Of a stretch of DNA of 64,000 bases, positions 1 to 64,000 are shown piece after piece. Source of the stretch: Alphaproteobacteria bacterium CG11_big_fil_rev_8_21_14_0_20_39_49 (GTDB taxonomy: Bacteria > Pseudomonadota > Alphaproteobacteria > Rickettsiales > UBA6187). The DNA lies in the NCBI GenBank assembly GCA_002787635.1, contig PCXK01000007.1:444872-508871 (forward strand), given 5' to 3'. Both the position numbers and the translations under genes were made by a program. Position 1 is the first letter of the stretch, and each line of letters begins with the position of its first letter. The notes beneath the pieces were generated by a model that saw only the letters and a program-made list of their open reading frames with translations, ran no database searches and had not been told where the DNA came from.

Positions 1-1
1 T

Positions 2-1738
2 GTGGATGTATTATCTAACACAAGCGATCCTGATGGCGATACTGTAACGTTATTGTCGGTTAATAATCCTTCACATGGTACTGTTCAAATAGTTAACGGA
101 CAGGTATTATATACTCCGGACCTTGATTACAACGGTAATGATGAGTTCACTTATGTTGTATCAGATGGTAATGGCGGTACTGATACCGGTACGGTTTATG
201 TTATAGTTACCCCTGTAAATGATGCACCTGTTGCAAATGATGACTTTGCTATCACGGATGAAGATGTTCCTGTAACAATAGATGTTCTTGATAACGATTT
301 TGATGTTGACGGCGATACTATTCAGATTGACTTTGTAACAAACGGCAATCACGGAACTACACAAGTTGTAAACGGTGAAGTGGTATATACGCCTAATCCG
401 AACTTCTTTGGTACGGATACATTTACTACTTATGTAATTACTGACGGACAGGGTGGTTCTGCTCAGGCTATGGTTGAAGTTACGGTTAATCCTGTAAATG
501 ACGATCCTGTAGCGGTTGATGATTCTGCATTTACTTCGGAAGATACTGCGGTATCGGTTGATGTTGTCGGCAATGACACTGATATCGAAGGTGATACATT
601 AAGTTTGGAGTCGGTAACTGACGGTGCAAACGGTACTGTTACCATAGTAAACGGTGAAGCGGTCTATACTCCTAACCAAGGATTCTCCGGTACGGATACA
701 TTTACATATGTTGTTTCTGACGGTAATGGAGGCACTGATACCGGTACGGTTACAGTAGAGGTTGTTTCTTCAAATGAAGCTCCGATTGCAAGACCTGATT
801 CTGCAATAACCCTTCAGGGCAAGCCGATAACTATTAACGTACTTGCCAATGATAACGATGTTGACGGAACAATTGTAGATGTTGTCCCTGTAAATCAGCC
901 TAGCTACGGTACTATTACCGTTAATCCTAACGGTTCGATAGTTTATAATCCGAACGGGGGCTTTACAGGTACTGATACCTTTACTTATAGAGTAATTGAT
1001 AATGACAACAATACGTCATTACCTGCTGTTGTTACCGTAACGGTAAAACCGCTTACATTGCCTGACTTTGGTCCGGGTGCAAATGATGAGGATGATTCTG
1101 ACGGAACACCTGAACCATTAAATAACTCATCAAATCCGGGAAAACTTGGTGATATAGGTAACTACGATCCTTATGGAAAAATAAGTAATTTTGATTACTC
1201 CGACTATGCATTAAGACTTGTATTTGAGCTGCCTGATGTGGTTAAAAAGTCTGAAGGCTCTCAAACATTCGGTATTCCAAGAACAAGCTTTGAGCATAGG
1301 GACGATAAAGAAATACAATTCGAGGCATTAATGGCTGACGGATCGGACTTACCTGCATGGATGGAGTTTGATGCGGAAAAAGGTGAGTTTAGAATATCAC
1401 CGCCGGATCTGCCGAATGAGAATTTCGAAATTTTAGTTACGGCTAAAGACGATGATGGCAATGAAGCCGAATCAACATTCACGCTAATATTGCTTGATGA
1501 AAGTAGTGTTGCATTCTTCGAAGAAGAAAGTGGTGAGAATGAGGAAGATGAAGATATCTCGGAAAATTCTGCACCTGTGGATGCCGCTTTTGAAGCTTTA
1601 TTAAAAGAATTTAATGAGTTTACTAAGCGTGATTTTAATGATGGATTTGTTCCATTTTCTAAACAATTAAATAATAATTTAAAAACTGAGTTGGATAGTC
1701 GTGCTCTTGAACTTATCAAGAACATGTACGCCGCTTAA
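2..1738 (+). CDS. Giant cadherin/Ig-like tandem-repeat surface protein, 3' end
   Basis: The open frame runs in from the window edge, so the 5' part is missing. The first GTG is internal to a repeat. About four repeats of roughly 90-97 residues are visible (residues 1-350), each with DxDGDT, YTPN and GTDTFTY motifs typical of tandem-95/VCBS-like cadherin domains. These usually bind calcium and build stiff surface stalks. A linker follows, then a dystroglycan/He_PIG-type domain near residues 435-500 (LPAWMEF, FTLIL) and an acidic, then charged helical tail. No RTX nonapeptides (GGxGxD) are visible. It is 16 nt upstream of a TolC-like gene and co-directional with adaptor genes, so it is probably the exported substrate of that module. 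The family is clear; the adhesin role is inferred. Confidence 0.85.
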   Translation: MDVLSNTSDPDGDTVTLLSVNNPSHGTVQIVNGQVLYTPDLDYNGNDEFTYVVSDGNGGTDTGTVYVIVTPVNDAPVANDDFAITDEDVPVTIDVLDNDFDVDGDTIQIDFVTNGNHGTTQVVNGEVVYTPNPNFFGTDTFTTYVITDGQGGSAQAMVEVTVNPVNDDPVAVDDSAFTSEDTAVSVDVVGNDTDIEGDTLSLESVTDGANGTVTIVNGEAVYTPNQGFSGTDTFTYVVSDGNGGTDTGTVTVEVVSSNEAPIARPDSAITLQGKPITINVLANDNDVDGTIVDVVPVNQPSYGTITVNPNGSIVYNPNGGFTGTDTFTYRVIDNDNNTSLPAVVTVTVKPLTLPDFGPGANDEDDSDGTPEPLNNSSNPGKLGDIGNYDPYGKISNFDYSDYALRLVFELPDVVKKSEGSQTFGIPRTSFEHRDDKEIQFEALMADGSDLPAWMEFDAEKGEFRISPPDLPNENFEILVTAKDDDGNEAESTFTLILLDESSVAFFEEESGENEEDEDISENSAPVDAAFEALLKEFNEFTKRDFNDGFVPFSKQLNNNLKTELDSRALELIKNMYAA

Positions 1739-1754
1739 AAAGTGAGGACTAAAA

Positions 1755-3326
1755 GTGTTTAATTTAAATTCGATTAATCAAAAGTTTGTATCGGCAGGTT
1801 GTACGGTATTTACTGCATTATTTTTAACATCTTGTGCTACAAAGATTGAACCTTTGACAGAAGATGAAATTAAAAAAGTAGTAAAACAGGACGCTAAATT
1901 TATAGCTGAAAACAGAGTTTCTGTTGATAAGCCTGTTACAATCTACGATGCTATGGCTATGGCATTAGTAAATAATCTGGATTACAGGGTTCAGCTATTA
2001 GAGCAGGCTGTCGCACAAGGTCAGTTTGATGTGGCTAAATTCAATATGTATCCGAAACTTAATTCCACAGTGGGTGCGTCGCACAGAAACCCTGCAAGGG
2101 TGTCTAATTCGGAGTCACTTGCTACCGGATTGCAGTCTTTAGAGCCGTCAACTTCCGAGGATAGGGATCGTTCATACGGTGACCTTACTTTTTCTTGGAA
2201 CGTTATTGACTTTGGTGTGAGCTACTATCAGGCGAAACAGGAAGCTAATAAAGTGCTTATTGCTAAAGAGCTTAGACGTAAAGCGTTACAAGGTCTTTTA
2301 GTAAGGGTGAGAGAGGCTTACTGGAAAGCTGCCGCATCACAGGCTTTGAAGGAAAGGGTTGACGATATAATCGTACAGGTTAAAGCTGCCCTAAGGAAAG
2401 CTGAAAAAGTTGAGGAGCAAAAGTTAAGACCGCCTTTGGAGTCCTTGCGTTTCCAACGTTCATTGATGCAGATATTGCAGGAAATGAAGGCTGTTAAAGA
2501 TGACCTTGAAAAAGCTGAGATAGAACTATATCAACTTTTGAACATACCTATGGAAAGAGGCTACGAGCTTTCTTTTGATGAATTGGATTTCGAAGAAATA
2601 CCTATAGTTAATATCGGTAAAGAAGAGCTTATTGAGATGGCTTTAGTTGAGCGTCCTGAGCTTCGTGAAGAAATTTACAGGCATAAAATCAGCTATGCCG
2701 AGACTAAAAAAGCAATGCTAAGACTACTTCCGGGGCTTGAGTTGAAAGCTGCGGAAAACTTCGATAGTAACAGCTTCTTAGTTGACCAGTGGTGGCAAAA
2801 TGCCAGTGTTCAGGTTACTGCCAACCTTGTTGATATAGCTACATATAAAACAAGGATTAATGCTGCTGAAGTTCAGGAAGATCTGGCTATTCAGAAGCGT
2901 ATGGCTTTACAGGTTGCGATTCTTTCACAGGTTAACATATCTTACAAAGACTATGAAAACTCAATGGAAAATCTTGATCAGGCACGTAAGGTAAGTGATA
3001 TTGACGAGCAGATTAGCAGGCTGGTTGATATTTCTGCAAGGAACGAAGTGGAGATAGAGCTTGAGCGTATTAAAACTTCTGCTGCTGCTATATCTACAAA
3101 GCTTCAGGAATTCCAGTCATATGCAAATTTCCAGAATGCATTCGGCAGGTTATTGTTCTCTGTCGGTTATGATGTAGTTGACATTGACGGCGAGTACCAT
3201 AATATATATTTGTTATCAGATCACTTTAAGGAGCAATTTGCTGCCGTATCCGGTCAAACAATGACTTCGGTTATAGCAAGCATTAAAGAAAGACCTAAGC
3301 AGACTGATGTTAACGGTATATATTAG
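1755..3326 (+). CDS. TolC-family outer-membrane efflux lipoprotein
   Basis: This 523-residue protein starts with GTG behind a GTGAGGA ribosome site. The N-terminus is a lipoprotein signal with lipobox LTSC and Cys27 as the lipidation site. The rest is alpha-helical with two OEP-type halves, for example residues 55-250 and 290-470, rich in long amphipathic helices as in TolC channel tunnels. Members trimerise to form an outer-membrane and periplasmic duct for type I secretion or efflux. It lies directly between the repeat protein and three HlyD-type adaptors, so it is most likely the outer-membrane exit for that substrate. Family assignment is from overall pattern and context. The lipid anchor suggests an NodT/CusC-like subtype. 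Confidence 0.85.
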   Translation: MFNLNSINQKFVSAGCTVFTALFLTSCATKIEPLTEDEIKKVVKQDAKFIAENRVSVDKPVTIYDAMAMALVNNLDYRVQLLEQAVAQGQFDVAKFNMYPKLNSTVGASHRNPARVSNSESLATGLQSLEPSTSEDRDRSYGDLTFSWNVIDFGVSYYQAKQEANKVLIAKELRRKALQGLLVRVREAYWKAAASQALKERVDDIIVQVKAALRKAEKVEEQKLRPPLESLRFQRSLMQILQEMKAVKDDLEKAEIELYQLLNIPMERGYELSFDELDFEEIPIVNIGKEELIEMALVERPELREEIYRHKISYAETKKAMLRLLPGLELKAAENFDSNSFLVDQWWQNASVQVTANLVDIATYKTRINAAEVQEDLAIQKRMALQVAILSQVNISYKDYENSMENLDQARKVSDIDEQISRLVDISARNEVEIELERIKTSAAAISTKLQEFQSYANFQNAFGRLLFSVGYDVVDIDGEYHNIYLLSDHFKEQFAAVSGQTMTSVIASIKERPKQTDVNGIY

Positions 3327-3343
3327 TACGGATAAATTTTTAA

Positions 3344-4129
3344 ATGAAACTTTTATCTAACTTAGTTTTTATAATATTGGCACTCGGCAGTGTAGCAACC
3401 TACGCTGCCGAGCTTGAGTATAGCGACTATGCTAACGGTCTCCTTGATAAAGAGGATAGTGTTGCGAATATTTCAGACGGCATTAAGGGGCAGCTACAGC
3501 CGGTAAAATACGCTTTAATATCCAGTGAGACAACGGCTAGTATTACAACTATAAGCGTATCTGACAGCGATACGTTTAATAAAGGCGATACCTTAGTAGA
3601 ATTTAATTGCAGCATAGAACGTGCCGAGCTTAAAAAAGCACAGGCAGCTAAAAATGCAGATGATACGAGGGTAAAGGTCAATACTAAACTTGATGAGCTA
3701 TCTTCAATAAGCCAGCTTGATTATAAACTTGCCGTATATAAAGCGGAAGAATCTGCTGCTGAAGTTTCTATAATTTCCGAACGAGTCAGAAATTGTAAAA
3801 TTAAGGCTCCATATTCGGGTGTTGTAGAAGAAGTTTTAAGACAAAATTACGAATATGTAAAAAAAGGTGAGCCTGTTTTAAAAATTCTTGATGATTCGGT
3901 GCTTGAAATTGAGCTGCTTGTTCCGTCACAGTGGGTAACATGGCTAAAAAAAGACAAGGAATTCAATGTTGACGTATCAGAATTAGGAAAGTCATATAAA
4001 GCACAGATTACTACCATTGGTGCAAAAATCGATCCTGTTAGCCAATCTATTAAGATTAAAGGTGCTATTTCCAATAAAGATAAAATATTGAAGCCCGGAA
4101 TGAGTGTTACGGCTTTTTTTGAAAAGTAG
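3344..4129 (+). CDS. Periplasmic adaptor (HlyD/RND membrane-fusion family), secreted
   Basis: A 261-residue protein with a cleavable signal peptide (hydrophobic residues 4-20 ending ATYAAE). A short biotinyl-lipoyl-like half near residues 60-90, a coiled hairpin (residues 85-140), then IKAPYSGVVEEV for the second lipoyl half and a beta-barrel segment follow. The ending LKPGMSVTAFFEK is typical of RND/HlyD adaptors. These proteins bridge an inner-membrane pump to a TolC channel. The gene is 17 nt after the TolC gene and 3 nt before the GAF-HlyD fusion, so it is part of one transcription unit. It is short compared with usual adaptors of 330-400 residues. Confidence 0.85.
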   Translation: MKLLSNLVFIILALGSVATYAAELEYSDYANGLLDKEDSVANISDGIKGQLQPVKYALISSETTASITTISVSDSDTFNKGDTLVEFNCSIERAELKKAQAAKNADDTRVKVNTKLDELSSISQLDYKLAVYKAEESAAEVSIISERVRNCKIKAPYSGVVEEVLRQNYEYVKKGEPVLKILDDSVLEIELLVPSQWVTWLKKDKEFNVDVSELGKSYKAQITTIGAKIDPVSQSIKIKGAISNKDKILKPGMSVTAFFEK

Positions 4130-4132
4130 AAT

Positions 4133-5488
4133 ATGGACAAGCAAATACCGAATCTCGTACAGTCGACTAAAGATCTGGCGGCTCTTGTAAAGCTTGAGCA
4201 GGAGGCATCTTTACAAAAAACTCCTGAGGATTTGTACAACCTTATAATTCACAAAACAAGACAGATAGTCAGCTATGATTTCGGTGTATTATGGTTAAAA
4301 TCAGGTAACGAATTCGTCAAATTCACCGACGTAGACTTAGATAATAAAAATGTTCCGGTTATTGAGCTTTTAAAGCATATAGTAAAAAGAAAAAGAACCG
4401 ATCCGATTGAAAAAATTGCTCATACCGACTTAAAAGGTCATTATGCCGATTCTGCTAAAGACCACCTTTTTAGGCATACTATTATTGTTGAGCTTGAATT
4501 GCATAAACAGGTTGTAGGTGTTTTAATACTCTCACGTAGTGAATTATGGCATAAACGTGAAATGGTGTTGCTGGACAATCTTAGATATTGTTACGCATTA
4601 TGTTTGGGGTGTTTTAATCCCAATATATTGCATCAGGCATTTTGGAAAAAAATTGTAAATAAATTCTTCTCAAAAACCAGTTATGCCGTAGTTATTTCTG
4701 CAATATTATTTATTTTATTTGTTGTGCAAGTGCCGTTGACGGTATTGGCACCTGCGGAAGTTGTTTCCAGTAAGCCGGTATATATAAGAAGTGAAATAGA
4801 CGGTGTTATTGAAAAAATACATGTTCCGCCAAATAATTTTGTGGAAGAGGGGACTAAATTATTTTCACTCAACAAAGAAAATATTCAGTCACAGCTTAAT
4901 ATATTAGAGAAAAAACTTGCTCTCGTAGTAACCCAGCATAAGATTGCAAGCAAGTCAGGGTTAAGTGATAATAAGCAAAAAGAAAAGATACCCGTTTTCA
5001 AAAAAGAAATAGAAAAAAACATAGCCGAACTGGAATACTACAAATACCTATTGGGTAAAACCGATATATATGCCCCAAAATCAGGACTGGTTATATTTGA
5101 CCGGACTCACAAGCTAGAAGGTCGTCCGGTAAAAACCGGTGAAAATATAATGCTGCTATCTGATGAGAAGGAAAGTGCGTTAGATATTTTCCTGCCTGTA
5201 AATGATGCTATTAATTTTAAGGAAGACGGCATAGTAAAGTTTTTCCTCAATACCGCACCAAGAGAGCCGTTAGAGGCTAAGATAACATATTCATCTTATG
5301 AGGCGGAAGTTACGCCTGACGGTGTATTGGCATACCAGATAAGAGCTAGTTTTAATAACGTCAGTGAAGATGAAAGCCCAAGAATCGGTTTAAGAGGTTC
5401 TGCTAAATTATATGCCGACAGTGTTCCTCTTATATATTACCTGCTTAGAAAGCCATTATCTTATTTAAGACGCAAAATCGGATTCTAA
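4133..5488 (+). CDS. GAF-domain/HlyD membrane-fusion fusion protein
   Basis: In this 451-residue protein, residues about 15-165 look like a GAF sensory domain (ED-LY-LI-TRQIV pattern, then VVGVLILSR). One transmembrane segment lies near residues 182-206. A HlyD-like periplasmic part follows, with IRSEIDGVIEKIHVPPN (lipoyl half), a coiled hairpin around residues 250-300, IYAPKSGLVIF (second half) and a beta-barrel ending LRGSAKLYAD. The GAF domain would face the cytoplasm, suggesting that a small ligand or signal gates the adaptor; this is inference. Such GAF-HlyD proteins occur beside M50-HlyD proteins, as here (2 nt gap to the next gene). Confidence 0.8.
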   Translation: MDKQIPNLVQSTKDLAALVKLEQEASLQKTPEDLYNLIIHKTRQIVSYDFGVLWLKSGNEFVKFTDVDLDNKNVPVIELLKHIVKRKRTDPIEKIAHTDLKGHYADSAKDHLFRHTIIVELELHKQVVGVLILSRSELWHKREMVLLDNLRYCYALCLGCFNPNILHQAFWKKIVNKFFSKTSYAVVISAILFILFVVQVPLTVLAPAEVVSSKPVYIRSEIDGVIEKIHVPPNNFVEEGTKLFSLNKENIQSQLNILEKKLALVVTQHKIASKSGLSDNKQKEKIPVFKKEIEKNIAELEYYKYLLGKTDIYAPKSGLVIFDRTHKLEGRPVKTGENIMLLSDEKESALDIFLPVNDAINFKEDGIVKFFLNTAPREPLEAKITYSSYEAEVTPDGVLAYQIRASFNNVSEDESPRIGLRGSAKLYADSVPLIYYLLRKPLSYLRRKIGF

Positions 5489-5490
5489 AA

Positions 5491-7614
5491 TTGTCAGAAA
5501 CACAATTGCCTAAATTAAGAGAGAATTTAAGCGTGTACCCTGAAGACGGAGAAAGGGGCAGCTCGCAAAGCTGGCTTATATATGATAGCATAGTTCATCG
5601 TTTTTATCAAGTTGGTTACGTTGAATACTTAATCTTGTCTTTGTGGCATCTTGCGGATAAAAACAAGATTATCGAGGCTTTAAGAGTTGTCTATAAAAAG
5701 ACAATAACTCCCGAACATTTTGACGAGTTTTTCCAGTTTTTAGTTATGGCAAGGCTGCTGCAATATAGCAAGTTTACTACCTCATTTGGTGCGGATAAAA
5801 AAAATAAGTTGCCTTTTTTAGCTAAATTTCAAAAGCTTTTCTTTTACCGCATACATCTTTTTAGACCTGAAAAAATATTAAATGCCATACTTCCATATTG
5901 TAAATGGATATTTACAATACAATTCAATATTGCAATGATGTTTGTAATCTTTATAGGTGCATTCGGCATAATAAAGAACTTTGAAAGCTACTTATCAACG
6001 TTTAAATATTTTTTGAATATCAGCGAGATAGGTCTTTGGATACTTGCGATTGTAATCGTTAAGATTGTGCATGAATTCGCTCATGCTACGGTATCAAAGC
6101 ATTATGGATGTAAAGTGTCGTCAATGGGAGTTGCCATACTCGTATTTTGGCCTGTATTATTTACAGATACTACCCACACATGGTCATTGAACAACCGAAA
6201 AAAAAGAATATTGATATCTTCGGCGGGTGTTATAAGTGAAATATATGTAGCTGCAATTTGCAGTATATTATGGCTGCTTCTTCCTGACGGAACTATTCGC
6301 AGTATCGCATTCGTCTTATCCGGCACGGCATGGATAGCGTCTTTATTTATAAATGCCAATCCGTTCATGAGGTTTGACGGTTATTTCGTATTATCCGATA
6401 TAGTAAAAATTCCTAACTTACACCAAGCTGCCGGTCATTATCTTAACCAGTATATCGACAAATATATATTCGGTGTAAAAATATCAAAAGATTTGTCACA
6501 TATTAAAAAATCGGCAAGACCGAAACTTGCGTTATTCGGACTGGCAATATTTATATACAGGCTATTTTTAACAACGGTGATATTACTGCTTATATATAAC
6601 TATGCGTTTAAATTGTTAGCTTTTACAATGATGCTGCTATATATTTCATCTGTATTGATTTTACCTCTATATAGAAAAATTAAATATTTAAAGTCGCTGA
6701 AAATGTCTAACTTTAAAAGAAATGTATTAATAAGAACAATTGCTTTTGCATGGATTCTAATGTTGTTTATTTTGTTTCCGTGGCGTTCAAGTATCGAAGT
6801 TCCGGCCATCATGCATTTTAAAAATAGTAGCGTATTATACGCAGATTCGGATTCTGTTATAAAAAAAATATATGTAAAACAAGGACAGCGTGTAAATGAG
6901 GGGGACATATTACTTGTACTTGATTCGCCAAGTATAAATTATGATCTGCAAAGGCTTGAGCTTGAATATCACATTTTAAAATGGAAATATAAGGCAGCCT
7001 CTGTATCTGAGGAGTATAAGTCTATTTTACAAACTACGATGAAAGAGCTGGACGAAAAGGAAAGTGAATATAAAAGCTTTCAGCAAAAGAAAAACCTGCT
7101 GGTGGTTAAGGCTCCGCACTCAGGTATTGTATATTTTCCATCATTTTATATAGAAGGTGAGCTTTCATATAAAAAAGGGCAGGATATTTTGTCCGTTATG
7201 TCGCCTGATGAGCTTGTAGTAACCGGTTATATAAAAGAAGATGTGGTGCGGTATTTTGAACCAAATGAAAAGGCTTCCTTTTACCCCGAAGATATCTCAT
7301 TTAAAACGGTAGATGCATCAATATATAATGTTTCTCCTGTCGGCATTGAAAGAATGGAGCAGCCTTATCTGGCTTCGGTATATGGCGGAGAAATCGCAGT
7401 TACCACAAAACAGGAGGAGGGTAGGGAGGAATTAGTACCCCAAAGCGGTATATACACAATCACGGCATTTGCACAAAATGACAATCTGTATAGTGAAAAA
7501 AACTTCCCCATGATAATAAGGGGAACAATGGTTTTAAAGTCAAAGCCATATAGTGTCGGTAAATCATTCTTTGATTTTGTATATGCAGGATTTTTAAAGC
7601 ACTCAAGCTTTTAA
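5491..7614 (+). CDS. Site-2-protease-like (M50) / HlyD fusion membrane protein
   Basis: A 707-residue protein that starts with TTG two bases after the previous stop. A cytoplasmic N-terminal part of about 120 residues resembles a PqqD-like/winged region. A polytopic core follows with the zinc motif HEFAH (residues 194-198) and the second M50 motif NPFMRFDG (290-297), both intact. Further membrane helices run to about residue 435. A HlyD-type periplasmic part follows with lipoyl halves near residues 445-480 and 545-560 (VKAPHSGIVYF), a coiled hairpin between them and a beta-barrel. M50 enzymes cleave within the membrane, and the HlyD part could dock on TolC. It may take the place of the inner-membrane pump. 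The last 12 bases overlap the convergent gene at 7603-8166. Confidence 0.85.
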   Translation: MSETQLPKLRENLSVYPEDGERGSSQSWLIYDSIVHRFYQVGYVEYLILSLWHLADKNKIIEALRVVYKKTITPEHFDEFFQFLVMARLLQYSKFTTSFGADKKNKLPFLAKFQKLFFYRIHLFRPEKILNAILPYCKWIFTIQFNIAMMFVIFIGAFGIIKNFESYLSTFKYFLNISEIGLWILAIVIVKIVHEFAHATVSKHYGCKVSSMGVAILVFWPVLFTDTTHTWSLNNRKKRILISSAGVISEIYVAAICSILWLLLPDGTIRSIAFVLSGTAWIASLFINANPFMRFDGYFVLSDIVKIPNLHQAAGHYLNQYIDKYIFGVKISKDLSHIKKSARPKLALFGLAIFIYRLFLTTVILLLIYNYAFKLLAFTMMLLYISSVLILPLYRKIKYLKSLKMSNFKRNVLIRTIAFAWILMLFILFPWRSSIEVPAIMHFKNSSVLYADSDSVIKKIYVKQGQRVNEGDILLVLDSPSINYDLQRLELEYHILKWKYKAASVSEEYKSILQTTMKELDEKESEYKSFQQKKNLLVVKAPHSGIVYFPSFYIEGELSYKKGQDILSVMSPDELVVTGYIKEDVVRYFEPNEKASFYPEDISFKTVDASIYNVSPVGIERMEQPYLASVYGGEIAVTTKQEEGREELVPQSGIYTITAFAQNDNLYSEKNFPMIIRGTMVLKSKPYSVGKSFFDFVYAGFLKHSSF

Positions 7615-8166
7615 CTTTTTAGCTTTAGCAGCCTCTTTTTGTGTAGCGATACGTGATTTGCCGGTTATAATATCCTCTCCCCACTCGTCTAACAACTTTT
7701 TTTGTTCATTTTTGAGTGCCTTTGTCTGCATGTCGGCACGTGCGGTTATAAATATTAAACTCAGGTTAGGCAATATCCATATCAGCATCCAGCCAACTGC
7801 GGAAAAGCCGTATATAACAAACCATGTCAAAGGGTCTGTCATTAAATGCTTGGCGTATATGTCTTTTTCGTAAGTAAGACCGATTTCGAATAAGTATGGT
7901 ATTACGGCAGTGAAATTACATGCTGTAACCGTTTTTGAAGCAAACCTTCCCGCCCCCCTGTCAATAGTCATAGATAATATTGAAGGCAACATGCCAAGTA
8001 AAAAGAAAGCGAATGCGTAATATGATATGCTTATAAGCCACACGACTATACCGAGTCCGATTATCTTGCCGAAGATACCTATGCCCTTTAGCTCGCTTCT
8101 TTTGTTTGATTTTATTTTTTTCTTTGCTTTTTCCTCGGAGGTTGCCGAGTTTTTTTCTTTTGCCAT
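7603..8166 (-). CDS. Conserved hypothetical inner-membrane protein
   Basis: A 187-residue protein with a very lysine-rich start (residues 2-26), two close hydrophobic stretches near residues 30-65 and two more near 110-142, then a charged helical tail. I do not recognise a family. It lies one base downstream of the pseudokinase gene on the same strand, so the two are probably co-transcribed and may form a membrane pair. Its 3' end overlaps the M50-HlyD gene by 12 bp in tail-to-tail orientation. The ATG start at 8166 leaves no competing upstream start. Confidence 0.75.
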   Translation of the reverse strand: MAKEKNSATSEEKAKKKIKSNKRSELKGIGIFGKIIGLGIVVWLISISYYAFAFFLLGMLPSILSMTIDRGAGRFASKTVTACNFTAVIPYLFEIGLTYEKDIYAKHLMTDPLTWFVIYGFSAVGWMLIWILPNLSLIFITARADMQTKALKNEQKKLLDEWGEDIITGKSRIATQKEAAKAKKLKA

Positions 8167-8167
8167 A

Positions 8168-10306
8168 TCAGAATACTTTTAATATCAATATTATAACTAC
8201 AATGGTAGCCATAAAAAAAGTTAGAATAACGGATAATTGAAGTCCGTATAGATAGCCCATATTATTCACCGCTTTTTTGTTATTTAATTTGCTTATCTGT
8301 ATCGTGTTATTGCGGTACTTCAAAACAGCCCTTCTAAAGCCTATCCTGTCTTTTAATATATATTTTCTATCGGTGATTAGAGAAAGAATATTAGTTATAT
8401 TGCCTTTTTTGGTTATTTTCTCTAGCTCGCTTATTATCTCTTCGCGAATAAACCTGTTATGGAATGTCTCTACGGAATCCGTTACCAATTCACCTATATT
8501 AGCACATAATTTAGGAAGATTTTTTACCTTAAATGTTTGCTGGGCAACCGATAGCATAGCAAGGTTTTCAATGCCTTTATGAGTAGCCATATCAGGGAAT
8601 TTACTAAGGGATTTTATACGCAGCTTTACGGGCAGCTCTAACTTTGCAGCTATAAAAGAGGTTAAGTGCAAATCAAAATTATTATTGTTAAGAGGCTTAT
8701 CCTGCAATACCTCAAGTAAATCAGGTATGGAACAGGCATAAGCGTTTTTCAGCAAATCTGACTGACAAGGCATTTCGGAATTTAACTCATATAACATACG
8801 TTCAATGCCGAAGCCTTCGTATTTTTTCCTGAATAACTCCGTGCATCTTTGCATAACAAGAATATCTTCTTTTTCAAGATTGCCGGCAGATTTGTCAAAA
8901 TCTTTATATGAAGCAAGGCTATGTTTTATAATGTTCCTAATTGCCTCAATGCAATCATTATCGGATTTATAAAATGACTCAGCAAGAAGAAAACCTATAG
9001 CGTCTATATTAACGGAAACCTGTTTAACCCTTATCGGTCCTGTAGGATCAAGTAGCATTATATATTGTGCCACCATTTCATCATCTCTTGTAAATGTACT
9101 GTCAGAGTCTTCGGAGCCAAACCTCTTGCCGAGAATTTCCATTTTTTCAGATAGCTTTATATCCTGCACGCTTCTTTCAATCCAACGAATCAAAGTGCTG
9201 TCTTTTAAAAATTTTTTAGCATAATCCCAATCCTGATACATTGCATAAGCTAAATGCTTTTTACTTAAAAATCTTTTATTATTAAAAAGGATAGGTCGCC
9301 CTGCATCAATGTTTTCCGTCGGAGGCAATAAGTTATAACGCCGTCCTCCGAGCCACTCGCTCATTCTTTCAACATTCCATGTCTGCTTTATATTTTCGTT
9401 AATAGCACCCCTTAAAAAGTCAGACATATAAGGGCTTACATCTATCCCGTCAGTAACCATTCTGTATGTGTTTTTTGAGTATTTCAAATCTAATAAAAGT
9501 TTATCAGAAGCGTTTGAATAAGGGTTCTTTCCCCTGACGCAAAAAGCCGACATAACTCCAAGAGCGTGGAAATCAAGTAACCCCGGAACACCTTTGCCTT
9601 TTCCGATGGGAGCGGTGGAAGCTCTTGAAATACTTTCATAAATTATAGGCTGGCTATAACCGCAAGGCTCGGATATACCCTCACCCAGCGTAACGGAACC
9701 GTTTTTATTTATATAAACATTATCAAGGTTTATTCTTCCGTGTGTTATAGATAGTTTCTCAAATAAATTTATAACCTGTGATAGAGGTGTGACAATTTTT
9801 GAAATAACGGTCTCTTCATTAATAGAACCGTTCTTTTCCAAAAAATCTGATAGCTTTATACCTTCGGGTTTCTCTATAATCACCGTGAAAAACCTGCCGT
9901 TATCAAGAGAGGTTTTAATAACCTGTGCGGCAATGATATTTGTGAAATTATTTATGTTTTTTCCAAGAAGTTTGTTTATCTCGATAATTCTTGACGGATA
10001 GTGTCTATGTAAAGTTAACGCATAATATTTCGTACTATCATCTGCTATTATATCTGTAACTTCATATGCCTTTGCTAAAGCGGTATCAAATTCTTTAAGC
10101 GGTTGTTTAGTGTTTATTTTGTAACGTCCGAATACTATATCGGTTCTGTCAGAACAGCTAATACGTAAATAAATACTTTTACCTATCTGGTATTCGGTTC
10201 CATAAGAGTCGCCGCTAAGACCTGACAATCCGCTATTTTCTTCGCTTTCAATATCTAGCTCAACTCGATTTATAATTTCGTCTGCGATACCGGATTCCTG
10301 CACCAT
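8168..10306 (-). CDS. Serine/threonine kinase-like protein (likely pseudokinase), tail-anchored
   Basis: A 712-residue protein. Residues about 50-320 follow the fold order of a Hanks-type kinase: an N-lobe, an ExPEGIKL hinge, then HGRINLDNV where active kinases have HRDLKPxN, and GEG where they have DFG. The N-lobe strand that normally carries the ATP-anchoring lysine reads ALTLHRH. Key catalytic residues therefore appear to be missing. A long helical middle of about 350 residues of unknown type follows, with one C-terminal transmembrane helix (about residues 685-710) leaving almost no periplasmic tail. A scaffold or ligand-sensing role at the inner membrane is inferred. It is paired with the small membrane protein downstream. 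Confidence 0.75.
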   Translation of the reverse strand: MVQESGIADEIINRVELDIESEENSGLSGLSGDSYGTEYQIGKSIYLRISCSDRTDIVFGRYKINTKQPLKEFDTALAKAYEVTDIIADDSTKYYALTLHRHYPSRIIEINKLLGKNINNFTNIIAAQVIKTSLDNGRFFTVIIEKPEGIKLSDFLEKNGSINEETVISKIVTPLSQVINLFEKLSITHGRINLDNVYINKNGSVTLGEGISEPCGYSQPIIYESISRASTAPIGKGKGVPGLLDFHALGVMSAFCVRGKNPYSNASDKLLLDLKYSKNTYRMVTDGIDVSPYMSDFLRGAINENIKQTWNVERMSEWLGGRRYNLLPPTENIDAGRPILFNNKRFLSKKHLAYAMYQDWDYAKKFLKDSTLIRWIERSVQDIKLSEKMEILGKRFGSEDSDSTFTRDDEMVAQYIMLLDPTGPIRVKQVSVNIDAIGFLLAESFYKSDNDCIEAIRNIIKHSLASYKDFDKSAGNLEKEDILVMQRCTELFRKKYEGFGIERMLYELNSEMPCQSDLLKNAYACSIPDLLEVLQDKPLNNNNFDLHLTSFIAAKLELPVKLRIKSLSKFPDMATHKGIENLAMLSVAQQTFKVKNLPKLCANIGELVTDSVETFHNRFIREEIISELEKITKKGNITNILSLITDRKYILKDRIGFRRAVLKYRNNTIQISKLNNKKAVNNMGYLYGLQLSVILTFFMATIVVIILILKVF

Positions 10307-10438
10307 AAGATTAAAGATGTTTTATTAAGGTTAAACCGACAATATTTAAACTTAGGACTTTTTATACCATTATTTTATTTATTGTAAAAATATTTTATCG
10401 GGAAGTGTTCAATAAATATTTATAATACCTAGGGATAA

Positions 10439-11599
10439 CTAGCTTGTAATATTGCTTAGTGTTATGTCGCTTGATATCAAAGCTAAAATATAAGGCATTA
10501 AGGGGACTGTGCTATCATACTTATTAGTTTCAATATACTCTATAAGCCTTTGCTTGGTGTTTTGGTCAAAAGCCTTGCCTTTGTACTTTTCCTTTTTTAT
10601 GAATTCCAGGATAACACAGATTGAATCTGCAACACTAATAGGGAAATCAGCCCTTTGAAACAAAGAGCATATAGCGTTTTTTTCCGCACTTCTGACTAAT
10701 GCCCTTACATTAATAAGCGGTATTCTTGAGCATACTGAAAGGCTTGCTTCAAAAAAGTCCAGATTACCTTCACAAATAGCCCTCAAAATAATTGAGCTTG
10801 TAAGTTTTTTGTTGCTATAAAGGTGTCTTGCAAGCTGTTCTGATTTTACCGTTGAGCTTGTCATATTTTGCTCGGAGCGGACTTTTTGGCTACTATCAAT
10901 TATAGGTTCATCACTTAATAAGCCGAGTGTGGCTCTTTCATATGTTTCAACGGCGATATCTTTAGAGTCTGCACTCTTATATTTTAATTGTTTCTCTATT
11001 TTAGATTTTAGTTCGTCCGTAGTAAATGATATCATCTTCTCAACTACTCCAATAGGTAAATTACCTCTATTAATTAATGAATTAACAACGTCACCGCTCT
11101 TAGCAAATTCTTCAGCCGCAATTAGAAGCGTTTCTTCGGAGATTTGAGCGGTTTTATTTTTAAACAGGCTTGAGCAAACTTCTTCGCTCCTCTTTAAAAC
11201 CAAGGCTGAAGACATATTATTCGTTACATCATCACGTTTAGTTATAGCAATTAATTTTCCTACATTCTCAGTGCTGACTATTATTTCAAGCAAATCACCT
11301 TCGGTTAGCACTTTTGAAAATTCCAATATTGGAATTGCAACGTCTAATTCATCGTTAGCAAGTCTAATGGCTACATCATGGGGAATATCAGGATTTCTTT
11401 TTAAGCTTTCCGCTAGTGCTTTCCTGACTCTAAGTTCAACGTCTTTTGCAAACAGGCGAATGATGTCGCAGGCAATTTTTTCTTCTTCGCCCTCAAAAAC
11501 CGCATGATTATAATAATCGCATATTCTTTTGGCGATAGTCTCCCTAACTTCAGGAAGCGGAGACCTTTTTAATGATTCAACATCTTCTATAAGAGCCAT
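10439..11599 (-). CDS. DUF2336 family protein
   Basis: This 386-residue soluble, all-helical protein starts at the ATG at 11599 (MALIEDVESL), which has a GGTGA site just upstream. A TTG 42 nt further upstream has no ribosome site. The early part (RREVRETIAKR-like, DVELRVRKALAESL, IRLANDE) shows the HEAT-like repeats of DUF2336, a family of mostly alphaproteobacterial proteins with no settled function. Some are linked to cell-cycle or stress regulation in the literature. It stands alone, separated by 132 bp from the pseudokinase gene on the same strand. Confidence 0.8.
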   Translation of the reverse strand: MALIEDVESLKRSPLPEVRETIAKRICDYYNHAVFEGEEEKIACDIIRLFAKDVELRVRKALAESLKRNPDIPHDVAIRLANDELDVAIPILEFSKVLTEGDLLEIIVSTENVGKLIAITKRDDVTNNMSSALVLKRSEEVCSSLFKNKTAQISEETLLIAAEEFAKSGDVVNSLINRGNLPIGVVEKMISFTTDELKSKIEKQLKYKSADSKDIAVETYERATLGLLSDEPIIDSSQKVRSEQNMTSSTVKSEQLARHLYSNKKLTSSIILRAICEGNLDFFEASLSVCSRIPLINVRALVRSAEKNAICSLFQRADFPISVADSICVILEFIKKEKYKGKAFDQNTKQRLIEYIETNKYDSTVPLMPYILALISSDITLSNITS

Positions 11600-11770
11600 A
11601 TAGTCACCGTGTCTTTTTAAAGTTACAAAAGTAATTTGCAAGGCATACTATTATACAATTATTAAAAAAGAGTTAACTAATGGCAGTTTTTTTGTTTTAT
11701 TTTTCGGACTATCCTATTAATGGGCTTTCGTGCTATAGTTCTGCCAAATGACTTCCGTATTTTTTTATTT

Positions 11771-11856
11771 TGTCACCCCGTCGAATGACGGGGTCCGGTT
11801 TCAAAAGAGAGATTTCTCCCTTGTGGCTTCAGACCCCGTCATTCGACGGGGTGACA
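11771..11856. repeat. Nested palindromic repeat, TGTCACCCCGTC type
   Basis: Two perfect 25-bp inverted arms lie at 11771-11795 and 11832-11856. Each arm is itself a palindrome (CCCCGTC-GAAT-GACGGGG). The whole can fold as one long stem or as two short hairpins. The stretch 11600-12037 around it holds no gene that I can support. Its TGTCA/TGACA ends match three other intergenic elements in the window. Confidence 0.9.
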
Positions 11857-12037
11857 CGGAGAGGGTAACAAATAATAGTTTGTAAATTGTTCTCAAACGC
11901 ACGAAAATTATTTTGAATAACTATAAAAGCTATGTTTGTTGAACACTTCCTATTATTTAACTTAAGAATAATTCTTTTGTAATTGCAATTAAGCTATTTG
12001 GATACTATAAAAAATAACAATCATTGATAATGTATAG

Positions 12038-12751
12038 ATGGAGAGCGTTTTGAGTAAAGTTTATCAATCGGCAAAAAATGCACTGGAAGGTCTTTTAAAG
12101 GATCATATGACTATAATGGCAGGAGGGTTCGGTCTTTGCGGTATTCCTGAAAATTGTATTGAAGCGGTCAGGGATTCGGGTGTAAAGGGGCTTACGGTTA
12201 TCAGTAATAATTGCGGTGTGGACGATTTCGGTCTGGGTATAATGTTGCAGACAAGACAAATAAAAAAGATGGTATCGTCATATGTAGGTGAAAATAAAAT
12301 TTTTGAAAAACAATATCTTGACGGCGACCTTGAGCTTGAGTTAAACCCACAAGGGACGCTAGCCGAACGTATCAGGGCAGGGGGTGCGGGTATTCCGGCT
12401 TTCTATACTAAAACAGGCGTTGGCACTGTTGTTGCCGACGGCAAAGAGCTGAGGCAGTTTCATGGTGAAGATTACATAATGGAGCATTCACTATTTGCCG
12501 ATATAGCAATTATTAAAGCACAAAAAGCCGATACTGCGGGTAATCTTATATATAATAAAACCGCACGTAATTTTAATCCTATCATGGCTACGGCGGCTAA
12601 AATAACTATCGCCGAAGTGGAAGAAATAGTGGAGGCAGGAGAAATTGAACCTGATAATGTTCATACTCCCGGAATTTTCGTGCAAAGGATATTCAAGGCT
12701 AAAAACTTACAAAAACGCATTGAACAACGCACTATAAGAGAGGCGGCATAA
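12038..12751 (+). CDS. scoA: 3-oxoacid CoA-transferase, subunit A
   Basis: A 237-residue protein with the class I CoA-transferase alpha-subunit pattern: GGFGLCGIPE near residue 30, then NNCGVDDFGLG, NPQGTLAERIRAGG and GVGTVVADGKE. With subunit B it moves CoA from succinyl-CoA to acetoacetate or a similar 3-oxoacid. The start could be the ATG at 12038 or the TTG at 12050. The latter gives the usual family start (SKVYQSA) and has GGAGAG four bases upstream. Its stop overlaps the next ATG by one base. The A and B genes are normally adjacent; here a flavin reductase gene lies between them. Confidence 0.9.
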   Translation: MESVLSKVYQSAKNALEGLLKDHMTIMAGGFGLCGIPENCIEAVRDSGVKGLTVISNNCGVDDFGLGIMLQTRQIKKMVSSYVGENKIFEKQYLDGDLELELNPQGTLAERIRAGGAGIPAFYTKTGVGTVVADGKELRQFHGEDYIMEHSLFADIAIIKAQKADTAGNLIYNKTARNFNPIMATAAKITIAEVEEIVEAGEIEPDNVHTPGIFVQRIFKAKNLQKRIEQRTIREAA

Positions 12752-13329
12752 TGGTAAAACTTATTTTTCTTTCGGGCAGTATCAGGAACGAATCTTACAA
12801 TAAAAAGCTGGCAAAACTTGCCTGTGATATTGCGGGCGGTATTGATGGAGTTGGAGCCTCTTTTATCGACCTGAAAGACTATGAAATGCCTTTATATAAC
12901 GGTGATTTAGAAGCTAGTTCCGGCTTACCTGATAATGCTAAAAAGCTAAAAGATATATTTGCAAAGTGTGACGGTTTTTTTATAGCCTCTCCCGAATATA
13001 ATAGTTCGTTGTCGCCATTATTGAAAAACAGTCTGGACTGGATATCAAGACCGCATGAGGAAAATGAAAAGCCTTTACTTGCCTATGACGGAAAGGTTGC
13101 TGCAATTTCTGCGGCATCTCCCGGCGGGTTTGGCGGAATGCGTGCCTTAGTACCTTTGCGTATGATGCTTGAAAATATATCTACAATAGTTATACCCAAG
13201 CAACTGGCAATACCGTTTGCAAATCAGGAGTTTGACGATAACGGGGCATTAAAGAACGAAAGGTTCGGTTCCGCTTTAAAAGCGATGGTTGAGCAGTTTG
13301 CAGATACTGCAAAGCGAATGAAAAAATAA
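12751..13329 (+). CDS. NADPH-dependent FMN reductase family protein
   Basis: A 192-residue flavodoxin-like protein. The FMN phosphate loop LSGSIRNESYNKKLA lies at residues 7-21 and SPEYNSSLSPLLKNSLDW near residue 90. The match is to the NAD(P)H-dependent FMN/azo-reductase (SsuE/ArsH/ChrR-like) family. It would reduce FMN or quinones with NAD(P)H in the cytosol. The ATG overlaps the scoA stop (TAATG), so translation is coupled, and scoB follows after 18 nt. The exact substrate cannot be read from the sequence. Confidence 0.88.
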   Translation: MVKLIFLSGSIRNESYNKKLAKLACDIAGGIDGVGASFIDLKDYEMPLYNGDLEASSGLPDNAKKLKDIFAKCDGFFIASPEYNSSLSPLLKNSLDWISRPHEENEKPLLAYDGKVAAISAASPGGFGGMRALVPLRMMLENISTIVIPKQLAIPFANQEFDDNGALKNERFGSALKAMVEQFADTAKRMKK

Positions 13330-13347
13330 GACATAAAGGAGAATAAA

Positions 13348-14016
13348 ATGCCTTGGACATCAGAAGATATGTGCAAAATCGCCGCTAGAGAATTTGAAGA
13401 CGGCTTCTACGTTAATTTAGGTATAGGTATGCCTACGAAGGTTGCTAACTATATACCGGAAGGCATCAATGTTACATTGCAAAGCGAAAACGGATTGTTG
13501 GGGCTAGGTCCATTCCCTACCGAAGATGAAGTTGACCCCGACCTGATAAATGCAGGAAAACAAACAGTTACCGCAGTAAAAGGCAGTAGCTTTTTTGATA
13601 ATGCCACATCATTTGGCATGATACGCGGCGGACATATAGACTTGTCTATACTCGGTGCGTTGGAAGTTGCAAAAAACGGTGATTTGGCTAACTGGATGGT
13701 TCCGGGTAAAATGGTTAAAGGTCCGGGCGGAGCAATGGATTTGGTAGCCGGAGTTAAAAGGGTGGTAGTTCTTATGTCACATGAAAATAAGAACGGAGAG
13801 CCGAAGATACTTAATAAATGTAACCTACCGTTAACCGGAAAAGGCGTGGTTGACCGCATTATAACCGAACTTGCCGTTTTTGATATAAATGAGGACGGTC
13901 TTGTTCTGGTAGAGCATTCTTCGGATACATCTGTTAATGAAATAAAAGATAAAACGGAAGCTGACTTTATTATATCACCGAACATGGAAATACGTGATAT
14001 AGTTAAAGCTTGCTAG
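13348..14016 (+). CDS. scoB: 3-oxoacid CoA-transferase, subunit B
   Basis: A 222-residue beta subunit with the family signature [10 protein letters not shown]. Glu47 in it is the expected residue that forms the glutamyl-CoA thioester. [13 protein letters not shown] lies upstream and [12 protein letters not shown] downstream. An AAAGGAG site sits seven bases before the ATG. Together with scoA it gives the cell a route between acetoacetate and acetoacetyl-CoA (ketone-body or PHB-type metabolism). It ends the three-gene operon; a palindromic element follows. Confidence 0.92.
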
Positions 14017-14050
14017 CCGTGGCGTTTAGCCGTAAAATGGTATTATGTTG

Positions 14051-14192
14051 CGGAATGCACCATTAATTGGTTTTTGTATTAAAATAGTTGTCATGCTGAA
14101 TTTATTTCAGCATCTATTCTTTTTTACAAGAGAACCTGAAACAAGTTCAGGTTGACAAAAAATTATAAAAAACCAATTAATGGGACATTCCG
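14051..14192. repeat. MITE-like element with 25-bp terminal inverted repeats
   Basis: Arms at 14051-14075 and 14168-14192 are inverted copies with two mismatches (CGGAATG..CATTAATTGG). Inside, 14089-14157 begins TGTCATGCTGAA and ends TTGACA, and holds two smaller hairpins (ATGCTGAA..TTCAGCAT and AACCTGAA..TTCAGGTT). There is no open frame. It separates scoB from the dsbD-like gene. Confidence 0.85.
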
Positions 14193-14222
14193 CTATGTTT
14201 TTAATATCAATAGATAAGGCTA

Positions 14223-16325
14223 ATGAACCGTATATATTACAATATCTTTGCAGCATTAATCATAATATGCTTCAGCATCTCTCATTCATTTGCCAAGACA
14301 ATAAAAAGTGATGAGGCTACTATAAGTTTAATTGTCGGTGAGTATAAAGACGACGGCAATATAGTTGCGGGGTTACATTATAAATTAGAAAAAGGGTGGA
14401 AAATATATTGGAGAACGGCAGGAGATACCGGCTTTCCTCCTCAAGTTGATTGGGAATCGTCGCAAAATATATCGTCAATGGATATGTTGTGGTCTGTTCC
14501 AAAGCGTTCCCGATATGAATTATTAGAAAATGTATCTACGGAAAGCTATGAATATGAAGACGAGGTGCTATTCCCTTTATATTTTAAAGCTGCTGATAAT
14601 TCAAAAGATTCTGCTATAAATTTAAAAATATATTATGCTATCTGCAAAGATATATGTATCCCTGCAAACGTTGATATCAATGCAACAGCCTCAGTCGGTC
14701 ATAAATCGGAAGAAAATCTAAAGTTAATTGAAAAATTCGAAGAGCTTGTACCCAAGCAAAGCCCGTATAACGGCGTTGATATAGTAAGTGCCGGTTTGGG
14801 TGCGGACAAGTCGGGCAATAATTATTTGCAGGTTGCCGTTAATAGCAGTGTTCACGATATTGATAAATCCGACATATTCATAGAAAGCGATGAGGATATA
14901 ACCTTCTTTGCTCCGCAGTCAAATATACTTAACAATAAACATGTAGTATTTAATATTAACTATAAATCGCTTAGTAGCGATGCAACTATAAATAAGGGTA
15001 AATACCGCATAACTATAGCTAGCGGTACTAATTCAGTTGAGAAAACATTTGACGCAAGCGATTTTGGTATCGCAAAAGAAATTGCACCATCCGGCAAAAG
15101 CAAAGCTGCATATTCAACTCTTATAATACTTTTATTTGCGTTTATCGGGGGGCTGATTCTAAACATAATGCCTTGTGTGCTGCCCGTATTGTCAATAAAA
15201 CTCATTAGCATTATAAAACATGGAGGCGGTGAAAAAGCTCATATATCATCAAGCCTGCTTACAACGGCAGTCGGTATTATTACATCATTTCTCGTTTTAG
15301 GGTTGTTTGTATTTACCCTTAGAACAGTCGGAGTAAATGTGGGGTGGGGCTTTCATTTTCAAGAGCCGTTATTTATTATAACCTTAATTATAATATTATC
15401 GCTATTTGCCGCAAATATGTGGGGGTTCTATGAATTTAGGCTTCCGTCATTCTTGAGTGATAATATAAGCAAAAAAGGTGAGGGGGAAAGCCTTACGGCA
15501 CACTTTTTTACCGGAGTTTTCGCAACTATATTGGCAACACCATGTACCGCACCGTTTTTAGGAACGGCGGTAGGCTTTGCCTTGGGTGGATCGGCGATAA
15601 ATATCTTTGGTGTTTTCTTGATGATGGGAGTGGGTATGTCTACCCCTTATCTGATTTTAAGCATATTTCCTAAAGCTATTGCAGGGTTGCCGAAACCGGG
15701 ATATTGGATGGTTGTAGTTAAGTATATAATGGGCTGTTTTATAGCATTAACTGCCTTATGGCTGGGGTGGGTACTATCTAAGCAGCTTGGAACAATTTCA
15801 GCAATACTACTTCTTGCCGTAATAATAAGCCTGCTGATATTTCTTCATTCTAGGGAAAAAATAAAACAGTTTAATAATCGGTCGGCTAAATATATAACAT
15901 ATCTGCTGTTGATTAGTCTGGCTTTTATATTTCCGCTAAAATTTGAGTCTAAACAAGAGACTGCTATAAATTCGGATATATGGCAGGAATTGCAAATAGA
16001 TGAAATAGATAATTTAGTTAATGAGGGAAACATTATTTTTGTAGATGTAACAGCGGACTGGTGTTTAACATGCAAAGTCAATAAGTTCCTAGTTCTGGAC
16101 AATAAGGAAATAATAAAACTCTTTAAAGAACATAATGTAATAGCAATGCGTGGCGATTGGACAAATAAAAATAGCGAAATAGCGGATTACTTGAAGAAAT
16201 ATGACAGGGCAGGGATACCTTTCAACATTATTTACAGTCCTTCTAATCCTGACGGAATAATAATGTCCGAGCTGCTAGACAAGCAAGATATTGTAAACTC
16301 AATAAAAAAGCAAAAAGTTAAATAA
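14223..16325 (+). CDS. Thiol:disulfide interchange protein, DsbD/ScsB-like
   Basis: A 700-residue protein. It has a signal peptide (residues 1-24), then a periplasmic DsbD-N-like domain to about residue 290 with a CKDICIPA redox-type motif. Eight or so membrane helices follow, carrying the paired cysteines MPCVLP and TPCTAP. The C-terminal thioredoxin-like domain has WCLTC (Cys614, Cys617). This is the full relay that carries electrons from cytosolic thioredoxin across the inner membrane to periplasmic disulfide isomerases or other partners. The long N-terminal domain fits the ScsB/DsbD group of alphaproteobacteria. It appears monocistronic. The next feature is tRNA-Gly. Confidence 0.88.
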   Translation: MNRIYYNIFAALIIICFSISHSFAKTIKSDEATISLIVGEYKDDGNIVAGLHYKLEKGWKIYWRTAGDTGFPPQVDWESSQNISSMDMLWSVPKRSRYELLENVSTESYEYEDEVLFPLYFKAADNSKDSAINLKIYYAICKDICIPANVDINATASVGHKSEENLKLIEKFEELVPKQSPYNGVDIVSAGLGADKSGNNYLQVAVNSSVHDIDKSDIFIESDEDITFFAPQSNILNNKHVVFNINYKSLSSDATINKGKYRITIASGTNSVEKTFDASDFGIAKEIAPSGKSKAAYSTLIILLFAFIGGLILNIMPCVLPVLSIKLISIIKHGGGEKAHISSSLLTTAVGIITSFLVLGLFVFTLRTVGVNVGWGFHFQEPLFIITLIIILSLFAANMWGFYEFRLPSFLSDNISKKGEGESLTAHFFTGVFATILATPCTAPFLGTAVGFALGGSAINIFGVFLMMGVGMSTPYLILSIFPKAIAGLPKPGYWMVVVKYIMGCFIALTALWLGWVLSKQLGTISAILLLAVIISLLIFLHSREKIKQFNNRSAKYITYLLLISLAFIFPLKFESKQETAINSDIWQELQIDEIDNLVNEGNIIFVDVTADWCLTCKVNKFLVLDNKEIIKLFKEHNVIAMRGDWTNKNSEIADYLKKYDRAGIPFNIIYSPSNPDGIIMSELLDKQDIVNSIKKQKVK

Positions 16326-16393
16326 AATTGCAAAAAGCCTCTTGCAATTGCTATCATTTTGCGTATTATACTCCCCACAAAAACTACTTATGA

Positions 16394-16468
<75 letters not shown>

Positions 16469-16580
16469 ATTCTCTATCCCAACCAATCCAACAAAGTCCA
16501 AAAACACTAGACAAATCAAGCTTTTTCTTGTAAAGCTTGTCTATTGTCATCTAAGCTAGTCCCTGCAAATCTAAGAAAAG

Positions 16581-16630
16581 TGGGGGCATAACCGGGGGCA
16601 TGTTTTTAAAACTTGATTTGGTATGCCCCC
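16581..16630. repeat. Left GGGGGCAT arm-type repeats
   Basis: TGGGGGCATAACCGGGGGCAT at 16581-16601 holds two direct GGGGGCAT units. A third, inverted unit (ATGCCCCC) lies at 16623-16630 just before the integrase ATG. The same 21-bp pair with two changed bases occurs at 24267-24287. They are probably arm-type binding sites for the Arm-domain integrase (inference). Confidence 0.7.
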
Positions 16631-16633
16631 AAA

Positions 16634-16801
16634 ATGAAATTAAATGACCGGAAATGTAAGAACGCCAAGCCTAAAGAGAAATCATACAAGTTATTTGATG
16701 GCGGTGGACTGTATCTTGAAGTAATGCCGGCAGGTGGCAAGTTATGGCGATTAAAATATAGATTTGGAAACAAGGAAAAGAGGTTGAGCTTTGGAAGATA
16801 G
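16634..16801 (+). pseudogene. Integrase remnant (Arm DNA-binding, DUF4102 N-terminus only)
   Basis: From the ATG at 16634, about 55 residues match the start of P4-type tyrosine integrases: KLNDRKCKNAKP, then LFDGGGLYLEV and LWRLKYRFGNKEKRLSFG. A complete protein would have about 400 residues with the R-H-R-Y catalytic domain. Here the frame stops right after LSFGR, and no catalytic part follows in any frame. The start sits beside tRNA-Gly and the GGGGGCAT repeats, the normal place for the island integrase. The deletion probably joined it to the truncated gene that follows. Confidence 0.85.
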
Positions 16802-17676
16802 ACCCAGAAGAATTATTTACAGACCATTTATGTAAAAAATATGGTTTTCCTAAGAATTATGGAATCGACTATCATGAAAAATATGAATTAGCTCCATATG
16901 ACCAGTCAAATGGAATGTGGAAGTTGCTTGAGAAAGGTGGAGAGTATTTGCCCGAAGAGCTTCTTGTGAGTATAAAACAAGAAAAGAAGGATTATGCTTC
17001 TTATATAATTAAACAACAGCCCTTTACTAATGCGTTGGAAAATTATTTAGAAATACCCAAATCAAAACTTTTCATATCTCTTAAAGACGGGAGTGTTAAA
17101 GCTTTTGGAAAAAAAGTTTTTGATAGTGTCGCTAATATACCGTCAGAAGAATTAGTGAGAAAAGGCACAAAGTTAAAAGATGTTGATGATTGCTTGGGTG
17201 ACTACCTTGATGTTTTTGTTACACACCCTGAGACCGAAGAAATTCTAACAAAGCACTGGTTTATGAGTGCTATTGATTGGAAGCCTTCATCATTAAAAAG
17301 TGAGTTAGCTGTATATTATAATGTATTGGTTGATTGTGAGTCACTTTACGAAGCTTTTCCTGCACCTAAGGAAGACGTGGTAAGTGTTTATTCTATTAAT
17401 GGAGCATTGTTACTAGATGATGATACTCCAGTTTTGAAAAGCCCTTATAATAATACAAGAGGCAGACCTTCATATAACTGGCAAGAATTTACTGCCGAAA
17501 TGGCAAAGCGTCTTGCAAAAGGAAAACTTCCAGACATGCAAAAGTCATGTGTAATTGATATGCAAGCTTGGTGCAAAGAAAAATGGGGAGTAGTTCCAAG
17601 TGAGACTAACCTGAAAAACTATATAAGCCCATTTTATCAAGCTAAAAACGAGTCAGAAATTAAGTCAGAAAGTTAG
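16762..17676 (+). pseudogene. 5'-truncated hypothetical island gene
   Basis: The frame is open from 16762. Coding-like sequence (ELWKIDPEELFTDHLCKKYG) already appears before the first ATG at 16915, which has no ribosome site. So the original start was probably lost in the deletion that also removed the integrase body. The first in-frame ATG would give 253 residues. The C-terminal part (RGRPSYNWQEFTAEMA then LPDMQKSCVIDMQAWCKEKWG) looks like a small helical DNA-associated domain found in proteobacterial islands. No named family is recognised. Downstream of the stop are 120 bp before the AlpA-like gene. Confidence 0.6.
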
Positions 17677-17796
17677 TCAGAAAAAGAGCGTATTACTTTC
17701 TGGCTTAAAACATTTATTTCTGTCCTTCCTTTAATAGACTAGCCAACAATCAATCATCTAAGATTGCCTCATATTAACACAAATGAGGTAAGACTT

Positions 17797-18030
17797 ATGC
17801 TACAAAATAAAACAACAACCACCATAGATACAAAACCCCTTCCTGAAACCGGCTTTGTTAGGCTTCCGCAAATCTTAGAAAGAATCCCTATAGGTAAATC
17901 CACTTGGTGGGCAGGTGTAAAATCCGGACGTTTTAAAAAGCCTATCAAATTATATTCCAATGTTTCAGTTTGGGAAGTTGAGTACATCAAAGAGCTTATT
18001 GAATCTTATAAAAAGCAGGATTCAGAATAA
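17797..18030 (+). CDS. AlpA-like helix-turn-helix regulator
   Basis: A 77-residue protein starting at the ATG at 17797, which has GAGGT seven bases upstream. A TTG 33 nt earlier has no such site. The sequence FVRLPQILERIPIGKSTWWAGVKSGRFKKPIKL is the AlpA/MerR-type winged-helix signature. It normally reads the recombination-directionality or prophage promoter region of islands and often activates excision. The gene sits seven bases before the next co-directional gene, in the usual early-island position. Confidence 0.88.
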   Translation: MLQNKTTTTIDTKPLPETGFVRLPQILERIPIGKSTWWAGVKSGRFKKPIKLYSNVSVWEVEYIKELIESYKKQDSE

Positions 18031-18036
18031 GCCGAT

Positions 18037-18633
18037 ATGACAAAGAAATACGACTATAGAAAAGTTAATAGTAAACGAACATATAAACTAAAAGATGTTT
18101 GTAGAACTTTTAAGAACGAAAAGTTGCATGAAAAAACTATTAGAACTTGGATAAGAAACGGCTCTCTTGAAGCGTTTAAAAGTGATGGAATTATATATAT
18201 CAATGGCGGTGTATTAAAAACTTTTCTCAATAAACGATACCGCAAAAATAAAAGAAGATTAACTTTACAACAATTCAAATGCTGGTATTGCAAGTATGTT
18301 GGTAAGCCTCTTGATAATGTCATTTTACTATTAACTAATGGACGCAATAATAGCCTTGCAGCTTATGGAATATGCACTTCATGCGGTAGTGAAATAGAGC
18401 GTTTATATAAGCGTTCAGAATTACCGGAAATACTAAAAGCGTTCAGTATCAAACACAACGAAGTGACAGGATTATGCAATAGTTCATGCAGCACTAGATG
18501 CACTCACCTAGATAGTGTTGATAAAAAGCCGATAAGTGAGCCTGAAAAATATAAGCCTCCCGATGCTAAAACTAAAACCGGAAATAGCACTAAGAAGGCT
18601 CACATTAATGAAAAACAATTCACCTTATTTTAA
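18037..18633 (+). CDS. HTH protein with zinc-finger-like cysteines
   Basis: A 198-residue protein. The N-terminus (KRTYKLKDVCRTFKNEKLHEKTIRTWIRNGSLEAF) is a helix-turn-helix of the excisionase/MerR type. The middle has CWYC and, 38 residues on, CTSC, which can form a zinc ribbon. A second cysteine cluster (CNSSCSTRC) follows, then a basic tail. It lies between the AlpA-like regulator and a tyrosine recombinase, and its stop is seven bases before the recombinase start. An accessory DNA-binding role in recombination is likely but inferred. Confidence 0.75.
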   Translation: MTKKYDYRKVNSKRTYKLKDVCRTFKNEKLHEKTIRTWIRNGSLEAFKSDGIIYINGGVLKTFLNKRYRKNKRRLTLQQFKCWYCKYVGKPLDNVILLLTNGRNNSLAAYGICTSCGSEIERLYKRSELPEILKAFSIKHNEVTGLCNSSCSTRCTHLDSVDKKPISEPEKYKPPDAKTKTGNSTKKAHINEKQFTLF

Positions 18634-18640
18634 AGGAAAG

Positions 18641-19684
18641 ATGATGATAAATTATAACAAAAATAACGATGTAGTTAAATATAAATATCTTGAATTTATT
18701 GAACATAGCGAAGAGGGGAAAGACCCTAAAACAGTGAAGCAGTTTGCTGATGCAATTTATGAATTTGAGGTTGCAACAGGTTTTAAGGATTTTAAGGGCT
18801 ATAACTCTGATTGGGCGATTGTCTATAAGGATTACTTAAACGATAAACGCAACAAGCAAACAGGGCTGAATATTTCAAAATCTTATTTGTTGCATTATGT
18901 TTCAAATGTAAGGAATTTTCTTACATGGATTCGTGAGAATATAAAGGGTTATAGCAAAATAAAAAAAGCCGATATTTCCTATATGCATGTAAGACGCAAT
19001 GAAAAAAATCAGGCTAGAGCGGTTAATCTTCCTGAAAGCCATAGCGTAAAAGATATTATTTCTACAATTCGTAAAATGCCTGATAAAACAATAATAGAAG
19101 AACGTAATAAAGCTATGATAAGCCTGTTTCTTTTATGTTGTCCTAGAATTAGCTCATTACAGGAATCAAGAGTTGAACATATAAGATATTTTGAAGATTA
19201 TAATTCATGGGCATATATGCAAGACCCTAGATTTTCACCAACTAAGGGAAATGGATTTATAAAAACCTTTTTTGTTGGCGAAGTTCAAGACCTGATTGAT
19301 AATGTTATAAATTGGAAGCAATATTTAGAATCACAAGGCAGAAAAAATAAAGATTATCTCTTCCCTAAGATTACCCCAAGCTTTACTAAAAGCGGTGAAA
19401 CAGAAATGTTATTTGATAAAGACTATATAAAATCGCAAACGATTATTAGAAACATTGTTAAAAAGGCTTATGAGGCTAACGGCTTAAAATATATCAAACC
19501 TCATAATTTCAGACACAGTATTGCAAGGCATGTACGCAAAAGCAATAATAACGTAACTGATACGCTGATAGCATTAGCTGAAAATATGGGGCAGAAAAAC
19601 GGCTATTCAACCTTAGTTACCAGCTATGCAGGCGACCCTTTGGAAAGCAGGGCAAAGCTTATGAAGGCGATTGTTTTGGAGTGA
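18641..19684 (+). CDS. Tyrosine recombinase/integrase
   Basis: A 347-residue protein using the ATG at 18641, or 18644 three bases on. Both follow AAAGGAAAG directly; upstream in-frame codons overlap the previous gene without a ribosome site. It has an N-terminal SAM-like core-binding domain (about 1-130) and a catalytic domain with R169 (PRISSL), H288-x-x-R291 (HNFRH) and the nucleophile Y329 (SYAG), so it looks active. It differs from the Arm-type integrase remnant at the island edge. It lies 98 bp before the type III methylase. It may move this sub-block or resolve another site. Confidence 0.88.
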   Translation: MMINYNKNNDVVKYKYLEFIEHSEEGKDPKTVKQFADAIYEFEVATGFKDFKGYNSDWAIVYKDYLNDKRNKQTGLNISKSYLLHYVSNVRNFLTWIRENIKGYSKIKKADISYMHVRRNEKNQARAVNLPESHSVKDIISTIRKMPDKTIIEERNKAMISLFLLCCPRISSLQESRVEHIRYFEDYNSWAYMQDPRFSPTKGNGFIKTFFVGEVQDLIDNVINWKQYLESQGRKNKDYLFPKITPSFTKSGETEMLFDKDYIKSQTIIRNIVKKAYEANGLKYIKPHNFRHSIARHVRKSNNNVTDTLIALAENMGQKNGYSTLVTSYAGDPLESRAKLMKAIVLE

Positions 19685-19781
19685 GGTTTTAAAATAAGTT
19701 CAAAATCAACTGTTGATATATGGAAATATTTACCCTATTTCTATCTATTGAAAATACAATTCAAACTAACCAAAGGTAGCA

Positions 19782-21638
19782 ATGCAGAATCTTCTTGAAG
19801 AGCTAAAAAGCCTTTTAACTCAAGAGCCTAAGTATCTTGTTGACGGGCAGTTGTTCAAAAACAAGATAGTTGAAGATGCACTAAAACTTGAGCCTTCATT
19901 GCTAAAACTTATTGCTAAAAATGACAATATTAAGCGTCATTTCTTTGTTGATGTTGAGGGAATGGTTGTTTTTGACAAGGTTAAATTTCAAGAGTTTGTA
20001 TCGAATAAAAACTTCCTTCCTGATAGCTACACGGCTTTTAAAAATAAGATTGGCTTGAATGATGGCAAAACATACCTGAAGAATACCAATGACGTTGTTT
20101 TGTCATGGGCTTATAAGGATTGTATCTTAGAGGGCGGTATGACTAAGGAAGAGGTGAAAGGCAACGTTCCTGAAATATTCTATAATACCACCCTTGCCCC
20201 CGATGAAATAACCAGACTGCTTGACCAGAAGGTTTTAACTAAGTTTGAGCTTTGGGATGTAGAAAGTGTTAAATCAGGCAAAGCCAAAAAGCCTAGTGAT
20301 ATAACTGAAAATGATAACTTGCTTATCAAGGGCAATAACCTACTTGCCTTGCATAGCCTGAAGAAAAGATATGCTGGAAAAGTGAAGCTTATTTATATCG
20401 ACCCTCCTTATAATACGGGCAATGATGGCTTCCGTTACAATGATTCTTTCAATCACTCTTCATGGCTTACTTTTATGAAGAATAGGCTTGAAGTTGCACG
20501 GGAATTGTTAGCGGATGATGGAATTATATTCGTTCAATGTGATAATAATGAGCAAGCGTATTTAAAAATATTAATGGATGGCATTTATAATAGGAATTGT
20601 TTTATTACTAACTTTTTGTGGAAAAAAAAGTCTACGACTACAAATGTTCAAGGAATTCAAGTAAGTCCTCAATGTGAGTATATAATAGCGTATAGGAAAA
20701 CAGATTTAGGCAAAGTATTACCTAGAGTTAAGGGAAAAGAAAGTAGAGTTTATCCTTATAGTGACAGTGAAGGTAATTATAGGACTACAATAATAGAGAA
20801 AAAGGCAGTTGGTGAGTATGACAGAGCTACTATGAAATTTTCTATTTTAGGGCAAGCTCCAAGGGTTGGCAAACGTTGGCAAATAGGAGAAGAAAAGGCT
20901 AGAAAATTAGAGAAGAAGAATAGATTTATTATTGAAAATGATTCAGTAAAACTTAAGATATATGATTTTGAGGACAAAGATACCACATCCGCTCAACCTA
21001 ATTTATTAGATTCGCATGGTACAACAGATAGTGCGCAAAAGCACATTAATGAACTGTTTGAACATTCAACGTATTTTAACAACCCTAAACCAGAAGAGCT
21101 TCTTAAACAATTAATTGAAATATCAACAAAAGAAAGGGATATAGTACTAGATTTTTTCTCGGGTAGCGGAACAACCCCTTCAGTAGCTCATAAAATGGGC
21201 AGGCGTTGGATTGCTATTGAGCAAATGGATTATATAAAAGACCTCCCTGAAGCACGCTTAAAGAAGGTTATTGAAGGTGAGCAAGGTGGTATATCAAAAG
21301 ATGTTAATTGGCAAGGTGGCGGCTCTTTTGTGTACTGCCAGCTTAAAGAATGGAATGAAGAATTTTTACCACAAATCAAAGATGCTAAAGCTTCCGGTGA
21401 ATTACTAAAAATCTATGAAAGAATGAAAGAGCAAGCTTTTTTCCGTTATGGTTTTGACTCTAAGAAATTTGATAATAAGGCGTTTAGTGAGCTTGAATTT
21501 GCCGACCAGCAAAAAGCCTTAATTGATATGCTGGATAAAAACCACCTTTATGTAAATTATTCAGAAATAGAGGATAGCCGATATAATATATCCGATGAAG
21601 AAAAAGAGCTATCCGCTAAGTTCTATGGTGATAAGTAA
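19782..21638 (+). CDS. mod: Type III restriction-modification DNA methyltransferase (Mod)
   Basis: This 618-residue N6-adenine methyltransferase has DPPYNTG (motif IV, from D207) before DFFSGSGTT (motif I, from D457). That motif order is that of beta-class enzymes, which include type III Mod. The region between, about residues 240-440, is the target recognition domain. Mod carries sequence recognition and methylates one strand. It also partners Res for cleavage. It starts at an ATG after AAGGTAG and overlaps the res ATG by one base. I saw no simple-sequence repeat that would make it phase-variable. Confidence 0.95.
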   Translation: MQNLLEELKSLLTQEPKYLVDGQLFKNKIVEDALKLEPSLLKLIAKNDNIKRHFFVDVEGMVVFDKVKFQEFVSNKNFLPDSYTAFKNKIGLNDGKTYLKNTNDVVLSWAYKDCILEGGMTKEEVKGNVPEIFYNTTLAPDEITRLLDQKVLTKFELWDVESVKSGKAKKPSDITENDNLLIKGNNLLALHSLKKRYAGKVKLIYIDPPYNTGNDGFRYNDSFNHSSWLTFMKNRLEVARELLADDGIIFVQCDNNEQAYLKILMDGIYNRNCFITNFLWKKKSTTTNVQGIQVSPQCEYIIAYRKTDLGKVLPRVKGKESRVYPYSDSEGNYRTTIIEKKAVGEYDRATMKFSILGQAPRVGKRWQIGEEKARKLEKKNRFIIENDSVKLKIYDFEDKDTTSAQPNLLDSHGTTDSAQKHINELFEHSTYFNNPKPEELLKQLIEISTKERDIVLDFFSGSGTTPSVAHKMGRRWIAIEQMDYIKDLPEARLKKVIEGEQGGISKDVNWQGGGSFVYCQLKEWNEEFLPQIKDAKASGELLKIYERMKEQAFFRYGFDSKKFDNKAFSELEFADQQKALIDMLDKNHLYVNYSEIEDSRYNISDEEKELSAKFYGDK

Positions 21639-24277
21639 TGAGCGAACAATCATTAAATCAGGAATTAGACGCTTTAGAAAAGTTTGGGGGCATTGATTCG
21701 CACTATCCAAGCTTGCCTGAATATATAACCGATAACCTAGCACAAAACATAGAGCTTAGACCTTATCAGATAAAGGCTATAAAGCGTTTCTTATTCTATA
21801 AAAACAAAAACCCTAATAAGCCTTTACCTATTCACTTGCTTTACCACATGGCGACAGGAAGCGGAAAAACCGTTATCATGGCAAGCCTGATATTAGAGCT
21901 TTATAACCTAGGCTATAGAAACTTCCTGTTCTTTGTAAACTCAACCAATATCATTAATAAGACAAAAGAAAACTTTCTTAATCCCCTTTCTTCAAAATAC
22001 CTGTTTAATGATAAAATCAAGTTTGGTGAACGTGATGTTAAAATCAAGGAAGTTGAAAGCTTTGATGCCGTTAATGAAAATGATATCAATATCCACTTCA
22101 CCACTATTCAGGGCTTGCATACCCGTATGTTAAAACCGGCGGAAAACGCTGTAACTTTAGAAGATTTTGAAGGCAAAAAGATTGTTCTAATTTCCGATGA
22201 AGCCCACCATATAAACGCTGAAACTAAAAAGAAGCTGGGAAAAGACGAGGAAAAAGAAAAGATAAGCTGGGAAAATACCATTAGAGGAATCTTTAAACAA
22301 TCAACCGATAACCTGCTTTTAGAGTTTACGGCAACCGTTGACTTAGCACACAAGGAAATAAGCAAGAAATATCACGATAAAATCATTTATGAATATTCAT
22401 TAAAGCAATTCCGTAAAGATGGCTATTCGAAAGAAGTTAATGTTATTCAGGTTGATAGCGAGCCTATCAAAAGAGCGTTTGGAGCAGTTTTATTAAGCCA
22501 GTATCGCTACAAGATAGCGGAAAAGAGCGGTTTGCATATAAAGCCTGTTATCCTGCTAAAATCACAGCGTATAAATGAGTCCCAAGCCTTCAGGGAAGAG
22601 TTTCACCGGTTCATTGAGAATTTACAGGTAAAAGACTTAGAAGCCGCTCAACGCTATCTTTGTGTTAACCCTTTCAATAAAATCTTTGCCTATTTCAAAG
22701 ATAACGAAATAACCTTTGATAATTTAATTCAAGAGCTTAAAGCCGACTTTTCAAAAGAAAAAACCATTGATATTAACGATACCAAAGAGCTTGATGCAAA
22801 CCAGATTAAGGTTAATAGCCTTGAAGATTCGGATAATCAGGTAAGGGTGGTATTTGCGGTTGATAAGCTAAATGAAGGCTGGGATGTCTTAAACCTTTTC
22901 GATATTGTAAGGCTTTATGACACAAGGGATTCCAAAGCAGGAAAGCCCGGAAAAACAACAATGTCAGAAGCGCAGCTTATAGGCAGGGGTGCAAGGTATT
23001 TTCCTTTCAAAATCAATGCAGATGATGAGCTTTATAAAAGAAAATATGATTCTGATATTGAGAATGAAAAAAAGATACTGGAAGAGCTTTACTATCACAG
23101 CCCTGCTATACCACGCTATATTGATGAAATAAAAACCGCATTGCGTCAAACTGGCATATTGGAAGATGAACGCATTGAAAAGGCTATGAAAGTAAAAGAT
23201 AGCTTTAAGAAAACCGAATTATGGAAGAGTGGTTATATTTTTGTTAATGAACAGCGTAAAGTAGATAGGAATGTATATTGTAGCTTTGAGTCATTAAATG
23301 TTCACAAGATTTTTAAATATACCCTTAGAACCGATGTAATATCAAACACCGGATTATATAACGAGCAAAAAGAAGAAGCAAACCAAGGAAAAGTTGTTAC
23401 CGCTTCAATAAAACTAAAAGATATTGATGTGCATATAATAAGATTTGCTATTGATAACCTTGAGTTTTACAGATTTAACAATCTTAAAAAACGCTTCCCT
23501 GTATTAGACTCAATAACAACTTTTATAAAAAGTGATGATTTTTTAGCCGGCATAACCGTTGAAGTTACAGGCAACCAAAAGGAGCTTGAAGAACTTAACA
23601 ACCACCAGAAGCTAGAAATTACCCTTCATGCACTTATTGAGATTGAAAAAGAGATTAAATCTAACACTTACGACTTTGAAGGTACTAAAGAATTTAGACC
23701 GTTTCAAATATCAGAAAAGCTTGTTGATAAGGTGCTAAAATTTGCTAAAGACGCTTCAGACGATAAAGAAACCGGAAAAGGTATGCAGGAATCAAAAGAG
23801 CCACACTTTAATAGGATTGATTTATCAAATATTGATTGGTTTGTTTACAATGATTGTTTTGGTAGCTCAGAGGAAAAATATTTTGTTAAATATGTAAATG
23901 ACCATGAAGAAGAAATTAAAAAGATATATGAAGAGTTTTACCTTATCAGGAATGAGCGATTCATAAAAATATATAGCTTTGAAGGTGGGCAAGCTTTTGA
24001 GCCTGATTTTATATTATTTCTGAAAAAGCGTGGTAATAGTAAAGAGCTTATATATCAGGTTTTTGTTGAGCCTAAAGGAAGCCATATTGCCGATAATGAC
24101 CGATGGAAAGAAAACTTCTTAAAGCAAATTAAAGCGGAGTCACTTTTTGACGGGCGTGATTATCATATATGCGGATTACCTTTCTTTAATGAAAGCAATA
24201 AGCAGCAATTTAATGATGCTTGTATGCAACTGTTGAAAATTAAAAATAGCGATATAAAAAAGGTTCTGGGGGCATAA
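21638..24277 (+). CDS. res: Type III restriction enzyme helicase-nuclease (Res)
   Basis: The 879-residue Res subunit has Walker A ATGSGKT (72-78), Walker B DEAHH (187-191), later superfamily-2 motifs (DKLNEGWDV, QLIGRGARY) and a C-terminal nuclease core with D790 and E811-x-K813 (PDFILF, FVEPKG). It uses ATP to translocate or signal between head-to-head sites and cuts unmodified DNA with Mod. Length and motif order are full, so it should be functional. The start overlaps mod (TAATG). The stop codon lies inside a GGGGGCATAA copy of the island arm repeat. Confidence 0.95.
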   Translation: MSEQSLNQELDALEKFGGIDSHYPSLPEYITDNLAQNIELRPYQIKAIKRFLFYKNKNPNKPLPIHLLYHMATGSGKTVIMASLILELYNLGYRNFLFFVNSTNIINKTKENFLNPLSSKYLFNDKIKFGERDVKIKEVESFDAVNENDINIHFTTIQGLHTRMLKPAENAVTLEDFEGKKIVLISDEAHHINAETKKKLGKDEEKEKISWENTIRGIFKQSTDNLLLEFTATVDLAHKEISKKYHDKIIYEYSLKQFRKDGYSKEVNVIQVDSEPIKRAFGAVLLSQYRYKIAEKSGLHIKPVILLKSQRINESQAFREEFHRFIENLQVKDLEAAQRYLCVNPFNKIFAYFKDNEITFDNLIQELKADFSKEKTIDINDTKELDANQIKVNSLEDSDNQVRVVFAVDKLNEGWDVLNLFDIVRLYDTRDSKAGKPGKTTMSEAQLIGRGARYFPFKINADDELYKRKYDSDIENEKKILEELYYHSPAIPRYIDEIKTALRQTGILEDERIEKAMKVKDSFKKTELWKSGYIFVNEQRKVDRNVYCSFESLNVHKIFKYTLRTDVISNTGLYNEQKEEANQGKVVTASIKLKDIDVHIIRFAIDNLEFYRFNNLKKRFPVLDSITTFIKSDDFLAGITVEVTGNQKELEELNNHQKLEITLHALIEIEKEIKSNTYDFEGTKEFRPFQISEKLVDKVLKFAKDASDDKETGKGMQESKEPHFNRIDLSNIDWFVYNDCFGSSEEKYFVKYVNDHEEEIKKIYEEFYLIRNERFIKIYSFEGGQAFEPDFILFLKKRGNSKELIYQVFVEPKGSHIADNDRWKENFLKQIKAESLFDGRDYHICGLPFFNESNKQQFNDACMQLLKIKNSDIKKVLGA

Positions 24278-24287
24278 TTGGGGGCAT
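24267..24287. repeat. Right GGGGGCAT arm-type repeat
   Basis: TGGGGGCATAATTGGGGGCAT is the right copy of the left island repeat, with TT in place of CC between the two units. It is 55 bp inside attR and overlaps the 3' end of res. Confidence 0.7.
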
Positions 24288-24342
24288 TTTAGAAAATATA
24301 ACAATCTAATATAAATAAATATCAGGCTATTACTTGAAACAA

Positions 24343-24357
24343 TCGAATCTCTTCACC
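24343..24357. other. attR core of the tRNA-Gly island
   Basis: An exact 15-bp copy of the tRNA-Gly T-arm sequence, with no tRNA around it. It marks the distal edge of the island. Confidence 0.8.
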
Positions 24358-24568
24358 TCAAAATAAGCATTAGGTCAAACGGTCTATTCAGTGCGTACTG
24401 GAGCTTTTCGCTCATTATTTATAGGTTAGTAAATAGGGGCTTCAGCAGTTTTCGTTTCTGTTCCACTTCCGAATTTTTGAAAGTTTTATATGCCCTTGAA
24501 CATAGCTCAAGCAAGGTATAGACTGAGATTGCGAAGTCTTCATCGGCGTCGGTATTGAAATCTTTAAT
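24353..24568 (-). pseudogene. Serine recombinase C-terminal remnant
   Basis: Read on the minus strand, 24568 down to 24353 gives about 70 residues. These include FAISVYTLLELCSRAYK, then EQKRKLLKPLFTNL, an in-frame TAA at 24419-24421, and KLQYALNRPFDLML. This matches the C-terminal end of large serine recombinases (resolvase family) that have a conserved RKPFDLM-type ending. No catalytic N-terminus is present. It ends at the attR core, so the island may have integrated next to or into it, or it may belong to an older element. Family assignment is from remembered pattern only. Confidence 0.55.
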
Positions 24569-24646
24569 TTATTTCATTACATTGTTATTTTGGAAATACG
24601 ATAAAAATATAAACAAAGAGACTTTAATAATGTAAGGTAATATACT

Positions 24647-25513
24647 GTGCAAAAAGAATTAAAAAATCTTGGCATTCTAAAAAACGTAGGAATAGGGCTA
24701 CGTGGAAAGCATTATAAGGAGGTTTTAGAAAATACTCCTAAAGTGAACTGGTTTGAAGTTCATTCTGAAAATTTTTTCGCCAAAGGCGGCATGGCAATTC
24801 ATATATTGGAACGAGTACGGGAAAAATATCCTTTAAGTTTTCATGGTGTGGGCTTATCTCTTGGCTCTGCCGAAGGCTTGAGCGATGAGCATTTAAAGAA
24901 GCTAAAGAATATAGTTGATAGATTCAAACCCGCCTTGGTATCCGAGCATATTTCATGGAGCAATATAGGCAGCACCACATTAAATGACCTGCTTCCCCTG
25001 CCTTATACCGATGAGTCGCTATCTGTGCTTGTAGACAATATAAAGCATACGCAGGATTATCTTGGCAGAAAAATATTAGTTGAAAACCCGTCTTCATATC
25101 TTGAATATAGCGATTCAACAATGACCGAATGGGAGTTTATACAAAAAACCGTTGAACAAAGCGGCTGCGGTCTTCTGCTTGATGTTAACAATATATATGT
25201 AACATGCAAGAATCATAATCTTGATACAAACGAATATCTTCAAAACATTCCTTATGATGCGGTTGGTGAAATTCATCTTGCAGGCTTTGAAGAAAAACAA
25301 ATTGAAGATAAATCCATACTGATTGATACTCATGGCGATAAAGTTTCCGATGACGTATGGAAACTTTATGAGCAGGTAATCAAATTATCAGGCAGCGTGC
25401 CTACCTTAATTGAATGGGATACTAATATCCCCGAATTGGGCGTACTATTGAATGAAGCAAAAAAAGCTCAAGACATTCTGAACAGATACGAGGAAAAAAA
25501 TGCCGTCGCTTAA
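24647..25513 (+). CDS. Multinuclear non-heme iron oxidase, DUF692/BufB family
   Basis: A 288-residue TIM-barrel protein with the family blocks GIGLRGKHY, FHGVGLSLGS, SEHISWS, LVENPSSYL, LLLDVNNIY, EIHLAGF, DTHGD and LIEWDTNIPEL. The His, Glu and Asp residues in these blocks bind two or three iron ions. Members (MbnB, TglH, BufB) oxidise cysteines of small ribosomal peptides to copper-binding groups. The GTG start has TAAGG nine bases upstream. It overlaps a DUF2063 gene by 14 nt, the usual partner. No precursor peptide gene (BufA/DUF2282) is visible next to it. Confidence 0.92.
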   Translation: MQKELKNLGILKNVGIGLRGKHYKEVLENTPKVNWFEVHSENFFAKGGMAIHILERVREKYPLSFHGVGLSLGSAEGLSDEHLKKLKNIVDRFKPALVSEHISWSNIGSTTLNDLLPLPYTDESLSVLVDNIKHTQDYLGRKILVENPSSYLEYSDSTMTEWEFIQKTVEQSGCGLLLDVNNIYVTCKNHNLDTNEYLQNIPYDAVGEIHLAGFEEKQIEDKSILIDTHGDKVSDDVWKLYEQVIKLSGSVPTLIEWDTNIPELGVLLNEAKKAQDILNRYEEKNAVA

Positions 25514-26270
25514 AAAATTACAGGAATCTTTCAGTAACGCCATTTTCGAAAATAAAAATGAGCCTCTATTTAGTAATATAAAAAATAGCCATATTGACAA
25601 TGCCGACCGCATAAAAATATATCAAGACAATGTACTTATTACGCTACATGACACTTTGAAGAACAGATATGAGGCAATATGCAAACTGGTGGGTGAACAG
25701 TTTTTCAAATATGTCACAAATCAGTATATAAAAGCAAATAAACCCGATAGCGGCAATCTGGACGATTACGGTCATAATTTTGCCGATTTTATATCAAACA
25801 TACCGCAATTGAAGGACTATCAGTACTTAAAAGACGTGGCAAAGCTCGAATGGGCATTGCATGCGTCGTATTTTTCCCCCGATTCACAACCTATTGATAG
25901 GGATAAACTATCTAAAGTACCGACTGATAATCTTGACAAAATAAAATTTAAACTTCACCCCTCATCTTACCTTATATCTTCTGATTACCCGATTTATAAA
26001 ATATGGGAAGTATCGCAAGATAATTATGATGGTGAATTAAATATAGACATAAGATCGGGTGGTGTTGATATTTTAGTTGTAAGACCCGAATATAAGATTA
26101 ATACTATTATACTTGAAAAGGGTGAATATAGATTTTTAACATACCTTAAAAACGGTAAAAACCTAGAAGAAGCCTTTGAAAATGCCTGCAAAGATAATAC
26201 ACAATTCGATGTAGGCACGGCATTACAAAAATTCGTTTTAAACGGTACTTTTGTTGATTTTTATTTTTAG
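25500..26270 (+). CDS. DUF2063 / HvfC-BufC family partner protein
   Basis: A 256-residue protein with an N-terminal DUF2063 domain (about 5-95: LQESFSNAIF, then RIKIYQDNVLITLHDTLKNRY and CKLVG). The rest resembles the C-terminal half of HvfC. In MNIO systems this protein recruits the precursor peptide to the iron enzyme. Overlap with the DUF692 gene shows coupled translation. The MFS-spermidine synthase gene follows 47 nt later on the same strand and could be co-transcribed. Confidence 0.88.
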   Translation: MPSLKKLQESFSNAIFENKNEPLFSNIKNSHIDNADRIKIYQDNVLITLHDTLKNRYEAICKLVGEQFFKYVTNQYIKANKPDSGNLDDYGHNFADFISNIPQLKDYQYLKDVAKLEWALHASYFSPDSQPIDRDKLSKVPTDNLDKIKFKLHPSSYLISSDYPIYKIWEVSQDNYDGELNIDIRSGGVDILVVRPEYKINTIILEKGEYRFLTYLKNGKNLEEAFENACKDNTQFDVGTALQKFVLNGTFVDFYF

Positions 26271-26317
26271 TAAATAACAGTTAGTTGTTTTGTGTAATAA
26301 TATTTGTTGTTTTTTCT

Positions 26318-28384
26318 ATGTATGAAAAATTTACCAAATCTATATTTTTATTAACCGTTTTTATTGGTTCTTTTTTATTATTTCTCATACAACCGATGAT
26401 GGCTAAGAGCATTTTGCCTTTAGTCGGCGGTTCTCCCTCCGTCTGGATTAGTTCGGTAGCATTATTTCAGTGCTTGCTTTTAGCAGGATATGCATATTCT
26501 GCAATGGGCAGCGCTTGCTTATCTTCAAAAGAACAATCAGCCGTTCAGACTGTTTTAATTGTTGTATGTCTTGCAACCGTAATGCCCGTTAATCTGATTA
26601 CTCCGCAGAGCATTGAAAATATTAAACCGGAGCTATGGGTAATAATAACATTATCCCTATCGGTAGGTCTGCCTTATTTTATATTAGCTTCTAACTCAAC
26701 TTTAATACAAAGATGGTATCACAGCACCTTTAACAGTTCCCCTTATTATTTATTCGCAGTTAGCAATACGGGAAGCGTATTGGGACTTTTAAGTTATCCT
26801 TTTTTAATTGAATGGACGCTGATAATAGAAAAACAGATGGAATTATGGGGAACCGTCTTCAAACTATTTGCTATATTATCATTCCTTACATACTTTTACG
26901 TTTTTAAATCAAAGACCACGGTGAAAAAACATAAACAGGGTAAAAGTTTATCCAAAAAAAGTGCGTTTAACATTGTCATACTAGGCTTTATCCCGTCCTC
27001 TCTTTTCTTAAGTGCTACATTATTTATCTCTATAGACATTACACCTTTTCCTTTAATGTGGATTATTCCGCTTTTTATATATTTAGTAAGTTTTATAGTT
27101 GCATTCACAGAGCGTGGGAAAACTATTATTAATATCTCACAGCTTCTACACCCCGTTGCATTTTTTCTAATGATAGCTATTTCAATATTTTTCAAATATA
27201 CGATTTATGATAATGAATGGCATACGGCTAAAGTAACATTATTATTGATAGGTTTATTTATTATATGCCTCAGTTGCCACGGAAAGGTAGCCGATGAAAA
27301 ACCGAAGCCGGAATATCTGACTTCATATTATTTATGGCTTGCGGTAGGCGGGGCGTTTGGCGGCTTATCAAATATCATTGCTCCATATATTTTTGACAGC
27401 ATTGCAGAATACTATCTGGTAATTTTGTTATCTTTATATGCTATTTTAGACTTTAAAAAGAAAAACAAGAAAAAATACTTAAAAAAAGTACCTTTCAAAG
27501 GTGTATTGCCGGTTGTGATGATAACCATAACGTGTTTATCGACCGTATTATATTTTTACTTCGAGCAAAAACAGAACGACTACACATTGCTATTTAAAGA
27601 AAGGAATTTTTTTGGAATATCTAAAGTTTTCAAAGATAACGAGAATGACCTTATAGTTTACAAACACGGTAATATCGTACACGGTCTTCAAAAAGAAAAA
27701 AACGGAATTAGAGATACGGCACATACATATTATAGACCTGTTTTTAATATAGTAGACATACTACCGGATTTTTTTCATGAAAAACCATTCGGTTTAATAG
27801 GCTTGGGCGGGGGAATATTTGCATGTCTGGGGCAAAATGGTCAGCAACTTGATTTTTTTGAAATTGACCCGATAGTAATAAAGATAGCAAATAATCCTGA
27901 ATATTTTACATACACTCGCGATTGCAATACTCGTATAAACATAATTGAGGGAGATGGACGAATACAGATGGAGAAGCAGCCCGATGGAAAATACAGCATT
28001 ATTGTAGTTGATGCATTTTCGTCCGATGCTATTCCCACTCATTTAATAACTAAAGAAGCTATAGAAATATATTTACAAAAACTGGATCAAGAAAACGGGA
28101 TATTATTCATACATATTTCAAGCAGATACCTTGACTACAGAGGGGTTATAGCACGCATTGCCGAAGAAATAGATTCAAAAACCAGATATATACATTTCAT
28201 ATCCGGTTCTAACAATGAATATGACTACTCTTCTGACTGGATAATATTGACACCTAAAAATAGTAAATGGGACAGAGAGCTGCGTGGAGAAGCAAGGAGT
28301 ATTACTACGAAGGATTATCAAGCCGAATTATGGACAGATAACCACTCAAATATACTTTCTATAATCGGGCGTAACAAAATGTAA
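26318..28384 (+). CDS. Fused membrane (MFS-like) / spermidine synthase-like protein
   Basis: I take the ATG at 26318 (MYEKFTKSIFLL), which gives 688 residues. The in-frame TTG 33 nt upstream has no ribosome site. About 12 hydrophobic helices occupy residues 1-425. A Rossmann methyltransferase-fold domain like spermidine synthase follows (GLGGGIFACLG, FFEIDPIV, EGDGR, VVDAFSSDAIP). Polyamine-type aminopropyl transfer is not certain; many fused members are uncharacterised. It may move or modify a small metabolite at the membrane. It lies directly after the DUF692/DUF2063 pair. Confidence 0.85.
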   Translation: MYEKFTKSIFLLTVFIGSFLLFLIQPMMAKSILPLVGGSPSVWISSVALFQCLLLAGYAYSAMGSACLSSKEQSAVQTVLIVVCLATVMPVNLITPQSIENIKPELWVIITLSLSVGLPYFILASNSTLIQRWYHSTFNSSPYYLFAVSNTGSVLGLLSYPFLIEWTLIIEKQMELWGTVFKLFAILSFLTYFYVFKSKTTVKKHKQGKSLSKKSAFNIVILGFIPSSLFLSATLFISIDITPFPLMWIIPLFIYLVSFIVAFTERGKTIINISQLLHPVAFFLMIAISIFFKYTIYDNEWHTAKVTLLLIGLFIICLSCHGKVADEKPKPEYLTSYYLWLAVGGAFGGLSNIIAPYIFDSIAEYYLVILLSLYAILDFKKKNKKKYLKKVPFKGVLPVVMITITCLSTVLYFYFEQKQNDYTLLFKERNFFGISKVFKDNENDLIVYKHGNIVHGLQKEKNGIRDTAHTYYRPVFNIVDILPDFFHEKPFGLIGLGGGIFACLGQNGQQLDFFEIDPIVIKIANNPEYFTYTRDCNTRINIIEGDGRIQMEKQPDGKYSIIVVDAFSSDAIPTHLITKEAIEIYLQKLDQENGILFIHISSRYLDYRGVIARIAEEIDSKTRYIHFISGSNNEYDYSSDWIILTPKNSKWDRELRGEARSITTKDYQAELWTDNHSNILSIIGRNKM

Positions 28385-28386
28385 AA

Positions 28387-29937
28387 TTACTCCCACTCAA
28401 TAGTTCCGGGAGGTTTTGAAGTAATGTCATATACAACACGGTTAATGCCCTTAACCCTGTTGATTATACGGGTACTTACCTCGCCTAAGAACTTATGTGA
28501 AAAATCGTAATAATCAGCAGTCATGCCGTCAGTGGACGTAACCGCCCTTAATGCACACACATACTCATATGTTCTGGCATCACCCATAACACCTACCGTT
28601 TTTACAGGAAGAAGTACGGCAAAAGCCTGCCATATTTCATCATAAAGACCGGCTTCCCTAATAGCATCAATATATATTTTATCCGCTTCTTGCAGTATCT
28701 TTATTTTCTCCGGCGTTATTTCACTCGGAATCCTTATCGCAAGCCCCGGCCCGGGGAACGGGTGGCGACCTATCAGCTCTTTATCCATGCCAAGCTCTAA
28801 GCCAAGCTGCCTAACCTCGTCTTTGAAAAGCTCCCTTACAGGCTCAACCAGTTTCAGCTTCATATAATCAGGCAGTCCGCCGACATTATGATGTGATTTT
28901 ATAGTAACTGCCGCATCACCATGCACCGAAACAGATTCTATAACATCAGGATATAACGTACCTTGTGCCAAAAACTCCGCCCCGTCTACCTTAGCCGCTT
29001 CTTCTTCAAACACGTCAATAAAAGTATTTCCGATTATTTTCCTTTTTTTCTCAGGGTCATCAACACCTTTTATTCTATTATACAGAAGCTCTGATGCGTC
29101 AACCGACTTTATCGGGATATGAAATTTATTTTTAAACCTATCCTCAACTTCTTTACGCTCATCTTTTCTTAATATACCTAAGTCAACGAAAATACAGGTT
29201 AGCTGCTCGCCGATGGCTTTATGAATCAAAGCGGCAACAACACTTGAATCAACACCGCCACTAACACCGCATATAACTTTTTTATCACCGACTTGTTTAC
29301 GGATTTTTTCAACTTCCATATCAAGGAACGAAGACATGTTCCAACTATCGGAACAGCCTGCTATTTTATGTACGAAATTGCTTAACAGCCTTTTACCGTC
29401 CGGAGTATGAGTAACCTCAGGGTGGAACTGCACTGCATATATATTTTTATCATGATTCGCAATTGCCGCATATGGCGCACCTTCAGATTTGCCGATAACC
29501 CTAAACCCTTCCGGCAATACATCTACCCTATCACCATGACTCATCCAAACCTGATATTTATCTCCTTTTTTCCAGCAGCCTTCAAATAATGCCGAATCAT
29601 CTACGATTTCCACATAAGCACGCCCGAACTCCCTGTGTTCGGAACCCGTTACCTTTCCGCCTAACATGTTGCATATTAACTGCTGACCGTAACATATGCC
29701 TAAAATCGGAACGCCAAATTCAAATATCTCTTTTCCGATTCTCGGAGAATGACCGTCAGTGACCGAAGAAGGACCTCCCGACAAAATTATTGCTTTTGGA
29801 GAGAACGCCGCAAGGAACTCTTTTGTAGCTTTTTTATATGGGTGAATCTCACAATATACTTTTGCCTCACGAACCCTGCGTGCTATAAGTTGTGTTACCT
29901 GTGAGCCAAAATCGACAATTAGAATCTTTTTCTGCAT
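28387..29937 (-). CDS. guaA: GMP synthase (glutamine-hydrolysing)
   Basis: A complete 516-residue enzyme. The N-terminal class I amidotransferase has the nucleophile motif GICYGQQ near residue 80 and FHPEVTH. An ATP-pyrophosphatase domain with SGGVDSS near residue 225 and a dimerisation domain ending PPGTIEWE follow. It makes GMP from XMP, glutamine and ATP. The gene is convergent with the MFS-spermidine synthase gene, with a two-base gap. Confidence 0.98.
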
Positions 29938-30027
29938 TTTCCCTAATAATATAGTTAATTATTATTGGAAGGCTTATATAGTAAAGTGATAAAATAGTAA
30001 AATAGATTATTTATCTTAAAAGCAAGC

Positions 30028-30768
30028 CTAATTATCGAAGGTATTTCTTTTTAAGCTATAGAAAACCGAACAACGGTCATCTTCGTCATCAAATTTATAT
30101 TTTACATCATCTAGGTTATCAATTTTATTGGTAAAATTTTTATTTGAAGTTACACATTCACCGTCTTTTGTTGAAAAGGTAATAAGTTTTCCGGTGTAAG
30201 GTCTGTAGTCATCTATTTTTTTATCTATGAAATATGCATCAACGGCTTTTATCCTGTGATCGGAATAGCCCTCCGATTCAATTCCGGAGAAGAACATACC
30301 TATACTTTCAGGATAATTTCCCCATAGATTATCAGTGTAGAACCAGTACGTAGTTAAATTCCTGTATGGGCTTTTGGGTGTATTTACACCGATTTTTGTT
30401 CCTCTTGTACCGCTACCGCTGAACCTTCCGTCAATGTAGCCTGCAAGCGACAAATGCTGGAATGCAAGATAGCTTTCAGGCTCATTGATTGTATTATACC
30501 CGATTTTTGAATTACCGTCCCCATTTGAAGTTTTTTCACGCCATACCTGAGTGGCTTCCGGCATATCGCCCGGATAATAATCATATTTTTGCCTGAACGT
30601 ACTTACTGCAAAATCATATCGGTGAAAATCTTCAATAACAGCATTTAGCTTTGCACGGCTATATAAACTTGAACCGGAGTAAAAAGCGGAAATAAGAACA
30701 CCTATAACCACAATACATGTGATTAATTCGGCTAAAGTAAGTCCTGAGCATTTTTTTCCATTAAACAT
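30028..30768 (-). CDS. Type IV pilin/pseudopilin-like protein
   Basis: A 246-residue protein. A short positive leader of eight residues precedes the prepilin peptidase motif G|LTLAEL, with the usual acidic residue five positions after the cleavage site. A hydrophobic helix to about residue 30 and a globular domain (TFRQKYDYYPGDMPEA) follow. The last motif is common in alphaproteobacterial prepilin-like proteins. It would assemble in or be anchored to the inner membrane by its N-terminal helix. No pilus assembly genes (ATPase, platform) are in the window, so it stands alone. Its role (competence, secretion or adhesion) is open. Confidence 0.82.
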   Translation of the reverse strand: MFNGKKCSGLTLAELITCIVVIGVLISAFYSGSSLYSRAKLNAVIEDFHRYDFAVSTFRQKYDYYPGDMPEATQVWREKTSNGDGNSKIGYNTINEPESYLAFQHLSLAGYIDGRFSGSGTRGTKIGVNTPKSPYRNLTTYWFYTDNLWGNYPESIGMFFSGIESEGYSDHRIKAVDAYFIDKKIDDYRPYTGKLITFSTKDGECVTSNKNFTNKIDNLDDVKYKFDDEDDRCSVFYSLKRNTFDN

Positions 30769-30986
30769 AACTAAAATATTACGCTTAATCTATTAAAAAA
30801 CGGTTAATAAAAAATGTCTTTTTATCTTGCTACAAAAGATATTTTTTATTTTTTTCAATAATTTGATGTAATATAAAAAAACCTTCGCCTATGTTCTCAA
30901 AAGAATTGGCAGTGTCACTTTTCTTCTGCACTTTTGCTTCCATTTAGTGTTAGGATAGAAATCAGCAGAGCCTCCCTAAAAATCCG

Positions 30987-31409
30987 TCATTTATTTTCTT
31001 CTTTGCAAGGAAATGCTATTTTATCTAAGAAGTAATATACCGCTCCACTGATGGCACCTGTTAACAGTAAGTGTAATGCTACACTACTTTTGTCGGTTAA
31101 AATTAAGACTATTAGGTAAATAAAAAATGGAGAACAAACTCCCCCAAGAATGTATTGATATATGTTTTTTTGTATAGAAGAGCTAATAATTATTAACGCT
31201 ATTAAATACGGCACCAATGTGAATAGCATTGTAAATACTACAATAAAAACAGACGAAAGGATTACGCTTTTTATATCAAAGGAAAAATTTTGTTGATAAA
31301 CAAAACTTTCTAATGATATAAGAAAATTGAAAATAAATATTGCTATATAATTTATCAAAACAAATAAAACAATGTGTTTAACATAGTTTTTTTGTCGAAC
31401 ATCATGCAT
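30987..31409 (-). CDS. Small hypothetical membrane protein
   Basis: 140 residues from the ATG at 31409, which has GGAG nine bases upstream. The longer frame to 31442 has no better site. Four hydrophobic helices (about 12-30, 45-67, 75-95, 100-130) and a short charged C-terminus are visible. It is very rich in I, F and V, with no family motif recognised. It stands apart from both neighbours (124 bp to the DUF1338 gene). The gap 30769-30986 holds nothing I can name. Confidence 0.6.
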   Translation of the reverse strand: MHDVRQKNYVKHIVLFVLINYIAIFIFNFLISLESFVYQQNFSFDIKSVILSSVFIVVFTMLFTLVPYLIALIIISSSIQKNIYQYILGGVCSPFFIYLIVLILTDKSSVALHLLLTGAISGAVYYFLDKIAFPCKEENK

Positions 31410-31533
31410 TTTACTAACTCCGCTTTCAAAAAACACTACCAACCAATCAAATAAACCTTAGCTAAAACAATAAAATCTGTTCAATCCTACATCAAGCAAA
31501 ACAATACACCCACCCATGAAAACCCTTCATTTC

Positions 31534-32898
31534 TTATTGTATTTTAATTGCTCGGATATATTTTATTCCTAATTTTTTAGCCGTCTCCGACACAGATTCA
31601 CTTTCCACCTTTGCATAAAGTTCATAAGGGTCAAATACTTTTGTACCTATGTCCTTCTCAAAACTTTCCTTACTGCCTTTGGTTTCTTCAGAATCGATAA
31701 ACCCGCCCTCTTTAGTATTAGACTTAAATATCCCTGCGGCACTAACAGGCAGGAAGTCCTGATATAAAACCCCTTTATATCCGACAGCACCTTTAGCTAC
31801 CGCATCATTCCAATCTTTAGGTTTTTCACCTTTATAATCTTTATTCGGGAAATATTTAAAATACGCCAATTCTTGCCTTCGGTATTCTTCCTTAGTTTTA
31901 GGAAATTTACTGAAGTTCCTTTGCAGCACCTCCTGATATTTTTCATCTTTATCTGAAACTTCTTTCATAGTTGCCTGTAAAGCTTCATCATATAATGCCC
32001 GTCCTTTCGGAGTTAAGGCAATTCCGTCTTTTGTTTCATATTCACCGAAACGCGCCCTATGCAACCCTTCTTCATATCCTCCCTTGCCATCGGGAAATTT
32101 ATATTTTTCCTCCTGTGCTACTATTGACACCTGCCTTAAAAACGGCGGAACTTCCATTTTCGGAGGACCTTGTACGGCAGGAATAGTTTCCATTGCGTTT
32201 TCCTGCAATCTTTTATGAAGAATATCAATATCATGCACTTTAAGGGTCATATGGTTTAAATGCGGTTTTTGGAATGAAACGGCATCTGCCATAACGCTGT
32301 TTGCTTTGAGTAATTTTTCGTAATCACTTTTAGACACAACGGCTTCTTCCTCACGGCGGAAGGTTTTTATAGCTTCGGCAACAAAGATATCCGCCTGTTT
32401 ATCGGTTAAACTGCCTTGTGATTTATTTATATCTATCATCTTTTTTGCACCATCGGAGAGTATATCACGCCTAGCAATGGCAGAATCAACTATAGGCAAT
32501 AGCTCTTTTGGCACTGCCTCTTTAATTAAAAGTGAGGCAAAAACCCTGAACCTGTTTTCTTTTAGCCCGTCTTCGCTAACATCACGAAAGGCAGTTGAGT
32601 GTATCGGCAGCTTTGCAGCTTCGTGTAAGTTATAATAACCTACAGGTTTCATGCCCATTACATTGAACAGGGCTACTATTTGACGGAATTCCTGCTTTGA
32701 TGCCACCCTGATTGCACCGTGATGCTCTTCTGCCAACGGTTCATCTGTCACTATGTTATGTTCCTGCCGATATTCTAAGTTAATCTCCCTTACAATCGGA
32801 AGCGTCTTAGAATAAGCCTCGACTTCATTAGAGAACATTTGGGACAAACTTTTTTCAAATCTCGCCCTTATAGTAGCCGGTCTAAGGAAATTTTTCAT
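31534..32898 (-). CDS. DUF1338 2-oxoadipate dioxygenase/decarboxylase (HglS-like)
   Basis: A 454-residue VOC-fold protein starting at the ATG at 32898, preceded by an AGGT site. The first iron ligand is in HHGAIR (His60, Arg64), the second in HLNHMTLKVHD, and the third is the Glu of RFGEYETKDG. Known HglS proteins convert 2-oxoadipate to 2-hydroxyglutarate in lysine breakdown. The length fits the family. No other lysine-degradation gene is nearby, so the substrate is inferred from the family only. Confidence 0.88.
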   Translation of the reverse strand: MKNFLRPATIRARFEKSLSQMFSNEVEAYSKTLPIVREINLEYRQEHNIVTDEPLAEEHHGAIRVASKQEFRQIVALFNVMGMKPVGYYNLHEAAKLPIHSTAFRDVSEDGLKENRFRVFASLLIKEAVPKELLPIVDSAIARRDILSDGAKKMIDINKSQGSLTDKQADIFVAEAIKTFRREEEAVVSKSDYEKLLKANSVMADAVSFQKPHLNHMTLKVHDIDILHKRLQENAMETIPAVQGPPKMEVPPFLRQVSIVAQEEKYKFPDGKGGYEEGLHRARFGEYETKDGIALTPKGRALYDEALQATMKEVSDKDEKYQEVLQRNFSKFPKTKEEYRRQELAYFKYFPNKDYKGEKPKDWNDAVAKGAVGYKGVLYQDFLPVSAAGIFKSNTKEGGFIDSEETKGSKESFEKDIGTKVFDPYELYAKVESESVSETAKKLGIKYIRAIKIQ

Positions 32899-32949
32899 AT
32901 ACACTACCTGATGATTTTATTTCACTGTTATTTCTATAGTGATTTAAAA

Positions 32950-33069
32950 TAACTTCCGTATCCACAAGCTGTCATCCCCCGAATTTTCTTAGAAAATTAT
33001 AGGGGGATCTTGTACTATTTATAAAAGATACCGCACGCAGGCAAGGATGACATTAATAGGCGGAAGTTA
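32950..33069. repeat. Palindromic intergenic element, TGTCATCCCCC type
   Basis: Outer inverted ends TAACTTCCG (32950-32958) and CGGAAGTTA (33061-33069) frame an inner part from TGTCATCCCCC (32970) to GGATGACA (33052). The inner hairpin at 32970-33006 is nearly the same as the reverse complement of the element at 62725-62767. No gene is present in this stretch. Confidence 0.8.
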
Positions 33070-33173
33070 ATTTAAAGGACTATAGCAAGAATATCTGCAA
33101 AATAAAATAATTATTAATGTAAGTTAACTGTTGAAAAAATTAACTACAACGTGCTATAACCGCAAACTCATAA

Positions 33174-33213
33174 GACTCCGTAGCTCAGCAGGATAGAGCA
33201 ACAGATTCCTAAT
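33174..33213 (+). pseudogene. tRNA-Arg (CCU) 5' half, orphan
   Basis: 40 nt identical to the first 40 nt of the intact tRNA-Arg at 33325. It breaks off in the anticodon loop after TTCCTAAT and continues with unrelated DNA. It cannot fold as a tRNA. Its missing 3' half lies at 34955-34997, beyond the inserted element. Confidence 0.85.
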
Positions 33214-33324
33214 ATTAGGACTCATTCTACTCTGTACTACGATGGGCAGGAAATGATATAAGATATTTTAGTTGGTTGACCTTATATTAGAATTGAAGAT
33301 AACTAACTGATATATAAAGACAAT

Positions 33325-33401
33325 GACTCCGTAGCTCAGCAGGATAGAGCAACAGATTCCTAATCTGTAGGTCGGTGGTTCGAATCCACTCGGGGTCACC
33401 A
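33325..33401 (+). tRNA. tRNA-Arg (CCU), CCA encoded
   Basis: A 77-nt cloverleaf with acceptor GACTCCG/CGGGGTC, anticodon loop TTCCTAA (CCU), T arm GGTGGTTCGAATCCACT and encoded CCA. It is the only intact copy of three related tracts in this stretch and probably the one that supplies the tRNA. Confidence 0.95.
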
Positions 33402-33439
33402 TTTTTTAGCCCGAGGTACCACATAGGTACCAGATGAAA

Positions 33440-33928
33440 CTAGCTCATTAATCTAAACCAGTCACCCAATGTCATGTGAAGACGCACGACTTCATCTTCC
33501 CTAAGGTACCCACAATGTGCGATTGGCCCTCTAAGCATATTTAGTCTAGACATTACCGCTCGTACGGCGTCCTTGTCCCTAAACATATCACCAAATATAT
33601 CCCAATTTGCTATTATTATAACACCAAGCTCTCCAAAATCTGTATAGTCAAGCAGTTCATACGATCTAGGCGTAGTGCCGCTACTGACTTCTTTTTTATG
33701 TCTTTTCTCAGCTTCAACTTTAATATTCTCTGGTATTTTATCTTCCCACCATTGATCTCCTAGTTCCTTAAGGCGCTGACTAATGAGCAGCCTTATTGAT
33801 CGTTCATTCTTGTAGTCGGCGAGGGATTTAACCGTGACACCTAAATATGCGGCTGCCTGTTTCGATGTTAAATACCCACCTGATAAGATAATTTCTTCCA
33901 CTTCTTTGAAATTCAGTTTATTATTCAT
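33440..33928 (-). CDS. HTH / Swt1-like HEPN-domain protein
   Basis: A 162-residue protein. A helix-turn-helix lies at about 18-40 (LTSKQAAAYLGVTVKSL), then a charged linker. The C-terminal helical domain (DYTDFGELGVIIIANWDIF, then RLNMLRGPIAHCGYL) carries R-x4-H (RGPIAH), the catalytic signature of HEPN RNases, in the style of Swt1-type HEPN. HEPN proteins are common RNases in toxin-antitoxin and abortive phage defence. The fused HTH suggests self-regulation. It lies inside the tRNA-Arg element. Activity is inferred from the motif. Confidence 0.7.
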   Translation of the reverse strand: MNNKLNFKEVEEIILSGGYLTSKQAAAYLGVTVKSLADYKNERSIRLLISQRLKELGDQWWEDKIPENIKVEAEKRHKKEVSSGTTPRSYELLDYTDFGELGVIIIANWDIFGDMFRDKDAVRAVMSRLNMLRGPIAHCGYLREDEVVRLHMTLGDWFRLMS

Positions 33929-34005
33929 GCCGCTGAATTTAAGAAAGATTCTGGGAAATCTAAATGAAAAGCTTGGGGCGGAGGTAGTTATTAAAATTTA
34001 AATAA

Positions 34006-34455
34006 TTACCAAGTTGGATATAAAGTTTTTTCTTCCTCGGTGCCATTTTCATTGCTCCAATTGAGTTTGACAGCAAGTTTTTTCTTTGATCCCATATGTG
34101 GAAAGGATATCAGCTCCAGTGATTGTCCATACTCCAGAAGCTCTAAAGGAAATTTAGAATTTATATCATCCTTTGCTATAAGATCATTTCCTTCTGGGAA
34201 ATCAATATTAATATTGAGAGCTTTGCCTTTACCTTTGTTGAATATTTTTAGTCTATGTGATTTATTGCCTACTTTAGTAAAATTGGCTCCTAAATCAGCT
34301 TTGTCGCTTACTAGACTTTCACGTTTTTCTTTATCAATCATCAAAAGGTTAAGCTGATTCTGTATGCTTGAAAACTTTTGAGATTTATAAGTTGCGTATA
34401 TTGAGAACAACAAAGCAAATAATGCTATATAATCACTGCTATCTAAGTTTAACAA
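34006..34455 (-). CDS. Small membrane-anchored hypothetical protein
   Basis: A 149-residue protein with one N-terminal hydrophobic helix (about 7-24, YIALFALLFSIYAT). A short coiled region and a beta-rich domain (KSHRLKIFNKGKGKALNINID) resembling Ig-like folds follow. No family is recognised. It begins immediately after the zinc-ribbon gene (no gap), so the two are almost certainly translated from one message. Such anchored partners are common in small defence cassettes, but no function is shown here. Confidence 0.65.
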   Translation of the reverse strand: MLNLDSSDYIALFALLFSIYATYKSQKFSSIQNQLNLLMIDKEKRESLVSDKADLGANFTKVGNKSHRLKIFNKGKGKALNINIDFPEGNDLIAKDDINSKFPLELLEYGQSLELISFPHMGSKKKLAVKLNWSNENGTEEEKTLYPTW

Positions 34456-34725
34456 TTATTTTACCTTAATGAATTTATTGCCTTTAAACATGTTCTTCAT
34501 CTGCTTCTGAAGGTCCTCAAAAACTTCCTGACTTATTTCTTCAGCATGGGCACTAATATTTTCACTATTCCCTTCAACAAGATCATCTTTACTAAGCTCT
34601 ATATTGCATGACAGGCATTTAATGCTTTTTGCGCTATCATAATCCTCATCGTCATACTCAAATTGAGTGCCACCACATGTAGGGCAATTCAATTCTATTG
34701 AACGATCATAATCTTTTGTAATCAT
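34456..34725 (-). CDS. Small zinc-ribbon protein
   Basis: An 89-residue protein with two CxxC knuckles (CPTCGG and CLSCNI) 21 residues apart, framing an acidic loop. It is a classic zinc ribbon, followed by an acidic helical tail and a basic end. It could bind nucleic acid or a protein partner. It is the first gene of the two-gene unit with the membrane-anchored protein inside the tRNA-Arg element. Confidence 0.7.
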   Translation of the reverse strand: MITKDYDRSIELNCPTCGGTQFEYDDEDYDSAKSIKCLSCNIELSKDDLVEGNSENISAHAEEISQEVFEDLQKQMKNMFKGNKFIKVK

Positions 34726-35091
34726 ACCAGAATCCGTTAATAATAAATTGTAGCCTATTATAAAGGAATTTGCTTTATAAGCAAACTAGGTTTATCTAGA
34801 AAAAGTACCACGGAGGTACCAACCAAAATACAACTCCAGCGTGTACAATCGTAGATGGTCGTAGCGTAACAATGAAATAACCGTTTGAGATGTAGTGGAC
34901 TATCGTAAAAGAACGTAGTAAGATTCGAACTATCGTACCTAAGATCATGGTTTTTTCCTAATCTGTAGGTCGGTGGTTCGAATCCACTCGGGGTCACCAT
35001 TTTTTAGCCCGAGGTACCAAATAGGTACCAGATGGAGATTACTCTTTTGGATTTAATTGTAAGGCTTAGAGCGGGCTATTGTTTGGGGGTG

Positions 35092-35967
35092 TTATCTACG
35101 AAACCTTGCATGTATAGACTCTTCTATATCTATATCTTCTTCATAGTCCTCAATGTCTTGTGTTACAGTGATAACAGTCAGTATTTTTCCATAGTCACCT
35201 AGAGCCATAACATCTTCTTGTATTTCAAGATGGTATTGTCCACCAACCCAATCCGATAGTATTCCTGAGTCACTACCTTCTTCTGTAGTATTAGTGTTTT
35301 GCTTATTAAAAGATTCTGTTAGTGTGCCTGATGGTATTGGGTTTCCTTTAGAAATCCATTCTATATCAGGCAATTTTTTTAATGCTTCAGATTTAAAAGA
35401 GTAATCTACACTGTCGCCAGTAGATACAATAACAGCACAAGGTTCTTCAGCAAATTCTGTATATCGAATTGCCGTTGCAATAAAAGATGTTTTACAAAGC
35501 TCTTTAAGCCCTTTTATAGCAGCCAAACCTTCGCCTCTCTTATTAATTTCTGCCTTAAAAAGTTCACTAGGCATTAATAAAGCACAAGCAAAATTATCAG
35601 CTTCTTTTTCATAAGGGTCTTGGGATGTAAACCCTGATTGAGATACATGAATTCCATTTCCATCTGGTAATATTTGTTCAATATGCCCCTCTAGTAAGTA
35701 ATGGCCAATTTCATGTGCAATACTAAATCTCTGAAAACCAATATTATCAATATGTGTAGCATACATTATGCCAAAGTTATCACCTTGTTTTAATAGCATA
35801 CCCGAGACCCCTTCAACGTTGGAAGGTTTAGGATTTATAGTTATGTCTAACATTTTTGCAATTGCATCTAAATCAACAGGAAGTTTATGAAAATCATTCT
35901 GCTTTAAGAAGTTTTCGGCCTTTTGCTGAACATTTGCATAGCGATTATCTTTATTTGCCATCTTCAT
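35092..35967 (-). CDS. ImmA/IrrE-family metallopeptidase
   Basis: A 291-residue protein. The zinc motif HEIGH lies in FSIAHEIGHYLLEGH near residues 85-99, with a third-ligand region in EKEADNFACALLMP (Glu). This is the ImmA/IrrE/PezT-like peptidase fold, which cleaves a paired XRE repressor upon a signal. The C-terminal 130 residues are a separate domain of unknown type. Its start overlaps the 3' end of the XRE gene by 17 nt, the usual repressor-protease pairing. The pair could control the cassette on the other strand. Confidence 0.88.
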   Translation of the reverse strand: MKMANKDNRYANVQQKAENFLKQNDFHKLPVDLDAIAKMLDITINPKPSNVEGVSGMLLKQGDNFGIMYATHIDNIGFQRFSIAHEIGHYLLEGHIEQILPDGNGIHVSQSGFTSQDPYEKEADNFACALLMPSELFKAEINKRGEGLAAIKGLKELCKTSFIATAIRYTEFAEEPCAVIVSTGDSVDYSFKSEALKKLPDIEWISKGNPIPSGTLTESFNKQNTNTTEEGSDSGILSDWVGGQYHLEIQEDVMALGDYGKILTVITVTQDIEDYEEDIDIEESIHARFRR

Positions 35968-36301
35968 TCTTTTTTCTCTCAGATAACATTTTCAAAAAAT
36001 TTTCTGCAAGATCCATATCATCGCTGCTAAAATTTTCTACATGACGAGCTAATTTTGCTGCTACTTCACCATGAGCTGCAGGGTCATCACTACGACCTAA
36101 CAAGTAATCTATTGTTACATCAAGTGCGTTAGCAAGTTTCCTTAAATTATCAAATGAAGCTTTTCTACCACCAGTCTCAAAATGTGATATGGCTGATGGC
36201 TTCAAGCCAGTTTTTTCTGCAAGTTCACCCTGACTTAAGCCCCTTACTTTACCCCGCACATATTTTAGACGTTCTGCAAAAATATCTGCCTTATCACTCA
36301 T
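35951..36301 (-). CDS. XRE-family transcriptional regulator
   Basis: 116 residues from the ATG at 36301, eight bases after GGAG (an upstream GTG is too close to it). A Cro/CI-type helix-turn-helix lies near residues 8-65 (LSQGELAEKTGLKPSAISHFETGGRK), with an ImmA-cleavable-type hinge and charged tail. It is probably the repressor of the intergenic region 36302-36413, which lies between it and the divergent DUF3892 gene. Confidence 0.9.
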   Translation of the reverse strand: MSDKADIFAERLKYVRGKVRGLSQGELAEKTGLKPSAISHFETGGRKASFDNLRKLANALDVTIDYLLGRSDDPAAHGEVAAKLARHVENFSSDDMDLAENFLKMLSERKKNEDGK

Positions 36302-36413
36302 ATACACTACTCCGTAATTTAATAATTGACACTTCCGTATTTTTCCTGCTATATACGGATACGTGATATTTTATATTACATATTTTTATAATTTACAATA
36401 AGGAGTTTTTATT

Positions 36414-36683
36414 ATGGCAGATCGTCCTGTTACTGAAACTTGCAAGGACTCAGATGGTGATATACTTGCACTGTGTTGCCCAAACGAATATTGGTCACCA
36501 CGAAAAAAAGCAGATGCAATAAATGATATAGAGACAAGATTGCATACATACCATGTCCCTTGGAAAAGCGGACGCACCGAAATACGTGTTGTTAATGATC
36601 CAACGAAGGGTAAATACCTTCGTACGGATCGTGATGATACGTCCCGTAACAATTTGGATGATTTACCAGATTGTGATTGTTAA
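36414..36683 (+). CDS. DUF3892 domain protein
   Basis: An 89-residue protein with DGDILALCCPNEYWSPRKKADAINDIE, then YHVPWKSG and KYLRTDRDDTSRNNLDDLPDC. This is the DUF3892 pattern (W, KYLRT, NNLxxLP). Function is unknown. An AAGGAG site precedes the ATG closely. It is transcribed away from the XRE/ImmA pair and precedes a small basic protein by 23 nt. The cassette layout suggests control by the XRE regulator. Confidence 0.82.
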   Translation: MADRPVTETCKDSDGDILALCCPNEYWSPRKKADAINDIETRLHTYHVPWKSGRTEIRVVNDPTKGKYLRTDRDDTSRNNLDDLPDCDC

Positions 36684-36706
36684 CTTATAATTTAAAGGAA
36701 AATAAA

Positions 36707-36850
36707 ATGCCTAAAAAACAAAACAACGAAGTCACTAGTAAAAAAGCAGCATCTGCCGCGTCTAAAGTTTTGAGAAATCCAAACTCAAGTAAGGCTGCTA
36801 AGACCGCTGCTGGTTCAGCTTTAACACAACGCCCTAATAAAAATAAATGA
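36707..36850 (+). CDS. Small basic Ala/Ser/Lys-rich protein
   Basis: A 47-residue protein. The start MPKKQNNEVTSKKAASAASK and the later SSKAAKTAAGSALTQ resemble a widespread family of tiny proteins found beside DUF3892 genes and in mobile elements. There is no known function. It is basic (about ten Lys or Arg) with an AAAGGAA site upstream. It lies in the same operon as the DUF3892 gene. Confidence 0.6.
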   Translation: MPKKQNNEVTSKKAASAASKVLRNPNSSKAAKTAAGSALTQRPNKNK

Positions 36851-37023
36851 CACACGTGTGCGGAAGCTAATTCTTGGAAGGGGTGTCTAATCAACACTCC
36901 TTCTCCGGATATCGCATCAACACCCTCTTCACCCCCATATGTGATAGCTTGGCACCATAATCTTTATTAACCGCTTTTGCTATCTTTAATAGTTTAGTTA
37001 GTAAAAGGTTATGAATTTATTCC

Positions 37024-37190
37024 TCATCCCCGAAACATACCGTCCATAGCCGCATATCTATTTTTAATAAACTCGAGCATTTTATCGTCGGTTTCTATGT
37101 TCTCACTCCGCAATATTTCTATTGAAATCATTAAAAATGAACGGCTACATCATAAGCTATATCGGGCAAATTACGGCTTTGTATTTTACC
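37024..37190 (-). pseudogene. Decayed hypothetical ORF
   Basis: On the minus strand a tract reading about IQSRNLPDIAYDVAVHF, shifted by one base at a T-run, continues as LMISIEILRSENIETDDKM and FIKNRYAAMDGMF, then a TGA at 37024. The composition looks coding-like, so this may be a frameshifted remnant. No family is recognised. The stretch 36851-37297 otherwise holds nothing I can support. Confidence 0.3.
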
Positions 37191-37297
37191 TTATTTAAAC
37201 CTGCCTTAGAGTTACAATTAATATAAACCTTGAAAATGCAGTAAATTTTGTGATAATCCATGCTCTTGTTAATTAAAGTGAAGTAGCAGTATATAAA

Positions 37298-38176
37298 ATG
37301 AGTTGGATAGATAGTCCCAAAATCTCAAATATCAGACCTTATCTTAAGATAATGAGGTTTGATAATTTAACGGGTAAATTCCTTTTGCTATGGCCGTGTT
37401 TGATAAGTATAGGGTTCGCATCTGATGATGTTATTCCTGTAATGCTGATGCTGAAATTCATAATCGGTTGTATCATAATGCGAAGTGCAGGCTGTATTAC
37501 AAACGATATTATCGACAGGAAAATCGACGCAAAAGTTGAAAGAACTAAAAACAGACCTCTGGCAAATGGCGATATGAAGCTATATGAGGCGATATTTTTG
37601 CTAATGTTGCTTCTTTCACTGGGAGCTTTGATATTGTTTACGCTGCCAAGCACCGTTGTTCTGCTTGGAACGATAGTAGTAATACCCATATTCGTTTATC
37701 CGTTCATGAAACGCATAACATACTGGCCGCAGGTGTTTTTGGCAATGACCTTTAACTGGGGAGCTTTAATGGGGTGGGCTGCCGTTAAAGACAGCATTAA
37801 CCTGACGGGGGTATTGATATATACGGCATGTATATTCTGGACGATAGGCTATGATACTATATATGCACATCAGGACAAAAATGATGATGCTGCACTAGGC
37901 ATAAAATCAACGGCGTTAAAATTAGGGGTACATACTAGAAAATACCTATACTTCTTTTACTTGACCACAACAATTCTTTTCTGGATAGTGGGTATATTGA
38001 CAGGCAGCGGTATTTTATTCCACCTCTTCCTCATCATCGGACTTATACATTTATACTGGCAGGCAAATACTGTAGATTTCAACGTACGCAGTGATTGTAT
38101 GGCTAAGTTCTCATCAAACAGATATTATGGAATGATAATATTTATCGGTGTAATGCTTGGTAAAATAGCATTATGA
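37298..38176 (+). CDS. ubiA: 4-hydroxybenzoate polyprenyltransferase
   Basis: A 292-residue polytopic membrane protein with the two aspartate-rich motifs of the family: NDIIDRKIDAK near residue 70 and DTIYAHQDKNDD near 190. It attaches the prenyl chain to 4-hydroxybenzoate in ubiquinone synthesis. Complex I, encoded downstream, uses that quinone. The length is typical and the gene is alone. Confidence 0.94.
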   Translation: MSWIDSPKISNIRPYLKIMRFDNLTGKFLLLWPCLISIGFASDDVIPVMLMLKFIIGCIIMRSAGCITNDIIDRKIDAKVERTKNRPLANGDMKLYEAIFLLMLLLSLGALILFTLPSTVVLLGTIVVIPIFVYPFMKRITYWPQVFLAMTFNWGALMGWAAVKDSINLTGVLIYTACIFWTIGYDTIYAHQDKNDDAALGIKSTALKLGVHTRKYLYFFYLTTTILFWIVGILTGSGILFHLFLIIGLIHLYWQANTVDFNVRSDCMAKFSSNRYYGMIIFIGVMLGKIAL

Positions 38177-38325
38177 TAGATTGATAACTTAAAATCGGTA
38201 AGTATAGTAAAATATAGTGTCGTCGTAAACCGTATCGAAAATGCAATTTACCCTTGAAAAAAGGTTCATTATATTAGATAAATGCAGTAGTTGCAGAAAA
38301 AACAATATTATTTAGGAAATTTATT

Positions 38326-39318
38326 ATGAGCAATCCGGTAATGAAAAAAGAAGCTGTTTACACGCCATCGCTAAATACTAAAGGACGAGGCAAGGTGTAT
38401 CAAAATATTGCCGAAACTATCGGTGATACTCCGTTGGTGAGATTAAACAGAATAGCCCAAGATGCAGGCTGCGTAGCTGAAATCTATGCAAAACTGGAGT
38501 TTTTTAACCCGTTGGCAAGTGTGAAAGACCGTCTTGCATTCGGTATGATAGAGGCGGCTGAAAATGCCGGAAAAATTAATAAGAATACTATTATTATTGA
38601 GCCGACTTCAGGCAACACAGGTATAGCACTTGCGTTTATCTGTGCTGCAAAAGGCTATAAACTTATACTTACTATGCCGGAGAGCATGTCGATTGAACGC
38701 CGCAAAATGTTAAAACTCTTAGGAGCCCAGCTTGAGCTTACTCCGGCTGCAAAGGGTATGCGTGGTGCAATTGACCGTGCCGAAGAACTTCTTCAGGAAA
38801 ATAGCAACGCTATAGTCCTTCAACAGTTCCAGAACCTTGCAAACCCTGCTATACACAGAACAACAACCGCAGAAGAAATTCTTGCCGATACAAATAGCGA
38901 AATTGACATATTTATATCAGGTGTCGGTACGGGTGGAACACTAACAGGTGTTGCACAGGTGTTAAAAGACCGCAAACCTGATGTAAAAATAATAGCCGTA
39001 GAGCCTGAAGATAGTCCGGTGCTATCGGGCGGACAACCCGGTCCTCACAAAATTCAGGGAATAGGTGCGGGATTTGTGCCTGATGTCCTTGATGCTAATT
39101 TAATAGATGAAGTTATTACTATCGGAAATGAGACTTCATTTGCTACCGCCAGAAAAGTGGCTGAAACGGACGGTATTCCGGTCGGTATATCTTCGGGTGC
39201 AACTATAGCGGCAGCTTTGGAAGTGGGTAGCCGTCCTGAAAATAAAGGGAAAAAGATAGTTGTAATCGTGGCATCTTTCGCAGAAAGATACCTTTCTACC
39301 GCACTATTTGGAGAATAA
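38326..39318 (+). CDS. cysK: Cysteine synthase A
   Basis: A 330-residue PLP enzyme. It has the lysine motif SVKDRLA near residue 65, [19 protein letters not shown] and SSGATIAA. It makes cysteine from O-acetylserine and sulfide. A hairpin terminator candidate lies 18 bp after the stop. Confidence 0.95.
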
Positions 39319-39335
39319 AAGGCTTGATTTACGGT

Positions 39336-39364
39336 TGGAGGCAGGGAGTTTGCCCTGCTTCCTC
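39336..39364 (+). terminator. Rho-independent-like hairpin after cysK
   Basis: GGAGGCAGGG pairs with CCCTGCTTCCTCC across a short loop, followed by TTTAA. It separates cysK from the nuo operon. The T-run is short. Confidence 0.5.
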
Positions 39365-39519
39365 CTTTAATAAGAGGGCGGCGTTTTAAGTGTTTGTTTT
39401 TCAGCGGTTATTTGGCGTTTCTCCTCAGTTAATGTTAAAAAAACATAAAATAGCCTGTACTTCACTTATTTCTTAATATATAAGGCTGTGATATTACTAA
39501 CCTAAAAGGGGATTATAAG

Positions 39520-39891
39520 TTGGTTTTACCAAGTTATTTAAGCGAATATTTACCTATATTAATATTTTTAGGTGTAGCGGTCGGGCTTTCCTTTATAATG
39601 GTCGTTATTCCTTTTATAGTAGCACTCCGCAGACCTGACAAAGAAAAGTTATCCCAGTATGAATGCGGGTTTGAAGCATTTTCAGATGCTAGAGGCAAGT
39701 TTGATGTAAGATTCTACCTCGTGGCGATTTTGTTTATAATTTTTGATTTGGAAATAGCGTTTTTGTTCCCTTGGGCGATATCTTTAAAAGAAATAGGGGC
39801 GTTTGGTTTTTGGTCAATGATGGTATTTCTTGGTGTTTTGACTGTCGGGTTTATTTATGAGTGGAAAAAAGGCGGTCTTGAGTGGGAATAG
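39520..39891 (+). CDS. nuoA: NADH-quinone oxidoreductase subunit A
   Basis: A 123-residue membrane subunit with three helices and the family segments YECGFEAF and [14 protein letters not shown]. The start is TTG, supported by AAGGGG seven bases upstream. It opens a fourteen-gene complex I operon that runs to 53621 in the order A to N. Confidence 0.96.
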
Positions 39892-39915
39892 TAAATAAGG
39901 TGATGAAATAGTAAA

Positions 39916-40479
39916 ATGGCAGAAAAACAATTAATTATTGATCCGTCAAAACCTTTGCCAAAAGGCGTGGAGCAAGATGCATTGCTCAAACAGGTATCTG
40001 ATGAGATATCAGATAAAGGGTTTGTACTTGCTAATTTAGACGAACTTACTAACTGGATACGCACAGGCTCACTATGGCCTATGACATTCGGACTTGCATG
40101 TTGTGCGGTTGAGATGATGCACACCGCAGCCAGCCGTTATGACCTTGACAGGTTCGGGTTGGTGTTCAGGGCAAGCCCAAGGCAATCCGACGTTATGATA
40201 GTTGCGGGTACTCTTACAAATAAAATGGCTCCTGCACTTCGTAAGGTATATGACCAAATGGCAGAGCCAAGATGGGTAATTTCAATGGGTTCCTGTGCTA
40301 ACGGGGGAGGTTATTACCATTATTCATATTCGGTTGTGCGTGGTTGTGACAGGATAGTTCCGGTTGATGTTTATGTACCTGGCTGCCCTCCTACTGCCGA
40401 AGCATTGCTTTATGGAATACTGCAATTGCAGAAAAAAATTAAACGCACCGGCACAATACTAAAACGTAAAAAAGCATAA
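39916..40479 (+). CDS. nuoB: NADH-quinone oxidoreductase subunit B
   Basis: A 187-residue peripheral-arm subunit that holds cluster N2. The ligands are in [14 protein letters not shown] and [12 protein letters not shown]2 passes electrons to ubiquinone at the junction with subunit D. The gene is 24 nt after nuoA. Confidence 0.97.
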
Positions 40480-40481
40480 TT

Positions 40482-41087
40482 ATGATAAATGAGCTTACAG
40501 ACTTAGGCAAGTATCTGGAATCGGGTGTTATAGAAGACACCAAGGTTAAGTGCCGTATAAAAAACGATATGCTTATTGTTTCTGTGAAAGCAGATAGTAT
40601 CGTTAGAATGCTTACCTTTTTAAGGGACGATGCCAGATGTCAGTTCAAACAGCTCATTGACCTTACTGCTGTTGACTATCCTGAAAAAAAAGAACGTTTT
40701 GAAGTTATATATAATTTATTGAGTTTAAGATATAACAACCGTGTCGTTGTTAAGGTGTGTGTTGCCGAAAACGACATGGTTCCGACTGTTACGAGTGTGT
40801 TTAGCTCGGCAAACTGGTATGAGCGTGAAGTTTGGGATATGTATGGTGTTTTCTTTGCCGACCACCCTGACTTACGAAGGATATTGTCGGATTATGGTTT
40901 TAGCGGACACCCTCAAAGAAAAGATTTTCCACTTACAGGTTATGTGCAGGTTAAATACGATGAAGACCGCAAGCGTGTTGTGTATGAGCCTGTTAAATTG
41001 GATCAGGAATTCAGGACTTTTGATTTTGCAAGCCCGTGGGAGGGTACTAAATATATCCTTCCCGGTGATGAAAAGGCGGAGGCGTAA
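40482..41087 (+). CDS. nuoC: NADH-quinone oxidoreductase subunit C
   Basis: A 201-residue 30-kDa-type subunit with the signature [22 protein letters not shown] near residue 110 and KDFPLTGY. It scaffolds subunits B and D at the base of the peripheral arm. C and D are separate here, not fused as in E. coli. Confidence 0.97.
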
Positions 41088-42275
41088 GTGGCTAGTAGTA
41101 AAGCAGTAGATATAAAAAATATGACCCTGAACTTTGGTCCTCAACACCCTGCGGCACACGGGGTTTTGCGTCTTGTACTGGAAATGGACGGTGAGGTTGT
41201 AGAGCGTGCCGACTCGCATATAGGGTTGCTGCACAGAGGTACGGAAAAATTAATTGAGCATAAAAATTATATTCAGGCAGTTCCTTACTTTGACAGGCTT
41301 GATTATGTTGCTCCGATGTCGCAGGAACATGCTTTTGCACTGGTTACTGAAAAGCTGCTGGATTGTAAGGTTCCCGTAAGAGCAAAATATATCAGGGTGC
41401 TTTTTGCAGAGATATCCAGATTGTTAAACCATTTGTTGAACATTACGACGCAAGCCCTTGATGTTGGTGCGATGACTCCGCTTCTATGGATGTTTGAAGA
41501 GCGTGAAAAAATGATGGAATTTTACGAGCGTGTTTGCGGTGCAAGGCTGCACGCAAATTATTTTCGTCCCGGAGGAGTTTCTAAAGATTTGCCACCGGGA
41601 TTACTGGAGGATATAGCGAAATTTGTAGAAACCTTCCCTAAAATGATAGATGATATGGAAGGCTTGTTAACGGAAAACAGGATATTCAAACAGCGTACCG
41701 TTGATATAGGCGTAGTATCTAAGGCTGAAGCACTGGATTGGGGTTTTACCGGCGTGATGCTAAGAGGTTCCGGCGTTCCTTGGGATTTAAGGAAGTCGCA
41801 ACCTTATGAAATATATAATGATCTGGATTTTGATATACCTGTGGGCAAAAACGGTGACTGTTATGACCGCTATCTTGTCAGAATCGAAGAAATGCACCAG
41901 TCCATAAAAATTATTAAGCAGGTGATTGAAAAAATCCCAAGTGGAGCAATAAAAACAACAGATAGAAAAATATCTCCGCCACCTAGAGCGGAAATGAAAA
42001 AATCAATGGAGGCGTTAATACATCACTTTAAGCTTTATACGGAAGGTTATAAAGTGCCGGCAGGTGAATATTATGCGGCGGTTGAGGCTCCTAAAGGTGA
42101 GTTCGGTGTATATTTGGTGGCAGACGGAACAAGCCGTCCGTATAGATGCAGGGTGAGAGCTCCGGGCTTTGCACATTTGCAGGGGCTTGATTTTATGACA
42201 AAAGGTCATATGTTGGCGGACGTTGTGGCCGTTATCGGTTCTTTGGATATTGTTTTTGGTGAGATTGATAGATAG
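41088..42275 (+). CDS. nuoD: NADH-quinone oxidoreductase subunit D
   Basis: A 395-residue 49-kDa-type subunit with [12 protein letters not shown] and [16 protein letters not shown]. It forms the quinone-binding pocket with subunit B. The GTG start directly follows the nuoC stop and has GGAGG upstream. Confidence 0.97.
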
Positions 42276-42280
42276 TTACT

Positions 42281-42862
42281 ATGGCGAAAAAAAAAGAAAT
42301 AGTTGAACAAAAAGCGAGTTTCGAGTTTACGAAAGAAAACCTGAAAAAGGCTAAAGAGTATATTGCCAAATACCCCGAAGGAAGGCAGCGTAGTGCATTG
42401 ATGCCTCTTTTGTGGCTGGCTCAAAAACAAAATGATAACTGGTTGCCGCAAGATGCCCTTGATTATATAGCAGATATGCTTGAACTTCCTCCTATTAAGG
42501 TTTATGAAGTAGCTACATTCTATACTATGTATAACCTGAAGCCTGTCGGGAAAAACCATATACAGGTTTGCAGAACGACACCTTGCTGGTTGCGTGGTGC
42601 TGACGATATTACTAATTTTTGTAAGGAAAAGCTGGGCATCGGTCTTGGCGGAACAACTAAAGACGGTCAGTTTTCGCTTATTGAAGTGGAGTGTCTGGGG
42701 GCTTGTGTTAACGCTCCTATGATACAGATAAATGATGATTATTTTGAAGATTTAACGCCTGAATCAATGGAAAAAATAATTGATGATCTGGCAGCAGGTA
42801 AAAAAGTTAAAATCGGCTCGCAAACGGGAAGACAGTGTTCTGCTCCTGTAGATGCCGACTAA
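42281..42862 (+). CDS. nuoE: NADH-quinone oxidoreductase subunit E
   Basis: A 193-residue 24-kDa-type thioredoxin-fold subunit. Its four cysteines for the 2Fe-2S cluster N1a are in CRTTPC and CLGACVNAP. It pairs with NuoF at the tip of the peripheral arm. A short tail after residue 165 ends in Cys-Ser-Ala-Pro. Confidence 0.97.
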
Positions 42863-42876
42863 AGTGGAAATTTGAT

Positions 42877-44148
42877 ATGCTTAAAGAAGAAGATAGAATT
42901 TTTACAAATTTATACGGTTATGAAAGCCCTAATCTTGCGGCTGCTAAAAAGCGTGGGGACTGGAAAGATACCAAAAAATTTATAAAAAAAGGGCATGACT
43001 GGATAATTGAGGAAGTTAAAACCTCAGGTCTTCGTGGGCGTGGCGGTGCAGGATTTCCGACAGGTCTTAAATGGTCATTCATGCCCAAAGAATCCCCTAA
43101 GCCGTCCTATCTGGTAGTAAATGCCGATGAGTCGGAACCCGGAACCTGTAAGGATAGGGATATTATAAGGAATGATCCGCATAAAATAGTTGAAGGGTGT
43201 TTGCTGGCAGGCTACGCAATGCGTGCGTTGGCTGCGTATATTTATATTCGCGGTGAGTTCTATAATGAGGCGGTTGCTTTGCAAAATGCCATTGATGAGG
43301 CTTATAAAGACGGTCTTATTGGTAAAAACGCCTGCGGTAGTGGGTATGATTTCGATGTATTTCTGCACAGAGGAGCCGGAGCATATATTTGCGGAGAAGA
43401 AACCGCACAGCTTGAAAGTTTAGAAGGTAAAAAAGGACAGCCTCGTTTGAAGCCGCCATTCCCTGCCGGAGTGGGGCTATATGGCTGCCCGACAACAATA
43501 AATAATATTGAAACAATCGCCGTAGTGCCTACTATCTTGCGTAAGGGCGGAAGCTGGTTTGCGAGTCTTGGGCGTGAAAATAATACCGGTACGAAAGTTT
43601 TTTGTATATCAGGTCATGTCAATAACCCTTGCAACGTTGAAGAGGAAATGGGAATTCCGTTAAAAGAGCTTATTGAAAAACATGCAGGCGGTGTGCGTGG
43701 CGGGTGGAATAATCTACTGGCAATAATTCCGGGTGGTTCTTCAGTGCCTATGCTGCCCAAATCTATTTGCGACACCATAAGAATGGATTTTGATTCGCTA
43801 AGAGCCGCTCAGTCAGGGCTTGGTACGGCAGGTATTATTGTTATGGACAAGTCTACGGATTTAATAGCTGCCATAGAAAGGTTGTCGCATTTTTATATGC
43901 ATGAATCATGCGGTCAGTGTACCCCATGCCGTGAAGGTACGGGCTGGATGTGGAGAATTATGAAGCGTCTGGTAAAAGGTGAGGCGGAAATTGCCGAAAT
44001 AGATAAATTACTGGAGATAACCAAGCAAGTCGAAGGGCATACTATTTGTGCGTTGGGTGATGCGGCGGCATGGCCTATACAGGGCTTGGTAAGGCACTTC
44101 AGGAGCGTTATCGAGGACAGAATTAATAATTATAAAAAAGCAGCGTAA
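42877..44148 (+). CDS. nuoF: NADH-quinone oxidoreductase subunit F
   Basis: 423 residues from the ATG at 42877; an earlier in-frame start overlaps nuoE and lacks family similarity. It has the glycine-rich NADH/FMN site [13 protein letters not shown] and the 4Fe-4S cluster N3 in [12 protein letters not shown] with a fourth Cys further on. This is where NADH is oxidised. Confidence 0.97.
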
Positions 44149-44168
44149 GTATTTTACACAGGGATATT

Positions 44169-46244
44169 ATGCCAAAGATAACAGTAAACGGAAATCAGAT
44201 AGAATTTGAGCAGGGAATGACCGTGTTGCAGGCATGTGAGCTTGCAGGTGAGGAAATCCCAAGATTTTGTTATCATGAAAGGTTAAAAATTGCCGGAAAT
44301 TGCCGTATGTGCCTTGTTCAGGTTGAGGGAGGTCCTCCTAAGCCTGCCGCTTCCTGTGCTATGCCTGCCGGTGACGGTATGGTTGTTCATACTAACTCAC
44401 CTATGGTAAAAAAAGCCCGTGAAGGTGTTATGGAATTCCTGCTCATGAACCACCCTCTTGACTGCCCTATTTGCGATCAGGGCGGTGAGTGCGATTTGCA
44501 GGATCAGGCTATGGCTTATGGCAGGGGTGACAGCCGTTTTGAAGAAGATAAACGTGCCGTAAAAGATAAATATATGGGACCTTTGGTTAAAACCCACATG
44601 ACCCGTTGTATCCAATGTACAAGATGTATCCGTTTCCTAGAAGATGTTGCAGGAGTATGCGAGCTTGGAGCGGTAAACCGTGGTGAGCATATGGAAGTTA
44701 CCACATATGTTGAAAAAAGCCTTACATCGGAAATGTCGGGTAATATTATCGACCTATGCCCTGTAGGTGCTTTGACATCAAAACCTTACGCTTTTAAAGC
44801 CCGACCTTGGGAGTTAAATAAAACCGAATCTATTGATGTTTTAGACGCTGTGGGTTCTAATATAAGGGTTGATTCAAGAGGAAAAGAAGTTGTCAGGATT
44901 CTACCTCGTCTGAATGAGGAGATAAACGAAGAATGGATAAGCGATAAAACCAGATTTGCCTATGACGGGCTGAAAGTTCAAAGGCTGGACAAACCTTATG
45001 TAAGAGTTGACGGAAAGTTAAAGCCTGCAAGTTGGAATGAGGCTTATAAGGTTATTAGCGATAAGATGAAGAATATAAGTTCAAATAGCATTGCGGCGAT
45101 TGCGGGCGATCTTGCCGATTGTGAATCAATGTATGCATTGAAAAAACTTATGACCAAGCGTGGCGTAAATAATATAGATTGCCGTCAGGACGGTATGGAG
45201 ATAGGCTTAGAGGGCAGGTCGTCATATATATTTAATACCACAATACAAGGTATTGAAAACGCCGATTTATGTTTGTTAGTCGGAACTAATCCAAGGCGTG
45301 AAGCCGCTATTATTAATTCCAGAATAAGGAAGGCTAACGTTAATAACGGTCTGAAAATAGCTTCAATAGGCGGTTGTTCAAGCTTTACTTATCCTGTGGA
45401 GAAATTAGGCAATAGCCCTAAGGATTTACAGGCTATTGCGGAGGGTAAGTCAGATTTTTGTAAGGCGTTGGAATCTGCAAAAAATCCTATGATAATAATC
45501 GGCTCATCTGCGTTATGCAGGGACGATGCAGAGCATATAATGTATCTGGTTAGTTCTATTGTAGCTAAGTATAATATGGTAAGGGAAGATTGGAACGGGT
45601 TTAACGTACTACATAAAGCTGCCGGCCGTGTAGGTGGTCTGGATATGGGCTTCCTGCCATCCGGTGACGGTATGCCGACAAAAAAAATACTAAAAGAATG
45701 TGAAGAAAATAAAATAGAGTTCCTATATCTTCTTGGTGCTGATGAAATCGATATGTCTAAGCTGGGCAAGGCTTTTGTCGTCTATCAGGGGCATCACGGT
45801 GACGCAGGAGCGCATAGAGCCGATGTTATATTGCCGGGAGCGGCATATACTGAAAAATCAGGTACATATGTTAACACTGAAGGCAGAGTGCAAAGAACTA
45901 CTCCCGCTATTTATCCGCTTGGCGATGCTAAAGAGGATTGGTTAATTATAAAAGAATTAGCTATGGCTTCGGGTATCAGCCTTAACTTTAACAATATCGG
46001 TGAGTTGAGGGAATCTTTAGAAAGGAACTATCCTGTTTTTGCAAATGAGGGGGTAGCTTCTGAAAAGTGGAATAATGTAGGTAAGAAGGGCGTATCATCT
46101 GATGAGCCTTTCCGAAACTCCGTAAAGAACTTCTATATGAGTGACCCTATAAGCCGTGCCTCTAAAACAATGGCGGCTTGTTCGTCCGAAATAAATAAAG
46201 GCTGTGGCTGTAAAGGCAAGTCCCAAGAGAAGGAGGCTGCGTAA
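44169..46244 (+). CDS. nuoG: NADH-quinone oxidoreductase subunit G
   Basis: A 691-residue 75-kDa-type subunit. The N-terminus has a 2Fe-2S ferredoxin domain ([15 protein letters not shown]), then [17 protein letters not shown] and [16 protein letters not shown] for further Fe-S clusters. A molybdopterin-oxidoreductase-like fold without cofactor follows. The last residues are rich in Cys (CGCK). It overlaps nuoH by one base. Confidence 0.97.
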
Positions 46245-47278
46245 TGGAGGAGATATTACAAAGTCCGTTTTTTCAAACTCCGTTCATGGCAGATTATTTC
46301 GTACCTTTTGCGTGGATATTAATAAAAATATTAGTAATAATATTGCCGTTATTGGGTGCCGTTGCGTATCTAACGCTGGCAGAGCGTAAGGTTATCGCAG
46401 CTATGCAGCTTAGGAAAGGACCAAACGTTGTAGGACCTTTCGGGCTGTTGCAGCCACTTGCCGACGGCATAAAACTTATGCTCAAGGAAGTTATTGTTCC
46501 GGCAAAGTCAAATAAGTTCTTATTCGTACTTGCTCCGATGATAACGTTCGTTCTTGCAATGATAGGGTGGGCTGTCATACCTTTTGGCGAAGGGCTTGTT
46601 TTGGCGGATATAAATGTCGGTGTTTTATACCTTCTTGCCATCTCGTCATTGGGGGTTTACGGGGTTATTATAGCCGGTTGGGCAAGTAACTCGAAATATG
46701 CATTTTTGGGGGCTATACGTTCTGCCGCTCAAATGGTTTCGTATGAGGTTTCAATAGGTTTTGCTATTATTACCGTACTTCTTATTGTAGGGTCTTTAAA
46801 TCTTACCGAGATAGTGCTTTATGAAAGGACTCTATTTGAAGATATCCTTTTATTTCCGATGTTTATAATATTTTTTATATCTACTTTGGCGGAAACTAAC
46901 AGACACCCTTTTGATCTGCCTGAAGCTGAAGCGGAAATAGTTGCCGGATATAACGTTGAATATTCATCAATGACATTTGCGTTATTTTTCCTCGGTGAAT
47001 ATGCCAATATGATATTAATGAGCGGCATAACTACAATATTATTTTTAGGCGGGTGGTTGCCTCCTTTCGGAATTTCGGCATTGCAATTTATACCGGGTTT
47101 TGTATGGTTTGCCGCCAAAGTTGCTTTTTTACTTTTTGTGTTTATATGGGTGCGTGCGGCGTTGCCACGATATAGATACGATCAGCTAATGCGACTTGGT
47201 TGGAAAGTGTTTTTACCGATTACCCTTGTTTGGGTAGTGCTGGTATCGGCTTATGTTGTTTTTTTTACCGCTAATTAG
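46244..47278 (+). CDS. nuoH: NADH-quinone oxidoreductase subunit H
   Basis: A 344-residue membrane subunit with about eight helices, [16 protein letters not shown] near residue 46 and [15 protein letters not shown] near residue 210. It carries the quinone entry channel at the join of the two arms. It starts inside the nuoG stop (TAATG). Confidence 0.97.
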
Positions 47279-47288
47279 AAGTTATTAA

Positions 47289-47774
47289 ATGTTAAGTGAT
47301 AAATCAGCTCAGTCTGTTTTTTTGAAAGAAATATTAAGTGGAATGATGCTTACGCTTAAATATATGTTTAAGCCTAAGGTTACTATTAATTATCCTTTTG
47401 AAAAAGGTCCTCTTTCTCCAAGGTTCAGGGGAGAACATGCCCTTCGCCGCTATTCCAACGGTGAAGAACGCTGTATTGCGTGTAAGTTATGTGAGGCTGT
47501 TTGCCCTGCTCAGGCGATAACTATTGAGGCGGAGGAAAGGGAGGACGGCAGCCGTCGCACGACAAAATATGATATAGACATGATAAAGTGCATTTATTGC
47601 GGTCTGTGTGAAGAAGCGTGTCCTGTAGATGCCATTGTTGAAGGACCTAATTTTGAATATGCTACGGAAACACGTGAAGAGCTATATTATAACAAAGAAA
47701 AGCTGCTTGAAAATGGCGATAAGTGGGAACAAGAGCTGGCTATGAGGCTGGAACTTGACGCACCTTACAGGTAA
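47289..47774 (+). CDS. nuoI: NADH-quinone oxidoreductase subunit I
   Basis: A 161-residue ferredoxin-type subunit. C62, C65, C68 and C72, and C101, C104, C107 and C111, hold clusters N6a and N6b. It sits between NuoG and NuoB in the electron chain. Confidence 0.97.
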
Positions 47775-47790
47775 AATTCGGAAGTAAATT

Positions 47791-48399
47791 ATGTTAATTG
47801 CCAATTTATTATTTTATATATTATCATTTGTGCTGATTTTTTCGGCAATAGTTGTGATAACTGTAAAAAATCCGGTTCATTCGGTGTTGTTTTTAATACT
47901 GGCATTTTTTAATTCTGCGGGTCTATTCTTAATGCTGGGTGCGGAATTTATATCCATGTTAATTATAATAGTCTATGTCGGAGCTGTTGCGGTTTTATTC
48001 CTTTTTGTGGTGATGATGCTGGATATTGATTTTGAGGCGATGAGTCGGGGATTTGTCAGGCACTTGCCGATATTGCTTTTAGTTTCTGCTGTAATGCTTG
48101 CCGAGTTAATAATGGTTATACAGGTATCATCGGAGTTTACATCGGTAAAGTCCGTAGTATCGTCTAAAATTCCTTCCGACATTACAAATACCGAAGCTAT
48201 AGGAAGAATATTATATACCGATTATATTTATCCGTTCCAATTATCGGGAATAATTTTACTTGTTGCTATGATAGGGGCTATCGTCCTTACACACAGGACA
48301 CGTCCTGGTGTGAAAAAACAGAATATATCCAAACAGGTGTCCAGAAGTCGTAAAGACGGAGTGGAGCTTGTTAAAGTACAGTCAAAGAAGGGGGTGTAA
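47791..48399 (+). CDS. nuoJ: NADH-quinone oxidoreductase subunit J
   Basis: A 202-residue membrane subunit with five helices and the conserved GAEFISMLIIIVYVGAVAVLFLFVVMM block. It is part of the proton-pumping membrane arm. A basic C-terminal tail of about 30 residues extends beyond the last helix. Confidence 0.96.
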   Translation: MLIANLLFYILSFVLIFSAIVVITVKNPVHSVLFLILAFFNSAGLFLMLGAEFISMLIIIVYVGAVAVLFLFVVMMLDIDFEAMSRGFVRHLPILLLVSAVMLAELIMVIQVSSEFTSVKSVVSSKIPSDITNTEAIGRILYTDYIYPFQLSGIILLVAMIGAIVLTHRTRPGVKKQNISKQVSRSRKDGVELVKVQSKKGV

Positions 48400-48711
48400 A
48401 TGCCTGAAGTCGGTTTAACCCATTATCTGATATTGGCAGCATGCTTATTTGTTATAGGAATAAGCGGTGTGTTCATTAACAGGAAAAATATAATAACTTT
48501 GTTGATGTCGCTGGAATTAATGCTTCTGGCTGTGAACATTAATTTTGTGGCATTTTCTTATTATCTGGACGATCTTGTAGGACAGATATTTACAATATTT
48601 ATACTGACCGTTGCAGCCGCAGAGGCTGCTATAGGTTTGGCCATACTGGTTATTTATTATAGAAATCGCGGAAGTATTTCCGTAGAAGATGTAAACATGA
48701 TGAAGGGCTAA
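48400..48711 (+). CDS. nuoK: NADH-quinone oxidoreductase subunit K
   Basis: A 103-residue subunit with three helices and two buried glutamates ([12 protein letters not shown] and [11 protein letters not shown]) that take part in proton transfer. It starts directly after nuoJ. Confidence 0.97.
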
Positions 48712-48715
48712 TCAA

Positions 48716-50653
48716 GTGATTGCAGCAGTAGTTTTCATACCGTTATTAACGGCTTTTTATGTGGGAATGATGTCGAGGACGATATCTAATAAGTCTGCAC
48801 AGCTTATAACTTGTGGAGGCTTGCTTGCGTCGGCTTTTTTATCGACGATATTGTTCTATGACGTTGCTATAATGGGGCAGGCACAGATTGCCGATATTAC
48901 AAGATGGATTGATTCGGGGACATTCAGTGTTTCATGGTCGCTTAGGGTTGATAGCCTGACTGCCGTAATGCTCGTTCTGGTAACGTGGGTTTCGTCTATA
49001 GTACATATTTATTCGGTGGGGTATATGAGTCATGACCCTCACCTGCCAAGATTCATGGCTTACCTTTCTTTATTTACGTTTTTTATGTTAATGCTGGTAA
49101 CAAGTGATAACTTCCTGCAATTATTCTTCGGCTGGGAAGGTGTGGGGCTTAGTTCATATCTGTTGATAGGATTCTGGTATAAAAAACAGTCCGCAAAAGA
49201 TGCCGCAATGAAAGCATTTATTGTGAACAGGGTAGGGGATTTTGGGCTGATATTAGGAATATTCGCAATTTATATGATATTCGGAAGCCTTAATTTTAGC
49301 GAAGTGTTCGCAAAAACGGACGTCTTCTCAGATAGCGTGATAAATATCTTCGGCGAGCAATATAATGCAATTACAGTGATATGCTTATTGCTGTTCATAG
49401 GTGCTATGGGAAAGTCAGCTCAGCTAGGGTTGCATACATGGTTGCCCGATGCGATGGAAGGACCGACTCCGGTATCGGCTTTAATCCACGCCGCTACAAT
49501 GGTTACCGCCGGAGTGTTCTTAGTTGCCAGATGTTCACCTTTGTTTGAGTATTCGGACTTTGCAAGAGATGTCGTTACAATAGTAGGTGCTGCCACTGCC
49601 ATATTCGCCGCTACAATTGCCGTGACGCAAAATGATATAAAGCGTGTTATCGCTTATTCAACATGCTCACAGCTTGGATATATGTTTTTTGCATGCGGTG
49701 TTTCCGCTTATTCGGCGGGAGTTTTTCACTTGTTAACGCATGGATTCTTTAAGGCGTTGCTGTTCTTGGGTGCAGGTAGTGTTATACATGCATTATCAAA
49801 TGAACAGGACTTGAGAAAAATGGGCGGCATATGGAAAAAAATACCTAAAACATATACTTTGATGTGGATAGGTTCGTTAGCACTGGCAGGCGTTTTCCCA
49901 TTTGCAGGGTTTTATTCAAAAGATATGATTTTAGAATCGGCTTATGCGTCAGGGGGAATGGGCGGTTATGCCTATTGGGTGGGTATTGCGGCAGCGTTTT
50001 TAACCGCATTTTATTCATGGAGGCTGATTATAATGGCATTCCACGGCAAGCCAAGAGCCTCTAAGGAAGTTATGAGCCATGTGCATGAATCACCGAGTGT
50101 TATGTTAATACCTCTATACGTGTTGGCAATAGGGGCTATGTTCTCCGGAGCCTTGGGGTATTATATATTAGGAATTGTTGACCATGACCTTGCTTTTTGG
50201 AACGGTGCAATAACTGTTTTTGAACATAATAACCCTCTTGAAGATGCTCATAATGTACCGTTGCATATAAAACTTATGCCTGCGATTGCAGGACTGCTTG
50301 GAATAGGACTGGCTTATTTTATTTATATGTTTAATCCTGTTATCGCAGTATCTTTATCCGAAGCTTTAAATCCCGTATATAAGTTTTTGTTAAATAAGTG
50401 GTATATAGATGAGTTATACAACTTCCTGTTTGTAACTCCTGCGAAAAAGATAGGCTCCTCATTATGGAAGGTAGGAGATGCCATCATTGTTGACGGAGGT
50501 GGACCAAACGGTGCTGCATGGATAGTCAGGAAATTATCGGGTACTGTCGGGAAGATACAATCAGGTCTTGTTTACCACTATGCGTTAATAATGATACTTG
50601 GTTTGTTCGGACTGATAAGTTGGTTTGTTGTTAAGAATATATTTGGTGTTTAG
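48716..50653 (+). CDS. nuoL: NADH-quinone oxidoreductase subunit L
   Basis: A 645-residue antiporter-like subunit with about 16 helices, GWEGVGLSSYLLIGFW near residue 140 and HAATMVTAGVFL. It ends in the long lateral helix region. The GTG start is four bases after the nuoK stop. Confidence 0.96.
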   Translation: MIAAVVFIPLLTAFYVGMMSRTISNKSAQLITCGGLLASAFLSTILFYDVAIMGQAQIADITRWIDSGTFSVSWSLRVDSLTAVMLVLVTWVSSIVHIYSVGYMSHDPHLPRFMAYLSLFTFFMLMLVTSDNFLQLFFGWEGVGLSSYLLIGFWYKKQSAKDAAMKAFIVNRVGDFGLILGIFAIYMIFGSLNFSEVFAKTDVFSDSVINIFGEQYNAITVICLLLFIGAMGKSAQLGLHTWLPDAMEGPTPVSALIHAATMVTAGVFLVARCSPLFEYSDFARDVVTIVGAATAIFAATIAVTQNDIKRVIAYSTCSQLGYMFFACGVSAYSAGVFHLLTHGFFKALLFLGAGSVIHALSNEQDLRKMGGIWKKIPKTYTLMWIGSLALAGVFPFAGFYSKDMILESAYASGGMGGYAYWVGIAAAFLTAFYSWRLIIMAFHGKPRASKEVMSHVHESPSVMLIPLYVLAIGAMFSGALGYYILGIVDHDLAFWNGAITVFEHNNPLEDAHNVPLHIKLMPAIAGLLGIGLAYFIYMFNPVIAVSLSEALNPVYKFLLNKWYIDELYNFLFVTPAKKIGSSLWKVGDAIIVDGGGPNGAAWIVRKLSGTVGKIQSGLVYHYALIMILGLFGLISWFVVKNIFGV

Positions 50654-50669
50654 GTAAAAAAGTATAAAT

Positions 50670-52166
50670 ATGAGTGAATTTCCAATCCTTTCGATATTGA
50701 TTTTCTTGCCGTTAATAGGTGCATTATTCATTGCCTTTTTTGTTAGGGGTGATGACAAAAATGCTATCAATAATGCCAAGAATACCGCATTATGGGTTAC
50801 TATAGGTACATTCGTGTTCTCATTGTCATTGTGGCTAGGTTTTGATAGCACTACTCATGAATTTCAATTCGTTCATAAAACAGCGTGGATAAAGGGATAT
50901 AATATTTATTATTATCTGGGAATTGACGGAATATCCCTGTTTTTTGTATTGCTTACAACCTTCTTAATGCCGATATGCATATTAGCAGGGTGGAACACCA
51001 TCACTAAACGTGTGCGTGAGTATATGATAGCATTCCTATTGCTGGAGACTATGATAATAGGGGTGTTTTGTGCATTGGATTTCATACTGTTCTACATATT
51101 CTTTGAGGCGGTTCTTATACCTATGTTCCTGATAATAGGAGTTTGGGGAGGCGAACAAAGAATATACGCTTCATTTAAATTCTTCCTTTATACATTGACA
51201 GGCTCGGTTCTTCTGCTGGTTGCAATGCTGTATATGTATAATATTACCGGAACATCGGAAATACCCGTGCTAATGGAACAAATTCCGCATCTGCCGTTAT
51301 ATATCCAAAAATGGTTATGGCTGGCGTTATTTGCGTCTTTTGCGGTAAAAGTACCTATGTGGCCGGTGCATACATGGCTGCCCGATGCACACGTTCAGGC
51401 TCCGACGGCAGGTTCGGTAATTCTTGCCGGTATATTGCTGAAGTTGGGCGGTTACGGGTTCTTGCGTCTTTCATTGCCGTTATTGCCTGATGCTAGTGTT
51501 CATTACGCAGACCTTGTATTTTTCCTAAGTGTTGTTGCGATAATTTATACTTCGCTAGTGGCTTTGGTGCAAACAGACATGAAAAAGCTTATTGCATACT
51601 CATCGGTTGCACATATGGGATTTGTGACATTAGGTACATTTGCCCTAAACAGGCAGGGAATTGAGGGAAGTTTGGTTGTTATGATAAGTCACGGGCTTGT
51701 TTCAGCGGCGTTATTCCTTTGTGTGGGAAGTTTATATGACCGTGTCCACACCAAAGAAATCAAAAAATATGGCGGTGTTGTTGAAAGAATGCCACGATTT
51801 GCCATGTTGTTCATGTTATTTACAATGGCATCTATAGGCTTGCCCGGAACAAGCGGATTCGTAGGTGAATTATTGTCCCTTGTCGGTGTTTTTCAGGTAA
51901 ATAAAATGGTAACGGCTCTGGCTGCAACCGGAGTTATATTAGGAGCTGCATATATGCTATGGCTATATGCAAGGGTCGTTTTTGGTGAAATAACAAATAA
52001 AGATGTCGATAAAATGAAAGATATAGGTGTCCGTGAGGGTATAATGTATGTTTCAATCGCAGTTTTAGTAATAATATTAGGTGTATATCCTGCCGTAATA
52101 ACGGATCTTATGAGTGAATCGGTCATTCATCTGGTGCGGCAGATAAACATTGGAACGTTAAACTAA
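50670..52166 (+). CDS. nuoM: NADH-quinone oxidoreductase subunit M
   Basis: A 498-residue antiporter-like proton-pumping subunit. FFEAVLIPMFLIIGVWGG near residue 145 holds the key glutamate, and HTWLPDAHVQAPTAGSV is the family signature. Confidence 0.96.
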   Translation: MSEFPILSILIFLPLIGALFIAFFVRGDDKNAINNAKNTALWVTIGTFVFSLSLWLGFDSTTHEFQFVHKTAWIKGYNIYYYLGIDGISLFFVLLTTFLMPICILAGWNTITKRVREYMIAFLLLETMIIGVFCALDFILFYIFFEAVLIPMFLIIGVWGGEQRIYASFKFFLYTLTGSVLLLVAMLYMYNITGTSEIPVLMEQIPHLPLYIQKWLWLALFASFAVKVPMWPVHTWLPDAHVQAPTAGSVILAGILLKLGGYGFLRLSLPLLPDASVHYADLVFFLSVVAIIYTSLVALVQTDMKKLIAYSSVAHMGFVTLGTFALNRQGIEGSLVVMISHGLVSAALFLCVGSLYDRVHTKEIKKYGGVVERMPRFAMLFMLFTMASIGLPGTSGFVGELLSLVGVFQVNKMVTALAATGVILGAAYMLWLYARVVFGEITNKDVDKMKDIGVREGIMYVSIAVLVIILGVYPAVITDLMSESVIHLVRQINIGTLN

Positions 52167-52175
52167 GAGAAAATT

Positions 52176-53621
52176 ATGTTATCATTAACTAATTATAATA
52201 TAATCAATATATTACCTGAGATTCTGATATTGCTTTCATCTTTGGTATTGTTGCTTATAGGGGTATTTAACGGTAATTCGTTTGCGTTAAAACAAATCGG
52301 TCTATCCAAATTTATACTGGTGTTTGTGGCGGTAGCGATTGTTATGATTCCAAACGAGAGTAATGTTAGCTTTAATAACATGTTCATTACGAACGGATAT
52401 ACAAACTTGTCTAAGTATCTCGTTTTAATCGGCGGTTTGATGACCTTGTTTCTTGCAAGCGGTTTTTACAAAGATGACAAGAATAAAATATGTGAATTTC
52501 CCGTATTAATATTACTCGCAATTGCCGGTATGTTCCTGATGATATCCGCAAACGGCTTGCTTTCATTTTATATGGGGCTTGAGCTTCAAAGCCTTGCGTT
52601 ATACATACTTGCGGCAATAAACCGTAATGATGAAAAGTCATCGGAGGCAGGGTTGAAATACTTTATTCTCGGTGCCGTATCCTCAGGTATCATACTTTAC
52701 GGCTGTTCATTGATATACGGCTTTGCAGGTACTGAAAATTTTGATAATTTAAGAGTATTATATTCAGAACAAAAGGAATTGTCGGTTGGTGTTTTGGTGG
52801 GAATGATATTCTTGATTACAGGAATATGCTTTAAAATTTCCGCCGTGCCTTTTCACATGTGGACACCTGATGTTTATGAAGGCTCGCCAATGCCTGTTAC
52901 GGCATTTTTCGCCGTAGCACCTAAAATTGCCGCCGTGTCTGTTTTCACAAGGCTGTTGCTGGAACCTTTTGCCGATGCCGTAAGTCAGTGGCAACAAATA
53001 ATAATATTTATATCGGCAGCTTCCATGATAGTAGGTGCTTTGGGAGCGATAGGGCAGCTAAATATAAAAAGGCTAATCGCATACAGCTCAATAGGGCATA
53101 TCGGATATATACTGGTCGGTCTTGCCGCCGCAAGCAGGGAAGGGGTTATGTCCATATTGTTCTATTTAATTATATATATGACTTTGAGTGTAGGCATATT
53201 TGCCTGCATTATGATGATAAAAAGAAAAGAGGGTGAATCAGAAGACATATACTCACTATCGGGTCTTGCCAAAAGCAAACCTTATCTGGCGTTATTTATT
53301 GCGATATTAATGCTGTCAATGGCGGGAATTCCTCCATTTGCAGGGTTCTTCGGTAAGTTCTTTATCTTTAAAGCGGCTATTGAATCGCAATTATATGTGC
53401 TTGCCGTAATAGGCGTTTTGTCAAGTGTGATAGCTGCTTTTTATTACTTGAGGATAATAAAAATAATGTATTTTGATGAATCGGTGGTTCCGCTTGAAAA
53501 TAATGATGCCGGTCATATAAAGCATATAGCATTTGTATCTGCGATGTTTAACGCATTAATGTTTTTGGGCTTTTCGTTCCTGTTAAACTATACTTTAAAT
53601 GCTGCGGCATGGCTGTTTTAG
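52176..53621 (+). CDS. nuoN: NADH-quinone oxidoreductase subunit N
   Basis: A 481-residue antiporter-like subunit with MGLELQSLALYILAA near residue 130 and HMWTPDVYEGSPMPVTAF. It is the last complex I gene. Its end overlaps birA by 13 bp, so downstream genes ride on the same message. Confidence 0.96.
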   Translation: MLSLTNYNIINILPEILILLSSLVLLLIGVFNGNSFALKQIGLSKFILVFVAVAIVMIPNESNVSFNNMFITNGYTNLSKYLVLIGGLMTLFLASGFYKDDKNKICEFPVLILLAIAGMFLMISANGLLSFYMGLELQSLALYILAAINRNDEKSSEAGLKYFILGAVSSGIILYGCSLIYGFAGTENFDNLRVLYSEQKELSVGVLVGMIFLITGICFKISAVPFHMWTPDVYEGSPMPVTAFFAVAPKIAAVSVFTRLLLEPFADAVSQWQQIIIFISAASMIVGALGAIGQLNIKRLIAYSSIGHIGYILVGLAAASREGVMSILFYLIIYMTLSVGIFACIMMIKRKEGESEDIYSLSGLAKSKPYLALFIAILMLSMAGIPPFAGFFGKFFIFKAAIESQLYVLAVIGVLSSVIAAFYYLRIIKIMYFDESVVPLENNDAGHIKHIAFVSAMFNALMFLGFSFLLNYTLNAAAWLF

Positions 53622-54328
53622 AATTTGAGTCAATCGACAGCACCAACGAAGAGGCAAAGCGTCGCATCAATAGAGGTGAAATCTTTGATAACACTGTAAT
53701 AAAAGCAGATATCCAATTATCAGGAAAGGGCAAACGTGAAAATAAATGGGCTTCTGATAGCGGCAACCTTTTTTGTTCGATTGTTAAAAAAGTAGATGTT
53801 TCGTTATCTGAGGCCGCTAAATATTCATTTGTAACCGCAATATCCGTGGGCGAAACAATTAAAGAATTCGTTAACGACAAGGCTGAAGTGAAATATAAAT
53901 GGCCTAATGATGTTTTGTTAAATAAAAAAAAGGTATCGGGAATTTTACTTGAATCATTAAAAGATATTAATGGTTCGATATGGATAATAATCGGCACGGG
54001 CGTTAACATTAACAATACCCCTCAAAACCTTGATATTGAACCTGTTAACATCTCTATGTCATGTGGCGAAAGAGTGGCTGTAACCGAATTTTTTGATAAA
54101 TTTCTCATAAACTTCAACAATCAAGAAAATGTCTGGAAAAATCAGGGTTTTTCGTGTATAAGGTCAGCTTGGTTAAATGGTGCGTATAATTTAGGTAAAG
54201 AGATTACGGTTAATTTGCCTGATAAAACTTTTAAAGGAACATTTGAAGGAATCAGCCAAAACGGTGAATTAGAAGTAATTGTCGATGATAAAAAACTTTT
54301 AATAAGCAGCGGTGAGGTTTTCTTTTAA
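53609..54328 (+). CDS. birA: Biotin-[acetyl-CoA carboxylase] ligase
   Basis: A 239-residue monofunctional biotin protein ligase without the N-terminal DNA-binding domain. The motifs SIDSTNEEAK, SGKGKRENKWAS (a loosened form of GRGRRGRxW) and YKWPNDVLLNKKKVSGIL are present. It joins biotin to carboxylase carrier proteins. It is encoded directly behind nuoN, a known alphaproteobacterial arrangement. Confidence 0.93.
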   Translation: MAVLEFESIDSTNEEAKRRINRGEIFDNTVIKADIQLSGKGKRENKWASDSGNLFCSIVKKVDVSLSEAAKYSFVTAISVGETIKEFVNDKAEVKYKWPNDVLLNKKKVSGILLESLKDINGSIWIIIGTGVNINNTPQNLDIEPVNISMSCGERVAVTEFFDKFLINFNNQENVWKNQGFSCIRSAWLNGAYNLGKEITVNLPDKTFKGTFEGISQNGELEVIVDDKKLLISSGEVFF

Positions 54329-54344
54329 TAATTTAATAAGAACT

Positions 54345-55142
54345 ATGTTGTTAGCAATAGATGCAGGAAATACAAATACTGTTCTAGCGGTTTTCCGTGA
54401 TGGGGCTTTAATGTGCCAATGGCGAATATCCGCTAATAATAAGCGGACGGGTGATGAATACTTCCTGTTTTTAGAAAGGTTTCTGGAATCTAACGGTTTT
54501 TCCAAAAATGATATAAATGATGTTATTATATCAAGTGTTGTTCCTCAAAATATCTTTTCATTAAAGACCTTATCAAGAAAGCATTTAAATACCGAACCTT
54601 TGATTATAGGCGAAGATAACGTATTCCTCGGCATAGATATAAAATTGGATAAGCCTAGAGAGGTTGGTGCAGACAGGCTGGTTAACAGTATTGCAGCTTA
54701 TGAGAAATTCGGCGGCAATCTGGTAATAATAGATTTCGGAACGGCGACTACTTTTGATGTTGTCGGCTCAGGCGGGGAATATTTGGGAGGTGCGATATCA
54801 CCGGGTATAAATCTTTCCATTGAGGCGTTGCATAATGCCGCCGCAAAACTACCTTCAATCGATATTTCCAGACCGAAGAAAGTTATAGGGGATTCTACGG
54901 AATCGGCTATGCAGTCAGGCATATATTGGGGATATGTAGGGTTGATTGAAGGAATTGTTACCCGTATTGAAAAAGAATACGCAAAACCGATGAAAGTTAT
55001 ATGTACCGGAGGTCTTGCACCTTTATTTTATGACGCAATCGACAAAATAGAATTTTTGGAAACCGACCTTACAATTGAAGGTTTAAATTTAATTTATAAA
55101 AAAAATAGTGTGAATAATGACTCTAAACTTAAAAAAGCATAA
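54345..55142 (+). CDS. coaX: Type III pantothenate kinase
   Basis: 265 residues from the ATG at 54345 (MLLAIDAGNTNTVLAVF). An in-frame TTG at 54312 overlaps birA and adds residues foreign to the family. The phosphate motif DAGNTNT, GADRLVNSIAA, IDFGTATTFDVV and GAISPGINLS are present. It makes phosphopantothenate, the first step of CoA synthesis. It overlaps the rnj start by 26 bp. Confidence 0.94.
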   Translation: MLLAIDAGNTNTVLAVFRDGALMCQWRISANNKRTGDEYFLFLERFLESNGFSKNDINDVIISSVVPQNIFSLKTLSRKHLNTEPLIIGEDNVFLGIDIKLDKPREVGADRLVNSIAAYEKFGGNLVIIDFGTATTFDVVGSGGEYLGGAISPGINLSIEALHNAAAKLPSIDISRPKKVIGDSTESAMQSGIYWGYVGLIEGIVTRIEKEYAKPMKVICTGGLAPLFYDAIDKIEFLETDLTIEGLNLIYKKNSVNNDSKLKKA

Positions 55143-56790
55143 AAACGATTTGTTGTTTTTGCCTCTGGGCGGCTCAGGCGAAATAGGCATGAACATGAAC
55201 CTTTACTATCTTGACGGAAAATGGCTGATAGCCGATTTCGGTGCGGGATTCGCAGAGGAATATTTACCCGGTGTGGATATGATAGTTCCCGATATCAGTT
55301 TTATACAAAAATATAAAGATGATATTGTCGGAATCGTGCTAACACACGCACATGAGGATCACTTGGGGGCTATACCTTATTTGTGGAACGAGCTTGAGGT
55401 TCCGGTTTACGCAACTCCTTTTACGGCAGCATTTTTAAAAGCAAAGCTAAACGATAACAGGGGAGCAAAAGGCGTAGAGATTCACGAGGTCGAGCAGGGA
55501 AGCAGTTTTAAGCTGGGACCTTTTGATCTTGAACTTGTGCAGATAACGCACTCGGTTCCTGAAATGAACGCTATATTTATAAGGACTAAATACGGAAATA
55601 TCTTCCATTCGGGTGATTGGAAGCTTGACCCGAATCCTATGCTTGGCGACAAGTCGGATATAGAAAAGCTAAAAAAAATAGGTAAGGAAGGTGTCCTTGC
55701 TATGATTAGCGATTCTACAAATGTCTTTAGTCCCGGCACTTCAGGTTCTGAAGGGGACTTGAGGGAAAGTCTGACGAATCTGGTCGGCGAGTGTAAAAAA
55801 ATGGTTATGGTAACTACCTTTGCATCGAACGTGGCAAGGATAGAAAGCATTGCAGTGGCGGCTAAAAATAACGGGCGTAAAGTTATACTTGCAGGGCGTT
55901 CACTTTGGAGAATCGTGCAAGCTGCTAAAGATTCGGGCTATTTGCATGATGCACCCGAGTTTTTGGACACAGATCAAATTAGCAAGCACCCAAGAGAGAA
56001 AATGTTGGTAATATCTACGGGTTGTCAGGGCGAGCCTATGGCGGCTACAAACAAGATTACAAGTGGAACTCACAGGGATATTGTTTTAAAACCGGGTGAT
56101 TCGGTTATTTTCTCATCAAAAATAATACCCGGAAATGACAAGCGTATATTCAGGTTGTTTAATAGCCTTACTAAATTAGGTGTCGATGTTCTAACTGAAA
56201 AAGATCATTTCGTACATGTGTCGGGACACCCTAACGTTGATGATATGAAGCGTATGTATGATATGATAAATCCGCAAATTTCCATTCCCGTACACGGTGA
56301 AGGCGTGCATATGAAAGAGCATGCAAGGCTAGCCAAATCATGGGGAATAAAGCAAGCCATAGAAGTTGAAAACGGTGACGTAGTTAAATTATGTCCCGAA
56401 GGTGCTGAGAAGGTAACAATGGTTAATGCCGGAGAGTTGGGCATAGACGGCAATTTCCTGCTTGCCCCTGACTGCAATATCATGAAGATGCGTCGTAAAA
56501 TGCAAAGGGACGGTATAATAATAGTTACGCTGATACTGAATCAAAATAATTCTTTTGCAATAAATCCTATCATATCGGCTCCCGGTGCGTTGGACATAAA
56601 AGAAGATGATGATATTTTTGAAGATATAATGTATGAAATCGAAGATGCCTTAAAACAAAACGGTAAAGGAACTAAAAAACAGCAATCTGATGACAGAATC
56701 ATAAATGTTACCAGATCGGCAGTGCGTAGAGTTATGAAAAGAGAAGTCGGAAAAACTCCTCCGATTGAAGTTAATATCGAGAGAATATAA
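55117..56790 (+). CDS. rnj: Ribonuclease J
   Basis: A 557-residue metallo-beta-lactamase/beta-CASP RNase. Metal ligands are in HAHEDHLGAIPY near residue 75, then HSGDWKLDPNP, and the beta-CASP tail motif HVSGHPN. It cuts and trims mRNA and rRNA. Its position after coaX is usual in alphaproteobacteria. It shares its last base with the next ATG. Confidence 0.95.
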   Translation: MTLNLKKHKNDLLFLPLGGSGEIGMNMNLYYLDGKWLIADFGAGFAEEYLPGVDMIVPDISFIQKYKDDIVGIVLTHAHEDHLGAIPYLWNELEVPVYATPFTAAFLKAKLNDNRGAKGVEIHEVEQGSSFKLGPFDLELVQITHSVPEMNAIFIRTKYGNIFHSGDWKLDPNPMLGDKSDIEKLKKIGKEGVLAMISDSTNVFSPGTSGSEGDLRESLTNLVGECKKMVMVTTFASNVARIESIAVAAKNNGRKVILAGRSLWRIVQAAKDSGYLHDAPEFLDTDQISKHPREKMLVISTGCQGEPMAATNKITSGTHRDIVLKPGDSVIFSSKIIPGNDKRIFRLFNSLTKLGVDVLTEKDHFVHVSGHPNVDDMKRMYDMINPQISIPVHGEGVHMKEHARLAKSWGIKQAIEVENGDVVKLCPEGAEKVTMVNAGELGIDGNFLLAPDCNIMKMRRKMQRDGIIIVTLILNQNNSFAINPIISAPGALDIKEDDDIFEDIMYEIEDALKQNGKGTKKQQSDDRIINVTRSAVRRVMKREVGKTPPIEVNIERI

Positions 56791-57209
56791 TGATCAGTTG
56801 TACTCGTAAGCTGCATTTTGATTCAGCTCACAGAATCGTTAATCATGAAAGCAAATGTAAGTATGTGCATGGTCACAGATATGTTGTGGACGCTACATTT
56901 GCAGCAAAAGAACTAGATGACTTAGGAAGAATAGTCGATTTTGGCGTTATAAAAGAAAAACTTGGAAAATGGGTGGACGATAACTGGGATCATAATATTA
57001 TTTTATGGGAAAAGGATAAGTCATTAGGTGATGTTATAGAAAAACAAACCAATCAAAAAGTTTTTTACCTTCCTACTAACCCTACCGCTGAAAATATTGC
57101 AGATTATCTTTTAAATACAGTGTGTAAGGAGTTGTTCTTTGATTCTGAGGTTGAGTGTGTTAAGATTAAGGTCTTTGAAACACCGAACTGCTACGCCGAG
57201 GCTGTCTAA
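56790..57209 (+). CDS. 6-pyruvoyl-tetrahydropterin synthase / QueD-like
   Basis: A 139-residue protein with zinc ligands H14, H27 and H29, and Cys23 in the C-x3-HGH pattern, the likely catalytic cysteine. This fits 6-carboxy-tetrahydropterin synthase (QueD) in queuosine synthesis or a related pterin enzyme. No other queuosine gene is in the window, so the pathway is open. Its start overlaps the rnj stop. Confidence 0.85.
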   Translation: MISCTRKLHFDSAHRIVNHESKCKYVHGHRYVVDATFAAKELDDLGRIVDFGVIKEKLGKWVDDNWDHNIILWEKDKSLGDVIEKQTNQKVFYLPTNPTAENIADYLLNTVCKELFFDSEVECVKIKVFETPNCYAEAV

Positions 57210-57214
57210 AAAAT

Positions 57215-57670
57215 ATGAATAGTGGTACTGTAAAAGATAAATATATAGTTATAGTTGAAGATGCTATAGACGATCTGAAGGTTGTTCGGGATGCTTTGGC
57301 AAACAAACAGTATAATATAAAGTCATTTGATGACGGTGCAGAGGCTTGGAGTTTTTTACAAGACGGTTATAAGGAAGTCTGTGTTATAATCCTTGCCAAG
57401 ACCCTGCCGAATATAGCAGGAATGGAGCTTTTACATAAAATACGCGGACATGCATATCTAAATAAAATACCGGTTATCATTCAAACCGTAGATAGTGGCG
57501 AAGGAAAGTATAAAAATGCTATAGAACTTGGCGCACAGTTCTACATTGAAAAACCAATCAATGAAAGGCACTTACTTACATTAGTTAAAGCATCTGTCCG
57601 TAGTTTTAATAATATTGTTGATGATTTTAATAGCAAAGCTGCGAGTGCTAAAGATACTGACAATAGTTAA
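57215..57670 (+). CDS. Receiver-domain protein lacking the phospho-acceptor Asp
   Basis: A 151-residue single receiver domain. It keeps the acidic pocket (E15, D16), Thr and Lys signature residues (IIQTVDSG and YIEKPIN), and the fold pattern. The usual phospho-acceptor position reads ILAKTLP, with Ala61 in place of Asp. It cannot be phosphorylated in the normal way and may act as a partner-binding or decoy domain. It is five bases after the QueD-like gene on the same strand. Confidence 0.8.
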   Translation: MNSGTVKDKYIVIVEDAIDDLKVVRDALANKQYNIKSFDDGAEAWSFLQDGYKEVCVIILAKTLPNIAGMELLHKIRGHAYLNKIPVIIQTVDSGEGKYKNAIELGAQFYIEKPINERHLLTLVKASVRSFNNIVDDFNSKAASAKDTDNS

Positions 57671-57671
57671 T

Positions 57672-57742
57672 TAGCCTAAACTATTGATAATCTATCTTGG
57701 ATACTATGGTCAAGCTATAGTATGAAGTCGGAGTGTAGGCTA
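57672..57742. terminator. Convergent-gene hairpin, putative bidirectional terminator
   Basis: TAGCCTAAACT at 57672-57682 and AGTGTAGGCTA at 57732-57742 are inverted with one mismatch. An inner perfect pair ATACTAT/ATAGTAT lies at 57701-57723. The element lies between the receiver gene (plus) and acpS (minus). Confidence 0.45.
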
Positions 57743-57745
57743 AAT

Positions 57746-58153
57746 TTAGTCTGACGATATTATAACTGTTGCTTGTGCTATCGGGTAGTCATCACATAAA
57801 GATACATGAGGAGTCGGGAGCTTATTATCCGTTGTCATTTCCTGAAGCATATCAAGTGCTTTGCCAGTTAAAATAAGATAAGGCTTGCCGAATTCATCAT
57901 TTACTATACCTATGTGAGAAAGACGCAGACCGTTTCTGAAACCTGTTCCGATGGCTTTTGCAAATGCTTCTTTTGCGGCAAATCGTTTGGCAAAATACGA
58001 TGATTTTCCAATATTGTTATTAGCACCGAATTTTTTTGAATACTCAATTTCATCTTTAGTGAATGCCCTGTTTATAAAACGTTCACCAAATTTGTTAATC
58101 AGCTCTTCAATACGGTTAATATGAACTATATCACTACCTAAGCCTAATATCAT
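57746..58153 (-). CDS. acpS: Holo-[acyl-carrier-protein] synthase
   Basis: A 135-residue protein with the metal-binding start GLGSDIV (Asp8) and the catalytic block KRFAAKEAFAKAIGTG. It transfers phosphopantetheine from CoA to acyl carrier protein. It probably shares an operon with pdxJ, 21 bp upstream, as in many proteobacteria. Confidence 0.95.
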   Translation of the reverse strand: MILGLGSDIVHINRIEELINKFGERFINRAFTKDEIEYSKKFGANNNIGKSSYFAKRFAAKEAFAKAIGTGFRNGLRLSHIGIVNDEFGKPYLILTGKALDMLQEMTTDNKLPTPHVSLCDDYPIAQATVIISSD

Positions 58154-58174
58154 GTTGTGCTGCTTGTTTAAAGG

Positions 58175-58903
58175 TTATTTTCTTGCGTCATTCATCAGAT
58201 AAAGCATTTGTTTTACGCTTTTTTCCAGTCCGCAAAAAATTGATTCGCCTATTATAAAATGCCCGATATTTAGTTCAACAATATTATTTATTTTTGCAAT
58301 AGGTTGTACGTTATTATAATTTAAACCGTGACCTGCATGACACTCTATGCCTACCTCTTTAGCTATTTTAGCACCATGCTGAATTCTTCTTAATTCTTTT
58401 TCGACATTGTTTTGGTCAGCATTGCAATATGAGCCTGTATGTAATTCAACTATATCGGCTCCAACATCTTTTGAGGCTAATATCTGCCTCTCATCGGCAT
58501 CAATAAACAGCGATACTTTTATACCGCTATCTTTCAGCGGAGCAACGAATTTTTTTAACTCATTTAATGAAGATACAACATCAAGACCGCCTTCGGTGGT
58601 TATCTCCTCTCTTTTTTCGGGAACTATACAGCATGCGTTAGGACGCACCTCAAGTGCTATTGTACGCATTTCTTCAGTTGCAGCTATCTCAAGATTAAGC
58701 GGTAATGATGTGCTTTCTTTTATCTTAAAAACATCATCATCTTTTATATGCCTCCTGTCTTCACGCAAGTGAACAGTTATACCGTTTGCCCCTGCCTGCT
58801 CTATTATTTTTAAAGAAGATACGGGAGCAGGGTGAATTCCCCCACGGGCATTTCTTATAGTGGCTATATGATCGATGTTAACACCAAGGCGAATTTGTTC
58901 CAT
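58175..58903 (-). CDS. pdxJ: Pyridoxine 5'-phosphate synthase
   Basis: A 242-residue TIM barrel with LGVNIDHIATIRNARGG near the start, HLREDRRHI, ELHTGSYC and CHAGHGLNY. It makes pyridoxine 5'-phosphate from aminoacetone phosphate and deoxyxylulose phosphate. Length is full. Confidence 0.96.
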   Translation of the reverse strand: MEQIRLGVNIDHIATIRNARGGIHPAPVSSLKIIEQAGANGITVHLREDRRHIKDDDVFKIKESTSLPLNLEIAATEEMRTIALEVRPNACCIVPEKREEITTEGGLDVVSSLNELKKFVAPLKDSGIKVSLFIDADERQILASKDVGADIVELHTGSYCNADQNNVEKELRRIQHGAKIAKEVGIECHAGHGLNYNNVQPIAKINNIVELNIGHFIIGESIFCGLEKSVKQMLYLMNDARK

Positions 58904-59050
58904 TTTATAATTATTTTTTTATTGTACCTATTGACATACTAATTTTAGCCAGAGTTTACAGGGTTGTACAGAATAAAAAAAGTTTTTGTTACAGATATTA
59001 CATAACCGTTAAAAATAAGGTTATATTGTAAATATAGGATGAGAAAAGTG

Positions 59051-59422
59051 TCACTGACACGGGAACGCAGTTCTAAACGCCGCATACAGTGCTACTGCTG
59101 CAGTAGTTTGAGATGCGATTTTTTTGTTTTTATTAACCCACGACTGTAAAATTAAATTATTTTGCGTTTTAGGCAGTGAGTTGGGTATGCAAAAGGGTGG
59201 GTTGCCTGTAACGTTCTCTATAATTACCATGCTGTCAAAAAATGACGACATGTATCCCTTGCATATAAGGGCAAGTTCTTTGTCAAACTCGTTCCCTGTA
59301 GAGCCTTTGTTGACTTCTTCGCAGTATTGAACAAGTTCAGTTGCAGTCAGTTCGGATTTGTACGCATAAGAGTTGCCGTATGATAATAAAAAAAACACTA
59401 AAGCAGATATAACTTTTTTCAC
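59051..59422 (-). CDS. Secreted Rap1a/Tai-like small protein
   Basis: 123 residues from a GTG at 59422 with GGAG seven bases upstream; this start begins a signal peptide (KKVISALVFFLLSYGNSYA). The mature part has ELVQYCEE, ALICKGYMSSFFDSM, FCIPN and a C-terminal TAFPC, a four-cysteine helical pattern of the Rap1a/Tai domain. That family includes type VI amidase immunity proteins, but many members have other roles. No toxin gene lies beside it. Confidence 0.72.
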   Translation of the reverse strand: MKKVISALVFFLLSYGNSYAYKSELTATELVQYCEEVNKGSTGNEFDKELALICKGYMSSFFDSMVIIENVTGNPPFCIPNSLPKTQNNLILQSWVNKNKKIASQTTAAVALYAAFRTAFPCQ

Positions 59423-59548
59423 AATCACTCCGATTATTTTTTTGTGTGAACCGCACGGCATATTACTACCGCAACTTGTAAGGGTCAAGTTTCGTTATCA
59501 AACTTATTTATAAAACACTGTAATTTTTTCAATTTATGGGATGTTAAA

Positions 59549-60784
59549 ATGAAAAAACAAAACCGAATAAACAAAAAGAAATCATCATTAAAACAAATGG
59601 CGTTAAAGCTTGTTAGAAATAAAAGGCAGGTTAAGTCGGGGGATAATTTTCCTTATTCTTCAACTTATTATAACAGCTATTTAAATACGCTCGGAAAGCC
59701 TGTATGGAGCGGAAGGGAATATGTGAAATTCGCAGATGAAGGATATATCAAGAACGTTATAGCACATAGATGCATTTCAATGATAGCAAGCGGTGCAGCA
59801 GGCGTTCCGTGGAAATTGAGCAGGCTTACAGGCTCGGTCAGGCATGAAGTGTCGGAGCATGGGGTGCTGAAATTATTAAAAAGACCGAATCCATGCTTTG
59901 GAGGGGCGGAGTTTTTTGAAAAAATCTATAGCCATATGTTAATAGGCGGTAACGCTTATATTCATATGGTAAAGGATAACGGCAACTCGGTAAGGGAACT
60001 TTTTGCACTCAGACCCGATAGGGTAAGTGTTATTGCAAATCATGACTGTATGCCTCAAGGTTATAGATATGAAGTGGGAAATAAGGTCAAAGACTTTATG
60101 GTTGACAGGCTTACGGGGCAATCTGATATTCTGCACCTTAAAAAATTCCATCCGCTCAATGACTGGTACGGGCTTTCTTCTATAGAAGCTGCCGCATATT
60201 CAATAGACCAGCACAATGAAGCATCTGCTTGGAATCAGGCGTTACTCCAAAACGGAGCAAGACCCAGCGGAGCTTTAATTGTTAAAACAGGAGATAATGG
60301 TGAAGGCGGCTACTTAAGCGAAGAGCAATATATAAGAATTAAGAGCCAGATGGACGAAACGCATAGCGGCTCGGTAAATGCGGGAAGACCTTTATTATTA
60401 GAAGGCGGGCTTGAATGGAAAGAAATGAGCATTTCGCCTAAGGATATGGATTTTATCAATACCAAACATAGTGCGGCAAGGGATATTGCTCTGGCTTTTG
60501 GCGTGCCGCCTCAGTTGCTTGGTATCCCCGAGGACGCAACTTATAATAATATGGCAGAGGCAAGGCTTTCCCTTTGGGAACAAACCATATTACCGATGGT
60601 GGATAATATTACCGATAGCCTTAATAGTCAGTTACTTCCGATTTTCGGTAATGACCTGAAATTGTCTATGAATCTTGATAGTATCAGTGCGTTAGCTCCA
60701 AGAAGGGAAGCTGCGTGGAACAGGGTAAAAGATGCAGACTTTTTAAGTGATGAAGAAAAAAAGAAAATGGTGGGGTTGAAATGA
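59549..60784 (+). CDS. HK97-type portal protein (GTA-like)
   Basis: A 411-residue portal. CISMIASGAAGVPW near residue 76 and the blocks LFALRPDRVSV, HPLNDWYGLSSIEAAA, ARPSGALIV, RPLLLEGGLEWKEM and FGVPPQLLGIP match the portals of alphaproteobacterial gene transfer agents and HK97-like phages. It forms the DNA entry ring of the head. It overlaps the protease gene by four bases. No terminase gene precedes it; the upstream neighbour is an unrelated secreted protein. Confidence 0.93.
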   Translation: MKKQNRINKKKSSLKQMALKLVRNKRQVKSGDNFPYSSTYYNSYLNTLGKPVWSGREYVKFADEGYIKNVIAHRCISMIASGAAGVPWKLSRLTGSVRHEVSEHGVLKLLKRPNPCFGGAEFFEKIYSHMLIGGNAYIHMVKDNGNSVRELFALRPDRVSVIANHDCMPQGYRYEVGNKVKDFMVDRLTGQSDILHLKKFHPLNDWYGLSSIEAAAYSIDQHNEASAWNQALLQNGARPSGALIVKTGDNGEGGYLSEEQYIRIKSQMDETHSGSVNAGRPLLLEGGLEWKEMSISPKDMDFINTKHSAARDIALAFGVPPQLLGIPEDATYNNMAEARLSLWEQTILPMVDNITDSLNSQLLPIFGNDLKLSMNLDSISALAPRREAAWNRVKDADFLSDEEKKKMVGLK

Positions 60785-61404
60785 CTAAAAAACAAACAAA
60801 ACATATAAATTGTAAACTTGATATCAAAGGTGTGGAAGAAGATGGGACTTTTTCAGGATATGCATCGGTCTTTAATGTGGTTGATAGTCAAAATGATATT
60901 ATAGCAAACGGTGCTTTTAAACGATGTCTTGAGCGGAAAAAAGATAGCATAAAACTTTTATGGCAGCATAAACTTGATGAACCTATAGGTGTTTTTGAAA
61001 GTCTATATGAAGATTCACACGGGCTATTCGTAAAGGGGCGGCTATTGCTTGATATTAAGCGTGCTAAGGAGGCCTATTCTTTGTTAAAGTCGGGTGCTAT
61101 CAATGGAATGAGCATCGGATACTCTGTAGTTTCTGCCAGTTATTATGAAGATAACGGGGTACGTATAATCGAAGATGTAGACTTATTTGAAATAAGCCTT
61201 GTTACTTTTCCGGCTAATGAAAACGCTACTATCACCTCTGTAAAATCCGCAACTGCTTCTACATTAAGAGAGTATGAGAAGTTCTTGAGAAAGAGTGGAT
61301 ATTCACGTTCGGAGGCTAAGGAGCTTGCGTTATACGGATTTAAAGCCGAGGAAATGAAATCACTTGAGGCTTCTATTGATAGAGCTATCGAGGCGTTGTT
61401 TTAA
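60781..61404 (+). CDS. HK97-type prohead protease
   Basis: A 207-residue serine protease with FSGYASVFNVVDSQNDII, the catalytic His in LLWQHKLDEPIG and Ser in NGMSIGYSV, plus EISLVTFPAN. It trims the capsid protein's scaffold arm during head maturation. It starts four bases within the portal gene. Confidence 0.93.
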   Translation: MTKKQTKHINCKLDIKGVEEDGTFSGYASVFNVVDSQNDIIANGAFKRCLERKKDSIKLLWQHKLDEPIGVFESLYEDSHGLFVKGRLLLDIKRAKEAYSLLKSGAINGMSIGYSVVSASYYEDNGVRIIEDVDLFEISLVTFPANENATITSVKSATASTLREYEKFLRKSGYSRSEAKELALYGFKAEEMKSLEASIDRAIEALF

Positions 61405-61471
61405 TCAATCAATTCTCCCGTGGGATGCGGGCTTATCACTTAATTTATTAAAAATCAAAAAGGAGATTTAT

Positions 61472-62668
61472 ATGTCTATAACCGAGGTAAAAGCTCGTGT
61501 TGACCAATTGGGTTCTGCATGGGAGCAATTTAAAAAAGTTAATGACCGTCGTTTGAAAGAAATCGAAAATAAAGGCTCAAGCGACCCGTTGACAGAACAG
61601 CATCTTTCACGCATTAGCGGTAAGTTGGATGAATATAAGGAAAGGGTGTCCAAAATGGAAGCTGCTTTTAACAGACCTGCTTACGGCAGTGTTGAGGGCG
61701 TAAAATTTACGGACGAGATATCCCTTGCCCATAAGAACGCTTTTTGTAACTATCTTAGAAAAGGTGTTGAGGGTGACTTGTGCAATCTGGAGACAAAAGC
61801 ACTTTCGGTTGCGTCTGACCCTGATGGCGGTTATCTGGTTTCACCGCAAATTTCAGATATGATAATAAAAACCGTATTTGAAACTTCGCCAATGAGAAAA
61901 ATAGCCGGTGTTGAAGTTATCTCAAGCGATTCACTGGAAATTTTAGAAGACAGGTCGGAGGCTGTTGCCGGTTGGACTACCGAATCAGGGGCGGTATCTG
62001 ATACCGATACTCCGACATTGGCAAAAAAATCAATTCCCGTCCATGAGCTTTACGCACAGCCAAAAGCAACCCAAAAATTAATTGATGATTCGGCTATCGA
62101 TATTGAAGCATGGCTTGCCCAAAAGATATCTGCGATATTTGCCAAAAAGGAAAATACGGCATTTATAAGCGGTGATGGCGTGGGCAAACCAAGAGGTATC
62201 CTTACTTATAGCAACGGTACACAATGGGGAGAAATTGAACAGGTAGCGTCAGGCTCAAGTGGTGCTGTAACTGCTGATAAAATCATCGAGCTATATTACT
62301 CTTTAAAAGAGGATTATGCCGTTAACGCATCATTTTTGATGAACAGGGCTACGGTTGAAGATGTCCGTCAGTTAAAAGACACTACAAATCAGTATTTGTG
62401 GAATCCCGGATTGGCAGTCGGCGCACCTGATACACTAATGGGCGTTCCTGTGCATCAGGCTGCTGATATGCCTGTGCCTGCCGCAGACAGCCTATCAATT
62501 GCCGTGGGGGATTTTAAAGCTGCCTATCAGATAGTTGACCGTAGCGGAGTGCGTGTCCTGCGTGACCCGTTCACCGATAAACCGTTTGTAAAATTCTATT
62601 CTACAAAACGTGTGGGCGGTGATGTTATCAATTTTGAGGCAATCAAGTTGATGAAGCTGGGTTCTTAG
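61472..62668 (+). CDS. HK97-type major capsid protein (GTA-like)
   Basis: 398 residues from the ATG at 61472 with AAAAGGAG upstream; a longer in-frame reading overlaps the protease and lacks family similarity. A helical delta arm (about 1-65) to be cut by the protease is followed by the HK97 fold (DPDGGYLVSPQISD, LAKKSIPVHELYAQPKATQ, KPRGILTYSN, KDTTNQYLWNPGLA, DRSGVRVLRDPFTDKPFVKFYSTKR). It is close to capsids of alphaproteobacterial GTAs. Confidence 0.93.
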   Translation: MSITEVKARVDQLGSAWEQFKKVNDRRLKEIENKGSSDPLTEQHLSRISGKLDEYKERVSKMEAAFNRPAYGSVEGVKFTDEISLAHKNAFCNYLRKGVEGDLCNLETKALSVASDPDGGYLVSPQISDMIIKTVFETSPMRKIAGVEVISSDSLEILEDRSEAVAGWTTESGAVSDTDTPTLAKKSIPVHELYAQPKATQKLIDDSAIDIEAWLAQKISAIFAKKENTAFISGDGVGKPRGILTYSNGTQWGEIEQVASGSSGAVTADKIIELYYSLKEDYAVNASFLMNRATVEDVRQLKDTTNQYLWNPGLAVGAPDTLMGVPVHQAADMPVPAADSLSIAVGDFKAAYQIVDRSGVRVLRDPFTDKPFVKFYSTKRVGGDVINFEAIKLMKLGS

Positions 62669-62724
62669 CTTTTTAGCTAATTTGGCTTGTTATTATTATA
62701 GTATTTCCAAAATTTATTGATAAT

Positions 62725-62767
62725 TGTCATCCCCCTATAATTTTCTACGAAAATTCGGGGGATGACA
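62725..62767. repeat. Palindromic intergenic repeat, TGTCATCCCCC type
   Basis: Starts TGTCATCCCCC and ends GGGGGATGACA with a short AT-rich loop. Its reverse complement matches the hairpin at 32970-33006 almost base for base, so the two are copies of one element in opposite orientation. Confidence 0.85.
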
Positions 62768-62824
62768 TTATTATTAAAAATTAGAAACACTATAAACAAG
62801 CCCTCACTCTTACCCTCACCCCAA

Positions 62825-62845
62825 CCCTCTCCCATAGGGAGAGGG
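62825..62845. repeat. CCCTCTCCC/GGGAGAGGG palindrome
   Basis: CCCTCTCCCATAGGGAGAGGG folds as a perfect 9-bp stem with a three-base loop. It resembles widespread bacterial intergenic palindromes and lies between the capsid gene and 62883. Confidence 0.7.
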
Positions 62846-62882
62846 AGTTATTGAGAAAATTAATTAAAAAACGGAGATTCTC

Positions 62883-63287
62883 ATGAGAGATTTACATAAT
62901 AATATAAATGCGGAAGTGGCACTGAATACTTCAGCCATTTCTTCAGATACCACTACTAACGGTAATATAATAGATATGCAGGGATTCGGTTCGATTGAAT
63001 TTGTTATCCAGTCGGGAACATTAACCGATGGAACTTACACCCCTTTGATACAAGAAGGTGATGAGTCAAATTTAAGTGATGCTACGGCTGTTGGCGATGC
63101 TGACCTGCTTGGTACTGAGGCTGATGCCGCATTTATAGCTACCGAGGATAATGCTGTAAAAAAGGTCGGATATATCGGTAATAAAAGATATGTAAGGCTG
63201 TCTATAGTTTCGGCAAGCACTACAAGCGGCGGTACGATTTCTGCCGTTTCAGTTAAATCTGACGCAGGTGATATGCCTGTAATGTAG
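62883..63287 (+). CDS. Hypothetical phage/GTA-like structural protein
   Basis: 134 residues from an ATG seven bases after GGAG. It is rich in Thr, Ser, Asp and beta-type segments (IDMQGFGSIEFVIQSGTLTDGTYTPLIQEG, RYVRLSIVSAS). Such small proteins often follow the capsid gene and decorate or join the head. I recognise no named family. Its position after the capsid supports a structural role. Confidence 0.6.
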   Translation: MRDLHNNINAEVALNTSAISSDTTTNGNIIDMQGFGSIEFVIQSGTLTDGTYTPLIQEGDESNLSDATAVGDADLLGTEADAAFIATEDNAVKKVGYIGNKRYVRLSIVSASTTSGGTISAVSVKSDAGDMPVM

Positions 63288-63299
63288 TAATATTTTATG

Positions 63300-63328
63300 A
63301 AGGGGTAGGTATTACTTGCTTTCCCCTT
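63300..63328 (+). terminator. Hairpin after the small structural gene
   Basis: AAGGGGTAG pairs with CTTTCCCCTT across a short loop and is followed by a T-rich run. It would end the capsid transcript. Confidence 0.45.
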
Positions 63329-63398
63329 TCATTTATAGGTTGAATGTCTTTATATAATAAGTATAAATTATATTTATTTTATAAAATGGAAGTTATAT

Positions 63399-63896
63399 AT
63401 GAGTAATATCAGCGATAGTAAGTTTGCAGTATGGCGAAGCTTGATAATAATGGCAAATATCGATGGGCATTTTTCACAGCAGGAAAAAGAGTTCCTAGAC
63501 GGTATTCACAGGTATGAGTTACTGAGCGATGAGCAAAAGGAAATACTAAAACAAGATATAGAAACGCAAAACAAAGATTTTGATTCCGTATATAAGCAAA
63601 TCACCGAAGCAAGGGATAGAGCGTATTTGATAAACTTAACCCGTGTACTTTTTCATAAGGACGGAAAATTCTGTCCGACCGAACAGGAGACTCTAAATAA
63701 AATAGATAGTAAGCATAAGAAAACCATTAATATGGAAGAGATATTAAAAGAAGCCAAAGCGGTATCTATGAGCGAACTGGAGGCTCATAAAATAAAGTTA
63801 GATAAAGCGGATGATATTCATGGAGGCGGATATCTGGGCTTTGGATATATTTTTGATTTTGTTACTGATAAATTAAGGGATAGGGGTCTTTATTAA
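63399..63896 (+). CDS. TerB-like domain protein
   Basis: A 165-residue helical protein with paired acidic helices (ANIDGHFSQQEKEFL, FHKDGKFCPTEQETL), the TerB fold known from tellurite-resistance and phage-defence-linked genes. It is a single-domain member of unknown target, last gene of the window, with its own ribosome site (GGAAG) before the ATG. Confidence 0.65.
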   Translation: MSNISDSKFAVWRSLIIMANIDGHFSQQEKEFLDGIHRYELLSDEQKEILKQDIETQNKDFDSVYKQITEARDRAYLINLTRVLFHKDGKFCPTEQETLNKIDSKHKKTINMEEILKEAKAVSMSELEAHKIKLDKADDIHGGGYLGFGYIFDFVTDKLRDRGLY

Positions 63897-63900
63897 TATA

Positions 63901-63946
63901 AAGGTAGAGGCTTTTTTGGTTAGGGGATGTATTATGCCTCTACCTT
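63901..63946. terminator. Hairpin after the TerB-like gene
   Basis: AAGGTAGAGGC at 63901-63911 pairs with GCCTCTACCTT at 63936-63946 and is followed by T residues. Confidence 0.55.
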
Positions 63947-64000
63947 TTACGTTTAACGCCTTTAGTGAACAAGTTCAACTTCTTCATCCATCATTGTATG

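Follow-up and report, generated by a model that had tools for sequence, protein, structure and literature searches.

The locus at the tRNA-Arg(CCT) gene is an integrase-less, non-autonomous island of about 1.6 kb in the 3' end of that tRNA, and its set of three genes is a chance assembly, of two origins, in a decayed element. With good confidence, it can be read as a mosaic that combines an autonomous, presumably protective operon, encoding a zinc-ribbon protein and a membrane-anchored protein, with an unrelated HTH-HEPN chimera produced by deletion. The features on which this reading rests are given below in the coordinates of the window, i.e., the whole stretch of 64,000 nucleotides that was analysed.

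33174..33213, plus strand: duplicated 5' half of tRNA-Arg(CCT), 40 nt, 100% identity, found by repeat comparison
33325..33401, plus strand: tRNA-Arg(CCT), the integration target, which is also the target in Rickettsiales bacterium AM-377-L16
33357..33436: attachment-site repeat beside the intact tRNA, consisting of the tRNA 3' part and GAGGTACCACATAGGTACCAGATG
33440..33811, minus strand: HEPN part (C-terminal) of PDC-M34B, corresponding to chimera residues 40-162, with R133-x4-H138
33812..33928, minus strand: start of an excisionase-like HTH_17 gene, 39 codons, fused in frame to the HEPN part, HTH wing absent
34006..34455, minus strand: 149-aa membrane-anchored protein of phrog_6723, composed of an N-terminal helix, a coiled coil and a beta-sandwich
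34456..34725, minus strand: zinc-ribbon protein, 89 aa, ECs_2282 family (CPxC...CxxC), NCBIfam NF047912
34796..34950: the element's conserved end, non-coding, containing GTACCACGGAGGTACC and repeated CGTAG motifs, 86% identity with L036 11607-11712 (AM-377-L16)
34955..35034: distal attachment-site repeat, consisting of a partial tRNA copy and GAGGTACCAAATAGGTACCAGATG

Direct repeats of the tRNA 3' end lie at both borders, as expected of a tRNA integrative element. The full repeat unit comprises 93 bases of tRNA 3' end and flank (33357-33449 and 34955-35047, 92% identity), and its 24-base portion outside the tRNA, GAGGTACCAnATAGGTACCAGATG, occurs exactly twice in the 64-kb window and in none of 100 shuffles. 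The sequence-only reading had described a tRNA element with only three small genes and no integrase, and this description is accurate: the space between the repeats holds three minus-strand ORFs (33440-33928, 34006-34455 and 34456-34725), no further sizeable gene and no integrase ORF. Integrases with an Arm domain are encoded elsewhere in the same genome, and the CGTAG motifs of the element end are possible integrase arm sites.

The duplicated 5' half of the tRNA is probably the scar of a separate integration event. Within 33174-33260, unrelated sequence follows it, and AM-377-L16 likewise has a degenerate copy of this kind upstream of the corresponding tRNA. Just past the distal attachment repeat, 35092-36307 encodes an ImmA/IrrE-type peptidase (PF06114) and, in the same orientation, an XRE repressor. 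These genes may belong to an older tandem element whose far end can no longer be recognised. Two more distant features of the window are an Arm-DNA-bind_3 integrase remnant with an internal stop beside tRNA-Gly (16394-16800), which represents another decayed tRNA island, and a small multi-helix membrane protein of unknown family located between conserved genes (30987-31442).

Related elements that carry an integrase are found in a genome of the same family, that of Rickettsiales bacterium AM-377-L16 (L003, L004 and L036), at its own tRNA-Arg(CCT). In the direction of the tRNA, starting at the distal end, they contain a conserved end, GNAT-like cargo, a full HTH_17 gene, an integrase and more cargo, followed by the attachment site and the tRNA. 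The tyrosine integrase is truncated (172 aa, Arm and SAM-like domains). Attachment and end sequences are present in three copies, indicating a tandem array. The tRNA, the attachment repeats, the element-end sequence and the start of the HTH gene are shared with the island studied here, whereas the full HTH gene, the integrase fragment, the GNAT gene and the tandem copies are not. In L036 (G004:C23), hairpin-rich inserts of about 105 bases (GACAATTTGATGAAATCAAATTGG...) split the T-arm region of two attachment-site tRNA copies (around 4136-4310 and 8408-8587) and resemble Rickettsia palindromic elements.

Comparison with these elements bears directly on the first of the three genes. The DNA at 33812-33970 matches L036 12225-12383 with 93% identity over 159 bases, covering the HTH upstream region and the first 39 codons, and this homology ends at 33812, within the HTH domain, exactly where homology to HEPN proteins starts. 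By sequence comparison, 33440-33928 is thus a chimera of two truncated genes, the start of the HTH gene and the C-terminal part of PDC-M34B. Of the HTH-HEPN architecture that had been proposed for this gene, the HEPN half stands, with HEPN_Swt1 (PF18731) recognised above its cut-off (E=1.3e-10), while the HTH half is reduced to a partial match below the cut-off (HTH_17, profile positions 1-21 of 51, E=0.042) and does not amount to a complete domain. In the L036 homologue the HTH_17 domain is complete and the gene precedes the integrase.

The HEPN half corresponds to PDC-M34B, a component of the PADLOC candidate system PDC-M34, in which a DUF5343 protein (PDC-M34A) is combined with a Swt1-like HEPN protein. 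The match to the PDC-M34B model is strong (E=5e-29) and extends over profile positions 69-189 of 192. About 68 N-terminal positions are missing and replaced by the HTH fragment, so that the gene falls short of a full-length M34B; its close relatives are complete, with lengths of about 190-215 aa. The R-x4-H motif noticed earlier is genuinely conserved, R133 and H138 being invariant in eight aligned sequences that include the one from the window. The best structural matches of the HEPN model are the C-terminal HEPN domains of AbiF and Swt1 (8vz6, 4pqz; Z 6.2), but identity to these proteins is only 12-13% and their partners and architecture are different. A published HEPN survey groups the Swt1-like domains with Abi2/AbiF, in contexts of restriction and defence (PMC3710099).

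The usual partner of this domain is missing. Among the loci with usable flanks, five have a PDC-M34A-like (DUF5343) gene beside the M34B relative: L037, in which the order is the same, L066, L067, L089 and L090. A plasmid relative (L071) carries an M34B-type gene without M34A. In the window, tblastn gave no match to M34A, and the DUF5343 model found nothing in the genome of the window or in the control genomes, although the same model detects the genes of L037 and L067. Decay of PDC-M34 is not confined to the window, because a broken remnant with internal stops and pieces of both M34A and M34B is present in another alphaproteobacterial genome (L068, 4563-4951). Two other Swt1-HEPN loci, on Sphingobium and Qipengyuania plasmids, encode long proteins of 482-484 aa directly before a tyrosine recombinase (L069, 2957-5535; L070, 2936-5514).

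A deletion would account for this arrangement: the beginning of the HTH gene would have been joined to the RNase-type toxin PDC-M34B at its C-terminal half, with the integrase taken out and no PDC-M34A left. The product is probably a relic that has lost its function, though its HEPN fold is predicted to be intact. It could still be a working shortened toxin, because the 162-codon frame is open, R and H are kept and the HEPN part is predicted to be well folded (AlphaFold pLDDT 84-95 over residues 41-130). A related alternative would make the chimera a working new gene, a lone toxin or a regulator of the element, in which the HTH piece substitutes for the lost start of HEPN helix 1; in the model, a helix at residues 36-54 does span the HTH/HEPN junction. 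This is unlikely, since both parent domains are cut down, residues 1-38 are modelled with low confidence, the M34A partner is absent and a search for the fusion elsewhere returned no second example. In that search, HEPN relatives matched from about residue 33-42 and HTH relatives ended by residue 45; two weak plasmid matches (H7 and H8; E 4e-4 and 8e-5) begin at residues 13-17.

The relic reading of the chimera also bears on the larger claim, made from the sequence alone, that the three genes may form an undescribed antiphage or toxin system. Under this proposal, an HTH-HEPN toxin would be controlled or anchored by the zinc-ribbon and membrane proteins, and the arrangement of the genes, which share a strand and are enclosed by the attachment repeats, would fit, as would the conserved HEPN motif. 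Of the two findings named beforehand as refuting the proposal, variation of R and H is not seen, but the other is. The trio does not recur: none of 26 loci with the zinc-ribbon/membrane pair encodes a HEPN domain, and none of 13 HEPN loci encodes the pair. In addition, the pair stands by itself at this tRNA in the sister genus, and the HEPN gene, as a shortened PDC-M34B chimera, belongs to a candidate system that has already been described and whose partner is lacking here. A single three-gene system is consequently very improbable. The more general view that the island holds cargo of a defence type was nevertheless right.

By contrast, the zinc-ribbon and membrane genes are a genuine conserved two-gene operon. 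They abut exactly, as had been pointed out before, the TTG start of the membrane gene (34455) following directly on the TAA stop of the zinc-ribbon gene. Both families are present in all 26 pair loci (321 kb), and in 14 of 14 genomic and plasmid loci the two genes are adjacent, in the same order and touching or nearly so. In the sister genus (G002) the pair lies directly at a tRNA-Arg(CCT), which was read by eye from sequence with two masked bases, and is accompanied by neither HEPN nor HTH gene. DNA identity between the two loci is 85% and protein identity 81-85%. The dN/dS ratios of this comparison, 0.169 for the zinc ribbon and 0.182 for the membrane protein, show that both proteins are under purifying selection. 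Nevertheless, the pair can split, as some E. coli prophages, among them the filamentous prophage L076, carry the membrane gene without the zinc ribbon.

Elsewhere, the same two families (NF047912 and DUF8453/phrog_6723) are found on plasmids, in integrative and conjugative elements (ICEs) and in filamentous prophages, where the gene order is unchanged and the genes touch or overlap. The present pair, by contrast, resides in a tRNA-Arg mini-island of a Rickettsiales-type genome. Its identity to plasmid, prophage and chromosomal members is mostly 33-48%, falling to 21-23% for the membrane protein in distant ones. Among 5,426 E. coli genomes, 104 match the pair or part of it, with 74 places on plasmids and 46 on chromosomes. 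The carriers include IncF plasmids, the SXT/R391-type ICE R997, in which the pair lies between McrBC-type genes and mobH, filamentous prophages with zot and II/X genes, several of them in E. coli, and viral contigs of filamentous-phage size. Of 398 Pseudomonadota genomes sampled, 10 contain phrog_6723. Viral contigs gave no match when scanned with each of the three window proteins singly, and tblastn of the pair against phage records was likewise negative; with alignments as queries, the zinc ribbon was recovered at seven viral loci and the HEPN protein at three. A review of YpfPhi and CUS-1 mentions two extra genes of unknown function beside attR (PMC4266046).

The zinc-ribbon protein, which is small and taken to be cytoplasmic, scores 59.8 bits against NF047912 (cut-off 37). 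Its four cysteines (C14, C17, C37 and C40) are invariant in 14 aligned sequences, and its C-terminal tail looks helical from sequence. The membrane protein matches phrog_6723 (E=4e-31), a family named DUF8453 in the recent RefSeq annotation of an E. coli relative, and is modelled as one long N-terminal helix (residues 6-50) and a seven-strand beta domain. Because each of the 14 aligned membrane proteins has basic residues after its hydrophobic stretch, the coiled coil and the beta domain should be cytoplasmic according to the positive-inside rule, and a single inner-membrane helix with N-out/C-in topology is predicted. The beta-sandwich has many Ig-like fold matches of middling Z (best 8.9, a TRAP translocon chain), which are uninformative on function. 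A sequence search of solved structures gave no real match, and the PADLOC models did not match the membrane protein. An assignment of the pair to PDC-M14 was weighed but not taken up. The match to M14A is partial (E=4e-8, profile positions 10-99 of 152), and the top M14A of another genome is a dissimilar protein of 336 aa.

With this distribution, the pair is probably an accessory module with a putative role in anti-phage defence or superinfection exclusion. It may act as a “moron” that shields its host element from competing phages or elements, and protection is the inferred rather than the reported activity, as a literature search on the pair yielded no activity and no mention of the family names. 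Accessory genes of inoviruses provide a precedent, two of ten tested having excluded other phages (PMC6813254). By analogy with other two-gene systems that have membrane effectors, the simplest model would be a zinc-ribbon sensor combined with a membrane effector: the former would detect the invader's nucleic acid or a nucleoprotein, and the latter would stop entry or damage the membrane. Whether the pair in this form constitutes one undescribed defence or superinfection-exclusion system, common to filamentous phages, SXT-type ICEs, conjugative plasmids and Rickettsiales islands, can be put forward only tentatively, at somewhat less than even chance.

The same carriers are also compatible with a role in anti-restriction or in the establishment of incoming mobile elements, as opposed to defence, since conjugative plasmids, ICEs and filamentous phages all bear the pair. 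The zinc ribbon is weakly Lar-like (Pfam E=5e-4, 20.6 vs 28.6; TIGR03655 E=6e-4, 20.0 vs 39.6), but both scores lie under the cut-offs of the Lar families. The pair is also present in chromosomal islands beside defence genes, namely a type III restriction-modification system (L059), an Avs2-like protein with PifA (L062) and PDC-S06 (L058), a neighbourhood that may reflect a link with defence. Lar restriction alleviation is not known to involve a membrane partner, which further counts against this role. Anti-restriction is accordingly a doubtful explanation, and protection by an accessory module is preferred.

The HEPN trio is thus a false system, and the zinc-ribbon/membrane pair a real one that lends itself to testing. 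The locus is an example of how an island that loses its integrase can be left with only a chimera of a defence toxin gene. The part of the locus worth pursuing is the two-gene pair, which ranges over Alpha-, Beta- and Gammaproteobacteria and various types of mobile element, evolves under purifying selection and is known by placeholder names only. Since versions of it occur on plasmids and in filamentous prophages of E. coli, laboratory strains of that species can serve to test what it does.
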